DNA from: an uncultured Acidimicrobiia bacterium
Lineage (GTDB): Bacteria > Actinomycetota > Acidimicrobiia > Acidimicrobiales > CAIXPF01
Direction of reading: 5' to 3'
Assembly (NCBI GenBank): GCA_903921205.1
Contig: CAIXPF010000203.1
Coordinates: 1-44,834, forward strand
DNA: 44,834 nucleotides
Shown here: positions 1 through 44,834 of the stretch, piece by piece
Layout: each line of letters begins with the position of its first letter
Numbering within the stretch: position 1 is the first letter of the stretch
Notes under the pieces: generated by a model
What the model was told of the DNA's origin: nothing
Database searches by the model: none
What the model saw: the letters and a program-made list of their open reading frames with translations, nothing else
Position numbers and translations under genes: made by a program

Positions 1-44
1 ACATCTCGGTCCGGCACATCTCGGTCCGGCACATCTCGGTCCGG
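1..44. repeat. 15-bp tandem repeat, about three copies
   Basis: The unit ACATCTCGGTCCGGC is repeated head to tail at 1-15, 16-30 and 31-44; the last copy lacks its final base. It runs off the left edge, so the full copy number is unknown. A second short direct repeat, GATCCGGC, occurs twice at 61-78. No gene covers 1-217, and I see no promoter or RNA gene there. Confidence 0.8.
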
Positions 45-217
45 GGTGGAGCCTCTACCCGATCCGGCGGGATCCGGCTCAGCGCCGTTCAAGTCCGCGT
101 CGTCATGAGCCGATGTCGGAGGGGAGTCGCTGGCCATGGCGGGGCAGGTTATCCCTCCGGCGCGCCAGTCCCGAACCGCACCACACCGACCGGCGAGGCG
201 TTGAAGGACCCGAGGAA

Positions 218-838
218 ATGACGAGTCCCACCATGCAGTCCAGCCGCACGAGGATGAGCCCGGCCGTGCTGAAGCGGCGGATCGCGGCCCTCGGCATCGA
301 TCTGGCCGTCGTGGTCCTGGTCCTGCTGGTGGCCCGAAGGCTGCTCGGGCCCGGCCTCGGCTCGCTGGTGCTCGTCGGGTTGTTCGCCGCCGCGGTGTTC
401 GGGGTCGTCGAGGGCGAGACCGGAACCTCGCCGGGCAAGGCGCTGCTGGACCTGCGACTGGTCAACGAGCGGGGTCGCCCGCCTGGCACCGCGTTCGCCC
501 TGATCCGCCTGGCTGCCTGGGCGGTGGACGGCCTTCCCTGTCTCGGCGGCCTGGCCCTGGCACTCATCTGGTTCACCCCGAACCACCAGCGCGTCGGTGA
601 CCTCATCGCCGGGACCCACGTCGTGTCGACCCGGGAGGAGCCGGAGGACACCACCCCGACGGTCGCGCCGGGTCCGGCGCCGGAGCACTACAGCGGGAAC
701 GAACTCCCGACGGCGCAGCACTTCGACCCGATCTGGGACGCCACTCTCGAGGCCTATGTGCAGTGGGACCCCGTCGACAAGCGGTGGATGAAGTACGACG
801 ACGTGCTCGGTGGCTGGGGACCGGTCGACGCCGCCTGA
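218..838 (+). CDS. RDD-family membrane protein
   Basis: 206-residue membrane protein of the RDD family, which has been linked to transport or stress but has no firm general function. Seen: hydrophobic segments near residues 23-40 and 46-63, the family hallmark PNHQRVGDLIAGT near residues 121-133, and an SPGKALLDLR stretch typical of the RDD core. The polar C-terminal tail has widely spaced tryptophans (WDxxxxAYxxW...W...DD...WGP). The ATG at 218 is chosen because GAAGGA at 203-208 lies 9 bases upstream; an ATG at 113 would add an unlikely Arg-rich leader. The same tail is found in the next gene, which is also RDD-like, so the two probably act together or arose by duplication. Family call fairly sure; function unknown. 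Confidence 0.8.
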   Translation: MTSPTMQSSRTRMSPAVLKRRIAALGIDLAVVVLVLLVARRLLGPGLGSLVLVGLFAAAVFGVVEGETGTSPGKALLDLRLVNERGRPPGTAFALIRLAAWAVDGLPCLGGLALALIWFTPNHQRVGDLIAGTHVVSTREEPEDTTPTVAPGPAPEHYSGNELPTAQHFDPIWDATLEAYVQWDPVDKRWMKYDDVLGGWGPVDAA

Positions 839-919
839 CCGCCGCGGTGACCCCTACGACCCGTCCCCGACTGCGCAGCATGCGCCGAAGCGGCGTCGTG
901 GAACGGTAAGAATGGGCCG

Positions 920-1963
920 GTGACCACCGCTGCGACCCGGTCGAAGGCAAAGGGTTCCGCCACGGTCGACTCGGGCACTCGCCGAGGTGGACCCGATCGC
1001 CTGTCCGACCCCGGGCTGTGGACCCGTCGGGCGTTGGCTCGTCTGATCGACCTGGTGCCCGTCGCAGTGCTCTTCGCCGCCCTGTGGGTGGCGGGCTCGC
1101 AGGTCCTCGAGTCACAGCCCGGCGCCTGCGACCCGGCGCCAGCACCCGGCTGCAACGTCGTCGCCCAGGCGGACCACCTCGATCAGGCCGGGAACACCGT
1201 CATCGAGTTCACCCTCGCCGACGGACGGGTGATCGACAGCGAACACCCCACCTTCCAGATCGGCGGCCGGATCTACATCGCCGATCCGCCGACGCCTGCG
1301 GCCTACCTCGTCACCCTGGCCTACGTCCTGTTGGTCCTCGTGGCCGTTCAGGGCACGACCGGCTGGACCCCGGGCAAGCTGATCACCGGCGTGCGACTCG
1401 CCGACGGAGCGCGCCGCTCGGTCGGCCCGGTCCGGTCCTTCGTGCGCTGGGCACTTCCCGACGGGGCCCTCGGGATGATCGGCGTGCTGGCCGCCATCGT
1501 CGGGTCGCCCTGGCCGCTGCGACTGTTGGTGGTGTTCGTCCCGCTCGGGTTGTTCCGGGCCCTCGGGGAGTTCGTGCCGCTGCTCGCCGGCCCGATCGGC
1601 GACGAGCGCCTGGGGATGGGCGTGATCGCCCGGGCCGACTACATCGGCGGTCGCCCCGAACCGCTGCCGTTCGCCCCTGCGGTGCCGTCGGCCTCGCTTC
1701 CGGTCGACGACGACCCCGACGAGTTCACGAACACCGACGAGTTCACGAACACCGACGGCGCGCAGCCCGAAACCACCGCGCCCGCCGACACCGACGACCC
1801 GCTCGACGGGGACCAGGCGGCGACCACCGGGCCCACCCGAACCAATCCCTACCCCCCGCAGTGGGATGAGGTGCGGCGGGCCTACATCTGCTGGTCACCC
1901 GACGCCGAGGCATGGCTCGAGTGGGACGACCGGGCCGAGGTCTGGGGCCCGATCAGCCAATAG
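920..1963 (+). CDS. Larger RDD-family membrane protein
   Basis: 347 residues. A hydrophobic segment near residues 43-60 is followed by a soluble loop with two cysteines (about 73 and 79), then further membrane segments and the RDD-like GWTPGKLITGVRL and DERLGMGVIAR motifs. The linker is acidic and proline/threonine rich and contains a duplicated DEFTNT hexapeptide. The C-terminal 33 residues match the tail of the upstream RDD protein tryptophan for tryptophan at identical spacing. The GTG start has no Shine-Dalgarno; TAAGAAT at 907-913 ends six bases before it, consistent with a leaderless mRNA. The extra Cys-containing loop between the first and second membrane segments distinguishes it from the shorter neighbour. 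The substrate, if it is a transporter, cannot be told. Confidence 0.75.
   Translation: MTTAATRSKAKGSATVDSGTRRGGPDRLSDPGLWTRRALARLIDLVPVAVLFAALWVAGSQVLESQPGACDPAPAPGCNVVAQADHLDQAGNTVIEFTLADGRVIDSEHPTFQIGGRIYIADPPTPAAYLVTLAYVLLVLVAVQGTTGWTPGKLITGVRLADGARRSVGPVRSFVRWALPDGALGMIGVLAAIVGSPWPLRLLVVFVPLGLFRALGEFVPLLAGPIGDERLGMGVIARADYIGGRPEPLPFAPAVPSASLPVDDDPDEFTNTDEFTNTDGAQPETTAPADTDDPLDGDQAATTGPTRTNPYPPQWDEVRRAYICWSPDAEAWLEWDDRAEVWGPISQ
1718..1753 (+). repeat. In-frame 18-bp tandem duplication
   Basis: Two exact copies of an 18-bp unit (1718-1735 and 1736-1753) lie inside the second RDD gene and encode DEFTNT twice. It is in frame, lies in a disordered linker and probably arose by recent slippage. 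Confidence 0.85.
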
Positions 1964-1999
1964 CGGACATCCCGGGTCGGGTGTTCCGACGGGACGAGC

Positions 2000-2713
2000 T
2001 CAGTGCGTGTTCACCGTCGCCGCACGGAGGCGGCGCTCGAGATGCTGCTCGACCGTCCCCAGGACCACCCGGTCAAGTCCCTCGGTGTCGGGCGACCGAG
2101 GCTCGTTGAGCGCACCACCGAGACGGCCCCCGAGGATCATCCGGGCGAGCTCGAAACCCCGCGGGCTCAGCAGCATCCCCGATCGGCAGCCACGGCAGCG
2201 AGCCCCACCGGCCTGGGGGTCGAGCGCCACGAGCTCCTCCGGCTGGCCGCAGCCGGTGCACACATCGAGCACCGGCACCACGCCGTCGAGCTGCAGCAGC
2301 TTGAGGAGCATGCCGCTCACCAGCAATGGCCGATCCCGGCTCTCCATGGCTCGCAACGCACCGAGCAACAGCTGATAGCGGCGTTCGTCGGGCTCCCGAT
2401 CCAGGGTCGACAGCTCAACCGCCTCGAGCAGGATCGCAGCGCGGGCCAGCCGATCGAGGTCGTTGCGGATCCCCGGGAAGGTGTCGAGGCCCTGGACCTG
2501 GGTGACCGTATCGAGCTCACGACCCCGATACAGCTGCAGCGCCACATTGGCCAGCGGCTCGATGCGAAGGCCATGACGGGCGGTGGTCTTGCGCACGCCC
2601 TTCACCACGGCACGGATCTTGCCGTGTTCCAGGGTGAACACCACGGCGATCCGGTCCGCCTCGGCCACCTTGAACGTGCGCAGCACGATGCCGGTCGCCC
2701 GGTAGAGGCTCAC
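2000..2713 (-). CDS. recO: DNA repair protein RecO
   Basis: RecO helps load RecA onto SSB-coated single-stranded DNA in RecF-pathway repair. At 237 residues it has normal length. Seen: the N-terminal OB-fold beginning SLYRATGIVLRTFKVAEADR, a helical middle, and a four-cysteine zinc site (CTGCGQPEEL then ARCRGCRSG near residues 151-180). The GTG at 2713 is chosen because it sits right before the conserved OB-fold; the reading frame stays open upstream into uppS but gives only Pro/Ala-rich sequence. It is the last gene of the phoH-ybeY-CBS-era-uppS-recO operon and starts about 19 bases after the uppS stop. It converges on the RDD gene with a 36-base gap. Confidence 0.93.
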   Translation of the reverse strand: MSLYRATGIVLRTFKVAEADRIAVVFTLEHGKIRAVVKGVRKTTARHGLRIEPLANVALQLYRGRELDTVTQVQGLDTFPGIRNDLDRLARAAILLEAVELSTLDREPDERRYQLLLGALRAMESRDRPLLVSGMLLKLLQLDGVVPVLDVCTGCGQPEELVALDPQAGGARCRGCRSGMLLSPRGFELARMILGGRLGGALNEPRSPDTEGLDRVVLGTVEQHLERRLRAATVNTH

Positions 2714-2732
2714 CGGTCGCTCCCCGCCCGGC

Positions 2733-3482
2733 TCAGGCCAGGCCGCCGAAGCGCCGGTCGCGGGCCTGGTACTCGCGCACGGCCTCGACGAGGTGCTCAC
2801 GCCGGAAGTCAGGCCAGTAGATCGGCGTGAAGATCAACTCCGAATAGGCCAGCTCCCACAGCAGGAAGTTCGAGATCCGGTACTCGCCGGAGGTGCGCAC
2901 CACCAGGTCGGGGTCGGGCATGTCCGGTGCGTAGAAGTAACGCCGCAGCGTCTTCTCGTTGACCTTGTCGGGCGCCACCCCGTCGCGCATCATCGCCGCC
3001 ACGGCATCGATGATCTCCGCCCGACCGCCGTAGTTGAAGCAGACCGACAAGGTCATGACCCGGTTGCCGGCGGTCAGCTCGGCCGTCTCGTCCATGACCC
3101 GCAGCAGGCTGCGAGGCACCCGCCAGTCGCGCCGGCCCAGGAACTGGATGCGCACACCCTTGGCGTGCAGGTCGTCACGGTGGTCCAGAAGGATCTGGCG
3201 GTTGAAGTTCATGAGGAACCGCACCTCGTCGGCGGGCCGGCTCCAGTTCTCCGTCGAGAAGGCATACACGCTGAACCAGCGGACACCGAGCTCGAGCGCA
3301 CCGTTCACCGCGTCGAGGAGCGCTTCCTCACCAGCGGCGTGTCCTTCGGTGCGCTTGAGGCCACGCTGCTGGGCCCAACGGCCGTTGCCGTCCATGACGC
3401 AGGCGATGTGCCGGGGGATGCGCGTCGGGTCGAGCCCGAGAGCCCGGATCCGTTCGTCGTCACCGCTCCTGCTCCTGCGCAC
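2733..3482 (-). CDS. uppS: Isoprenyl (undecaprenyl-type) diphosphate synthase, cis
   Basis: Condenses isopentenyl diphosphate onto an allylic diphosphate in the cis configuration to make the polyprenyl carrier used for peptidoglycan and wall polymers. Seen: the catalytic motif HIACVMDGNGRWA, GHAAGEEALLD, the STENWSRP segment, FNYGGRAEI, and the C-terminal RTSGEYRISNFLLWELAYSE signature. With a GTG at 3482 it has 249 residues, the usual family length. GTG at 3491 is an alternative; GGAG about 10 bases upstream favours 3482. The open frame continues far upstream, but that part is antisense-like Arg-rich sequence inside era. Actinobacteria often make decaprenyl rather than undecaprenyl products, and chain length cannot be read from sequence here. 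Confidence 0.92.
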   Translation of the reverse strand: MRRSRSGDDERIRALGLDPTRIPRHIACVMDGNGRWAQQRGLKRTEGHAAGEEALLDAVNGALELGVRWFSVYAFSTENWSRPADEVRFLMNFNRQILLDHRDDLHAKGVRIQFLGRRDWRVPRSLLRVMDETAELTAGNRVMTLSVCFNYGGRAEIIDAVAAMMRDGVAPDKVNEKTLRRYFYAPDMPDPDLVVRTSGEYRISNFLLWELAYSELIFTPIYWPDFRREHLVEAVREYQARDRRFGGLA

Positions 3483-3568
3483 ACCGACCACGCTCCGCAA
3501 GCTATCGGCTCGGGCGCAACGGGACGCGCACCCGGCCGACGCCGCCGCCTGCGGCCGGGCCGACGCCG

Positions 3569-4426
3569 TCAGAATCCGAGACGATCGAGGGCGGCCGGCC
3601 GCCGTTGCCAGTTGGGGTCCACCTTCACGGCGAGCTCGAGATACGCGCCGGGGCTGAGCGACTTGCGCACCTCGGTACCGACCGCCTTGAGCACCGATCC
3701 GCCCTTGCCGATCACGATGCCCTTCTGCGAATCGCGTTCGACCAGGATCTCGCAACGGATGCGTGGCCAGTCCCATTCGGTCACCCGGGTGGCGATGGAG
3801 TGCGGCAGCTCGTCCTCGGTACGCAGCAGCAGCTGCTCGCGTACCAGCTCGGCCACCCAGAACGCCTCGGGGTTGTCCGAGGTCTCGTCCCGGGGGAAGA
3901 AGGCCGGGCCGTCCTCCAAGCGGCTGATGAGGTGGTCGCGCAGGCGTTCGACGCCTTCGCCGGTGCGGGCCGACACCGCGAAGTACTCCCGCCGGTCCTC
4001 CGCTCCCTCGGCCAGGGCCAGCCCGTTGAGCTTGGCCAGCTGCTCGAAGATCTTCTCGCGGCTCATCCCGTCGATCTTGTTCAGCACCACCACGGCGTCA
4101 GCAGGTGCCCCGGCCAGGACCCGCTCGTCGCCACGACCCACTCCGGAGGCCCCGTCGACCACCACGCAGACCACGTCGACCCCGCTCGCCGCCTCGTAGG
4201 CCCGGCTGTTGAGCCGGTCACCGAGCGGCGTGCGGGGCTTGTGCACGCCGGGGGTGTCGACGAACACCACCTGGGCGTCGTCGAGGTTGAGCACCCCGCG
4301 GATCTGGGTCCTGGTCGTCTGCGGCTTGTCCGACACGATCGACACCTTGGTGCCCACGAGGTGGTTCACCAGCGTGGACTTACCGACATTGGGGCGGCCG
4401 ATGAGTGCCACGAAACCGGACTTCAT
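3569..4426 (-). CDS. era: GTPase Era
   Basis: Essential GTPase that binds 16S rRNA near its 3' end and assists 30S subunit maturation. 285 residues. Seen in order: G1 GRPNVGKS near residue 10, TRTQIRG switch, G3 DTPGVH near residue 57, G4 NKID near 118, and a C-terminal KH domain with the RNA-binding loop VIGKGGSVLK. The ATG at 4426 is preceded by GAGGAGG, and its ATGA overlaps the stop of the upstream CBS-domain gene, so the pair is translationally coupled. The phoH-ybeY-CBS-era order is widely conserved in bacteria and links rRNA processing with 30S assembly. Confidence 0.96.
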   Translation of the reverse strand: MKSGFVALIGRPNVGKSTLVNHLVGTKVSIVSDKPQTTRTQIRGVLNLDDAQVVFVDTPGVHKPRTPLGDRLNSRAYEAASGVDVVCVVVDGASGVGRGDERVLAGAPADAVVVLNKIDGMSREKIFEQLAKLNGLALAEGAEDRREYFAVSARTGEGVERLRDHLISRLEDGPAFFPRDETSDNPEAFWVAELVREQLLLRTEDELPHSIATRVTEWDWPRIRCEILVERDSQKGIVIGKGGSVLKAVGTEVRKSLSPGAYLELAVKVDPNWQRRPAALDRLGF

Positions 4427-5772
4427 GTTGAGCCCTCCTCGATCGACATCCGCTCGCCGGGTCCCTCCGCGCCGTCGGGACCGTAGGGACTGTCGGCCGG
4501 CGGTTCCGAACGCAACACGAGGGTGATGATCCGCCGACCACGCATCGCGGTCACCTCGAGCACGTGGTCGCCGAAACGGGCGACGTCGCCGACCTGCGGG
4601 ATCGCCCCGAAGTGATCGATGACCAAGCCGCCGAGCGTGTCCCAATCCCCTTCGGGCAGGTCGAGGTCCAACTCGTCGTTGACCTCGTCGAGCGACAACC
4701 TGGCCTCGATGCGCGTGGTCCCGTCGGCAAGGTGCTCGATGGCGGGTCGTCCGTCGTCGAACTCGTCCTCGATGTCGCCGACCAGTTCCTCGATGATGTC
4801 CTCCATCGTCACCAGACCGGCGGTCCCGCCGTACTCGTCGACCACCACCGCGAGATGCAGCTTCTCCTGCTGCAACTCGCGCAGCAGCGTCGCCACCGGC
4901 TTGAGCTCGGGCACGAAACGGGCCGGCCGGACCAAGCCGGCCAGGCTCCGATCGGCGCGACCCGACAGCGCCGCGTCGGCGAGATCCTTGGCGTAGAGCA
5001 CCCCGACGACGTCGTCGATCGACCCGCCGGTCACGGGATAGCGGCTGTAACCCTCGGCACGCACCCGGGCCACCGCCTCGTCGAGGCTCAGCGAGCCGTC
5101 TATCGCCACCATGTCCGGTCTGGGGACCATGATCTCGCGCACCACGGTCGCGCCGAAGTCGATGACCGATGCCAGCAGGTTCTGCCCGTCGAGGTCGATG
5201 CGGTCGGACTCGCTGGGCGAACCGGCCAGGGCGGCGAAGGACTGGTCACCGAGCTCGGCCAACGGCAGATGCTTGCCCGGCGGGAACAGCCGGCGAGCCA
5301 GCGCCAAGGCCCCGTGCGCCACCAGACGGACCGGCCACAGCCGGTGCACGATGGCGCCGACCGGACCCCCCACCCGCACCGCCCGGTTGAGGTTGTGCAG
5401 TGCCCACGCACGGGGCAACGAGGCAGCCAGCAGGAACATGATCGGGACGAAGGCCAGCAACGCCACGAGCACCGCCCAGCCGTTACCGCTGCCGGCCACC
5501 CGATAGCCCACCAGCGTGAACAGCGATGCGGCCACCACGTCGCAGGCCAACTCCAACAACAGAACCGGGTGGAGGGATTCGTCGCGATGGTCGAGCAGCC
5601 GCTGCAAGGCGCGCACCGCCCGGTCGTTCGGCTGCTCCTCGGCCAGGGCCTCCATCCGGGCCCGGGTCACCTGGGTGAGCACGGTGTCGGTGATGGCCAG
5701 GACCGCGCTCGCCGGGATGGCCAACGCCACGACGGCGAGGGCGGCCACGTCGGCGGAGGTCAACGGGGTCAC
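4423..5772 (-). CDS. CNNM/CorC-family membrane protein with CBS domains
   Basis: Hemolysin C/CorC-type protein of 449 residues, associated with magnesium or cobalt homeostasis in some bacteria. Seen: an N-terminal DUF21/CNNM membrane domain with hydrophobic segments near 8-27, 75-95 and 104-125; a tandem CBS pair (about residues 205-330) containing REIMVPRPDMVAI and the VVVDEYGGTAGLVTMEDIIEELVGDIEDE signature, which is quoted here only as the family hallmark; and a CorC_HlyC FAD-binding-like domain at the C terminus (LPEGDWDTLGG). The GTG at 5772 follows GATGAGGG and lies 10 bases after the ybeY stop. The usual annotation is hemolysin-like protein, but there is no reason to think it is a toxin. 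Confidence 0.9.
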   Translation of the reverse strand: MTPLTSADVAALAVVALAIPASAVLAITDTVLTQVTRARMEALAEEQPNDRAVRALQRLLDHRDESLHPVLLLELACDVVAASLFTLVGYRVAGSGNGWAVLVALLAFVPIMFLLAASLPRAWALHNLNRAVRVGGPVGAIVHRLWPVRLVAHGALALARRLFPPGKHLPLAELGDQSFAALAGSPSESDRIDLDGQNLLASVIDFGATVVREIMVPRPDMVAIDGSLSLDEAVARVRAEGYSRYPVTGGSIDDVVGVLYAKDLADAALSGRADRSLAGLVRPARFVPELKPVATLLRELQQEKLHLAVVVDEYGGTAGLVTMEDIIEELVGDIEDEFDDGRPAIEHLADGTTRIEARLSLDEVNDELDLDLPEGDWDTLGGLVIDHFGAIPQVGDVARFGDHVLEVTAMRGRRIITLVLRSEPPADSPYGPDGAEGPGERMSIEEGST

Positions 5773-5782
5773 GTCCGGGCCC

Positions 5783-6301
5783 TCATCGGTCGAAGGCGGG
5801 GTCCACGAAGGCCCGCAGGTGCCGCCGCTCGTGGTCGCGCATGCGCACGGATTCGTCGGGCTCGGCATGGTCGTGGCCGAGCACGTGCAGCACCCCGTGC
5901 ACCACGAGCAGGGCCAGTTCGTGCTCGGCGGAGCGGCCGTGCTCGGCGGCGTACCGACTCGCCACCGCCGGACAGATCACGACGTCGCCGAGCAGGGCGG
6001 ACATCCCGGCCGGACGCACCTCGTCCGGGTCGTCGAGGGGAAAGGCCAGCACGTCGGTGGGGCCGGACTCCCCCATGTGCGTCCCGTTCAACTCGGCCAT
6101 CTCGGTCTCGTCCACGAAGGTCAACGTGAGCTCGGCGGGGCCGTCGACGCCCTCGGCGGCGAGGACCGCCCTCGCCAACGCCGCCAGCGTCGCCGTGTCG
6201 ATCGCCACGTCGTCCTGCTCGTCGCCGACCTCGATATCGACCGGGACCCGGGTCGGGACGGGCTCCGGGACAGCAGCGCCGACGGCGCGTCGGCGCATCA
6301 T
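5783..6301 (-). CDS. ybeY: Endoribonuclease YbeY
   Basis: Metal-dependent RNase involved in 16S rRNA 3' maturation and ribosome quality control. 172 residues. The zinc-binding signature HGVLHVLGHDH is near residues 136-146, and the family stretch ELTLTFVDETEMAELN is present. The start codon overlaps the phoH stop (ATG at 6301-6299, TGA at 6300-6298), so translation is coupled to phoH; a second in-frame ATG follows immediately. The N-terminal 17 residues are a non-conserved actinobacterial-style extension. Confidence 0.95.
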   Translation of the reverse strand: MMRRRAVGAAVPEPVPTRVPVDIEVGDEQDDVAIDTATLAALARAVLAAEGVDGPAELTLTFVDETEMAELNGTHMGESGPTDVLAFPLDDPDEVRPAGMSALLGDVVICPAVASRYAAEHGRSAEHELALLVVHGVLHVLGHDHAEPDESVRMRDHERRHLRAFVDPAFDR

Positions 6302-7275
6302 CGGGTGCTGCGAGGCTGGCCGCCGGCCCGCTCGTAGGCATTGACGATGTCGGCCACGATGCGATGGCGCACCACGTCGCGGCTGCCGAGGTGCACGAAG
6401 GCCAGACCGTCGATGCCCTCCAGCAGCGGCTCGAGCCCGTCGAGGCCGCTCCGCCCGCCGGGCACGTCGACCTGCGTCGTGTCGCCGGTGATGACGGCCT
6501 TGGACCCGAAGCCGATACGGGTGAGGAACATCTTCATCTGCTCGGGCGTGGTGTTCTGGGCCTCGTCGAGGATGATGAAGCTGCGGTTGAGGGTTCGGCC
6601 CCGCATGAACGCCAGGGGCGCCACCTCCACCAGGCCACGGGCCAGCAACTTCTGCGCGCCCTCCGCCTCGACCATGTCGTACAGCGCGTCGTAGAGCGGA
6701 CGCAGGTACGGGTCGATCTTCGCCGTGAGATCGCCGGGGAGGAATCCGAGCTTCTCCCCCGCCTCCACCGCCGGCCGGGTCAGGATGATCCGCTCGACCT
6801 CTTTGTTCTGCAACGCCTGGACCGCGAGCGCGACCGCCAGCCAGCTCTTGCCGGTGCCGGCCGGGCCGACGCCGAAGGTGATGATGTTGGAGGCGATGGC
6901 CTCGACATAGCGCTTCTGACCTGCGGACTTCGGACGCACCGACCGGCCCCGTGCCGCCCGCAGGACCTCGGAGGTGAGCACCTCCGACGGCCGCTCGTGG
7001 GCACGGACCATGTCGATGGTGCGCACGACGCTGGCCGGCTCGAGGGCGTGGCCGAGCCGGGCGATGGTCACCAACTCCTCGAACACCCGGGCCACCTCGT
7101 CCGCGTCGCTGCCCGCAAGGGAGATCTCGTTGCCCCGGACGTGGATGTCGGTCTCGGGGAACGCCTGCTCGACGATGCGCAGCAACTCGTCCCGCGGCCC
7201 GAGCAGGGCGGCCATGACCTCATTGCCGGGTACCGACAGCTTCAGGGGGGTGGGGCTGGGAGACGATGGTGTCAT
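6298..7275 (-). CDS. phoH: PhoH-like ATPase
   Basis: 325-residue PhoH/YbeZ-family P-loop ATPase that works with YbeY in RNA metabolism. Seen: an N-terminal KH-like region (NEISLAGSDADEVARVFEEL), Walker A VGPAGTGKSW near residue 150, the RPAVEAGEKLGFLPGDL block, and Walker B FIILDEAQNTTPEQMKMFLTRIG. The ATG at 7275 fits the family length; the upstream open frame is antisense to the divergent gene. No clear Shine-Dalgarno is visible, but TGTGAT lies six bases before the ATG, so it may be leaderless. First gene of the six-gene minus-strand operon. Confidence 0.93.
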   Translation of the reverse strand: MTPSSPSPTPLKLSVPGNEVMAALLGPRDELLRIVEQAFPETDIHVRGNEISLAGSDADEVARVFEELVTIARLGHALEPASVVRTIDMVRAHERPSEVLTSEVLRAARGRSVRPKSAGQKRYVEAIASNIITFGVGPAGTGKSWLAVALAVQALQNKEVERIILTRPAVEAGEKLGFLPGDLTAKIDPYLRPLYDALYDMVEAEGAQKLLARGLVEVAPLAFMRGRTLNRSFIILDEAQNTTPEQMKMFLTRIGFGSKAVITGDTTQVDVPGGRSGLDGLEPLLEGIDGLAFVHLGSRDVVRHRIVADIVNAYERAGGQPRSTR

Positions 7276-7335
7276 GAGGTGATCACAGAACCGAGAACGC
7301 CGGTGGGGCGAGCCTGGATTCCGTAGAGGTGCAGC

Positions 7336-7986
7336 ATGACATGGTCGCCCGACCCGAACAACCGACCCGACCCCGACGACGCGAGCGATCTGTCGGCCGC
7401 ACGAAGCCCCATCGGGCCGGAGTGGGCTGACGCGCTCACCCGGTTCGTCTCCGACGCCCGGACCGAGGAACGGGTGACCGAGCGACGCCGGCGGCGCTGG
7501 TTGCAGCGCGAGGCCACCGAATCGAGTTCGTTCGCCGGCCTGCTGCGCACCTTGGCCGAACGCGCCACGCCCGTCCGGCTGCTCACCGACGGCGGGGGGA
7601 CCCACACCGGGACACCGGTTGCGGTCGGTGAGGACGTGGTGGTGCTGCACACCGCCGGGGGCCGGCCGATCCTGGTGGCACTCGACCACGTCACCGCCGT
7701 GGTGGACGGCACCACAGCCGAACTCGACGGAGACCGGGGCGACCCGGCGCCCGGCCCGTCGTTGCGGCACCTTCTCGCCGAGCTCGCCGACATCGAGGCC
7801 GAGCTGACCTGCACCTTGGCCGGCGGAACCGTCGTGGCCGGCCGGGTGGTGTGGGTCGCCGAGGACGTGCTCGCCCTCGATCCGAGCGATCCCCCTGGGC
7901 GCGGAACCCGACGACCGTTCACCGACGGGCGGCGTTACCTCCGGCTCTCCTCGCTGGTCGACGTCTCACCGAGGGTCTCCGGATAG
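7336..7986 (+). CDS. Conserved-looking protein of unknown function
   Basis: 216 residues with no domain I can name. The N-terminal third is polar with an arginine cluster (ERRRRRWLQRE near residues 49-59). The rest alternates short beta-like hydrophobic runs (PVRLLTDGGG, VGEDVVVLHT, PILVALDHVTAVV) that recur in a second half (LTCTLAGGTVVAGRVVWVAEDVLAL). This suggests two related small beta-barrel or Sm-like repeats; that is inference only. No signal peptide or membrane segment. The start has GAGG upstream, and TAGAGG six bases before the ATG. It is divergent from phoH, and its last 52 bases overlap the 3' end of the opposite-strand HTH gene. Confidence 0.6.
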   Translation: MTWSPDPNNRPDPDDASDLSAARSPIGPEWADALTRFVSDARTEERVTERRRRRWLQREATESSSFAGLLRTLAERATPVRLLTDGGGTHTGTPVAVGEDVVVLHTAGGRPILVALDHVTAVVDGTTAELDGDRGDPAPGPSLRHLLAELADIEAELTCTLAGGTVVAGRVVWVAEDVLALDPSDPPGRGTRRPFTDGRRYLRLSSLVDVSPRVSG

Positions 7987-8186
7987 AGGTGCTCGAGCGT
8001 GCCGGGCTCGATGCGGCACGCGTCGATGAACGCGTCGACCTCGTCCTCCTTCAACCTGATCACCCGACCGAAGCGGTAGGCAGGCAACTGACCCTCGTCG
8101 ATGAAGCGATAGAGGGTTCGCGGCGTGATGCCGAGCCTGCGCGCCGACTCTGCGGTGCTGAGCCAACGGATTTCAGAACTGCCCAT
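7935..8186 (-). CDS. Small MerR/BldC-like (excisionase-family) DNA-binding protein
   Basis: 83 residues, almost entirely one winged helix-turn-helix: WLSTAESARRLGITPRTLYRF followed by IDEGQLPAYRFGRVIRLKEDEVDAFID. This is the layout of the excisionase/MerR-type family, which includes actinobacterial BldC. GGAGG lies four bases before the ATG. No integrase or phage gene is nearby, so a transcription-factor role is more likely than excision. It is divergent from the Tad pilus genes, and AT-rich direct repeats lie between them (8217-8264), making it a candidate local regulator. Orthology to BldC itself is not claimed. Confidence 0.8.
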   Translation of the reverse strand: MGSSEIRWLSTAESARRLGITPRTLYRFIDEGQLPAYRFGRVIRLKEDEVDAFIDACRIEPGTLEHLYPETLGETSTSEESRR

Positions 8187-8210
8187 AGGACCTCCATCCT
8201 AGACAGCCTC

Positions 8211-8264
8211 TTGCACACTTTCGATACTTTCGGCAATATACCCGAACAACATCGAAACTATCGG
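8211..8264 (+). promoter_or_regulatory. AT-rich divergent control region with direct repeats
   Basis: The heptamer ACTTTCG occurs at 8217-8223 and exactly 9 bases later at 8226-8232. A one-mismatch copy, ACTATCG, lies at 8257-8263. A longer 13-mer (TCGATACTTTCGG at 8221-8233) recurs with two mismatches at 8252-8264, 31 bases away. TTGCAC (8211-8216) followed after 17 bases by CAATAT (8234-8239) could serve as a promoter for the pilus genes. Spaced direct repeats beside a BldC-like gene fit head-to-tail binding, as described for BldC. Confidence 0.4.
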
Positions 8265-8265
8265 G

Positions 8266-9165
8266 ATGACACGGATGACATCTGCGAGCAAGGTAAGGGA
8301 TTCAGGTTTGACGTCGGGGATGACGTCGGGGATGACGTCGGGGATGACGCCGCCGGACGGCGGTCGGGGACCGGCCGGCCCCGGTCGACGATCCCGCCGC
8401 GACCGGCTCATCGGCGGCTCGACGCCGCTGCCGGGGCGTCGGGCGATGCTCGGTGCCCTGCTCATCACCGGTGCTGCGGTCCTGGCGTTCCTGGCCGTCT
8501 CCGGCGGGGACGATCGGCCGGCCGAGCGGTTCGTGGTGGCCAGCCGGGACCTCGACGCGGGCACGCTGCTCACCGATGACGACCTGGCCTTGGTTGCGCT
8601 CGACCTCCCGTCGGGCCAGGCGGCGAGCGCCCTTCGCGACCCGGGCGCGCTGCGCGACGCCGTGCTACGTGGACCGGTGGCCGCCGGCGCCCTGATCACC
8701 GACACCGTGGTCGGTCGCGATGCCGCGGCTCGCAGCGACGGCGACAGCAGCCGGTATCGCGAGGTGTCCTTCGCCGTGCCCCGCGCACGGGCCCTTTCGG
8801 GCCATCTCGCCAGCGGTGACCGGATCGATGTGCTCGCCACGATCGACGAGCACACCGAGGTCCTGGTGCAACGGGCCTTGCTGCTGGAAAGCTCGGACGG
8901 ATCCGACAGCGCCCTGGTGGTGTCCGACGACGTCGTGCTGACGGTGGCGCTCGACGATCCCGGCGACGCGCTGGCCGTCGCACACGGTGCCGCAGTGGGT
9001 GAGCTGACCGTGCTGCGCTCGACGCGCGCCGAGGACCGCCTGGCCCCCTCCTACCCACCGCAGGACGGTCGGACCTCCGCACCTGCTTCCAACTCCGCCG
9101 GGCCGACCGGTGCGTCGGGTTCGTCGGGTTCGTCGGGCACCGGGACCGGCCGGGTGAGCTCGTGA
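8266..9165 (+). CDS. cpaB: Tad pilus assembly protein CpaB/RcpC-like (SAF domain)
   Basis: CpaB/RcpC proteins sit in the envelope and help export or modify the Tad pilus. 299 residues if started at ATG 8266. Seen: a cytoplasmic N terminus, a single membrane segment near 61-80 (MLGALLITGAAVLAFLAVSG), then a periplasm-side SAF domain starting FVVASRDLDAGTLLTDDDLALVAL, and a Ser/Gly/Thr-rich tail. Start uncertain: 8266 has no Shine-Dalgarno, whereas an in-frame TTG at 8308 follows AGGGA with ideal spacing, and three further ATGs lie in a 12-bp repeat (8320, 8332, 8344). The stop overlaps the next gene as GTGA. First gene of the pilus operon. Confidence 0.82.
   Translation: MTRMTSASKVRDSGLTSGMTSGMTSGMTPPDGGRGPAGPGRRSRRDRLIGGSTPLPGRRAMLGALLITGAAVLAFLAVSGGDDRPAERFVVASRDLDAGTLLTDDDLALVALDLPSGQAASALRDPGALRDAVLRGPVAAGALITDTVVGRDAAARSDGDSSRYREVSFAVPRARALSGHLASGDRIDVLATIDEHTEVLVQRALLLESSDGSDSALVVSDDVVLTVALDDPGDALAVAHGAAVGELTVLRSTRAEDRLAPSYPPQDGRTSAPASNSAGPTGASGSSGSSGTGTGRVSS
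8310..8345 (+). repeat. 12-bp tandem repeat at the cpaB N terminus
   Basis: Three exact copies of GACGTCGGGGAT (8310-8321, 8322-8333, 8334-8345), with a partial fourth. Each encodes TSGM and offers an in-frame ATG, so copy-number change would alter only the N-terminal length or start choice. Confidence 0.9.
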
Positions 9166-10520
9166 ACCACCGCTACGTCGTACTCGGTCTCGCCCGGCCA
9201 CGGGCACCGTGGTTCGCCGAGGTCGGCCGCTGGGCGACGGCAGGCTCGGCTCCGCTGGAGTTCATCCGCTGCGTCGCCCGAGAGGAGCTGACCGCCAACC
9301 TGGCCTCGGGCCGACCGTTCTCCGCCGTCCTGGTCGACGCCGGTAGCCACGGGTTCGACCGGGATCTCATCGAGCTGGCCCGGACGGCCGGTTCCGCGAC
9401 GATAGTCGTGGACGACGCGCCCGCTCCCCGCGACTGGCAGGCGCTCGGTGCGCACGGCGTGCTCGGCGGCGGGTTCTCCCGGGCCGATCTGGTCCTGGCA
9501 CTCGACACCCACGCCAAGCCTCTACCCCGGGTCGACGCCGAGGCAGGCCATGTCCTGGAGGCCCGTCACGAGACAGAACCGGTCGCGCCCGCCACCGGGG
9601 ACAACCACTGGATCAGCGTGGTCGGCGCAGGGGCCGGCACGTCAGTGCTGGCCATGGCCCTTGCCCAGGCACTCGGCGAGGACCGGCAGCGCCGTGGCGA
9701 CGATGACCGGGTCGTGCTCGCCGATCTCTGCCTCGACGCCGACCAGGCCATGCTCCATGGCGCTGCGGACATCGTGCCCGGGATCAGCGAACTGGCCGAG
9801 GCCTACCGATCCGGTCGGCTCGAGGCCGCTGCGGTGCGGGACCTGACCTTCACCGTGCACGGCCGCGGTTACCACCTGCTGCTCGGTCTGCGCCGGCATC
9901 GCGACTGGGCGGCGCTCCGACCCCGATCGGTGGTCGCAGCGCTCGACGGACTCGCTGCGACCTACCCCGTCGTCGTGGCCGACACCGATGCCGACCTCGA
10001 GGGCGAGCAGGACTGTGGCAGCGTCGAGATCGAGGAACGCAACGTGCTCGCCCGCAGCGCCGTCGGCCGGGCTGACGTCGTGTTCGCCGTTGGGACCGGC
10101 GACCTCAAGGGACTGCATGCGCTGATCCGATTGCTCTGGCGCCTGCGTTCCTTCGGTGTGCCGACGGACCGGCTGGTCCCCGTCGTCAACCGGGCGCCAC
10201 GCCAGCCGCGGGCCCGTGCCGAGCTGACCCGGGCGATCCGCGAGCTCGGCTTCGCCCCCTCGCTGTCGCCGACCGGCGGTCACGACGGCGGATCGGAGCC
10301 GAACGGGCTCGCCGGCGTCGTCCTCGTGCCGAACGTCCGCCGGGTCGATCAGGTCGTGCGGGACGGTGGCCGGCTCCCGGATGCGCTGGGGCGGCCGTTG
10401 GCCAGGGCCGTCGATGCGGTCCTGAACGAGCTCGGCGGCCGCGCCGACCACGGCACCGAACCCCAGCCGGTTCGCCCCGGCGATCTCGGCAACCGTTTCG
10501 ACGACAGGGCGGCGAGCTGA
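9162..10520 (+). CDS. cpaE: CpaE/TadZ-like pilus localisation ATPase with degenerate P-loop
   Basis: 452 residues. TadZ/CpaE proteins are MinD/ParA relatives that place the pilus machine at its site in the cell. Seen: an N-terminal receiver-like domain (about 1-115, with VLVDAG) and a ParA-like domain from about 150 starting ISVVGAGAGTSVLAMALAQ, then VVLADLCLDADQ and the VVVADTD strand. The P-loop lacks the usual lysines (no KGGxGKT), so ATP hydrolysis is doubtful; this is known in some Tad-associated members. The GTG start overlaps the cpaB stop and the stop overlaps the tadA start (TGATG). Called by motif and gene order; overall similarity not tested. Confidence 0.8.
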   Translation: MNHRYVVLGLARPRAPWFAEVGRWATAGSAPLEFIRCVAREELTANLASGRPFSAVLVDAGSHGFDRDLIELARTAGSATIVVDDAPAPRDWQALGAHGVLGGGFSRADLVLALDTHAKPLPRVDAEAGHVLEARHETEPVAPATGDNHWISVVGAGAGTSVLAMALAQALGEDRQRRGDDDRVVLADLCLDADQAMLHGAADIVPGISELAEAYRSGRLEAAAVRDLTFTVHGRGYHLLLGLRRHRDWAALRPRSVVAALDGLAATYPVVVADTDADLEGEQDCGSVEIEERNVLARSAVGRADVVFAVGTGDLKGLHALIRLLWRLRSFGVPTDRLVPVVNRAPRQPRARAELTRAIRELGFAPSLSPTGGHDGGSEPNGLAGVVLVPNVRRVDQVVRDGGRLPDALGRPLARAVDAVLNELGGRADHGTEPQPVRPGDLGNRFDDRAAS

Positions 10521-11845
10521 TGGTCGCCACCGTCGAATCCTCGCTCACGCCGACCGGCCCCCAGGACGCCGGTTCGCCGCTGCGCCATCTCGAGCGCACG
10601 GTCCAGGAGCGCGCCGCAGCGCTGTCGCTCGACATGGCGTCGCCGGTCAGCACGCGCACCCTCCGGCGCCTCGTCGATGAGGAGATCGAGCGCTGGAACC
10701 TCGACCACCGCCGTGGTAGCCGCCCCTTCGCCCTGGTCGATCACGAGGCCGTGGCGCAACGCGCGATGCGCAACCTGACGGGGTACGGCCCGCTCGAGGA
10801 GTTGCTCGCCGACGATGACGTCTGGGAGCTGATGGTCAATGCCCCCGATGCGATCTTCGTGCGCCGGCACCGAGGCCCGAGCGGCTACCACCACGAGGCG
10901 TTCCACGACGACGACCACGTGTTGCGCACCATGACCAAACTGCTCGACGACGCGGGCAGTCACCGCAAGCTCGATCCCGCCGAGGGCCTGCAGGACGCGC
11001 AGCTGGCCTCGGGCGCCCGGGTCCATATCGTCCACGGTGATCTCAGCCGGGGCGGGCACCTGCTGGTCAACATCCGCAAGTTCACCGGCCTGTCGTTCAA
11101 CCGGCTCGATCAGCTGGTCCGAGCGGGCATGCTCGACGCAGCAAGTGCCCGGTTTCTCGCCGCTGCGGTGTCCGCCCGCTGCTCGATCGTGTTCGCCGGA
11201 GCGCCGGGATCGGGCAAGACGACGTTGCTGAGCTGCTGCACGGCCGAACTCGACCCGACTCTACGGGTGGTGACCGCGGAGGAAGTCTTCGAGCTGGACA
11301 TTCCCATGGCGAACCTCGCCCAGGTCCAGACCCGCGCCGCCCGAAGCGACCGGGCGGAGGTCGACCTGCGCCGGCTGGTGGCCGGGTTCCTGCGCATGTC
11401 CCCCGACATCGCCATCGTCGGCGAGGTCCGCGATCGCGAAGCACTGCCGCTGCTGCTCACCCTGTCCTCGGGGGTGAAGGGGTACACCACCATCCATGCC
11501 GGTTCGGCCCGCCAGGCGTTGACCCGTCTGCGGTTCGTCTGCCAGTTGGCCGATGCGGCGCGCGACCTTCCGATGAGCGCCCTCAACACCCTGGTGAGCG
11601 AGTCGATCGACCTCGTGGTCCACTGCGGACGCGGCCCGAACGGCCCGCAGGTCAACGAGATCGCCGCCGTCGAGGACCTCACGGGCGGCCTCGACGCCGC
11701 CCAGTTCACGGTCACCGACCTGTTCCACCGGGCCGGTCCCGGCCGGGCACTCCGTTGGAGCGGCCACCTGCCGGTCCGGCTCGAGCGGGCCATGGCCACC
11801 GCCGGGCACGATCTGCGGGCCCTGCTCCAGGACGGCGCGCCATGA
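10520..11845 (+). CDS. tadA: Tad secretion ATPase TadA/CpaF
   Basis: 441-residue motor ATPase of the type II/IV secretion superfamily that powers Tad pilus assembly at the inner face of the membrane. Seen: N-terminal domain with TGYGPLEELLADDDVWELMV (residues 87-106), Walker A GAPGSGKT (227-234), Walker B DIAIVGE (296-302) and the His-box TTIHA (323-327). All catalytic elements are present. The start overlaps the cpaE stop by one base; the stop overlaps tadB as ATGA. A single ATPase implies that one motor serves assembly, and possibly retraction. Confidence 0.93.
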   Translation: MVATVESSLTPTGPQDAGSPLRHLERTVQERAAALSLDMASPVSTRTLRRLVDEEIERWNLDHRRGSRPFALVDHEAVAQRAMRNLTGYGPLEELLADDDVWELMVNAPDAIFVRRHRGPSGYHHEAFHDDDHVLRTMTKLLDDAGSHRKLDPAEGLQDAQLASGARVHIVHGDLSRGGHLLVNIRKFTGLSFNRLDQLVRAGMLDAASARFLAAAVSARCSIVFAGAPGSGKTTLLSCCTAELDPTLRVVTAEEVFELDIPMANLAQVQTRAARSDRAEVDLRRLVAGFLRMSPDIAIVGEVRDREALPLLLTLSSGVKGYTTIHAGSARQALTRLRFVCQLADAARDLPMSALNTLVSESIDLVVHCGRGPNGPQVNEIAAVEDLTGGLDAAQFTVTDLFHRAGPGRALRWSGHLPVRLERAMATAGHDLRALLQDGAP

Positions 11846-12771
11846 CCGCCTCGATCGTCGCGCTGCTCGCCGCGACGGGCACCTACCTGCTGTTCACGGC
11901 CACGGCATTCGGTTGGCGCGACCGAGCGCCGGCAACCGCCGGGCGGCTCGGCTTCACCCCGCGGGCCGCGCTGCGTCAATGGCTCGCCCAGGCCGGGCTC
12001 GCCGAGGTCGCCCTCGGCGAGTTCGTGTCGGCCATGGCGCTGCTCGGCGCCGGCGGGACGGCGTTGGCCTACGCCGTGTTCGGGTCCCTGTTGCCGGCGA
12101 TCTTCGCGGGCGTCGCTTCGGCCTGCGCGCCCGTCGGGCTCTACCGGAACCGTCGCCAGGCCCGACGCGAGCATGCAGCCGACGAGTGGCCGCGCCTCAT
12201 CGAGGAGCTCCGGCTGCGATCGACGACCCTCGGCCGATCGCTGCCCCAGGCGCTCTTCGAGGTCGGCGCGAGCACCTCCGACGAGCTCCGCCCGGCCTTC
12301 GACGCCGCCAAACGCGAATGGCTCATCAGCACCGACTTCGCCCACACCCTCGACGTGCTGAAGACCCAACTCGCCGATGCCACGGCGGATCTGGTGTGCG
12401 AGATGCTGCTGATCGCCCACGATCTCGGCGGCACCGATCTCGGCCCGCGGCTCAGTGCCCTGGCCGAGGACCGCCGCAACGATGTCGCCAGCCGGAAGGA
12501 CGCACGGGCAAGACAGGCCGGGGTGCGCTTCGCCCGCCGCTTCGTGCTCGTCGTACCGCTTGGTATGGCAGCGGCGGGTTCCCTCATCGGGACCGGGCGA
12601 GCGGCCTACTCCACTGCGCTCGGCCAGGCGCTCGTGCTGGTCGCCCTCGGCCTGATGCTGCTGTGCTGGGCATGGGCAGGCCGGTTCATGCGGCTGCCGG
12701 AACCCCAGCGGGTCTTCGCCCCGGCCCCACGGTCCGACCTGGCCGCCGACGATCGAGCGGCACAGCCATGA
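11842..12771 (+). CDS. tadB: Tad inner-membrane platform protein TadB
   Basis: 309-residue type II secretion F-domain protein. Seen: N-terminal membrane segment (IVALLAATGTYLLFTAT), a second near 55-90 (AMALLGAGGTALAYAVFGSLLPAIFAGVASACAPVG is the hydrophobic region), a cytoplasmic four-helix F domain with the hallmark EEL-RLRSTTLGRSLPQAL and LLIAHDLGGTDLG, then two C-terminal membrane helices. The ATG at 11842 is chosen because it forms an ATGA overlap with tadA; the frame open upstream is antisense-like. It pairs with TadC to form the platform that contacts TadA. Confidence 0.87.
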   Translation: MTASIVALLAATGTYLLFTATAFGWRDRAPATAGRLGFTPRAALRQWLAQAGLAEVALGEFVSAMALLGAGGTALAYAVFGSLLPAIFAGVASACAPVGLYRNRRQARREHAADEWPRLIEELRLRSTTLGRSLPQALFEVGASTSDELRPAFDAAKREWLISTDFAHTLDVLKTQLADATADLVCEMLLIAHDLGGTDLGPRLSALAEDRRNDVASRKDARARQAGVRFARRFVLVVPLGMAAAGSLIGTGRAAYSTALGQALVLVALGLMLLCWAWAGRFMRLPEPQRVFAPAPRSDLAADDRAAQP

Positions 12772-13676
12772 GCCGGACCGCGCTCATCGCCGTTGTCGGG
12801 TTGTGGGCCGGCCTGGTTCTGGTGCTCGCCGAGTTCCGGTGGTTCCGGCGCAGCGGGCTCACCGAACGGCTGCACCGTTACGCCCCGGCGACGGCCGGCT
12901 CGACGCGTCGCAACGGGGCGCTGTCGGCGGCCTCCGTCGCGGAGGTCGTCGGGCCCCTCATGAGCGCGGCTGCAGACCGTGTGCTGAGCCTGTTGGGGGC
13001 GAACGAATCGTTGAGCATCACGCTGCAACGGTTGCACGCACCGATCGACGCGGCAACGTTCCGCCTGCGCGAAGCCGGTTGGGTGGCAGGGTCCTTCGCC
13101 GTGGCGGTACTGGCGGCCACCGCCCTGGCCCCACCACCCCCACTCACCGTGCTCCTGCTCGCCGGCGCTCCCCTGCTTGCGTTCCTCGTCGTGGAACAGC
13201 GGCTGTCTGCGGCGAGCGCGGCGCGTCGCCAGCGTCTGTTCGAGGAGCTCCCGGTGGTGACCGAGCAGCTCGGCATGCTGCTCGGTGCCGGGTACTCGCT
13301 CGGTGCCGCGATCGGACGGCTCGGCAGCCGCGGCCGCGGTGCGGCGGCGGAAGATCTCCGGCGGGTTTCCAACCGCATCCGTCAGGGCCTGTCCGAGGAG
13401 CAGGCCCTGCGCGAATGGTCGGCCATCGCCGATCTTCCCGAGGTGAACCGACTCGTGGACCTGCTGGCGTTGAACCGACACGGCGCCGACCTCGGGCCAC
13501 TCGTGGCCGGCGAGGCACGGGCCATCCGGCGGGAGGCACACCGCCGGCTGCTCGAGGTCATCGACCGCCGGGCCCAGTTGGTTTGGATCCCGGTCACCAT
13601 CGCCACGCTGGTCCCCGGCGTGCTGTTCATGGCCATCCCGTTCATCGAGGCCATGCGCACCTTCGCCGCGCTCTGA
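12768..13676 (+). CDS. tadC: Tad inner-membrane platform protein TadC
   Basis: 302-residue second F-domain protein. Seen: an N-terminal membrane helix (TALIAVVGLWAGLVLVLAEF), two more near 110-145, the F-domain core FEELPVVTEQLGMLLGAGYSL with LLALNRHGADLGPLVAGEA, and a C-terminal helix (PVTIATLVPGVLFMAIPF). It starts with an ATGA overlap on the tadB stop. A much longer open frame begins near 11913, but its N-terminal part is a shadow of tadB. Confidence 0.88.
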   Translation: MSRTALIAVVGLWAGLVLVLAEFRWFRRSGLTERLHRYAPATAGSTRRNGALSAASVAEVVGPLMSAAADRVLSLLGANESLSITLQRLHAPIDAATFRLREAGWVAGSFAVAVLAATALAPPPPLTVLLLAGAPLLAFLVVEQRLSAASAARRQRLFEELPVVTEQLGMLLGAGYSLGAAIGRLGSRGRGAAAEDLRRVSNRIRQGLSEEQALREWSAIADLPEVNRLVDLLALNRHGADLGPLVAGEARAIRREAHRRLLEVIDRRAQLVWIPVTIATLVPGVLFMAIPFIEAMRTFAAL

Positions 13677-13720
13677 CCGCTCGGAGCCGCCCGGCATCGG
13701 CCGGCAATGCCGCAAGACGT

Positions 13721-13750
13721 ACCCGACAACAACCCGACAACAACCCGACA
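13721..13750 (+). repeat. 11-bp tandem repeat before the pilin-like gene
   Basis: ACCCGACAACA occurs at 13721-13731 and 13732-13742, with an eight-base partial at 13743-13750. It lies in the 91-base gap between tadC and the pilin-like gene, the only real gap within the pilus operon before 15413. Confidence 0.85.
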
Positions 13751-13767
13751 TGAACGAAGGCGGAATC

Positions 13768-14022
13768 ATGAACCACGACAACCGGTCCCAGTCCGTTCTG
13801 GTCGATCTCGGCAGACGCGTCCATGCAACGGCGCTGGCCTGGCGGATCACCCTGTCCGATCGTCTGCACCAGCACGACGACCGGGGCGAGGGCGTGATCT
13901 CCATGGCCATCGCCGTGCTCATCGTGGCCTTCCTCGGCGCTGCGGCCTGGCTGGCCTTCAAGGGCCTCCTCGACGGCACCAAGGAGAAGGCGGAAGCCCA
14001 GATCGCCCGGGTCGGTGGCTGA
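13768..14022 (+). CDS. Small single-pass pilin-like protein (possible Flp pilin)
   Basis: 84 residues: a polar, His/Asp-rich leader, then one hydrophobic helix (about 43-63, VISMAIAVLIVAFLGAAAWLAF) and a short charged tail. This is the build of a Flp pilin, and the position after tadC fits. However, the canonical prepilin site (Gly, four residues, Glu-Tyr) is absent; the junction reads DRGEGVISM. The leader of about 40 residues is long. The ATG at 13768 has GAAGG at 13756-13760; an ATG at 13750 has none. It may be the major pilin of a divergent type, or a minor subunit. The next start lies inside its last codons. Confidence 0.65.
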   Translation: MNHDNRSQSVLVDLGRRVHATALAWRITLSDRLHQHDDRGEGVISMAIAVLIVAFLGAAAWLAFKGLLDGTKEKAEAQIARVGG

Positions 14023-14437
14023 AGCAGCCGCGAGCAGGGAGGCCGAGCGGGGCAGCGGCGTCCTCGGCCTGTGCTTCGGCGTGCTGGGATTCCTCGGGTT
14101 CCTGCTCCTCGCCACCCAGATCGCGATGAGCCTCTACGCGAACACGGTGGTGAGCGGGGCGGCGCTCGACGGCGGCCGCATCGTCGCCCGCGCCGCCGGA
14201 GCCGACGGCGTGCTCGGGCCGGGCGAGCTCGCCTCGGCGCGCTCGGCCGCCGAACGACGAGTGCGCGACCTGCTCGGCGAGGCCGCCCGGTTCGAGGTGA
14301 CCGGCGTCGACCTCGCAGCCGATCGGATCACGGTGTCGGTGCAGGCCCCTCGCCCCCGGCTGCTCCTCGGTGGGGGGACGTTGGGCTCCGACACCGTCAC
14401 CCGGCACGCCGAGGTGCGGCTCGAGGTCCTGCAATGA
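14015..14437 (+). CDS. TadE-like pseudopilin 1
   Basis: 140 residues. A short charged N terminus ends in ERGSG, then a hydrophobic helix (about 16-40, VLGLCFGVLGFLGFLLLATQI) and a soluble domain. This matches TadE/TadG-type minor pilins, whose helix follows an E-R-G-S motif cut by prepilin peptidase. The GTG start overlaps the previous gene by 8 bases, and the stop overlaps the next as ATGA. Its predicted role is initiation or tip assembly of the pilus. Confidence 0.72.
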   Translation: MAEAAASREAERGSGVLGLCFGVLGFLGFLLLATQIAMSLYANTVVSGAALDGGRIVARAAGADGVLGPGELASARSAAERRVRDLLGEAARFEVTGVDLAADRITVSVQAPRPRLLLGGGTLGSDTVTRHAEVRLEVLQ

Positions 14438-14937
14438 CCGGACGCCCACCCGACGCACCACGTCCACGGCGAGCGCCGCCGCCAGCGCCCGATGATCGGG
14501 AATCCGGACAGGTCGCCGGGATCGAGATCCTGCCGTTCGCGCTCCTGATCTTCGTCGCCGGGATGCTGCTGGTGGCCAACGCCTGGGCGGTGATCAACGC
14601 CAAGATGGCTGCGTCGAATGCGGCTGCCCAGACGGCGCGGACCTATGCCGAGACACCGGCCGGCATGGGCCCAGCGGCGGCGTGGGCACGGGCCGCAGCA
14701 GCCGGCGACCGGGCCTTCGCCGCCGCAGGCGTCACCCCCGAGCACCGCAGCCTCCGCCCTCGGGCACGGCCGGGTCCGTTCCGTTGCAGCCGGGTCGTCG
14801 TCGAGGCGCAGGTCACCGTCGAACGGATCGTCGTGCCGTGGCTGGGTGGCTTCGGCGACGGCCTCGACGTGCACGCGACCCACAGCGAGTTGGTCGACCC
14901 GTACCGCAGCGGACTCGAAGGCGGCGACTGTGGGTGA
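14434..14937 (+). CDS. TadE-like pseudopilin 2
   Basis: 167 residues. A proline-rich basic leader is followed by RESGQVAGIE and a hydrophobic helix (about 32-52, ILPFALLIFVAGMLLVANAW), with a Glu close to the position used for N-terminal methylation and assembly in pilins. The soluble part contains a single pair of cysteines (about 119 and 166). The start forms ATGA with the preceding gene; the frame open further upstream is a shadow. Second of three consecutive TadE/TadG-like genes. Confidence 0.7.
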   Translation: MTGRPPDAPRPRRAPPPAPDDRESGQVAGIEILPFALLIFVAGMLLVANAWAVINAKMAASNAAAQTARTYAETPAGMGPAAAWARAAAAGDRAFAAAGVTPEHRSLRPRARPGPFRCSRVVVEAQVTVERIVVPWLGGFGDGLDVHATHSELVDPYRSGLEGGDCG

Positions 14938-15412
14938 CGTTGCGCAGCGTTCCGACGCAGTCGGACGACGACTGGCGGGCGCGGCGGACCCGGAGCAGGG
15001 CAGCGCCCTGCTGCTCGCCCCCGCCGGGCTGCTGATCCTGCTCGTCCTTGCTGCGTTGTGTTTCGACCTGACCCTGGCATTCCAGACCAAGCGACAGTTG
15101 GTCGAACTGGCCGACGCAGCGGCTAACGACGCGGTGACCTTCGGCCTCGACGAAGGGCGTCTGCGCGCCACCGGTGCCTATTGCCTGTCCCGCGAGCGGG
15201 CAGTTCGCTCGGTCGCCGGCGACCTGGCGGCGACCGACGTCGACGCCGAGATCGTCAGCGTCCACGTGATGCCGACGGGCGCTTCTTGCCCGACCGAGGT
15301 CGCAGTGACCCTGCGCACGACCTCTCCCTATCCGTTCAGCCGGGCGGTGTTCCGCGACGTCGTCGGCACCACCATCGAGGCGCGTGGCCGGGCAGCCGCG
15401 GTCCTCCGATGA
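14930..15412 (+). CDS. TadE/TadG-like pseudopilin 3
   Basis: 160 residues. The leader ends in PEQGSALLL, then a hydrophobic helix (about 26-50) and a soluble domain with two cysteines (about 84 and 121). The segment KRQLVELADAAANDAV resembles the ADAAA stretch of TadG-like proteins. The GTG start overlaps the previous stop by 8 bases. It is the last gene of the first pilus transcript; an AT-rich 71-base gap follows. Confidence 0.7.
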   Translation: MGDVAQRSDAVGRRLAGAADPEQGSALLLAPAGLLILLVLAALCFDLTLAFQTKRQLVELADAAANDAVTFGLDEGRLRATGAYCLSRERAVRSVAGDLAATDVDAEIVSVHVMPTGASCPTEVAVTLRTTSPYPFSRAVFRDVVGTTIEARGRAAAVLR

Positions 15413-15420
15413 GAAATCAT

Positions 15421-15449
15421 TTTCCGTGCTTTCCAGTGGTTTCTATTGT
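15421..15449 (+). promoter_or_regulatory. Candidate internal promoter before the pseudokinase gene
   Basis: The 71-base gap is unusually AT-rich for this window. TTTCCG (15421-15426) and TATTGT (15444-15449) are 17 bases apart. The -35 match is weak, so this rests mainly on AT content and spacing. Confidence 0.35.
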
Positions 15450-15483
15450 TTACGGAGTCAGATCGGTCGACGGGAGGACGCGA

Positions 15484-17094
15484 ATGAGCGCTCAGCGAGC
15501 ACCGGCGCCGCAACGCCACGAAGGCGTCACCGTGACCCGAGATCTTCGGACCGATCGCCTCGTGGCCCGCAAGTCCGTAGCGCACGGAGCAGAACACGGC
15601 CTGCGCCGGGAGGTGGCCGTCCTGCGCCTCCTCGACGGCCTCGCGGTCTGCACGCCCGTCGATCCGAACGACGACGGTTCCGACGGACAGATCGACCTTG
15701 CGTACGTCGGGCCGCGAACGTTGGTCGAGCTCGAGGCGCTCCGTCCGGAGGAACTGCTGGTCGCCCTGGCCGGCATCGCCCGAACGTTGCAGGGCGCCCA
15801 CGAACGTGGCGTGTCTCACGGTCGGCTCACGGCCGAGCATGTCCTGCTCGACGAGCACGGCGGCCCGGTACTCGCCGGCTGGTCCGCAGCGGGTCTACGG
15901 GAGGACGCGCTGGCCCACGTCCAACGGTTGGACCGTGCGCACGGCGAGAACCAGCACGCCAACCCCCAGCACGACGACGACCGGCACGACGACCGTCCCG
16001 GCTCCGACCGGAACGGACGTCCTACCGACCCGGAAGAGCCTGCCGGCAGCGACACCCCCGAGCCGGCCGCGACGTTCGACCCTGCGGCGGATGTCGCTGC
16101 ACTGGGGGAACTCGCCGCCCGTTCGGCGCAGACGAGCCGGGTGCTCGGCGGTCGGGTGCGCACGCAACTTGCCGCCGTTGCCGCGGCGGCGCGTCACCCC
16201 GACCCGATGGTGCGGCCGCCGTTGGGCGAGCTCGTCCGGGTGCTCGACCTGGCGGGTGGCGCGCCGGACGGTCTGAGCGATCACGCTCGCCACCGACGTC
16301 GGACGGAGCGAACCGCCCGAGCCATGCGGGTGGCCGACGGCCCGATCGGCAGGTTGTCGCTCGCCGCAGTGGGTGCCGCAGCAGCTGCCGCCCTCACCGT
16401 GATCGCACTCGACCGCCTCGGCGCCGATCCATCCGCAGGCCCCGCGACCGCTGCCCGTTCGGTGACCTCCGACTCGGTGGCCTCCGACTCGATGACCAGC
16501 AGCGCACCCATCGCCGGCGACGCCGCCGTTGGGTCCGACCAGGCACTCGACCCGGGTCGCAACGCACAGGCCGTCCCGTCGTCCGCCGCATCCAGCAACC
16601 CGTCGTCCGCTGCGCAGGGCCCCTCGGAACCCACCGTTGCGGCCGAACCCAACCGCCCGACCCCTACGACCACCGCCGGCGCTCTGGCAGACCGGTCACA
16701 ACCGACCGCGACACCCGGCGATTGCCCGAGCGATGCAGGCCGCCTTGCCGGCGAAGGCTTGCCCGCCCGCTGTGCAAGGTCGGTGGTCCTCGACGGTGAG
16801 CGGATCCGTATCGGGTCAGCCCGCTACTCGCTGGGATCTCCCGGTGACCAGGCCGGTCTCGGCGATCCCCTGTGCCAGGGCTTGCTGAGCCCGATCGTGT
16901 GGGAGCGCGCCAGCGGCCGCGTCTATCTGTTCGACGGTTGGGCGACCGCCACCACAACGGTGACCGGTCGGCTTGCTGGGTCGGCCCCCGGCTCCACCGG
17001 CCTTCTCGACCCGCTCGGCGAAGGCTGTGGCCCGGTCCTGGTCACCATGAACGACGGGACGGTGACCGAACTGCACGACCCGGAGGGCGGGTGA
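15484..17094 (+). CDS. Membrane-anchored pseudokinase
   Basis: 536 residues. The N-terminal region follows a Ser/Thr kinase fold: a VAxK lysine (VARK, K30), an alphaC-type Glu (E43), and a degenerate catalytic loop HGRLTAEHVLL (residues 112-122) where the catalytic Asp is Arg114 and the metal-binding Asn is His119. The DFG is replaced by AGW (131-133). It is therefore probably catalytically dead. A His/Asp-rich linker (about 155-180), one membrane helix near 291-311 and an outer domain rich in Ser/Thr/Pro with four cysteines follow. GGGAGG lies about 8 bases before the ATG. The stop overlaps the LysM gene. A sensor or scaffold linking wall and cytoplasm is plausible, but not shown. Confidence 0.7.
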   Translation: MSAQRAPAPQRHEGVTVTRDLRTDRLVARKSVAHGAEHGLRREVAVLRLLDGLAVCTPVDPNDDGSDGQIDLAYVGPRTLVELEALRPEELLVALAGIARTLQGAHERGVSHGRLTAEHVLLDEHGGPVLAGWSAAGLREDALAHVQRLDRAHGENQHANPQHDDDRHDDRPGSDRNGRPTDPEEPAGSDTPEPAATFDPAADVAALGELAARSAQTSRVLGGRVRTQLAAVAAAARHPDPMVRPPLGELVRVLDLAGGAPDGLSDHARHRRRTERTARAMRVADGPIGRLSLAAVGAAAAAALTVIALDRLGADPSAGPATAARSVTSDSVASDSMTSSAPIAGDAAVGSDQALDPGRNAQAVPSSAASSNPSSAAQGPSEPTVAAEPNRPTPTTTAGALADRSQPTATPGDCPSDAGRLAGEGLPARCARSVVLDGERIRIGSARYSLGSPGDQAGLGDPLCQGLLSPIVWERASGRVYLFDGWATATTTVTGRLAGSAPGSTGLLDPLGEGCGPVLVTMNDGTVTELHDPEGG

Positions 17095-17906
17095 TGCCGG
17101 CACAGGCGGCGCGCACCCCACGGGCGTCAGGCCAACGCCACACGATCACGATCGCCCTCGCAGGTACAACGGCCTGCGCGCTCGTCGCTGTGGCCGCCTG
17201 GGCATCGGGGTCGCGACTTCCCTCCCTCGGCACCGGCAACGACAGTGCATCCCCTGCATGGCTGTGGGCGTCACCGGAGGCCACGTTCGCCCACGGCGCT
17301 CGCCTCGTCGGGTTCCTCGTGGCCTCGTACCTCGCCGCCACCCAGTTCCTGGTCGGTATCTCGGCACTGGTCGGCAGCGTTCGAGCGCAACGACGGTTCG
17401 AGCGGCTCAGCCTCGGCCTGGTCGGCCGGATCTGCGCGGCGACCACCGCCGGCGTGGGCACGTTGGCCACTCTGAGCACCCCAGCCCCGGCCCAGCCCGA
17501 GGTCGCCGACGGCCATGCGCCGGTGCTGCGCCTGCTCGAGGAACCGGCACCGGGAGCGGGAGCGGGGGCGGGGGACCCACCGGTTCTGCGGCTGCTGCCT
17601 CCCGACGGCCCGCAGGCCACGGAACCGCCATCACCGGTGGCCGTGACCCAGCCGACGGAGCCGGGCTCGGGGCCGGCCACGGCAACGCCGGCCCCCCAGA
17701 CACCCACCACATGGGTGGTCCGTCCCGGCGAGAGCTTCTGGTCCATCGCCGAGGAGCACCTGGGCGGAGCGCACGCAACAACGGATGTGCAAGCCGTTTC
17801 GCAGTACTGGCTCCGCCTCATCGAGACGAACCGGCACCGACTCGCCGATCCCTTCGAACCCGACCTGCTCTTCAGCGGACAGGTCCTCGACCTGCCGCCG
17901 CACTGA
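17094..17906 (+). CDS. Membrane protein with C-terminal LysM domain
   Basis: 270 residues. Three hydrophobic segments (about 17-37, 63-85 and 101-120) are followed by a proline-rich linker with a repeated PVLRLL (near residues 140 and 161), and a C-terminal LysM domain beginning TTWVVRPGESFWSIAEEHLG and ending GQVLDLPPH. LysM domains bind peptidoglycan, so the protein should tether the membrane to the wall. Its ATG overlaps the pseudokinase stop by one base, so the two are coupled and probably act together at the pilus exit site. Topology and partner are inferred. Confidence 0.78.
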   Translation: MPAQAARTPRASGQRHTITIALAGTTACALVAVAAWASGSRLPSLGTGNDSASPAWLWASPEATFAHGARLVGFLVASYLAATQFLVGISALVGSVRAQRRFERLSLGLVGRICAATTAGVGTLATLSTPAPAQPEVADGHAPVLRLLEEPAPGAGAGAGDPPVLRLLPPDGPQATEPPSPVAVTQPTEPGSGPATATPAPQTPTTWVVRPGESFWSIAEEHLGGAHATTDVQAVSQYWLRLIETNRHRLADPFEPDLLFSGQVLDLPPH

Positions 17907-17949
17907 TCCCGGCGCTCGCCGTACGGCGCACCGGCAGGCCGATGCCGAC

Positions 17950-18498
17950 TCAGGTGTTCCAGGTGGTCGTCCGCTTGGGGACCGTCTGCCAGGTGGACGA
18001 CGTCGACGTCGACGTGCTGGTCGAACTCGAGGAGGTGGTCGACGTCGTCGAGGTGGTCGTGGTCGACGTCGGCACCGTCGGGGCGACCTCACAACGGTTC
18101 GCCAGGATTGCCTTGCCGGATGTCGTGAAGTTCCAGCCGATCACGTTCTTGTTACCGTACTTGTTGCTCTTCGGTGGCTTGTCCGGCGCGGGGATGATGT
18201 CACCCCAACTCGTCGCTTCCGCCCTCCACAGCCCGCCTGCTGCAGAGCCGAGGGCCTTCGACTGCAGGAAGTGGTCCCGCTCCTGATCCTTCCGCGACGC
18301 AACCTTCTTCGCCGAGCCGTCCGCCGAGGACCAACGGACCCGCATGAACGTGTAGGGATCGGCCGGATTGTCCGTCGCATGGCAGATCTCGGCGTAGCTC
18401 GAGCCCTTCTTCGCGCCCGCAACCGACGCTGCGGTCACCAGCAAGACGCACGCAGCCATCCCGGCCGCAACGGCTTTGACTCTCTTCGTGGCCTTCAC
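17950..18498 (-). CDS. Secreted ICHAT-motif protein with Ser/Thr-rich tail (paralogue A)
   Basis: 182 residues. Seen: a signal peptide (KRVKAVAAGMAACVLLVTAASVAGA), then EICHATDNPADPYTF, GDIIPAPDKPPKSN, and WNFTTSGKAILANRC. This motif order recurs in many secreted actinobacterial proteins with no known function that I can name. Two mature cysteines could form a disulfide. The last ~45 residues are Ser/Thr repeats ending TTTWNT. No sorting motif (LPXTG) or C-terminal membrane helix. Closest relative: the neighbour at 18946-19644, alignable over the whole core. The GTG start lacks a Shine-Dalgarno; TACCGT lies seven bases upstream. It converges on the LysM gene. Confidence 0.78.
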   Translation of the reverse strand: MKATKRVKAVAAGMAACVLLVTAASVAGAKKGSSYAEICHATDNPADPYTFMRVRWSSADGSAKKVASRKDQERDHFLQSKALGSAAGGLWRAEATSWGDIIPAPDKPPKSNKYGNKNVIGWNFTTSGKAILANRCEVAPTVPTSTTTTSTTSTTSSSSTSTSTSTSSTWQTVPKRTTTWNT

Positions 18499-18504
18499 AC
18501 CACG

Positions 18505-18570
18505 GACGGTACGCGTCTGGATCGTCTGAGGCGATAGGCCCTTAGGCCCCGGGACCCATCCCCCATCCGG
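18505..18570 (-). promoter_or_regulatory. Shared 38-bp element and -10 box of paralogue A
   Basis: Positions 18533-18570 match 34 of 38 bases of 19679-19716 upstream of paralogue B, and both begin exactly 35 bases before their GTG. The element contains TAGGCCC twice at 8-base spacing (plus strand 18535 and 18543). A TANNNT box, TACCGT on the minus strand, lies 21 bases downstream and seven bases before the GTG. This looks like an activator site just upstream of a leaderless promoter. Confidence 0.6.
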
Positions 18571-18945
18571 AGGAGGTCAACCAGCACCAACCGCCCGGAC
18601 CCAACTCGCCCGGCGCCTCCCGCCGATGGCCCCGGCGGGGAACCTGCCGCGGTTCGCCGCAGCGCGTCGCCGCGACCCTTCGCCGCCGCCGGCCACCGCA
18701 AGCAGCTTGCGACCGACGGGTGGCATGGTCCCAACCGCGGGCCCTGAAGCCGGCTGACACCCGGCCCAGCGGACCGTCAGGCAGTTCTGTCCGGTCGCGC
18801 TCCGCTTGACGGTCCAGCCGGCGGGGTGGCCGCCGAGTCGGCTGCACGCGGGCACCCGCTCACCAGCGCTGGACCGCAGCGCGCCACCCGACCGCGATCC
18901 GCGGCGCTCAGACCTTCGGTCCCGGCCGGCCGCGGCCGGCACCGG
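18571..18945. other. Intergenic stretch without a gene
   Basis: GC-rich, with no convincing coding region, RNA gene or third paralogue. It holds an inverted repeat with 9-bp perfect arms (GGACCGTCA at 18771-18779 and its complement at 18807-18815, 27-base loop) and a 7-bp-arm palindrome at 18925-18940, six bases after the stop of paralogue B. The latter may aid termination. No T-run accompanies either. Confidence 0.5.
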
Positions 18946-19644
18946 TCACGAGTTCCAGGTCGTCGGCGGAGCACCCGCCGTCGTTGTGGTGACACCGCCT
19001 TGATTGGGCCCCACCACCGAAGTCGTCGTCGTCGCACGGGTCGTGGTCGTCGAGGACGTCGTCGTCGTCGCACGGGTCGTGGTCGTCGTCGCACGAGTCG
19101 TGGTCGTCGTCGACGAGGTCGTTGTCGTCGCACGGGTCGTGGTCGTGGTCGTCCCGCCGGTTTGAGGGTCCACCACCGAAGTCGTCGTGGTCGCCGGTGT
19201 CGTCGTGGTCGTGGGCGAGGTGGCAGTGACCTGGCAGTTGTTGTCCAAGATCGCCTTACCGGCCGTCGTGTAGTTCCAGCCGATCACATTCTTGTTGCCG
19301 TACTTGTTGCTCTTCGGCGGCTTGCTCGGCGCTGGGATGATGTCACCCCAACTCGTCGCACCCGCCTTCCACAGCGCGCCGGCGACAGGACCCGAACCCT
19401 TCGACTGCAGGAAATGGTCCCGGTCGAGGTCCTTCCGTGACGCCACCTTCTTCGCCGACCCATCGGCGGCGGCCCAGTCGACGTCCATCGCCGTGTACGG
19501 AGCGGACGGATCACCTGTTGCATGGCAGATACCAACGGTGTCCGCCGAACCCTTGACCGCGCCGGCCGCCGAGGCTGCGGCCACCAGCAGGACGCAGCCG
19601 GCCAACCCGAACGCAACCGTTCTGAGACTCTTCGTGGCCTTCAC
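18946..19644 (-). CDS. Secreted ICHAT-motif protein with Thr-rich tail (paralogue B)
   Basis: 232 residues. Same plan as paralogue A: signal peptide (LRTVAFGLAGCVLLVAAASAAGA), GICHATGDPSAPYTA, ASRKDLDRDHFLQSKGSG, SWGDIIPAPSKPPKSNKYGN, WNYTTAGKAILDNNC, then about 90 residues dominated by threonine with four RATTTT-like repeats, ending TTWNS. The tail is twice as long as in A because of repeat expansion. The GTG start has no Shine-Dalgarno; TACGTT lies seven bases before it. The conserved core followed by a stalk-like, probably glycosylatable tail suggests a secreted or loosely wall-bound surface protein; function unknown. Confidence 0.78.
   Translation of the reverse strand: MKATKSLRTVAFGLAGCVLLVAAASAAGAVKGSADTVGICHATGDPSAPYTAMDVDWAAADGSAKKVASRKDLDRDHFLQSKGSGPVAGALWKAGATSWGDIIPAPSKPPKSNKYGNKNVIGWNYTTAGKAILDNNCQVTATSPTTTTTPATTTTSVVDPQTGGTTTTTTRATTTTSSTTTTTRATTTTTRATTTTSSTTTTRATTTTSVVGPNQGGVTTTTAGAPPTTWNS
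19024..19152 (-). repeat. Degenerate repeat array encoding the Thr-rich tail
   Basis: Four copies of a roughly 21-base unit containing CGCACGGGTCGTGGTCGT (plus-strand reading) encode RAT followed by threonines. Unit spacing varies and all variants stay in frame. A simpler GTC/GAC-rich array encodes the shorter tail of paralogue A at about 17994-18078. Confidence 0.75.
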
Positions 19645-19650
19645 ACCACC

Positions 19651-19716
19651 GAACGTACGCCCACCGGTGGACGGTGACGATAGGCCCTTAGGCCCCCGGT
19701 CCTATACCCCATCCGG
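19651..19716 (-). promoter_or_regulatory. Shared 38-bp element and -10 box of paralogue B
   Basis: The element at 19679-19716 matches that of paralogue A with four mismatches and identical spacing to the GTG. Here a partial dyad is clearer: ATAGGCCC and GGTCCTAT (plus strand) flank the second TAGGCCC. TACGTT on the minus strand lies 21 bases beyond the element and seven before the GTG. The first and last 10 bases of the element are identical in both copies. Confidence 0.6.
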
Positions 19717-19822
19717 ATGACCGCATCCGGCGCAGTTGCGGGACCATTGCAGCACCAACACCCGACACGCCGAACATCCCGGCCCGAGTCATGCCGGCCA
19801 GGGACGCCAATCCCTGCGCTGC

Positions 19823-19864
19823 ACCGTGACGAACGCCGGGTTACGACCCGGCGTTCGTCACGGT
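19823..19864. terminator. Perfect 19-bp inverted repeat, probable terminator of bldD
   Basis: ACCGTGACGAACGCCGGGT at 19823-19841, then loop TACG, then its exact complement at 19846-19864. It lies 113 bases after the bldD stop and 179 bases before the start of paralogue B. There is no T-run, as is common for GC-rich actinobacterial terminators. The perfect symmetry would also suit a protein-binding site. The flanks 19717-19822 and 19865-19976 hold nothing I recognise. Confidence 0.55.
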
Positions 19865-19976
19865 CAGCGAGCACACCCGTGGCGGCTGAAGCGCCCCACT
19901 CGAGCGAGCCCGGTCCGCTGCAGCACCGATTCGTCGTCGGCTGGCGGACCTTCAGCAGCCACGCCGATGGTCTTGG

Positions 19977-20504
19977 TCAGCGAACGACCCGGAGACCCAA
20001 GCCCTCGAGCCGCGGCGTCGTCTCCTCCACCACCGTGCCGAGGATGCACGCCAGCGCACGGATGTCATCGCGACGAATGGTCAAAACACGGCCGTTGAAG
20101 TCCTGACGCTGCACCTGGATCATGCTCAGGTAGCGAGAGAGCATTTCGGCCTCGGGTCCGTCGAGTTGTTCCAGACGGGTCAGGTCGATGGTCACCGACG
20201 CATCATCGAATCCACCACTGCGCGTCGCACCATTGCCGAAATCGGGGCCTTCATCTTTTGGAAGAAGCTGATCGACCGGCACACTGTAGAAACGTGCGAG
20301 CCGCTGGAGACGCGGCACCGAGATGGCCCGTTCGCCACGCTCGTAGGCGCCGAGCACCGACGCCTTGAACTCCTGGTTCGACACGGCCTCGACGTCCTGC
20401 AGCGAGAGCCGCTTCTGCCGGCGGATACCACGCAGGCGCTCGCCCACCTTGCGGCCGTAGTTGGGCGGCATCTCCGACCCGCTCACCTCGTTGTCGCTGA
20501 GCAT
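19977..20504 (-). CDS. bldD: BldD-like c-di-GMP-responsive transcriptional regulator
   Basis: 175 residues. BldD in Streptomyces represses developmental genes when a c-di-GMP tetramer joins two C-terminal domains. Seen: an N-terminal Xre-type HTH (YGRKVGERLRGIRRQKRLSL, then LGAYERGERAISVPRLQRLARFYSVPVDQLLP, residues 51-82), a flexible linker (83-103), and a C-terminal domain with RQD at 133-135, eight residues, and RRDD at 144-147. This is the full RXD-X8-RXXD ligand signature. The ATG at 20504 is preceded by GAGGGAG; a GTG at 20522 is less likely. It has its own promoter at the end of rsmE with a BldD-like box, suggesting autoregulation as in Streptomyces. Confidence 0.88.
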   Translation of the reverse strand: MLSDNEVSGSEMPPNYGRKVGERLRGIRRQKRLSLQDVEAVSNQEFKASVLGAYERGERAISVPRLQRLARFYSVPVDQLLPKDEGPDFGNGATRSGGFDDASVTIDLTRLEQLDGPEAEMLSRYLSMIQVQRQDFNGRVLTIRRDDIRALACILGTVVEETTPRLEGLGLRVVR

Positions 20505-20565
20505 CCGCTCTCCCTCTTTCACTCCGAGGTCTCCGCGCTCGCCATCACGGATTTACCCTGATCTG

Positions 20566-20580
20566 GTTACGGAGTGTGAC
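20566..20580 (-). promoter_or_regulatory. Predicted BldD-binding box at the bldD promoter
   Basis: GTTACGGAGTGTGAC matches 8 of the 9 fixed positions of the Streptomyces BldD consensus nTnACnC(A/T)GnGTnAn; only the central C is G. Its right end overlaps the -10 hexamer by two bases, so binding would block transcription of bldD itself. Confidence 0.6.
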
Positions 20581-20607
20581 AGTACGCACCCGATGGGCAG
20601 ATATCAA
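20579..20607 (-). promoter_or_regulatory. bldD promoter
   Basis: On the minus strand, TTGATA (20607-20602) and TACTGT (20584-20579) are separated by exactly 17 bases. The -35 overlaps the rsmE stop codon, so bldD can be transcribed separately from hrcA-dnaJ-rsmE. Start codon about 75 bases downstream, leaving a true leader with a Shine-Dalgarno. Confidence 0.55.
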
Positions 20608-21341
20608 CCACCGAAAGCGTTTTTCGGAGCAGCGGTCAGTGGCAGGACCAACCCGGAGCGCAGTGCGACTAACAGCGTTCCGGCAACGATCGCCGCCGTT
20701 TCCACCCGAAGTACCTGCGGTCCGAGGCCGATCGCAGGCAATCCGCGCCCCGTCTCCGCAGCGCTCCAACCGCCCTCTGGGCCGATCATCACGTTCCGAT
20801 GAGCCGGGGAAATGGGTCCCCCGCCCGGCACCGCCAAGGCCGACCCGGGCTGCTGAGCCGCGGCGTCGAGTGTCATCGGACCGGCCAACTCCGGCAACCA
20901 CGCCCGGCGACTCTGCGCCGCCGCGGCGCGCACGATCCGGGCCAGGCGTTCGAGTTGGCGGGAGGCCTTCGCTCGCTCCCAGCGCACCACCGAGTGGTCG
21001 GCCTCGATCACCAAGATCCGATCGATCCCGATCTCGGTGACCTTTTGTATCAACCAATCAGCACGATCACCTTTGGGCAGCGCTACCGATATCGTCACTT
21101 CCGGCTCGGCGCGATCTTGGTGATGTTCATCCGCGATCCAACTCAACGAGGGACCGAATGACGCCGCGCGCCACGAGCCCCTCCCGTCGCAGAGCACAAC
21201 CGGGTCGCCGGCACGAAGTCGCAGGACCCGCTCGAGGTGGTGCCGGTCGGCATCGGCCATCGCCGGACGCGCGAGGTCCTCGACGTAGACGACCGGACCC
21301 CTCGATGCCGCGAGATCCGTCAGCTGCTGCTCGTTGATCAC
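20604..21341 (-). CDS. rsmE: 16S rRNA m3U1498 methyltransferase RsmE
   Basis: SPOUT-class enzyme that methylates N3 of U1498 in 16S rRNA. 245 residues. Seen: N-terminal PUA-like domain with HHLERVLRLRAGDPVVLCDGRG, the middle ALPKGDRADWLIQKVTEIGID, and the C-terminal knot with MIGPEGGWSAAE and LGPQVLRVETAAIVA. All family motifs are present. The GTG start is two bases beyond the dnaJ stop region (dnaJ ends at 21346). The hrcA-dnaJ-rsmE order is common in Gram-positive bacteria. Confidence 0.94.
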   Translation of the reverse strand: MINEQQLTDLAASRGPVVYVEDLARPAMADADRHHLERVLRLRAGDPVVLCDGRGSWRAASFGPSLSWIADEHHQDRAEPEVTISVALPKGDRADWLIQKVTEIGIDRILVIEADHSVVRWERAKASRQLERLARIVRAAAAQSRRAWLPELAGPMTLDAAAQQPGSALAVPGGGPISPAHRNVMIGPEGGWSAAETGRGLPAIGLGPQVLRVETAAIVAGTLLVALRSGLVLPLTAAPKNAFGG

Positions 21342-21345
21342 GACC

Positions 21346-22461
21346 TCAACGAATCACGGAGCGCAGTCGGGCCAGGAAGCCCTTCTCGGGCTCGGCGACC
21401 TGCTCGCCGCGCAGGTCGGCGAAGCGCCGCAGCAACTCCTCCTGCTCCTCGGTGAGATCGGTCGGGGTCTCGATGGCCACTTCCACGAGGAGATCGCCGC
21501 GTCCACGGCCCCGCACCTGGGGCACGCCGAGCTCCCGGAAGCGGAACACGGTGCCGGTCTGGGTTCCGGCCGGAACAACCAGCTCCACCTCACCGTCGAG
21601 CGACTCATAGGCGATGGTGGCGCCGAGCGCCGCCTGGGTGAAGGAGATCGGCAGCCGGTGGTGCAGATCGTCGCCCTGACGCACCAGGTACGGATGCGCC
21701 GCGACCCGGAGGTGCACGTAGAGGTCACCGGCTGGGCCACCGCGAGGCCCGACGGCGCCCCGTCCGGTCAGCCGCAGCGTGGTCCCGCTGTCCACGCCGG
21801 CGGGCATCTCAACGGGGTAGGTGCGCTCCTCGGTGACCCGACCGTCGCCGCCGCAGCGGTTGCAGGGCGACGCGATCATCTCGCCCGATGCACCGCAGCG
21901 TCCGCAGGGATTGGTGGTCACCATCTGCCCGAGGAACGACTGGCGCACCCGACGCACCTGGCCCGCACCGCCGCAATCGCTGCAGGTCGTGACCGTCGTG
22001 CCCTCTGCGGCGCCACTGCCGGAGCAGTCCGGGCAGGTAACCGCAGTGCGGACGGTCACGTCCTTCTCGGTGCCGAAGACGGTGTCCTCGAACGCCAGGT
22101 CGACCACGGTCTCGAGGTCGGCTCCACGGGGCGGGCCGGGACGACCGCGCGGGCCCCGTCCCCCTCCGAAGCCGAACCCGTCCATGACCATCCCGAGTAG
22201 ATCATCGAGCCCGCCGCCGAACCCGAAGTTCGACGGACCGGCCGCACCAGCATCCTCGGGTCCGAACCGGTCGTAGCGGGCTCGCCGTTCCGGGTCGGAC
22301 AGCGTCTCGTAGGCGCGCGAGATCTCCTTGAACTTGGCCTCGGCCTCCGGTGCGGGGTTCACATCGGGGTGGTACTGGCGCGCCAGCCGTCGGTAGGCCT
22401 TCTTGAGCTCGTCGGCGCTCGCCGTCGATGAGACCTCCAACAGCTCGTAGTAGTCGCTCAA
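21346..22461 (-). CDS. dnaJ: Chaperone DnaJ
   Basis: 371-residue type I DnaJ that stimulates DnaK. Seen: J domain with the HPD tripeptide (YHPDVNP near residue 31), a Gly/Phe-rich linker (about 75-108), four CxxCxGxG zinc motifs (CPDCSGSG, CSDCGGAG, CGRCGASG, CNRCGGDG) and the C-terminal substrate-binding domains. It starts with TTG, overlapping the hrcA stop (TTGA), an unusual codon supported by the coupling. No grpE or dnaK is here, so this is likely the DnaJ2-type gene paired with HrcA rather than the dnaK-operon copy. Confidence 0.94.
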   Translation of the reverse strand: MSDYYELLEVSSTASADELKKAYRRLARQYHPDVNPAPEAEAKFKEISRAYETLSDPERRARYDRFGPEDAGAAGPSNFGFGGGLDDLLGMVMDGFGFGGGRGPRGRPGPPRGADLETVVDLAFEDTVFGTEKDVTVRTAVTCPDCSGSGAAEGTTVTTCSDCGGAGQVRRVRQSFLGQMVTTNPCGRCGASGEMIASPCNRCGGDGRVTEERTYPVEMPAGVDSGTTLRLTGRGAVGPRGGPAGDLYVHLRVAAHPYLVRQGDDLHHRLPISFTQAALGATIAYESLDGEVELVVPAGTQTGTVFRFRELGVPQVRGRGRGDLLVEVAIETPTDLTEEQEELLRRFADLRGEQVAEPEKGFLARLRSVIR

Positions 22462-23465
22462 GACTCTGACCCTTCCGACAGACGATGGCCCAGGCTCCGG
22501 CTCACCACCGCCACCGCGGCGAGGGCCTGGGGATAGTTCATACGCGTGGGGCCGAGGACCCCGATCGACCCCATCGGCTCACCGTCGACGGTGTAGGGGG
22601 CGACCACGAGCGAGCACTCGGCGAGTGGCGCGACGCCGGTCTCGGTACCGATCGCCACCTGGAGACCCCGGCCGAGCAGCTCGCGGATGAGGCCGACCAC
22701 CACGTACTGCTCCTCGAGCAGTGACAGCACGCTGCGGACCGTCTCGGTGGCCGAAAAGGCCCCGGCGACGTTGGCGGCGCCGCCGACGTACACCCGCTGG
22801 GCGTCGTCCTCGGCACGATGACGGATCGCCGCAACCACCCGCTCGACGACGGCGTCGACGCCGGGGTCGCCGGTGATCGGCGCAACCGGGGAGGAGTGCA
22901 GCGACTGGCCGATCAGTGCCCGATTGAGCAGCGCCGTCGCCGCCCCCAGGTCGACCTCGGTGGTCTCGGCATCGACCTCGAGGTGATGCTGCGCCACGGT
23001 CCCGTTCGACAGCACCACCACCACGATGGCCTGGCGTCCACCGAGCCCGACCACCTGGACGCTGCGCACCGTGGCGGTCTCCCGCGGCGGACCCACGACG
23101 ACACCGGCGTAGCTGGTGAGCTTGGAGAGCAGCCGGCTGGTCTCGTGCAGCATCTGCTCGAGCTGCGTGTGCGTCCGGTCGAAGAAGGAGCCGACCGTCT
23201 GGGCCTGAGCCGGGTGCAGGTCGGGCTCGCTGAGATGGTCGACGAAGAAGCGATAGCCCTTCTCGGTGGGCACCCGGCCGGCGCTGGTGTGCGGCTGGTG
23301 CAGGAACCCTTCGCGTTCGAGGAACGCCATGTCGTTGCGGATCGTGGCCGAGGACACCGCAACCCGGGCTGCAGACGCCACGTGGGACGAGCCCACCGGC
23401 TGGGCGGTCTGGATGTACTCCTCGACGATCGCCGAGAGAATGGCCGACTTCCGTTCATCGAGCAT
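22458..23465 (-). CDS. hrcA: Heat-shock repressor HrcA
   Basis: 335-residue winged-helix repressor that normally binds the CIRCE element before groESL and dnaK genes. Seen: N-terminal HTH (LSAIVEEYIQTAQPVGSSHVA, ATIRNDMAFLEREGFLHQPHTSAGRVPTEKGYRFFVD region) and the C-terminal domain ending in the GSIGVLGPTRMNYPQALAAV signature. No CIRCE repeat is visible upstream, and there is no clear Shine-Dalgarno before the ATG. First gene of hrcA-dnaJ-rsmE. Confidence 0.94.
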   Translation of the reverse strand: MLDERKSAILSAIVEEYIQTAQPVGSSHVASAARVAVSSATIRNDMAFLEREGFLHQPHTSAGRVPTEKGYRFFVDHLSEPDLHPAQAQTVGSFFDRTHTQLEQMLHETSRLLSKLTSYAGVVVGPPRETATVRSVQVVGLGGRQAIVVVVLSNGTVAQHHLEVDAETTEVDLGAATALLNRALIGQSLHSSPVAPITGDPGVDAVVERVVAAIRHRAEDDAQRVYVGGAANVAGAFSATETVRSVLSLLEEQYVVVGLIRELLGRGLQVAIGTETGVAPLAECSLVVAPYTVDGEPMGSIGVLGPTRMNYPQALAAVAVVSRSLGHRLSEGSES

Positions 23466-23575
23466 GGGGCAACCACCCGTCCGACGCTGAGGCCGATGCT
23501 AACGCCCACCCGCCGGTTACGGCAGCAGCGAAGCGAGGCCGACCGACCGGCGCGCAGCACCTGCGGGCCATCGGA

Positions 23576-25357
<1,782 letters not shown>

Positions 25358-25489
25358 GACAGTGCCCTCGAAACTACCAACTCCACGGTGCCCCACGGCA
25401 GCTCGGGCCCTTCGCTGCGCTCGACGTGCTCCGCGCGCTCCGGGCCGCTATCCTTGCCAAGCTGCAATCGAGCCAGAGGAACCTGCCCC

Positions 25490-25756
25490 GTGGCAAACAT
25501 CAAGAGCCAGATCAAGCGCAACCTGCAGAACGAGCGTCGTCGCCTCGCGAACAAGGCTGTCCGCTCCGAGCTGAAGACCCGCCGCAAGAACGCCATCGCC
25601 GGCGCCGATGCAGGGGTCGAGAACGCGGAGCAGCTGCTGCGCCTGGCCATCAAGAAGATCGACAAGGCTGCCGCCAAGGGCGTCATCCACAAGAACAAGG
25701 CTGCACGCGACCGCTCCCGCCTCATGCGTCGGGTGAACGCCACCGCCGCATCCTGA
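25490..25756 (+). CDS. rpsT: 30S ribosomal protein S20
   Basis: 88 residues, rich in Lys, Arg and Ala: starts VANIKSQIKRNLQNERRR and ends with the KAARDRSRLMRRVNA signature of S20, which binds the 5' domain of 16S rRNA early in assembly. The GTG at 25490 with AGAGGA upstream is the real start; the open frame extends upstream of it. The 132-base gap to lepA must hold both promoters; TATCCT at 25449-25454 is a possible -10. Confidence 0.95.
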   Translation: MANIKSQIKRNLQNERRRLANKAVRSELKTRRKNAIAGADAGVENAEQLLRLAIKKIDKAAAKGVIHKNKAARDRSRLMRRVNATAAS

Positions 25757-25823
25757 ACCCTGTCCTCGGCTGAACCGACCGAACGCGGCGCCGCCGCCAG
25801 AGGTCATCGGCCGGCTGCGATCG

Positions 25824-25849
25824 AGCCCCTCGGCACCAGTCGGGGGGCT
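25824..25849. terminator. Stem-loop terminator between rpsT and holA
   Basis: AGCCCCTC (25824-25831) pairs with GGGGGGCT (25842-25849) over eight positions, one of them G-T, around a 10-base loop. It lies between the convergent stops of rpsT and holA and can serve both strands; TTC follows on the plus strand. Confidence 0.55.
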
Positions 25850-26836
25850 TCAGCGCGCTAGGGCGGCCAAGCGCGCGACGAGGACCTCCATCACCAGTTC
25901 GGGTTCCCAGGCTGAGCCACCGCGCAGGTCCAGGTCGGCATCGGCCAGCAGGTCGATCGCCCGGGCGACCTTGGCCGGACCGAGCTTGCGGCTCTGGTCG
26001 AGCGCCTTGCGGGCCGGGAAGGTCGAACCCTTGAGCCCCAGTAGCGAGGCGGCGTCCTTCTCCGAGCGGGCGCTGCTTCCCGACAGCGCCAACATCCGCT
26101 CGACATGGTTGGTGAGGGTCACCATCACTTGGAGCGGATGACGGTCACCGCCGCCGAGCATCCGGTGCAGCCGGCGCACCGCCTCGGCGATGTCGCCCCG
26201 GTCGATGGCGTCGGTGAGCTCCCACGGCGGCACCGAGCCGGCCTCACCGAGGAACGGCGTGAGCTCGTCGACCCCGATCCTGGCCTCCTCGCCGTACACC
26301 GCACCGAGGGTGAGCAGCATCGGAACCAGCCGGTTCACGTCCTCACCGAGCGTGGTCTCGATCAGGGTCACGGCCGCCTTGTCGAAACGGAGGCCGGCCC
26401 GGGCGATCTGCTCGTCGATCCAGTCCCGCTTCGCGCCGCGGGCACCGGTGGGGCCCGGGTTCAGCACCGTGCCGCCCGCTCGGTCCAACGCATCGGTCAG
26501 CGCCTTCGGGACCCGACCCTCTTGGAACACCAGCAGCAGGTCGGTGGTGTCGAGCGGATCGTCGAGGAAGGCGACGAGCGGAGCGAGCTCGGCGGCCTTG
26601 AAACGGTGGATCCCCCACCCCACCACGACCCGCCGATCGGTGAGAAAGGGTTGGGTCTGGGCCGCGTCGACCAGGTCGGCGAGGTGGTAGTCGTCCCCGC
26701 TGAACTCGGCGAGCGCCAAGGACCGATCGCCACCGGCGAGCCGTTCGTCGATGAGCCGGAGCACGGCGTCGCGTACCAGGACGTCGTCATCGCCCCGCAC
26801 CAGAACCGGGCCGTGACCCCCACCGTCGCTCGCCAC
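25850..26836 (-). CDS. holA: DNA polymerase III delta subunit
   Basis: Clamp-loader wrench subunit that opens the beta sliding clamp. 328 residues with GTG 26836, preceded by GGGAGG. Seen: the divergent N-terminal AAA fold (PVLVRGDDDVLVRDAVLRLID), the LADLVDAAQTQPFLTDRRVVVGW strand region, and the C-terminal helical domain (LTDAIDRGDIAEAVRRLHRML, KLGPAKVARAIDLLADADLDL). As usual for delta, no functional Walker A. An ATG at 26947 would overlap the comEC stop but adds a 37-residue Arg-rich leader with no Shine-Dalgarno. The comEA-comEC-holA order is conserved widely. Confidence 0.9.
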   Translation of the reverse strand: MASDGGGHGPVLVRGDDDVLVRDAVLRLIDERLAGGDRSLALAEFSGDDYHLADLVDAAQTQPFLTDRRVVVGWGIHRFKAAELAPLVAFLDDPLDTTDLLLVFQEGRVPKALTDALDRAGGTVLNPGPTGARGAKRDWIDEQIARAGLRFDKAAVTLIETTLGEDVNRLVPMLLTLGAVYGEEARIGVDELTPFLGEAGSVPPWELTDAIDRGDIAEAVRRLHRMLGGGDRHPLQVMVTLTNHVERMLALSGSSARSEKDAASLLGLKGSTFPARKALDQSRKLGPAKVARAIDLLADADLDLRGGSAWEPELVMEVLVARLAALAR

Positions 26837-26943
26837 TGTCACCTCCCGGCGGTCGTCTCCCGCCGGAACCCGGCGCGCGCCCCGCTGATTCTGCCCTGCC
26901 GAGCGACCGGTGCGCCGGTTCCGGCGGATGTTCGACGCGCCGG

Positions 26944-28848
26944 TCATGGCGGGTCGGGATCGTCGCCGGTCACGACGATGCCGAGCGGACCGGTTGGCCC
27001 GCCTCGTTCGACCACGATCGACATCGCCCCGACCTCGAACCGATCGCCGGGACCGATGAGCGTCACCCCGGCGTGTGGCACGGCAGCGAGCACCAGGGAG
27101 GGCCGGTAGACCTCCGTCGCCGCCGCCCCGGCCTGCCAGGCACCACGCGCCGACGAGGAGACCACCACCACCTCGAGTTCACCCGACACCCGACCGCGTA
27201 GCGAACGCAGCAGCGCCGCACCTTCGACGGGGCGGGTCACCACGACCACCTCGTCCGCCCCGCTGCGATGCAGCCGCACCCCGGCGGGTAGTTCCGCCGT
27301 TGGGCGGCTGAGCGGGGCCGAACCCACCGCGATCGCCACGACACCCGCCAGCGCCACGATTCGGCGGCGGCGGTGCAAGCTGCGGCCATGACGACCCGAC
27401 CACCACCACAGCATCGTGGTCGTCAACGCCGTCGTGGCCAGGGTGCCGAGGCCGACCGTGATCACCGGCAGGCGCGAAGCGGTCACTGCGACGGTGGCGA
27501 TCCACCACAACAGCACCCGGGTCGGCAAGGCCAGTAGCAGGGCCAGCGGGCCGGGCAGGAAGCCGGCGACGAGCCCACCCGATGACCCCCAGGTCATCAC
27601 CAGCCCCGCCGCAGGCTCGGCCAGCACGTTGGCCGGGAGGGAAACCAACGACAGACCGCCGGTGCGCGCCGCCAACAACGGTGCGGTCGCCACCTGGGCC
27701 GACAACGGCACGGCCACCGCGGTCGCCAACCAGGCCGGCAACGGCAGACAGCGACCGATGACCGGGGCGAGCACGAGGATCCCGGCGCTGGCTGCCGCCG
27801 ACAACTGAAAGCCCAGCGAGCGCACCAGCAGCGGGTCGACGAGCAACAGGACGATGACCGCCAGGCCGAGGACACGCAGACCTGACACCGGTCGTCCAAC
27901 CGACGTCGCAGCGGCAGCCAGGCCGGCCATGACAACGGCCCGCAGGACCGACGGCTCGAACCGGGTGACCAGGGCGAAAAACGCCAACAGGCCCACCACG
28001 GTGACGAACCGGGCGCGCAGCCGCAGGCGACGCAGCAGCGGTGCCGCTGCCGCGAGCACGAACGCCACGTTCTGCCCGGACACCGCCAGCAGATGGCCGA
28101 GTCCCACCACGGCGAAGGCGTCGCGCACGACCGGCGACTGGGCCCGGTCGTCGCCGAGGACCAGGCCGGCCAGCAGGGCCCGATCCTCGGCGGGCATCGA
28201 GCGGGCCCCGTGGTCGAGCAGGTGGTGGACCGCGTTCGCCCAGCGGTACGGCCAGGAGCCGGGCCGGACCGATCGCACCGCCGCAAGCTCGACCCGACCG
28301 ACCACACGCCGCCACGGGTCGGCGGCGATGGCCTCCGGGGCCCGCGTCGCCCGGGTGCCCTGCAGGTCCACCACGTCGCCCGCCAAGGCACCGCGTAGCG
28401 CCCCGGCCGCTGCGCCGTGAGCCCACAACTCGACGCGCTGACCGTCGAAGCGGGCCACCACCGTGGTGCCGGCAACCTTGCGCTCGGGGTCGGTGACGAG
28501 CACCGCCCGACCCTGCACCGGGCCCGCTCGTGCCGGGTCGAGCCCTGCCCAGGCCCGCGCCGACAGCAGCGAGGTACCCAACAGCAGCGCCACCAGGAGC
28601 GGAACCGGCCGCCGCGAGCCCAGCGCCAGGACGAGCACGACGGACATCAGCACCCAGGGGATCGATCGGGGCACCGCGGCACCGAGCACCGCAGCCACCG
28701 CTCCGAGCACGACCCAGGCATCGCCGATCGTCGGACGCGACCGCACTTCAGTGCCACCGCCCACCGCCGTGGCCGCGCCGCTCGCCACAACGGGAGGGCC
28801 GGCCACCGGATCGGAAGGAGCCCCCGCCGGGGACCCGCCGGCGCTCAT
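26944..28848 (-). CDS. comEC: DNA uptake channel ComEC, without an intact metallo-beta-lactamase domain
   Basis: 634-residue polytopic membrane protein that forms the channel for single-stranded DNA in natural transformation. Seen: N-terminal hydrophobic helices, an OB-like domain (ARPGPVQGRAVLVTD region), and the competence domain with LLAGLVLGDDRA, GLGHLLAVSGQNVAFVLAAAAPLL (the family hallmark). After the last helix near 500 only ~120 residues remain, with no HxHxDH metal motif, so the nuclease-like domain of many ComECs is lost or degenerate. The ATG overlaps the comEA stop (ATGA). Confidence 0.87.
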   Translation of the reverse strand: MSAGGSPAGAPSDPVAGPPVVASGAATAVGGGTEVRSRPTIGDAWVVLGAVAAVLGAAVPRSIPWVLMSVVLVLALGSRRPVPLLVALLLGTSLLSARAWAGLDPARAGPVQGRAVLVTDPERKVAGTTVVARFDGQRVELWAHGAAAGALRGALAGDVVDLQGTRATRAPEAIAADPWRRVVGRVELAAVRSVRPGSWPYRWANAVHHLLDHGARSMPAEDRALLAGLVLGDDRAQSPVVRDAFAVVGLGHLLAVSGQNVAFVLAAAAPLLRRLRLRARFVTVVGLLAFFALVTRFEPSVLRAVVMAGLAAAATSVGRPVSGLRVLGLAVIVLLLVDPLLVRSLGFQLSAAASAGILVLAPVIGRCLPLPAWLATAVAVPLSAQVATAPLLAARTGGLSLVSLPANVLAEPAAGLVMTWGSSGGLVAGFLPGPLALLLALPTRVLLWWIATVAVTASRLPVITVGLGTLATTALTTTMLWWWSGRHGRSLHRRRRIVALAGVVAIAVGSAPLSRPTAELPAGVRLHRSGADEVVVVTRPVEGAALLRSLRGRVSGELEVVVVSSSARGAWQAGAAATEVYRPSLVLAAVPHAGVTLIGPGDRFEVGAMSIVVERGGPTGPLGIVVTGDDPDPP

Positions 28849-29510
28849 ACCCGCACCAGTGGGCGCAGCGCCTCGAGCTTGGCCGGGCCGATGCCCCGGA
28901 CCTCGGCCAGGTCCTCGACCGTGGCGAACCGTCCGGCGCGCGCACGGTAGGCGATGATGGCCGCGGCGGTGGCCGGACCCACGCCCGGGAGTTCGTCGAG
29001 CTGCTGCTCGGTCGCCGTGTTGAGATCGACCGGGCCATCGGCCGCAGACCCCGACCCCGACGCGACCCCCGACGAGCCCTCGACCGACAGCGGGGAGGGC
29101 GGGGCGCCCTCCCCCACCGCCGGCACGTAGAGACGGCTGCCATCGGCCACGCGGGCAGCGAGGTTCAGCCGGGACACATCGGCATCGGGCCGGAGGCCGC
29201 CGGCGGCGGCGACCACGTCGGACACCCTGGCCCCTTCGACCGATTCGACCAAGCCGGGCCGAAGCACCGCTCCGGCCACGTGGACCACCAGCGGCGGCGA
29301 CGGGGGCCGGCTCGTCGTCACCCGCACCGCGCGAGGCAGCTGCGCTGCGGGGGCCGGCGGCCGTTCGGCACGATCGCGACCCCAGACCAGCAGCGCCGCG
29401 ACCACCACCGCGACCAAGACACTGACCCCGACCACCGCCGCCGGGCCGCCCCGACGCACCAGCGCCAGGGCTCGTTCGGAACCGGGTCGCCAGACCGGCA
29501 CATCGGACAT
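28845..29510 (-). CDS. comEA: Competence DNA receptor ComEA
   Basis: 221-residue membrane-anchored DNA-binding protein. Seen: cytoplasmic stub, one membrane helix (about 24-43), a SLBB domain (VHVAGAVLRPGLVESVEGARVSDVVAAAGG), a Ser/Gly linker, and paired helix-hairpin-helix motifs (VDLNTATEQQLDELPGVG, FATVEDLAEVRGIGPAKLE) that bind dsDNA without sequence preference. GGAGG lies six bases before the ATG. Together with comEC it implies a capacity for DNA uptake; the Tad pilus in the same window could provide the pseudopilus function, but that is speculation. Confidence 0.9.
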   Translation of the reverse strand: MSDVPVWRPGSERALALVRRGGPAAVVGVSVLVAVVVAALLVWGRDRAERPPAPAAQLPRAVRVTTSRPPSPPLVVHVAGAVLRPGLVESVEGARVSDVVAAAGGLRPDADVSRLNLAARVADGSRLYVPAVGEGAPPSPLSVEGSSGVASGSGSAADGPVDLNTATEQQLDELPGVGPATAAAIIAYRARAGRFATVEDLAEVRGIGPAKLEALRPLVRV

Positions 29511-29605
29511 GCTTCGCCTCCGGGCGCGTTGCGCTGCGGTAGGGGGAAGCGGACCCGATACTAGTGGGCCGCAGGCGACGGAAGGACCGCGCCGGCAGCG
29601 GGCTC

Positions 29606-29664
29606 AGAACAGGCGCCGATCAGAACAGGCGCCGATCAGAACAGGCGCCGATCAGAACAGGCGC
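29606..29664. repeat. 16-bp tandem repeat (3.7 copies) that duplicates the end of the thioredoxin gene
   Basis: AGAACAGGCGCCGATC at 29606-29621, 29622-29637 and 29638-29653, and a partial copy to 29664. The rightmost copy contains the last codons and stop (29652) of the thioredoxin gene, so each copy carries a spare CGC-CTG-TTC-TGA. Gene length is therefore unaffected by copy number. Confidence 0.9.
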
Positions 29665-30353
29665 GACGTCAGCTTCTTGCGATACTGCGCGGTACGGGGA
29701 TCGAGGGGGCCCATCAGCTCGAGCAGGTCCACGAACTCCTGGCGGGCATCGTCGTCGGTCTTCACCCGGTCGAGCAGCGCATCGAGCTTGGCCTCGTACC
29801 CGTCGTCGGGCACGTCGGTGCGTGCCTGGGCCGCGATGTGCCGGGATTCGGGGCTGTCAGGGATCCGGGCGAGCAACGCAAGGGCCTCGTCGCCGCGGTC
29901 GGTGTCCACCAGCAACTGGGCCAACCCGAGCACGGCCGGCTCGAAGCCCGGGTCGAGCTCGAGCGCCTGGCGCAAGGAGGCCTCGTCGCCCTGCTCCACC
30001 AGCGTCGCGAGCGCCAACTCGTCCTCGCTGGGCAGCAGCCGGGCCACGAAGTCCCGCACCGCTGCCTCCCCCTGGGCGCCGACGAACCCGTCGACCACCT
30101 TCCGTCCGTACAGCGCGAAGACCGCAGGGATGGACTGCACCTGGAAGGTCTGCGCCACGCGTGGGTTCTCGTCCACGTTGACCTTGGCCAGCACGACCGC
30201 CCCGCCGGCGGCCGACACGGCCTGCTCGAGCAGCGGCCCGAGCTGTTTGCATGGCCCGCACCAGGGCGCCCACAGGTCGACCACCACCGGCGTCTGGTCC
30301 GAGCGTGCGAGCACCTCGGCTTCGAACGATGCATCGGTGACGTCGATGATCAT
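29652..30353 (-). CDS. Thioredoxin-domain co-chaperone (YbbN/CnoX type)
   Basis: 233 residues. Thioredoxin fold in the N-terminal half with the redox motif WAPWCGPCK (residues 28-36) and the cis-Pro segment QSIPAVFAL. The C-terminal half is helical and TPR-like (ALATLVEQGDEASLRQALELDPGFEPAVLGLAQLLVDT is the repeat region). This is the layout of YbbN/CnoX, which protects clients from oxidation and hands them to chaperones; here both active cysteines are kept, so real redox activity is possible. The ATG at 30353 is preceded by GGGGCGAGG; the frame open far upstream is antisense to the PAC2 gene. Divergent from that gene. Confidence 0.88.
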   Translation of the reverse strand: MIIDVTDASFEAEVLARSDQTPVVVDLWAPWCGPCKQLGPLLEQAVSAAGGAVVLAKVNVDENPRVAQTFQVQSIPAVFALYGRKVVDGFVGAQGEAAVRDFVARLLPSEDELALATLVEQGDEASLRQALELDPGFEPAVLGLAQLLVDTDRGDEALALLARIPDSPESRHIAAQARTDVPDDGYEAKLDALLDRVKTDDDARQEFVDLLELMGPLDPRTAQYRKKLTSRLF

Positions 30354-30517
30354 GGCCTCGCCCCTTGCCTTCCTCGCCTGCGCGGGTTCCGGAGTCGTAG
30401 CCGGTGGCAGGTGCCACCGCCGACGAGGTGCCACGGTACCGCGCGCCCGGGTGGATCCGGGCGCCGATTGCCCGGGCCCGGGCAGCTGCACCGGTGGACG
30501 GTACCGTGGTCGTCGGT

Positions 30518-30535
30518 GCCGATCGGTCGATCGGC
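30518..30535. other. Short palindrome upstream of the PAC2 gene
   Basis: GCCGATC and GATCGGC flank GGTC, seven bases before the GGAGGAG ribosome site. It may be an operator or a leader hairpin for the PAC2 gene. No further support. Confidence 0.3.
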
Positions 30536-30554
30536 GCTGCCGGAGGAGTTGACC

Positions 30555-31409
30555 GTGACCGACCTGTTCCGCCTCGACTCGCCCGATCTGCCACGAGCCC
30601 CGGTGTTGATCTGCGCGGTCGAGAGCTGGATCGACGCCGGCCTGGCCGCGGCCCGGGCCCGGACCCAGCTGCTGGAGTCCTGCGACATCAGCCTGGTCGG
30701 ACACTTCGACGCCGAGACCCTGGTCGACCATCAGGCCCGACGGCCGGTGCTGCACCTCGTCGACGGCGTCAACAGCGGTCTCGACTGGCCCGAGATCGTG
30801 CTGCAACTCGGTTCCGATCCCGAGGGACGGCGGTTCCTGCTGCTCACCGGGGCCGAACCGGACCGCATGTGGCGATCGGTGTCCCGCCGCGTCGTCGAGC
30901 TCGCCCGACAGGCCGGCGTCCGGCAGGTCCTCACCGTGGGCGCCTACCCGGCACCGGTCCCCCACACCCGCCCGGCCAAGGTCGTGGCCACTGCCACGAG
31001 CCAGGAACAGGCCGACCGCGTGGGCTTCGTGCCGGGCCGGCTCGAGGTCCCTGCCGGGTTCAACGCCGCGCTGGAGGCGGCCTGCGCCACCGACGGCCTC
31101 GCGGCGTGCGGGTTGTGGGCCCAGGTGCCGCACTATCTCGCCAACCTGCCCTACCCCGCAGCGGCATTGGCCCTGCTGGACCAGATCGCCGCCCTCACCG
31201 GCGTGAGCGTGGACGCCGCGGTCCTGCGTCAACAGGCCGCCGAAGCCGGTGCACGGCTCGACGAGTTGGTGGCCGGCAACCCTGAGCACCTCGCCATGGT
31301 CGCCCAGCTCGAGCGGAGCTACGACGAGCAGCCCGGGACCTTCGCCGTTCCCTCGGGCGACGAGCTCGCTGCCGAGGTCGAACGCTTCCTGCGCAACCAG
31401 GACGACTGA
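30555..31409 (+). CDS. PAC2-family protein
   Basis: 284 residues related to eukaryotic proteasome assembly chaperone 2. Actinobacterial members are linked by family knowledge to proteasome-related or ATP-grasp-like contexts, with no settled function. Seen: PVLICAVESWIDAGLAAARA at the N terminus, FLLLTGAEPDRMW, a VLTVGAYPAPVPHTRP strand-loop that is the family hallmark, and a helical C terminus (LDELVAGNPEHLAMVAQLERSYDE). GGAGGAG at 30542-30548 sets the GTG start; the long open frame upstream is a shadow of the thioredoxin gene. No proteasome genes are in the window. Confidence 0.82.
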   Translation: MTDLFRLDSPDLPRAPVLICAVESWIDAGLAAARARTQLLESCDISLVGHFDAETLVDHQARRPVLHLVDGVNSGLDWPEIVLQLGSDPEGRRFLLLTGAEPDRMWRSVSRRVVELARQAGVRQVLTVGAYPAPVPHTRPAKVVATATSQEQADRVGFVPGRLEVPAGFNAALEAACATDGLAACGLWAQVPHYLANLPYPAAALALLDQIAALTGVSVDAAVLRQQAAEAGARLDELVAGNPEHLAMVAQLERSYDEQPGTFAVPSGDELAAEVERFLRNQDD

Positions 31410-31482
31410 TCGCACCGGCCACACCGGCCACGCCGGAACGCCCCGTACGACTCGCCCGGATCGAACTGCGCCCGGCCCGCCC

Positions 31483-33144
31483 TCAGACGAGCTGCAGTTC
31501 CTCCGCGAGGTAGCGCTGCTTGCACAGGGCCCGCTGCAGCTTGCCGGAGCTGGTCTTGGGCAGCGTGCCCGGTGCCACCAGGATCACGTCGCGCACCGGC
31601 AGGCCGATGGCCTCGCCGACCGCGTGTTTCACCGCAGCGCGCAGGCCGTCGCCGTCATCGGTCCTCGACTCGGCCACCACCACCACGGTCTCCTTGTTGT
31701 GCCGCCCGGCCACACCGAAGGCGATCACGTTGCCGGCACGGACCCCCTCGACCTCGCCCACCACCCGCTCGATGTCCTGCGGGTACACGTTGCGGCCCCC
31801 GACGATGATCAGGTCCTTGATGCGACCGCAGATCACCAGCTCGCCGTCGACCAGGTATGCCAGGTCGCCGGTGCCGAGCCAGCCCTCGTCGAAGAGCTCT
31901 GCGGTGGCCTCGGGGTTGTTGTAGTAGCCCGGGGTGACCGACGTGCCGCGGATCTGCAGCTCGCCGACCTCGCGCTCGGCCCGCAACGAGCCATCGGACG
32001 GATCGACGATGCGCAGCTCCATGCCGTCGAGCACCCGACCCAGTTTGACCAGCTCACGGCCGCCGTCCGCGCCCGACTCGACCGGGACGGCACGACCGTC
32101 GGACTCGAGCGCCGCGGCGTCGACCACATCGGTGCGCAACCCGGCCATCGGCTCGGGGAAGGTACCGCCGATCGCCACCTCGGCCATGCCGAAGGCCGGG
32201 AACACCGAGCCCGGACGCAGACCATGACGGGCCCCGGCGTCGATGAACGCCCGCACCGTCGCCGGATCCACCGGCTCGGCACCGTTGAGGCCGATCCGCA
32301 GGCTCGACAGATCGAGGGTGTCCTTGCGCTGGCGCAGTGCCCGGGCGGCGAGGACCCACGAGAAGTTCGGGCCGGCGGTGGCGGTGCCGCCGTAGCGGGC
32401 GATCCATTCCATCCAGCGGCCGGGATCGCCGAGGAAGTCCTGCGGTGCGGCGAGGACCAGGTCGACACCGACCGCCATACCCAGCAGCAACAACCCGACG
32501 AGGCCCATGTCGTGGTAGAGGGGCAGCCACGACACGAGCACGTCGGCCCGGGTCATCCGGGCCCGGCTGATCATGGCGTCGTGATTGGCGCAGATGATCC
32601 GGTGCGGGATCATCACCCCCTTCGGCTCCGACGTCGAACCGCTGGTGAACTGCAGGATCGCCAGGTCGTCGGGGCCGATGTCCGGACGCCGGTAGGCCGC
32701 AGGGCCGGTGGCGATGCCCTCGTTCACGGTGTCCTGCAGCAACAGCACCGGCGGAGCGTCGGGCCCGCTGGCGGCGTCACCCAGGAAGGGCGCCAGGTCG
32801 TTGTCGACCACCAGGACGGTGGTGTCGGCGTTGGCCACCCGGTTCTTGGTCTGCTCGACGAACTCCTCGAGCGAACCGAGCCGCATCGGCAGCGGCAGCA
32901 CGATGAGGGTGCCCCCGACCAACCAGGTGGCCTGCATCATGGTGACCAGCGCCCGCGAGGTGGGTGCCAGGATCGACACGTGGGCGCCGGCCCCGACGCC
33001 GCCGGCCTGGAGCCGGGCGGCCACACCACGGGCCTCCTCGTGGAGTTGACTCCACGGCACCCGCTGTTCGTCACCTCCGACCACGAACGTGACTGATCCG
33101 GACACGCCGGCCGCCTGCTCGATCCGATCCACGAGGGTCTGCAC
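31483..33144 (-). CDS. AMP-dependent fatty acyl ligase (FAAL/FadD-like)
   Basis: About 553 residues of the ANL superfamily. Seen: A3 core [18 protein letters not shown], the FAAL-type [16 protein letters not shown]5 [19 protein letters not shown] with the ribose-binding Asp, [20 protein letters not shown] hinge, and the A10 lysine in [10 protein letters not shown]. Such enzymes activate fatty acids as acyl-adenylates, then pass them to CoA or to an acyl carrier protein. No PKS, NRPS or carrier protein gene is adjacent. The start is uncertain: GTG 33144 (with GGAGTCGAAGG upstream) is chosen; TTG 33171 and ATG 33243 are in frame. It converges on the PAC2 gene and diverges from leuS. Confidence 0.83.
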
Positions 33145-33297
33145 GGCGCCTTCGACTCCGACCCCCGTCAAAGCGTTACACCGAACCCGGAGAACCCGGA
33201 CGTCCCCGGCACGCCCGATCGGGCGACGGTGGGGTGGCGGCATCACCCGGGCCGCGCAGTTCGGCCGGAACAGCCGGGCCAAGTACCGTACGTCGCC

Positions 33298-36162
33298 ATG
33301 TCCAGCCCTGAGCACGCTGCAGACCGCACGGGGGCCGAGCTGCCCGAACATCGCTACACCGCCCGACTGGCCGAGCAGATCGAGCTCGCGTGGCAGGACC
33401 GATGGGACGAGCAATCGACCTTCGCCGCCCCCAACCCTGCCGGCCCCCTCGCCGGTGCCGCCGGCCGTGACGCCGATCGGCCCAAGCTGTTCGTCCTCGA
33501 CATGTTCCCCTACCCGTCGGGGACCGGTCTGCACGTCGGGCACCCGCTCGGCTACATCGGTACCGACGTCTACACCCGCTTCAAGCGGATGTGCGGCTAC
33601 AACGTGCTCTACACCATGGGCTTCGACGCCTTCGGCCTACCGGCCGAGCAACGGGCGGTGGAGACCGGTGAGCACCCGCGGGTGTCGACCGAGGCCAACG
33701 TCGCCAACATCAGCCGCCAGCTGCGCCGCCTCGGCCTCGGCCACGACCGGCGACGGGTGGTGTCCACCACCGACGTCGACTACTACCGCTGGACGCAGTG
33801 GATCTTCCTGCAGATCTTCAACAGCTGGTACGACCCGTCGCAGCGCAAGGCCCGGCCGATCACCGAGCTCGAGGCCGAGTTCGCCGTCGGATCCCGACCC
33901 ACGCCCGACGGAACGCCGTGGTCGGCCCTCGATCGCGCCGAGCAACTGCGGGTGCTCGACGGCTACCGCCTGGCCTACGTCGCGGATGCCCCGGTCAACT
34001 GGTGCCCCGGTCTGGGCACCGTGGTCGCCAACGAGGAGGTCACCGCCGACGGGCGATCCGACCGGGGCAACTTCCCGGTCTTCAAGCGCAACATGCGGCA
34101 GTGGCTCATGCGGATCACCGCCTACGCCGACCGGCTCGTCGACGATCTCGACACGCTCGACTGGCCCGATGCGATCAAGAGCATGCAGCGGAACTGGATC
34201 GGCCGCTCCCACGGCGCCCGGGTCGACTTCGGTTCGCCTGCCGGGCCGTTGACGGTGTTCACCACCCGGCCGGACACGCTCTTCGGGGCCACCTTCATGG
34301 TTCTGGCCCCCGAACACCCGCTTGTCGCCGCGCTCACCACCCAACAGTGGCCCGACGGCACCCGGCCGGCGTGGACCGGCGGCGCAGCGACCCCTGCCGA
34401 GGCGGTGTCGGCCTACCAGCGCGCTGCGCAGGCCAAGTCCTCGGTGTCCCGGCAGGAAACCAACCGCGACAAGACCGGCGTGTTCACCGGCAGCTTCGCC
34501 GTCAACCCGGTCAACGGCGCGCCGTTGCCGATCTTCATCGCCGACTACGTCCTGATGGACTACGGCACCGGGGCGATCATGGCCGTACCCGGCCAGGACG
34601 AGCGGGACTGGGCGTTCGCCGAGGCGTTCGACCTGCCCATCATCCGCACGGTGCAGCCGCCGCAGGGCTTCGACGGCAAGGCGTACATCGGCGACGGCCC
34701 GGCGGTGAACTCGTCGTTCCTCGACGGTCTCGGCATCGACGAGGCGAAGCAGCAGATCATCGCCTGGCTGGAGGAGCAGGGCTCCGGGCAGGGCACCATC
34801 ACGTACAAGCTGCGCGACTGGTTGTTCTCGCGCCAGCGCTACTGGGGGGAGCCCTTCCCCATCGTCTACGACGAGGACGGCATCGCCCACGCGTTGCCCG
34901 AATCGGTGCTGCCGGTCGAACTGCCCGACACCGACCAGTTCTCACCCCGCACCTTCGACGCCGACGACGAGTTCTCCAACCCGGAGTCGCCGCTGGACCG
35001 GCTCGGCGACTGGGTGACGGTCGAGATGGACCTCGGCGACGGACGCGGGACGCGTTCGTACCGCCGCGACACCAACGTCATGCCCCAGTGGGCCGGGTCG
35101 TGCTGGTACGAACTGCGCTATCTCGACCCCACCAACGACCAGGCCTTCGTCGACCCCGAGGTCGAGCGCTACTGGATGGGCCCCGACCCCGGCCGGCCCG
35201 GCCACCCCGGAGGTGCAGACCTCTACGTCGGCGGCGTCGAGCACGCCGTGTTGCACCTGCTCTACGCCCGGTTCTGGCACAAGGTGCTCCACGACCTCGG
35301 ACACGTGTCGTCGAGCGAACCGTTCTACCGCCTGTTCAACCAGGGCTACATCCTGGCGGCGGCGTACAAGGACGAGCGCGAGATCTACGTCGAGGCGACC
35401 GAGGTCAGCGAACGCGACGGCGCCTACTTCTACCAGGACCGTCCCGTCACCCGTGAGTACGGGAAGATGGGCAAGTCGCTGAAGAACGCGGTGACGCCCG
35501 ACGAGATGTACGACGCCTACGGGGCGGACACCCTGCGCATCTACGAGATGGCGATGGGCCCGATGGACGCGTCACGGCCGTGGGAGACCCGGGCGGTGCC
35601 CGGCGCCTACCGGCTGTTGCAGCGGATCTGGCGCAACATCGTGGATGAGGACGACGGCTCGGTCCGCCTCGCCGACGGCGACCCGTCGGAGGAGACCGCC
35701 AGGCTGTTGGCCCGGACCATCGAAGCCGTACGGGCCGACTACGACGGGTTGCGCTTCAACACCGCAGTGGCCCGCATCACCGAGCTCAACAACCACCTGA
35801 CCTCGATCGCCGCGACCGGCGGATTGCCCCGGACCGTGGCCGAGCAACTGGTGTTGCTGCTCGCGCCGCTGGCCCCGCACATCAGCGAGGAGCTGTGGGG
35901 CCGGCTGGGTCACCCCGCGAGCCTCACCTTCGAGCCGTTCCCGACGGCCGATCCGTCCCTGCTGGTGCAGGACACCGTCGAGGTCCCGGTTCAGGTCAAC
36001 GGCAAGGTGCGCAGCCGGCTCAGCGTTGCGGTGGACACCACCGCCGAGGCGCTCGAGGCCGCTGCCCGGGCCGACGCGAAGGTGGCCGAGCACCTCAGCG
36101 GGCGAACCGTGCGCAAGGTCGTCGTCGTAGCGGGCAAGCTGGTGAACTTCGTGGTGGGCTGA
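33298..36162 (+). CDS. leuS: Leucyl-tRNA synthetase
   Basis: 954 residues, class I synthetase. Seen: HIGH-like [10 protein letters not shown] after MFPYPSG (about residue 70-80), the editing CP1 insertion ([21 protein letters not shown] with the conserved Thr-rich pocket), QRYWGEPFP, and the KMSKS loop in the form [11 protein letters not shown], as common in actinobacteria, then the anticodon-binding and C-terminal domains ([12 protein letters not shown]). The ATG at 33298 has no Shine-Dalgarno; TACCGT at 33284-33289 suggests a near-leaderless transcript. The frame is open upstream but without conserved sequence. No T-box leader is visible. Confidence 0.96.
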
Positions 36163-36192
36163 CAGCCCGTCACGGCGCCGTGGCCCGGTCGC

Positions 36193-38034
36193 TCACGCGG
36201 CCGCGGTCAGTGCCGCCATGGCATCGGGCAGGCTCGACGCCAGCGAGGCGCTGAGCTGGTCGAGCATCGTCTCCTCGACCGTGCCGACCGGGGTCAGCAC
36301 CGAACCGGCGACGCCGACCAGGTGCGGGCTGCGGCGGGTACCGTCGGGCCCGCGGGCCGGCAGCAGGGCATGACCCGCCTGCCAGCGCAGCTGCTGCTGG
36401 ACGAGCGTGGCGCTGACGAAGGCCACCCAGTCGACCGGGCCGGCCGGGTTCAGCGCCGCGGTGTCGATGTGCAGACCGCTGACCACCGTGAGCGGCGGGC
36501 TGTCCTGCTCGCCGAGGATGAGGCGGTGCAGGTCGTCGAACCAGGCCGGCCCGGCTGCGGCACCCTCGCCGGGCGGCACGGCGATCGGTGCCACGGGCTG
36601 GACCGCCAGGCCGAGGCTGCCCAGCACCAGGCCGATCCGTTCGAGCCTGGGCAGCAGCGAGTCCTGGAGCGCCCCTTCGATGGCGGCTCGATGCTGGCCG
36701 ATCATCACGTCGGGTACGGACTGGCGGTTCACCAACAGGCGCATCGCCGCTGCAGCCGCTTCGAGCTCGGTGTCCAGCGACGCCACCTCGAGGGGCATCT
36801 CCTGGTCGGCCACCGTCCACAGGACCGACAGCGGCACCGCCCAGCGGGACTCCGACATCGGACGGATGCGGTCGCCCGGATACAGCACCAGGCCACGGCG
36901 GTACGCACGTGGGTGACGCCGTCGGAACGCATCGATTCCGGCGAACTCACCCGCGCCGGGGGCGATCGACGTGGAGATGCTCACCGGCACCACCTGGCCT
37001 GAGCCGTCCTCGAGCAGGAAGTCGACGTCGTACTGCGACGGCTTGGACCGCCAGAAGCTGATCTCGATCGGGTGCCGAGCCCATTCGTTCTGGGTGTACA
37101 GCTCGTTGGCCGCGAGGGTGCGCAGCACCAGCGCAGGCGACAACGAGGGTGCTCGACCTTCCATGGCGGCGAGCCCCGAGCTGAGGTAGCCACCGTCGCG
37201 CAGGTACACCCGGAGATGGCCTTCGCTGCGACGGAACCGGGTCCAGGACGCACTGAGCCGGACGAGCCCGATCGCCTCCATGGTCTCGAGAGCCACCTGC
37301 AGGTCGTTTGCACGCATGCCCAGCTCGGAGGCGTCACGGTCGAGGCTCACGAAGGCGTTCGGCCGTTCGAGCACCAGCTGCAGGATGCGCCGCAGCCGCG
37401 CCGACTCGGCGACCGGCACCGTGGCCAGGATCTGGTTGACGGTCTGGGTGTACCCGTCGGCGCGCAGGCCGGCGTCCTGCATCCCCACGAGGTCGGGCAG
37501 ACCACCGGCCAGGGCGATCTCGAGGTAGTCGGGGAGGTCGATCGCCTCGAAGGACCACTGGGCGGGGTCACCGGCGAACGCCGCCGGGATGAGCCGACTG
37601 ATGCGGTCGCGCAGCTCGCCCTGGGTCAGCGAGCTGAGGCGCACCTTGGGCAACCGGCTCGGTGAGGACGACCGGGCCACCTCGAGCATGCCACCGGCGG
37701 ACGCGACAGCCAGCAGGGCGCCCGGGGACTTCACCCGGTCGGCGTACGCCTCGAGCTCGGTGACGAGCACCGGCAGCAGGTGGACGTCGTCGAGGATGGT
37801 CGACGGTGGCAGGCCCCCGAGGAACCCGGCGGGGTCAGCGATGGCCGCGCGTCTCGCCGCATCGTCCTTGCCGAGGTCGATGTAGGCGCCGGGTCGGGCG
37901 AAGGCCCGTCGGGCGATCGTGGACTTCCCGACGTGATCGGGGCCGATGAGCATCACCACCGGATGACGGGCCAGAGCGCGCGAGAGCGCGTCGGTTACCC
38001 CGCGTCGCTGCTCTCCCCACTCGGATTCGGCCAT
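36193..38034 (-). CDS. AAA ATPase of DUF4143-like architecture with extra C-terminal domain
   Basis: 613 residues, a protein I cannot assign to a named system. Seen: Walker A GPDHVGKST (31-39), Walker B STILDDVH (78-85), a sensor-like LLAVASAGG, then a winged-helix region (LRRILQLVLERPNAFVSLDRDASELGMR area), as in AAA_14/DUF4143 proteins. Next, EISFWRSKPSQYDVDFLLED...VVPVSIS (324-354) has the shape of the family's PD-(D/E)XK nuclease-like domain, but the final E-x-K is S-I-S, so cleavage is unlikely. About 250 more residues follow with no recognised motif. AAGGAG lies 12 bases before the ATG. Family members are often stand-alone and of unknown role. Confidence 0.65.
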   Translation of the reverse strand: MAESEWGEQRRGVTDALSRALARHPVVMLIGPDHVGKSTIARRAFARPGAYIDLGKDDAARRAAIADPAGFLGGLPPSTILDDVHLLPVLVTELEAYADRVKSPGALLAVASAGGMLEVARSSSPSRLPKVRLSSLTQGELRDRISRLIPAAFAGDPAQWSFEAIDLPDYLEIALAGGLPDLVGMQDAGLRADGYTQTVNQILATVPVAESARLRRILQLVLERPNAFVSLDRDASELGMRANDLQVALETMEAIGLVRLSASWTRFRRSEGHLRVYLRDGGYLSSGLAAMEGRAPSLSPALVLRTLAANELYTQNEWARHPIEISFWRSKPSQYDVDFLLEDGSGQVVPVSISTSIAPGAGEFAGIDAFRRRHPRAYRRGLVLYPGDRIRPMSESRWAVPLSVLWTVADQEMPLEVASLDTELEAAAAAMRLLVNRQSVPDVMIGQHRAAIEGALQDSLLPRLERIGLVLGSLGLAVQPVAPIAVPPGEGAAAGPAWFDDLHRLILGEQDSPPLTVVSGLHIDTAALNPAGPVDWVAFVSATLVQQQLRWQAGHALLPARGPDGTRRSPHLVGVAGSVLTPVGTVEETMLDQLSASLASSLPDAMAALTAAA

Positions 38035-38120
38035 CGGGCTGGTGGACTCCTTGTTAGATCACCGAACATGGTTTCGGTCGACAAGGGGCCCACATTGAGC
38101 CGCGCGTCCCACAAGCTGGC

Positions 38121-38132
38121 TACATTCCGGCC
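38121..38132 (+). promoter_or_regulatory. -10 box of a leaderless enoyl-CoA hydratase mRNA
   Basis: TACATT (38121-38126) is followed by six bases and then the ATG at 38133; no Shine-Dalgarno exists in between. The predicted transcription start coincides with the start codon. Confidence 0.5.
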
Positions 38133-38942
38133 ATGGCCGACCTGAAGCTCTACGAAAAGTACGAACATCTCCTGTTCGAGCGACGTGACCACGGGATCCT
38201 GTGGATCACCATCAACCGCCCGGAACGGTTCAACGCCACCAACAACCGGCTGCACTGGGAGCTGTCCAAGGTGTGGCTGGACATCGGCGAGGACCCCGAC
38301 ACCTTGGTCGCGGTGATCACCGGTGCGGGACAGGCCTTCTCGGCCGGCGGCGACTTCGAGCTGATCGAGGAGCAGATCGGCAACTTCAACCGCATCCAGG
38401 AGGTGGCCAAGGAGGCTGCCGACATCGTCTACAACATCGCCGACTGCCCCAAGACGGTGATCTCGGCCATCAACGGGGTGGCGGTCGGAGCAGGACTGGT
38501 CGTGGCACTCATGGCCGACATCTCCTTCATGGCCCAGGAGGCCCGCATCACCGACGGCCACACCCGCCTCGGGGTCGCCGCGGGGGACCACGCCGTGATC
38601 CTGTGGCCGCTGCTGTGCGGCTTGGCCAAGGCCCGCTATTACCTCATGACCTGCGATTTCGTCGACGGCGTCGAGGCCGAGCGCATCGGCCTGGTCAGCA
38701 AGGCGGTTCCCCGCGCCGAGCTCGAGGCGGCGGCGATGGAATGTGCGGTCAAGCTGGCCACCGGCCCGCAGTCGGCGATCCGCTGGACCAAGCGCAGCCT
38801 CAACCTGTGGCTGAAGCAGGCGGCACCGAACTTCGAGGCCTCGCTGGCCTACGAGATGCTCGGGTTCTTCTCCGACGATGTCCGCGAGGGAGCCAGCGCC
38901 CTGCAGGAACGACGCCCGCCGCAGTTCCCCTCGGCCGGCTGA
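38133..38942 (+). CDS. Enoyl-CoA hydratase/isomerase family protein
   Basis: 269-residue crotonase-fold enzyme acting on acyl-CoA thioesters. Seen: [14 protein letters not shown] start of the fold, the oxyanion-hole motif [13 protein letters not shown] (about 66-78), [19 protein letters not shown] (second oxyanion Gly), and [19 protein letters not shown]. At the usual catalytic Glu site near residue 150, the sequence GVAAGDHA lacks the Glu of classical hydratases; a different crotonase reaction is possible. It diverges from the ATPase gene and converges on the DUF4190-like gene. Confidence 0.87.
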
Positions 38943-38979
38943 TCGAGCCCTCCCACGACCGGGGCCGGCGGGACGGCAC

Positions 38980-38998
38980 CGGACCGCACAGCGGTCCG
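38980..38998. terminator. Bidirectional stem-loop between convergent genes
   Basis: CGGACCGC, loop ACA, GCGGTCCG: eight perfect pairs between the enoyl-CoA hydratase stop (38942) and the DUF4190-like stop (39017). No T-run. Confidence 0.5.
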
Positions 38999-39016
38999 CC
39001 CCACCGCCGGCTCCGG

Positions 39017-40105
39017 TCAGTTCAGATAGTTGTTGACCTCGGTAATCCTGCAGGTCACGCTGGCCGACGCAGGAACGAAGCCGTCCACCGACCAGGTGTC
39101 GACCTCACCCGCCGGCACGTCGAACACCAACGTGTCGCCTTCGTCGAGCACACTTCCGGACCGGATGAACTCGACCACCACCTCGAAGTTGAGATCCCGA
39201 TCCGACCGGTTCTCGATACTGCCCGAGGCGGTGGCGGCGCCCGTTGCGCTCACCGTGCAGTCGTCCAGGGAGATGTCGTAGGTCGAGCGATCGGCCGGGC
39301 CGACGGCGGACTCGAGGCCGTCCGTCGCGTTGGAGATGGTCTGCGCCAGGGCGAACCAGGTTCCGAGCCCCATCAGCATGCTGAGCACTCCGAGGATGAT
39401 CCCGGCGATCGCCTGTCCTCGTCGGGCACCGCCGCGCTCCTTGGCCCGGCCGAGGCCGACCACGCCGAGCACCACGGCCACGATGCCGCCGACGAAGGCC
39501 ATGCAGAGCGCGAGCGAGACGATGCCGACCACCAGCGACGCAGTGGCTGCACCATTGCCCTGCGTGGCGAGGCCGCCGGGCGGCGGAGCCATCCAACCTC
39601 CGGCCGGCGGTGGATAGCCCGGCCCCGGCCCGTACGGCGCTTGCGGGCCGGCGAACCCAGGCCCCGGCCCGTAGCCAGGCCCCGGCCCGTACGGCGGTTG
39701 CGATCCGGTCGGCGGCACGGGCCCGCTGCCCGGCTGCGGGGGGACCATGCCACCGCCAGGCGCGTACGGCGGAGGCACGACAGCGGCCGGCGGGAACATA
39801 CCCGGACCGGACGGTGGGACGACCCCACCGGACTGGACGGGATCGGGCATGGGCGGCGGCGGCGTGACCACCGGCGGCTGATCGCCCGGTTGCTGGGCCG
39901 ATGGCGGCGACAGCGGGAACTGCCCGGGCGGCAGAACCGGCGGGGCGGGCGGGGCGGGCGGGAGCAACGGCTCAGCCGACTGCAGCACCCAGCCCGTCGG
40001 CGGCGGCCCGACGGGGGTGGTGGGCTCCGCTGCCGGGAGGCCCTCGGCCGTCGGCACGGCATCGGCCGACTCGCCGGGAACCGGGGTTTCGGGTTGATCG
40101 CTCAC
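39017..40105 (-). CDS. Proline-rich DUF4190-like membrane protein
   Basis: 362 residues. The N-terminal half (about 1-180) is a low-complexity Pro/Gly stretch with repeated PYGPGPGYGPGPG-like units. Two membrane helices then flank a short basic loop (ATASLVVGIVSLALCMAFVGGIVAVVLGVVGL and GQAIAGIILGVLSMLMGLGTWFALA regions, about 185-255), as in DUF4190. The C-terminal outer domain (about 270-362) has two cysteines and a beta-rich FxxE-type fold reminiscent of DUF4352-like domains. The GTG at 40105 has GAAGGG upstream; the frame stays open to 40270 across the tRNA, antisense. Likely a cell-surface protein of unknown role. Confidence 0.75.
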   Translation of the reverse strand: MSDQPETPVPGESADAVPTAEGLPAAEPTTPVGPPPTGWVLQSAEPLLPPAPPAPPVLPPGQFPLSPPSAQQPGDQPPVVTPPPPMPDPVQSGGVVPPSGPGMFPPAAVVPPPYAPGGGMVPPQPGSGPVPPTGSQPPYGPGPGYGPGPGFAGPQAPYGPGPGYPPPAGGWMAPPPGGLATQGNGAATASLVVGIVSLALCMAFVGGIVAVVLGVVGLGRAKERGGARRGQAIAGIILGVLSMLMGLGTWFALAQTISNATDGLESAVGPADRSTYDISLDDCTVSATGAATASGSIENRSDRDLNFEVVVEFIRSGSVLDEGDTLVFDVPAGEVDTWSVDGFVPASASVTCRITEVNNYLN

Positions 40106-40228
40106 TGCTTCGCACCCTTCACCTGGGACGTTGCCCGACTGTACCCGCCGACCCGGCAGCCCCGGTTGATCGAGTGGGATCCGGTTTGCGGTTCGGGCAT
40201 CCGGACCTGGTAACGTAACTGCCCGCAC

Positions 40229-40301
40229 GGGGCTATAGCTCAGGTGGAAGAGCGCTTGCATGGCATGCAAGAGGTCGAGGGTTCAAGTCCCTCTAGCTCC
40301 A
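40229..40301 (+). tRNA. tRNA-Ala (anticodon GGC)
   Basis: 73 bases fold into a full cloverleaf: acceptor GGGGCTA/TAGCTCC with the G3-U70 pair that identifies alanine tRNA, D arm GCTC/GAGC, anticodon stem CTTGC/GCAAG with loop ATGGCAT (anticodon GGC), variable loop AGGTC, T arm GAGGG/CCCTC with TTCAAGT, discriminator A. The 3' CCA is not encoded. CCCC-TTC-GGGG at 40409-40419 is a weak downstream stem. Confidence 0.97.
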
Positions 40302-40462
40302 CCCCGTTCGCCCGGCACTGCCGTGGTGACATGACGAAGGCCCTCTCGTTCGAACCTCCGGCGCCGATCGCCGGGTACCCGGGCGTGAGGGCTTTGCCCG
40401 TTGCGGAGCCCCTTCGGGGACGATCCCGCCCGAGGCTCGCGGGAGCACCCGTCGTTGGGTAC

Positions 40463-40490
40463 TCAAGTGGCCAGGAGCCTGCGTCGATGC
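40463..40490 (+). promoter_or_regulatory. Sigma28/WhiG-like promoter of the GGDEF-EAL gene
   Basis: TCAA (40463-40466), 16 bases, then GTCGATGC (40483-40490) resembles the FliA/WhiG pattern TAAA-N15/16-GCCGATAA (three of four and five of eight matches). The GTG start codon at 40498 lies seven bases after it, where transcription would begin, and there is no Shine-Dalgarno. Confidence 0.45.
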
Positions 40491-40497
40491 ACCCGGC

Positions 40498-42492
40498 GTG
40501 AGGCGACAGGCTGACGCATGGCGATTGTTCGGCTGCTACGCGCTGGCCAGCGCCATCCCCGTGGTCGCCCTCGGCTTTGCCCTGAGCCGCATGTACCAGG
40601 CCCAGATGGAAACCCGGGCCCTCGACCAGGCCGCGAGCGAGGCAGCCGCCATCGCCGACGCCGGCATCCGGCCGATCCTCGGGGACCGCGCCCTCTCGGC
40701 CGGGATCAGTGCCGAACAACGCCCGCTGCTGATGGCCACCACCGAGCCGCTGCTGGAGTCCGGGACCGTGCTGCGACTGCGGCTGCGCGACCTCAGCGAT
40801 GTCGTGGTGTTCGACGCCGCCGATCCCACGGTGCAACCGTACGGCTCACCCGACGACGAGGCAGCGGAGGCCGCTGCGGGTGAGACGACGCGCAAGGTCA
40901 CCCGGATGAACGCCGACGAGGTCGACTCGGCCAGCGCGGTCGGTGTCCGCGCCGTCGAGGCCTATCTGCCCTTGCACGGCTCGGGTCCTGACGGCCCGGT
41001 GATCGGCGTGCTCGAGATCTACCTGCCCTACGCCCCGATCGCCGAGGCCTTCACCTCCTCGAGCCACGCCATGATCGCGCTGATCGCCGCCGGGCTGACC
41101 GCGCTGTGGCTCGCCCTCGGGGCGATCACCTACTCGGTCATGCGCCGGCTCCGTCGCAGCGCGGCGCAGAACGAGTACCTCGCGCTGCACGACGCCCTGA
41201 CCGGCCTGCCCAACCGGCGCCTGTTCCACGACCGGGTCCGACATGCCGTGGCTGCGGCCGGGCGATCGGGGGCGACGGTGTGTGTGGCGGTGGTCGACCT
41301 GAACCGTTTCAAGGCCATCAACGACGCGCTCGGCCACCACAACGGTGACCGCTACCTGCGGCACATCGGTGCGGTCATCGGTTCGGTCCTCCGGCCGGGC
41401 GACACGGTCGCCCGCCTCGCCGGAAACGAGTTCGGCGTGCTGCTCACCTCCTCCCCCGCCGACGCCCTCGCGGTCGTCGACCGGTTCTGCGACGCGTTCG
41501 CCGACGACGTCGACCTCGATGGCATCCCCGTCAGCTCCGAGGCGAGCGTCGGGCTGGCCTGCTGGCCCGACGATTCCACCGACGTGGAGCAACTGCTGCA
41601 CTGCGCCGACCTGGCCATGTACGCCGCCAAGCAGACCCACTCGGCGGTCGTGCGCTACAGCGTCGAGCTCGCGCCGTTCAGCCCGGCCCGCCTCGCGCTC
41701 GTCAGCGAGCTCCGCCATGCCATCGATGCCGACGAACTGGTGCTGCACTACCAACCGAAGCTGAACCTCCGCACCGCCGAGGTCACCAGCGTGGAAGCGC
41801 TCATCCGCTGGCAGCATCCGACAAGGGGGCTGCTGGCACCGATCGAGTTCCTCGAGATCGCGGAGTCGACCGGCCTCATCGACCCGCTCACCGACTGGGT
41901 CCTGCGCCACGCGGTCGAGCAGATCGTCACCTGGCGGCGATCCGGCATCGAACTGGCCGTCGCCGTGAACATCTCGGCGCGGAACCTGCGTAACGAACGG
42001 TTGCCCGACTCGATCATCGAGCTCCTGCAGTTCCACGACCTGCCTACGGGGTCGTTGGAGATCGAGCTCACCGAGACGGCGCTCCTCGCCGAACCCGAAC
42101 GGGCCAGGGCGATACTGCAGCGCCTGCACGACCACGGTGTGCGCGTCTCGCTCGACGACTTCGGGCAGGGCTACACCTCACTCGCCCAGCTCGGGACCCT
42201 GCCACTCACCGAGCTGAAGATCGACCGGGCGTTCGTGTCCGACATGCTGCGCAACGCCAAGGACCACACCATCGTCACGACCCTCATCGACCTGGCACAC
42301 AACCTCGACCTGCACGTCACCGCCGAGGGCGCAGAACAGACCGATGCGGTCACCGAGCTCGCCGGGCTGGGCTGCGACAACGCGCAGGGCTATGCCCTCA
42401 GCGCGCCGCTTCCGGCGGCCGATCTCGAACAGTGGCTGCAGACCGCCAAGCGGTATGCCCGCAGCGCCGGGATGACCGACGCCGGCCGTTGA
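40498..42492 (+). CDS. Membrane c-di-GMP phosphodiesterase with degenerate GGDEF and intact EAL domain
   Basis: 664 residues. Two membrane helices (about 10-30 and 191-215) flank an extracytoplasmic sensor region (31-190) with no named domain. The GGDEF domain (about 225-390) has DLNRFKAIND, but the active site reads AGNEF (308-312), so cyclase activity is doubtful. The inhibitory-site RxxD (RPGD, 299-302) sits at the canonical five-residue distance and is intact. The EAL domain is complete: EALIRW (433-438), NISARNL, ELTETALL, DDFGQGYTS (553-561), LKID (573-576) and AEGAE (609-613). It should hydrolyse c-di-GMP, with GGDEF perhaps as a nucleotide sensor. Confidence 0.92.
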   Translation: MRRQADAWRLFGCYALASAIPVVALGFALSRMYQAQMETRALDQAASEAAAIADAGIRPILGDRALSAGISAEQRPLLMATTEPLLESGTVLRLRLRDLSDVVVFDAADPTVQPYGSPDDEAAEAAAGETTRKVTRMNADEVDSASAVGVRAVEAYLPLHGSGPDGPVIGVLEIYLPYAPIAEAFTSSSHAMIALIAAGLTALWLALGAITYSVMRRLRRSAAQNEYLALHDALTGLPNRRLFHDRVRHAVAAAGRSGATVCVAVVDLNRFKAINDALGHHNGDRYLRHIGAVIGSVLRPGDTVARLAGNEFGVLLTSSPADALAVVDRFCDAFADDVDLDGIPVSSEASVGLACWPDDSTDVEQLLHCADLAMYAAKQTHSAVVRYSVELAPFSPARLALVSELRHAIDADELVLHYQPKLNLRTAEVTSVEALIRWQHPTRGLLAPIEFLEIAESTGLIDPLTDWVLRHAVEQIVTWRRSGIELAVAVNISARNLRNERLPDSIIELLQFHDLPTGSLEIELTETALLAEPERARAILQRLHDHGVRVSLDDFGQGYTSLAQLGTLPLTELKIDRAFVSDMLRNAKDHTIVTTLIDLAHNLDLHVTAEGAEQTDAVTELAGLGCDNAQGYALSAPLPAADLEQWLQTAKRYARSAGMTDAGR

Positions 42493-42556
42493 GACCCGAT
42501 GAGCGGGCAACCGATGGGCCCGGTCCGGACCGCCACGGCCACCGGTACCCGTGAGC

Positions 42557-43291
42557 TCACACGATGGCGTGACCGAAGAAGGTCCGCTGCGGGGCCAGGG
42601 TTCGCCAGGCCACCAACGCGGCGGCGTAGGCCGGGCAGATCAGCATGATCGCCACCGCCCAGGCCGGCGCATGCGGATAGACCGCTGACATCCACACGAA
42701 GGTCAGCAGGTACACCGCCGTGAGCGAGAGCGTCAGCCGGCGTAGTGCCTGGACCCGCACCAGGTGGGGGAACTTCAGGTCGGTGAGCTGCAGCCCGCAG
42801 AACAGCAACGAGACCACCATGTTGGTGCGCGGCCCGGTCCCGAGCAGCACGAAGGTGGGGATCACCACGTTCCACATCGCCGGGAACCCGTTGAACCAGG
42901 CGTCGCAGGTCTCCTGGTCGGAGCGGGCGAACCACAGGGCGCTGGTCAGCAGGATGAGTCCGGCGAAGAACATCGTCCATCGGGCGGGGACGAGGTGCAG
43001 CTGGATGAGCAGCTCGACCGGGACCACCACGCAGGTGACGTAGTCGACCACCAGGTCGAGGGTGCGGCCGTCGATGTGCGGGGCCTTCGAGGCCGTGTCG
43101 TAACGCCGGGCGATGGGTCCGTCGACCCCGTCGAGGACCTGGCAGACGATGAGCCACAGCAGGGCGGCACGCACATTGCCGTCGATGACCCGCTGCAGCG
43201 CGATCAGACCGGCGATCGCTCCGCTGGCAGTGAGGAGGTGCACGAGGGTTCCCGTGCGATGGTCTCGGGTGGCGGTGGCGCGGGCGAGCAC
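42557..43291 (-). CDS. pcs: CDP-alcohol phosphatidyltransferase, probable phosphatidylcholine synthase
   Basis: 244 residues, about six to eight membrane helices. The family motif is complete: DGVDGPIARR, ten residues, then DGRTLDLVVDY, i.e. D-G-x2-A-R...G-x3-D-x3-D. Beyond that, VDYVTCVVVPVELL and WFNGFPAMWNVV closely resemble bacterial Pcs, which joins choline directly to CDP-diacylglycerol. This makes Pcs the best call over phosphatidylglycerophosphate or phosphatidylinositol synthase. The GTG start follows TAGATT by six bases (leaderless pattern). No choline uptake gene is adjacent; assignment rests on remembered family motifs. Confidence 0.75.
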   Translation of the reverse strand: MLARATATRDHRTGTLVHLLTASGAIAGLIALQRVIDGNVRAALLWLIVCQVLDGVDGPIARRYDTASKAPHIDGRTLDLVVDYVTCVVVPVELLIQLHLVPARWTMFFAGLILLTSALWFARSDQETCDAWFNGFPAMWNVVIPTFVLLGTGPRTNMVVSLLFCGLQLTDLKFPHLVRVQALRRLTLSLTAVYLLTFVWMSAVYPHAPAWAVAIMLICPAYAAALVAWRTLAPQRTFFGHAIV

Positions 43292-43328
43292 CCACGCAAT
43301 CTACGCACTCAGGCCGTAGGCTCGACAG
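43292..43328. promoter_or_regulatory. Divergent pair of leaderless promoters
   Basis: In the 37 bases between two divergent GTG starts, TAGATT (minus strand, 43303-43298) and TAGGCT (plus strand, 43317-43322) each end exactly six bases before their start codon. No ribosome site fits on either side. The two -10 boxes are so close that transcription in opposite directions probably competes. Confidence 0.5.
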
Positions 43329-43763
43329 GTGCCCCTCGTCGAAGACCCCCGGCGTCGGCGGTTCCTCAGCCGGCTGTGGATCGCCGGGGCCGTGCTGTAC
43401 GGCGTTGCGCGGGTCGCCCTGGTGTGGCAGTTCCTCAGCGGGTACGGGGTGAACCCCCATCGCTTCGCCGTGGTCGAGCTCGCCTCGTCGGTCTGTTACG
43501 GCTGGGCCAGCGCCAGGCTGGTGAGCGCGGTGGGCGACCGGAACTGGCCTGCGATCGGCCGCCTCGCCCCGTTCGCCATGGCGGCCTATCTGGCACCGGA
43601 CCTGTACGTGTTCGCCACGATCGGCCGGGTTCCCGGAGGGGTCCTCGCGAGCCTGGTCACCATCTTCTGCGCCACAGCGGCCTTCGGCACGATCGCACTG
43701 GTGCGTCAGGTCCGCGAGGCCCGGCGCGCCGCCGAGGCAGCGCTCGAGCCCGCACTCGCCTGA
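43329..43763 (+). CDS. Small multi-pass membrane protein of unknown function
   Basis: 144 residues with four likely helices (about 15-37, 44-64, 80-100 and 102-123) and a short charged, Ala-rich C-terminal tail (REARRAAEAALEPALA). No recognised motif. It is divergent from the Pcs-like gene with overlapping promoter regions, so a role in lipid or membrane metabolism is possible but not shown. Confidence 0.6.
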   Translation: MPLVEDPRRRRFLSRLWIAGAVLYGVARVALVWQFLSGYGVNPHRFAVVELASSVCYGWASARLVSAVGDRNWPAIGRLAPFAMAAYLAPDLYVFATIGRVPGGVLASLVTIFCATAAFGTIALVRQVREARRAAEAALEPALA

Positions 43764-43801
43764 CCCGCTGCCGGGCCCGCCCGTCAGCTCAGCCCGTCCG
43801 C

Positions 43802-44554
43802 TCAGGCCGGGGGCGCCACGCTGAGGCCCTTGACGCCGTGCTTGGCGATCAGCTCGGCCACGAAGCCGCTCGCCTTGGCGTCCTCGACGAACGCGGTGAG
43901 ATAGGCGAAGCCCGCCTCGTTGCGACCGCGGGGCGTTCCCATGGCCTGCTGGACGGCGGTGAACTTGTCCTCGAGCAGACGCGCCCCGGGCAGGCGCTCG
44001 AGGTCGGTGATCAACCGCGGCCGCAGGCCGGCGAGGGCGTCGCACTTCTGCTCGACGAAGGTGTCGAAGGACTCGTCGAGCCCTTTCACCTGCACCAGCT
44101 CGGCGTTGCGGATGTTGCGGACCAGCCAGAGGTCGTAGGCGCTGCGGGCGGCGCTGACGATGCGCATGCCGGGCTGGTCGACGTCTGCGGCCGTGCGCAC
44201 CGACGAACCCGCCGGCACGATGTAGGTCGCCTCGATCTCACAGTACGCCGCGGTGAAGGCGATGCTCTCGGCCCGGGCGGGCTCGGCACCGATGTTGCCG
44301 ATGTCCCAGGCCCCCGAAGGGGCGTCGTCGGCGAGGTCGCCGGGGGTCTTGTAGCGCAGCAGCTCGATACCCACACCGAGCCGACGGGCCAACTCGCGGG
44401 CCATGTCGGGCGACACACCCTCGGGGTTGCCGTCCGCGCCACGACCGGTGACGAGCAGGAAGTTGCTCAGGTTGATGGCGGCGCGCAACGTACCGGTCGG
44501 GGCCAGCGCGGCGATGGCCTCGGGCGACGGGTCGGGCAGGGAGCTGACGGCCAT
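43802..44554 (-). CDS. Family 3 solute-binding-like protein without signal peptide
   Basis: 250 residues with the fold of amino-acid-type periplasmic binding proteins: TGTLRAAINLSNFLLVTG, PEGVSPDMARELARRLGV, WDIGNIGAEPARAESIAFTAAYC, IEATYIVPAGSSVRT and VQQAMGTPRGRNEAGFAYL. The N terminus (MAVSSLPDPSPEAIAALAP) has no hydrophobic signal or lipobox, and no permease or ATPase gene is adjacent. Related signal-less proteins are known in other bacteria. It could be a cytoplasmic ligand-binding protein or an enzyme-like relative such as a cyclohexadienyl dehydratase type, but I see no catalytic motif to support that. Confidence 0.8.
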   Translation of the reverse strand: MAVSSLPDPSPEAIAALAPTGTLRAAINLSNFLLVTGRGADGNPEGVSPDMARELARRLGVGIELLRYKTPGDLADDAPSGAWDIGNIGAEPARAESIAFTAAYCEIEATYIVPAGSSVRTAADVDQPGMRIVSAARSAYDLWLVRNIRNAELVQVKGLDESFDTFVEQKCDALAGLRPRLITDLERLPGARLLEDKFTAVQQAMGTPRGRNEAGFAYLTAFVEDAKASGFVAELIAKHGVKGLSVAPPA

Positions 44555-44618
44555 GGTGTTCCGCTTTCGACGACGGGGATCGGACGGGTCTCACCGTAGC
44601 TGGGGTGAGTGGGTCGTC

Positions 44619-44640
44619 GTTCCCGGACAGCTCCGGGAAC
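44619..44640. terminator. Stem-loop downstream of the partial hydratase gene
   Basis: GTTCCCGGA, loop CAGC, TCCGGGAAC: nine perfect pairs, 98 bases after the stop of the minus-strand hydratase and 65 bases before the ATG of the solute-binding gene. No T-run. Confidence 0.5.
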
Positions 44641-44737
44641 CGGCGCTCGGGCAAGGCGGACCGACCGGGAAAGGCGGCCACCCTCGATCCCGGTTCGGTT
44701 CCGATCGTTCCGACGCTATCCCGAGCGGGACGAGCGC

Positions 44738-44834
44738 TCAGCGGCCGGTGAAGCGGGGTTGACGCTTCTCGAGGAACGCCGCACGGCCCTCGGTGAAGTC
44801 CTCGGTCTGCCTGGCCAGGTGCAGGGCGAGTCCC
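44738..44834 (-). CDS. Enoyl-CoA hydratase/isomerase family, 3' end only
   Basis: The last 32 codons of a gene that continues past the right edge. The reverse-strand reading ends GRAAFLEKRQPRFTGR and stop, the usual C terminus of crotonase-fold enzymes, where a FxEGxxAFxEKRxPxF segment forms the last helix. Catalytic residues are outside the window. Confidence 0.85.
   Translation of the reverse strand, partial: GLALHLARQTEDFTEGRAAFLEKRQPRFTGR

Follow-up and report, generated by a model that had tools for sequence, protein, structure and literature searches.

A conserved 38-bp element, probably a cis-regulatory site, upstream of two exported paralogues in an uncultured acidimicrobial bacterium

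In this study, we asked what kind of site is represented by a 38-bp element that stands in front of two neighbouring genes for exported proteins in an uncultured Acidimicrobiia bacterium, and how far it reaches beyond them. The stretch of DNA analysed (44,834 nucleotides, referred to as the window) makes up the whole of contig C203; its genome, G000, comprises 4.36 Mb on 208 contigs. Four members of the genus, G000 to G003, were examined, G001 being the sister species of G000. The two genes, here called P1 and P2, lie adjacent and in tandem and their proteins are 67% identical; read by eye, they carry a hydrophobic signal at the N-terminus and an ICHAT motif and end in a tail rich in Ser and Thr. 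Neither protein matched any Pfam or NCBIfam family at E ≤ 1, and the AlphaFold model of P1, with a mean pLDDT of 41.8, was unusable. Directly upstream of P2 and on the same strand lies a gene for a BldD-like regulator, whose product remains under the NCBIfam cut-off for BldD (145.8 of 250 bits); the same gene neighbours the P locus upstream in G000, G001 and G003. The coordinates of all features are collected in Table 1.

Table 1. Features of the P locus in the window (distances count back from the GTG of the gene named)
Feature	Position	Strand	Basis
P1, exported protein, 182 aa, GTG start	17950..18498	minus	open reading frame
TACCGT, proposed -10 box, 7 nt before P1 GTG	18506..18511	minus	sequence
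Element copy 1, 38 bp, -72 to -35 of P1 GTG	18533..18570	minus	model score 44.7 bits (training copy)
P2, exported P1 paralogue, 232 aa, GTG start	18946..19644	minus	open reading frame
TACGTT, proposed -10 box, 7 nt before P2 GTG	19652..19657	minus	sequence
Element copy 2, 38 bp, -72 to -35 of P2 GTG	19679..19716	minus	model score 45.4 bits (training copy)
BldD-like regulator, directly upstream of P2	19977..20522	minus	PF21179, E 1.4e-19

A search of 397 genomes of the order with the P proteins returned G000, G001, a remnant in G003 and three weak partial matches (G264, G273 and G287), whose loci do not contain the element, and a search of a named genome collection gave matches solely on two contigs of G001.

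Conservation and internal structure of the element

The initial annotation had described two nearly identical copies at equal spacing, followed by diverged DNA up to the start codon, and on both points the description holds. The two copies have 34 of 38 bases in common at the same distance from the GTG. When the region from -72 to -33 is considered, 35 of 40 positions are identical, compared with 13/40 in the upstream flank (-112 to -73) and 8/18 in the spacer between -32 and -15, while identity rises again to 11/14 in the last bases before the start codon (-14 to -1). The difference between the element and the upstream flank plus spacer is significant (Fisher p = 2.5e-7). The coding sequences of the two paralogues have diverged to a dS of 0.595, with 37 of 56 fourfold-degenerate sites identical, and the element is somewhat better kept than their silent sites (p = 0.014).

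In G001 the element is found at the same distance from the start of the syntenic gene. The copy in G003 is altered but recognisable, lies one base further out, and precedes a decayed P gene which, after the BldD-like gene, retains just the start and the signal peptide (L015 1501-1590). This copy is identical to each of the others at 28/40 positions, compared with 11-12/40 in the flank upstream, and relative to copy 2 of G000 the spacer is identical at 11/18. Across the four copies, invariant columns amount to 25/40 in the element, 5/40 upstream of it, 5/18 in the spacer and 9/14 between -14 and -1. When element and flanks were compared in the six pairs of copies, p values of 2.5e-7, 5.7e-6, 2.8e-4, 0.028, 2.8e-3 and 5.2e-4 were obtained, the weakest of which (0.028) belongs to copy 2 of G000 and the copy of G001, where identity in the flank upstream (35/40) comes close to that in the element (37/40). 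The initial annotation would have been refuted by relatives with diverged copies only, and this outcome was not observed, although the G003 copy differs from each of the others at 12/40 positions, and the sample consists of four P copies in three species, one of them preceding a broken gene.

In the P gene of G001, stretches resembling P1 alternate with stretches resembling P2 (L007 1-365 and the end of L008), which is a trace of recombination between paralogues; the gene sits at a contig break, so that its copy number there may be different. Since the paralogues recombine, part of the identity between copies 1 and 2 may be due to conversion. G001 also has a 15-bp tandem repeat, AACCATGCCGGCTCG, in 9.8 copies, in the DNA that separates the BldD-like gene from the P gene (C7, L007 509-655); by eye, it is absent from the corresponding place in the window.

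Direct repeats of TAGGCCC and a partial dyad had been proposed as the internal structure of the element. The repeat does occur twice, 8 bp apart, but the period has no special standing: autocorrelation gives 8 bp no special rank, and a period of 7 lies slightly above it in all four copies. The dyad, centred at -48.5, is indeed partial, with 9, 9 and 10 of 14 pairs in copy 1, copy 2 and G001, respectively; in G003 8 of 14 pairs are formed at this centre and another centre (8/11) ranks first, all of these being raw counts. In G001 (GATAGG/CCTATC) and G003 (GATGGG/CCCATC) the outer half-sites are perfectly complementary, with changes on both sides, and in each copy of G000 (GATGGG/CCTATC and TATAGG/CCTATC) they contain one mismatch. 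A structured RNA element was considered and rejected, the folds of the four copies scoring z values of 0.35, -0.35, -0.53 and -1.90 against shuffles. At gathering scores, Rfam returned nothing in the whole window but a tRNA gene at 40229-40301.

Promoters of the leaderless type

Leaderless bacterial genes have been described as having a TANNNT box whose first T lies about 12 bp before the start (Zheng et al. 2011, PMC3160421). In both promoters of G000 such a box spans -13 to -8 and is separated from the element by 21 bases, as first described. Its first T is at -13 in all four P promoters, the box of G003 being TACCGT. None of six Shine-Dalgarno-like strings was found between -20 and -4 in five promoters, that of the G002 gene described below included. 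The P promoters are also without a match to a -35 box; however, this tells little, since even in M. tuberculosis, according to a passage of Cortes 2013 (PMC3898074), a conserved -35 motif was not found. With regard to the -13 TANNNT box in four of four P promoters, the lack of a Shine-Dalgarno sequence and the GTG or ATG start, the promoters are like the leaderless actinobacterial promoters outlined in these two reports, whereas in G002 TANNNT is missing at this place before the gene that has the short element. It is probable that transcription of the P genes begins at the GTG or within a very short distance of it, in which case the mRNA would be leaderless. Taken with the fixed spacing and the conservation of the element, these features lend good support to the proposal, already made in the initial annotation, that this is a selected site at what appears to be a leaderless promoter.

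Distribution of the element

It had also been suggested that the element might define a regulon, and here the searches speak to the contrary for this genome: only the two paralogues bear it. With up to three mismatches, the 19-mer core GGGGCCTAAGGGCCTATCG has just two sites in G000 and none in the reversed control. A sequence-only model built from the four copies and run on seven genomes at E ≤ 10 returned from G000 the two known copies and two weak matches (11.2 and 10.3 bits), and the latter were dismissed as coding DNA on reading by eye. Nor is the strict palindrome enriched, with 12 strand matches at up to two mismatches against 18 in the control, the 12 corresponding to six places, one of them within copy 1.

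The element is bound to one genus within the class: among 395 genomes, three matches at E ≤ 0.003 were obtained, in G000, G001 and G003, in a search whose cut-off was set slightly below the E value of the G002 copy described below, and which by this cut-off and its stricter filters covers the full-length element only. Order-wide, the 19-mer with up to three mismatches is matched in 113 of 397 genomes; this scatter looks like chance, since control matches outnumber those of the pattern (28 and 17 by our own count in the first 41 genomes, G000 to G040). The exact 19-mer, among the matches listed, occurs only in G000 (two) and G001 (one), and there was no exact match among viral contigs. A literature search with the letters of the element gave no related paper, judged by titles.

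Apart from the training copies, the best match to the model is TGGGGGATGGGTCCGAGGGCCCATCG in G002 (E 0.0034), the best match outside the genus in the seven genomes having an E value of 0.156. The G002 site is a shortened copy. It contains GATGGGTCCGAGGGCCCATC, a near-palindrome of 20 bp that occupies -62 to -43 relative to a GTG, the position at which the upstream part of the dyad sits in both copies of G000. The gene behind it is unrelated to P; its product is rich in Thr and Pro, seems to have a single membrane segment and matches no Pfam family. This gene is divergent to purK, and in G000, G001 and G003 another gene, purE by our own reading, is found there. When the start side of the G002 site was compared with the P promoters, shuffles were as good in 35 and 41 of 1000 cases for the two copies of G000 and in 535 of 1000 for G001. 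Due to this marginal similarity and the absence of TANNNT at -13, the start codon of the G002 gene, and hence the exact distance, is less certain. What is left of the regulon idea is thus the pair of P genes in G000 and, possibly, a single gene in G002.

The strict palindrome has 68 matches in G002 against 12 in the control, much of the excess coming from one dispersed repeat. A palindrome, GATGGGGTTGGGGCCCCATC, is present on many contigs of this genome (for example C138:47-66 and 134-153, and C416:2150-2169 and 2236-2255), and on three occasions two occurrences are spaced by 86-87 bp. This resembles a family of dispersed palindromic repeats, and the matches listed for the other six genomes do not include it.

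Candidate regulators and comparison with known systems

The explanation that we regard as best, with a probability of roughly 0.6, is that the element is a private two-target site for a dimeric helix-turn-helix regulator, most likely an activator, at leaderless promoters. The regulator would read the half-sites GATRGGNCC and GGNCCYATC, which together make up a partial dyad of 28 bp that has its centre at -48.5 and contains GGCC units in repetition. Bound between -72 and -35, directly upstream of the place at which RNA polymerase would contact the -35 region of promoters that look to be of the housekeeping type (TANNNT), it could turn on both exported paralogues together. An activator fits because the site is just upstream of -35, the -10 box is at leaderless distance and a Shine-Dalgarno sequence is absent; the preference over a repressor comes solely from the position of the site, which fits both. 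As far as has been searched, the element is probably a genus-restricted cis-regulatory site, an ordinary kind of thing and a modest local switch.

A more specific proposal, which we consider doubtful, is that the element consists of overlapping boxes for DevR/DosR (OsdR type), in which case P1 and P2 would belong to a hypoxia or dormancy response under a DevR orthologue. Such an orthologue, 55-57% identical over its length, is encoded in G000, G001 and G002; in G003, the species with the broken P gene, it was not found (best match 30%). All three orthologues contain the stretch EKTVKNYVS of M. tuberculosis DevR, which we take to be the DNA-reading helix of this protein. In G000 the devR gene adjoins a gene for a PAS/HisKA_3 kinase, and a Usp gene is located about 2.6 kb away. 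In G003, where the P gene is reduced and no DevR orthologue was found, only one Usp region was found.

For the comparison of sites we used a matrix built on the 26 sequences of OsdR sites that are given in PMC5069765, with AGGGCCGATCGGCCCT as consensus. At the Usp genes near devR, OsdR-like boxes scored 15.6 in G000 (p 6.8e-6), 7.5 in G001 (p 4.3e-4) and 14.7 in G002 (p 1.4e-5), these scores coming from short stretches chosen by eye. Over the whole window, the matrix has its third-highest score (11.5) at 19673-19688, which overlaps copy 2 at its promoter-proximal end; the equivalent position at copy 1 is outside the top 15 scores. Within the elements of G000, however, the matrix reaches 6.18 in both copies (p 8e-4 per position, or about 0.02 over the element by our own arithmetic) and masking of the centre brings no improvement (p 1.3e-3); the palindrome of G002 scores 0.43 (p 5.8e-3), and the best of the copies is that of G003 (p 8.9e-5; p 1.4e-5 for a pair of boxes), which is the species without DevR. 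The core GGGNC-N4-GNCCC is fitted by the G002 site, but the copies of G000 deviate from it by one or two outer-base changes, G to A or C to T, and at 70% GC it is a common string, with three occurrences in the 44.8-kb window, none of which is the element. In DevR target promoters, sites are described as closely packed, the proximal one overlapping -35 (PMC3029386), an arrangement which would suit the P promoters. The element model gave no site at the devR loci, and a literature search returned no paper joining Acidimicrobiia, DosR and dormancy.

Somewhat less probable still is a repressor operator, where a protein, perhaps the BldD-like neighbour, would block the polymerase at the genes for the exported proteins until relieved. 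A dyad beside a promoter suits a repressor too, and the BldD-like gene is found upstream of the P locus in all three species that have one. The site, on the other hand, is upstream of -35 and covers neither the -10 box nor the start. Furthermore, the BldD-like gene is present in 12 of 13 genomes searched, G000 included, whereas the element is genus-bound, and the sole genome of the 13 in which this gene was not found is G002, which has the short element. The element also appears to be unlike the BldD operator. That the copies are alike merely as tandem duplicates exchanging sequence by gene conversion, the element being functionless, seems very improbable to us: the paralogues are adjacent and similar, the G001 copy is a mosaic and resembles copy 2 of G000 upstream nearly as much as in the element, but the conservation between the two G000 copies ends at either edge of the element, the spacer having diverged ahead of a conserved -10 box, and the element is kept in G003 against a diverged upstream flank and, in shortened form, before an unrelated gene in G002.

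It is conceivable, although we consider it unlikely, that a genus-specific pair of regulator and site governs exported proteins from leaderless promoters, and that the site was taken over, or kept, by the unrelated membrane-anchored Thr/Pro-rich protein of G002, in a shortened form whose outer parts are perfectly palindromic. If this were true, the circuit would have stayed with a type of surface protein and not with a single gene family, and the regulator would have an undescribed specificity for GATRGGNCC/GGNCCYATC. The element does not reveal a large regulon; what it does provide for Acidimicrobiia is a well-bounded, conserved candidate regulatory site at a promoter that is probably leaderless, together with the DevR orthologue as a concrete candidate for the regulator and a clean bait to be used in pull-down experiments.

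Among known systems, the boxes of DevR, DosR and OsdR resemble the element in their GG-CC half-sites with dyad symmetry and in a promoter-proximal part that abuts -35, and a DevR orthologue is encoded in three of the four genus members; the centre and the outer bases are different, and the matrix score within the element is low. A second comparison is with operators that have a single local target, such as that of MnoR in M. smegmatis, which is described as palindromic and as present in a single chromosomal copy (PMC11303327). This likeness is one of architecture and copy number, and in both respects the element agrees with such operators, being partly palindromic and present in one or two copies per genome.
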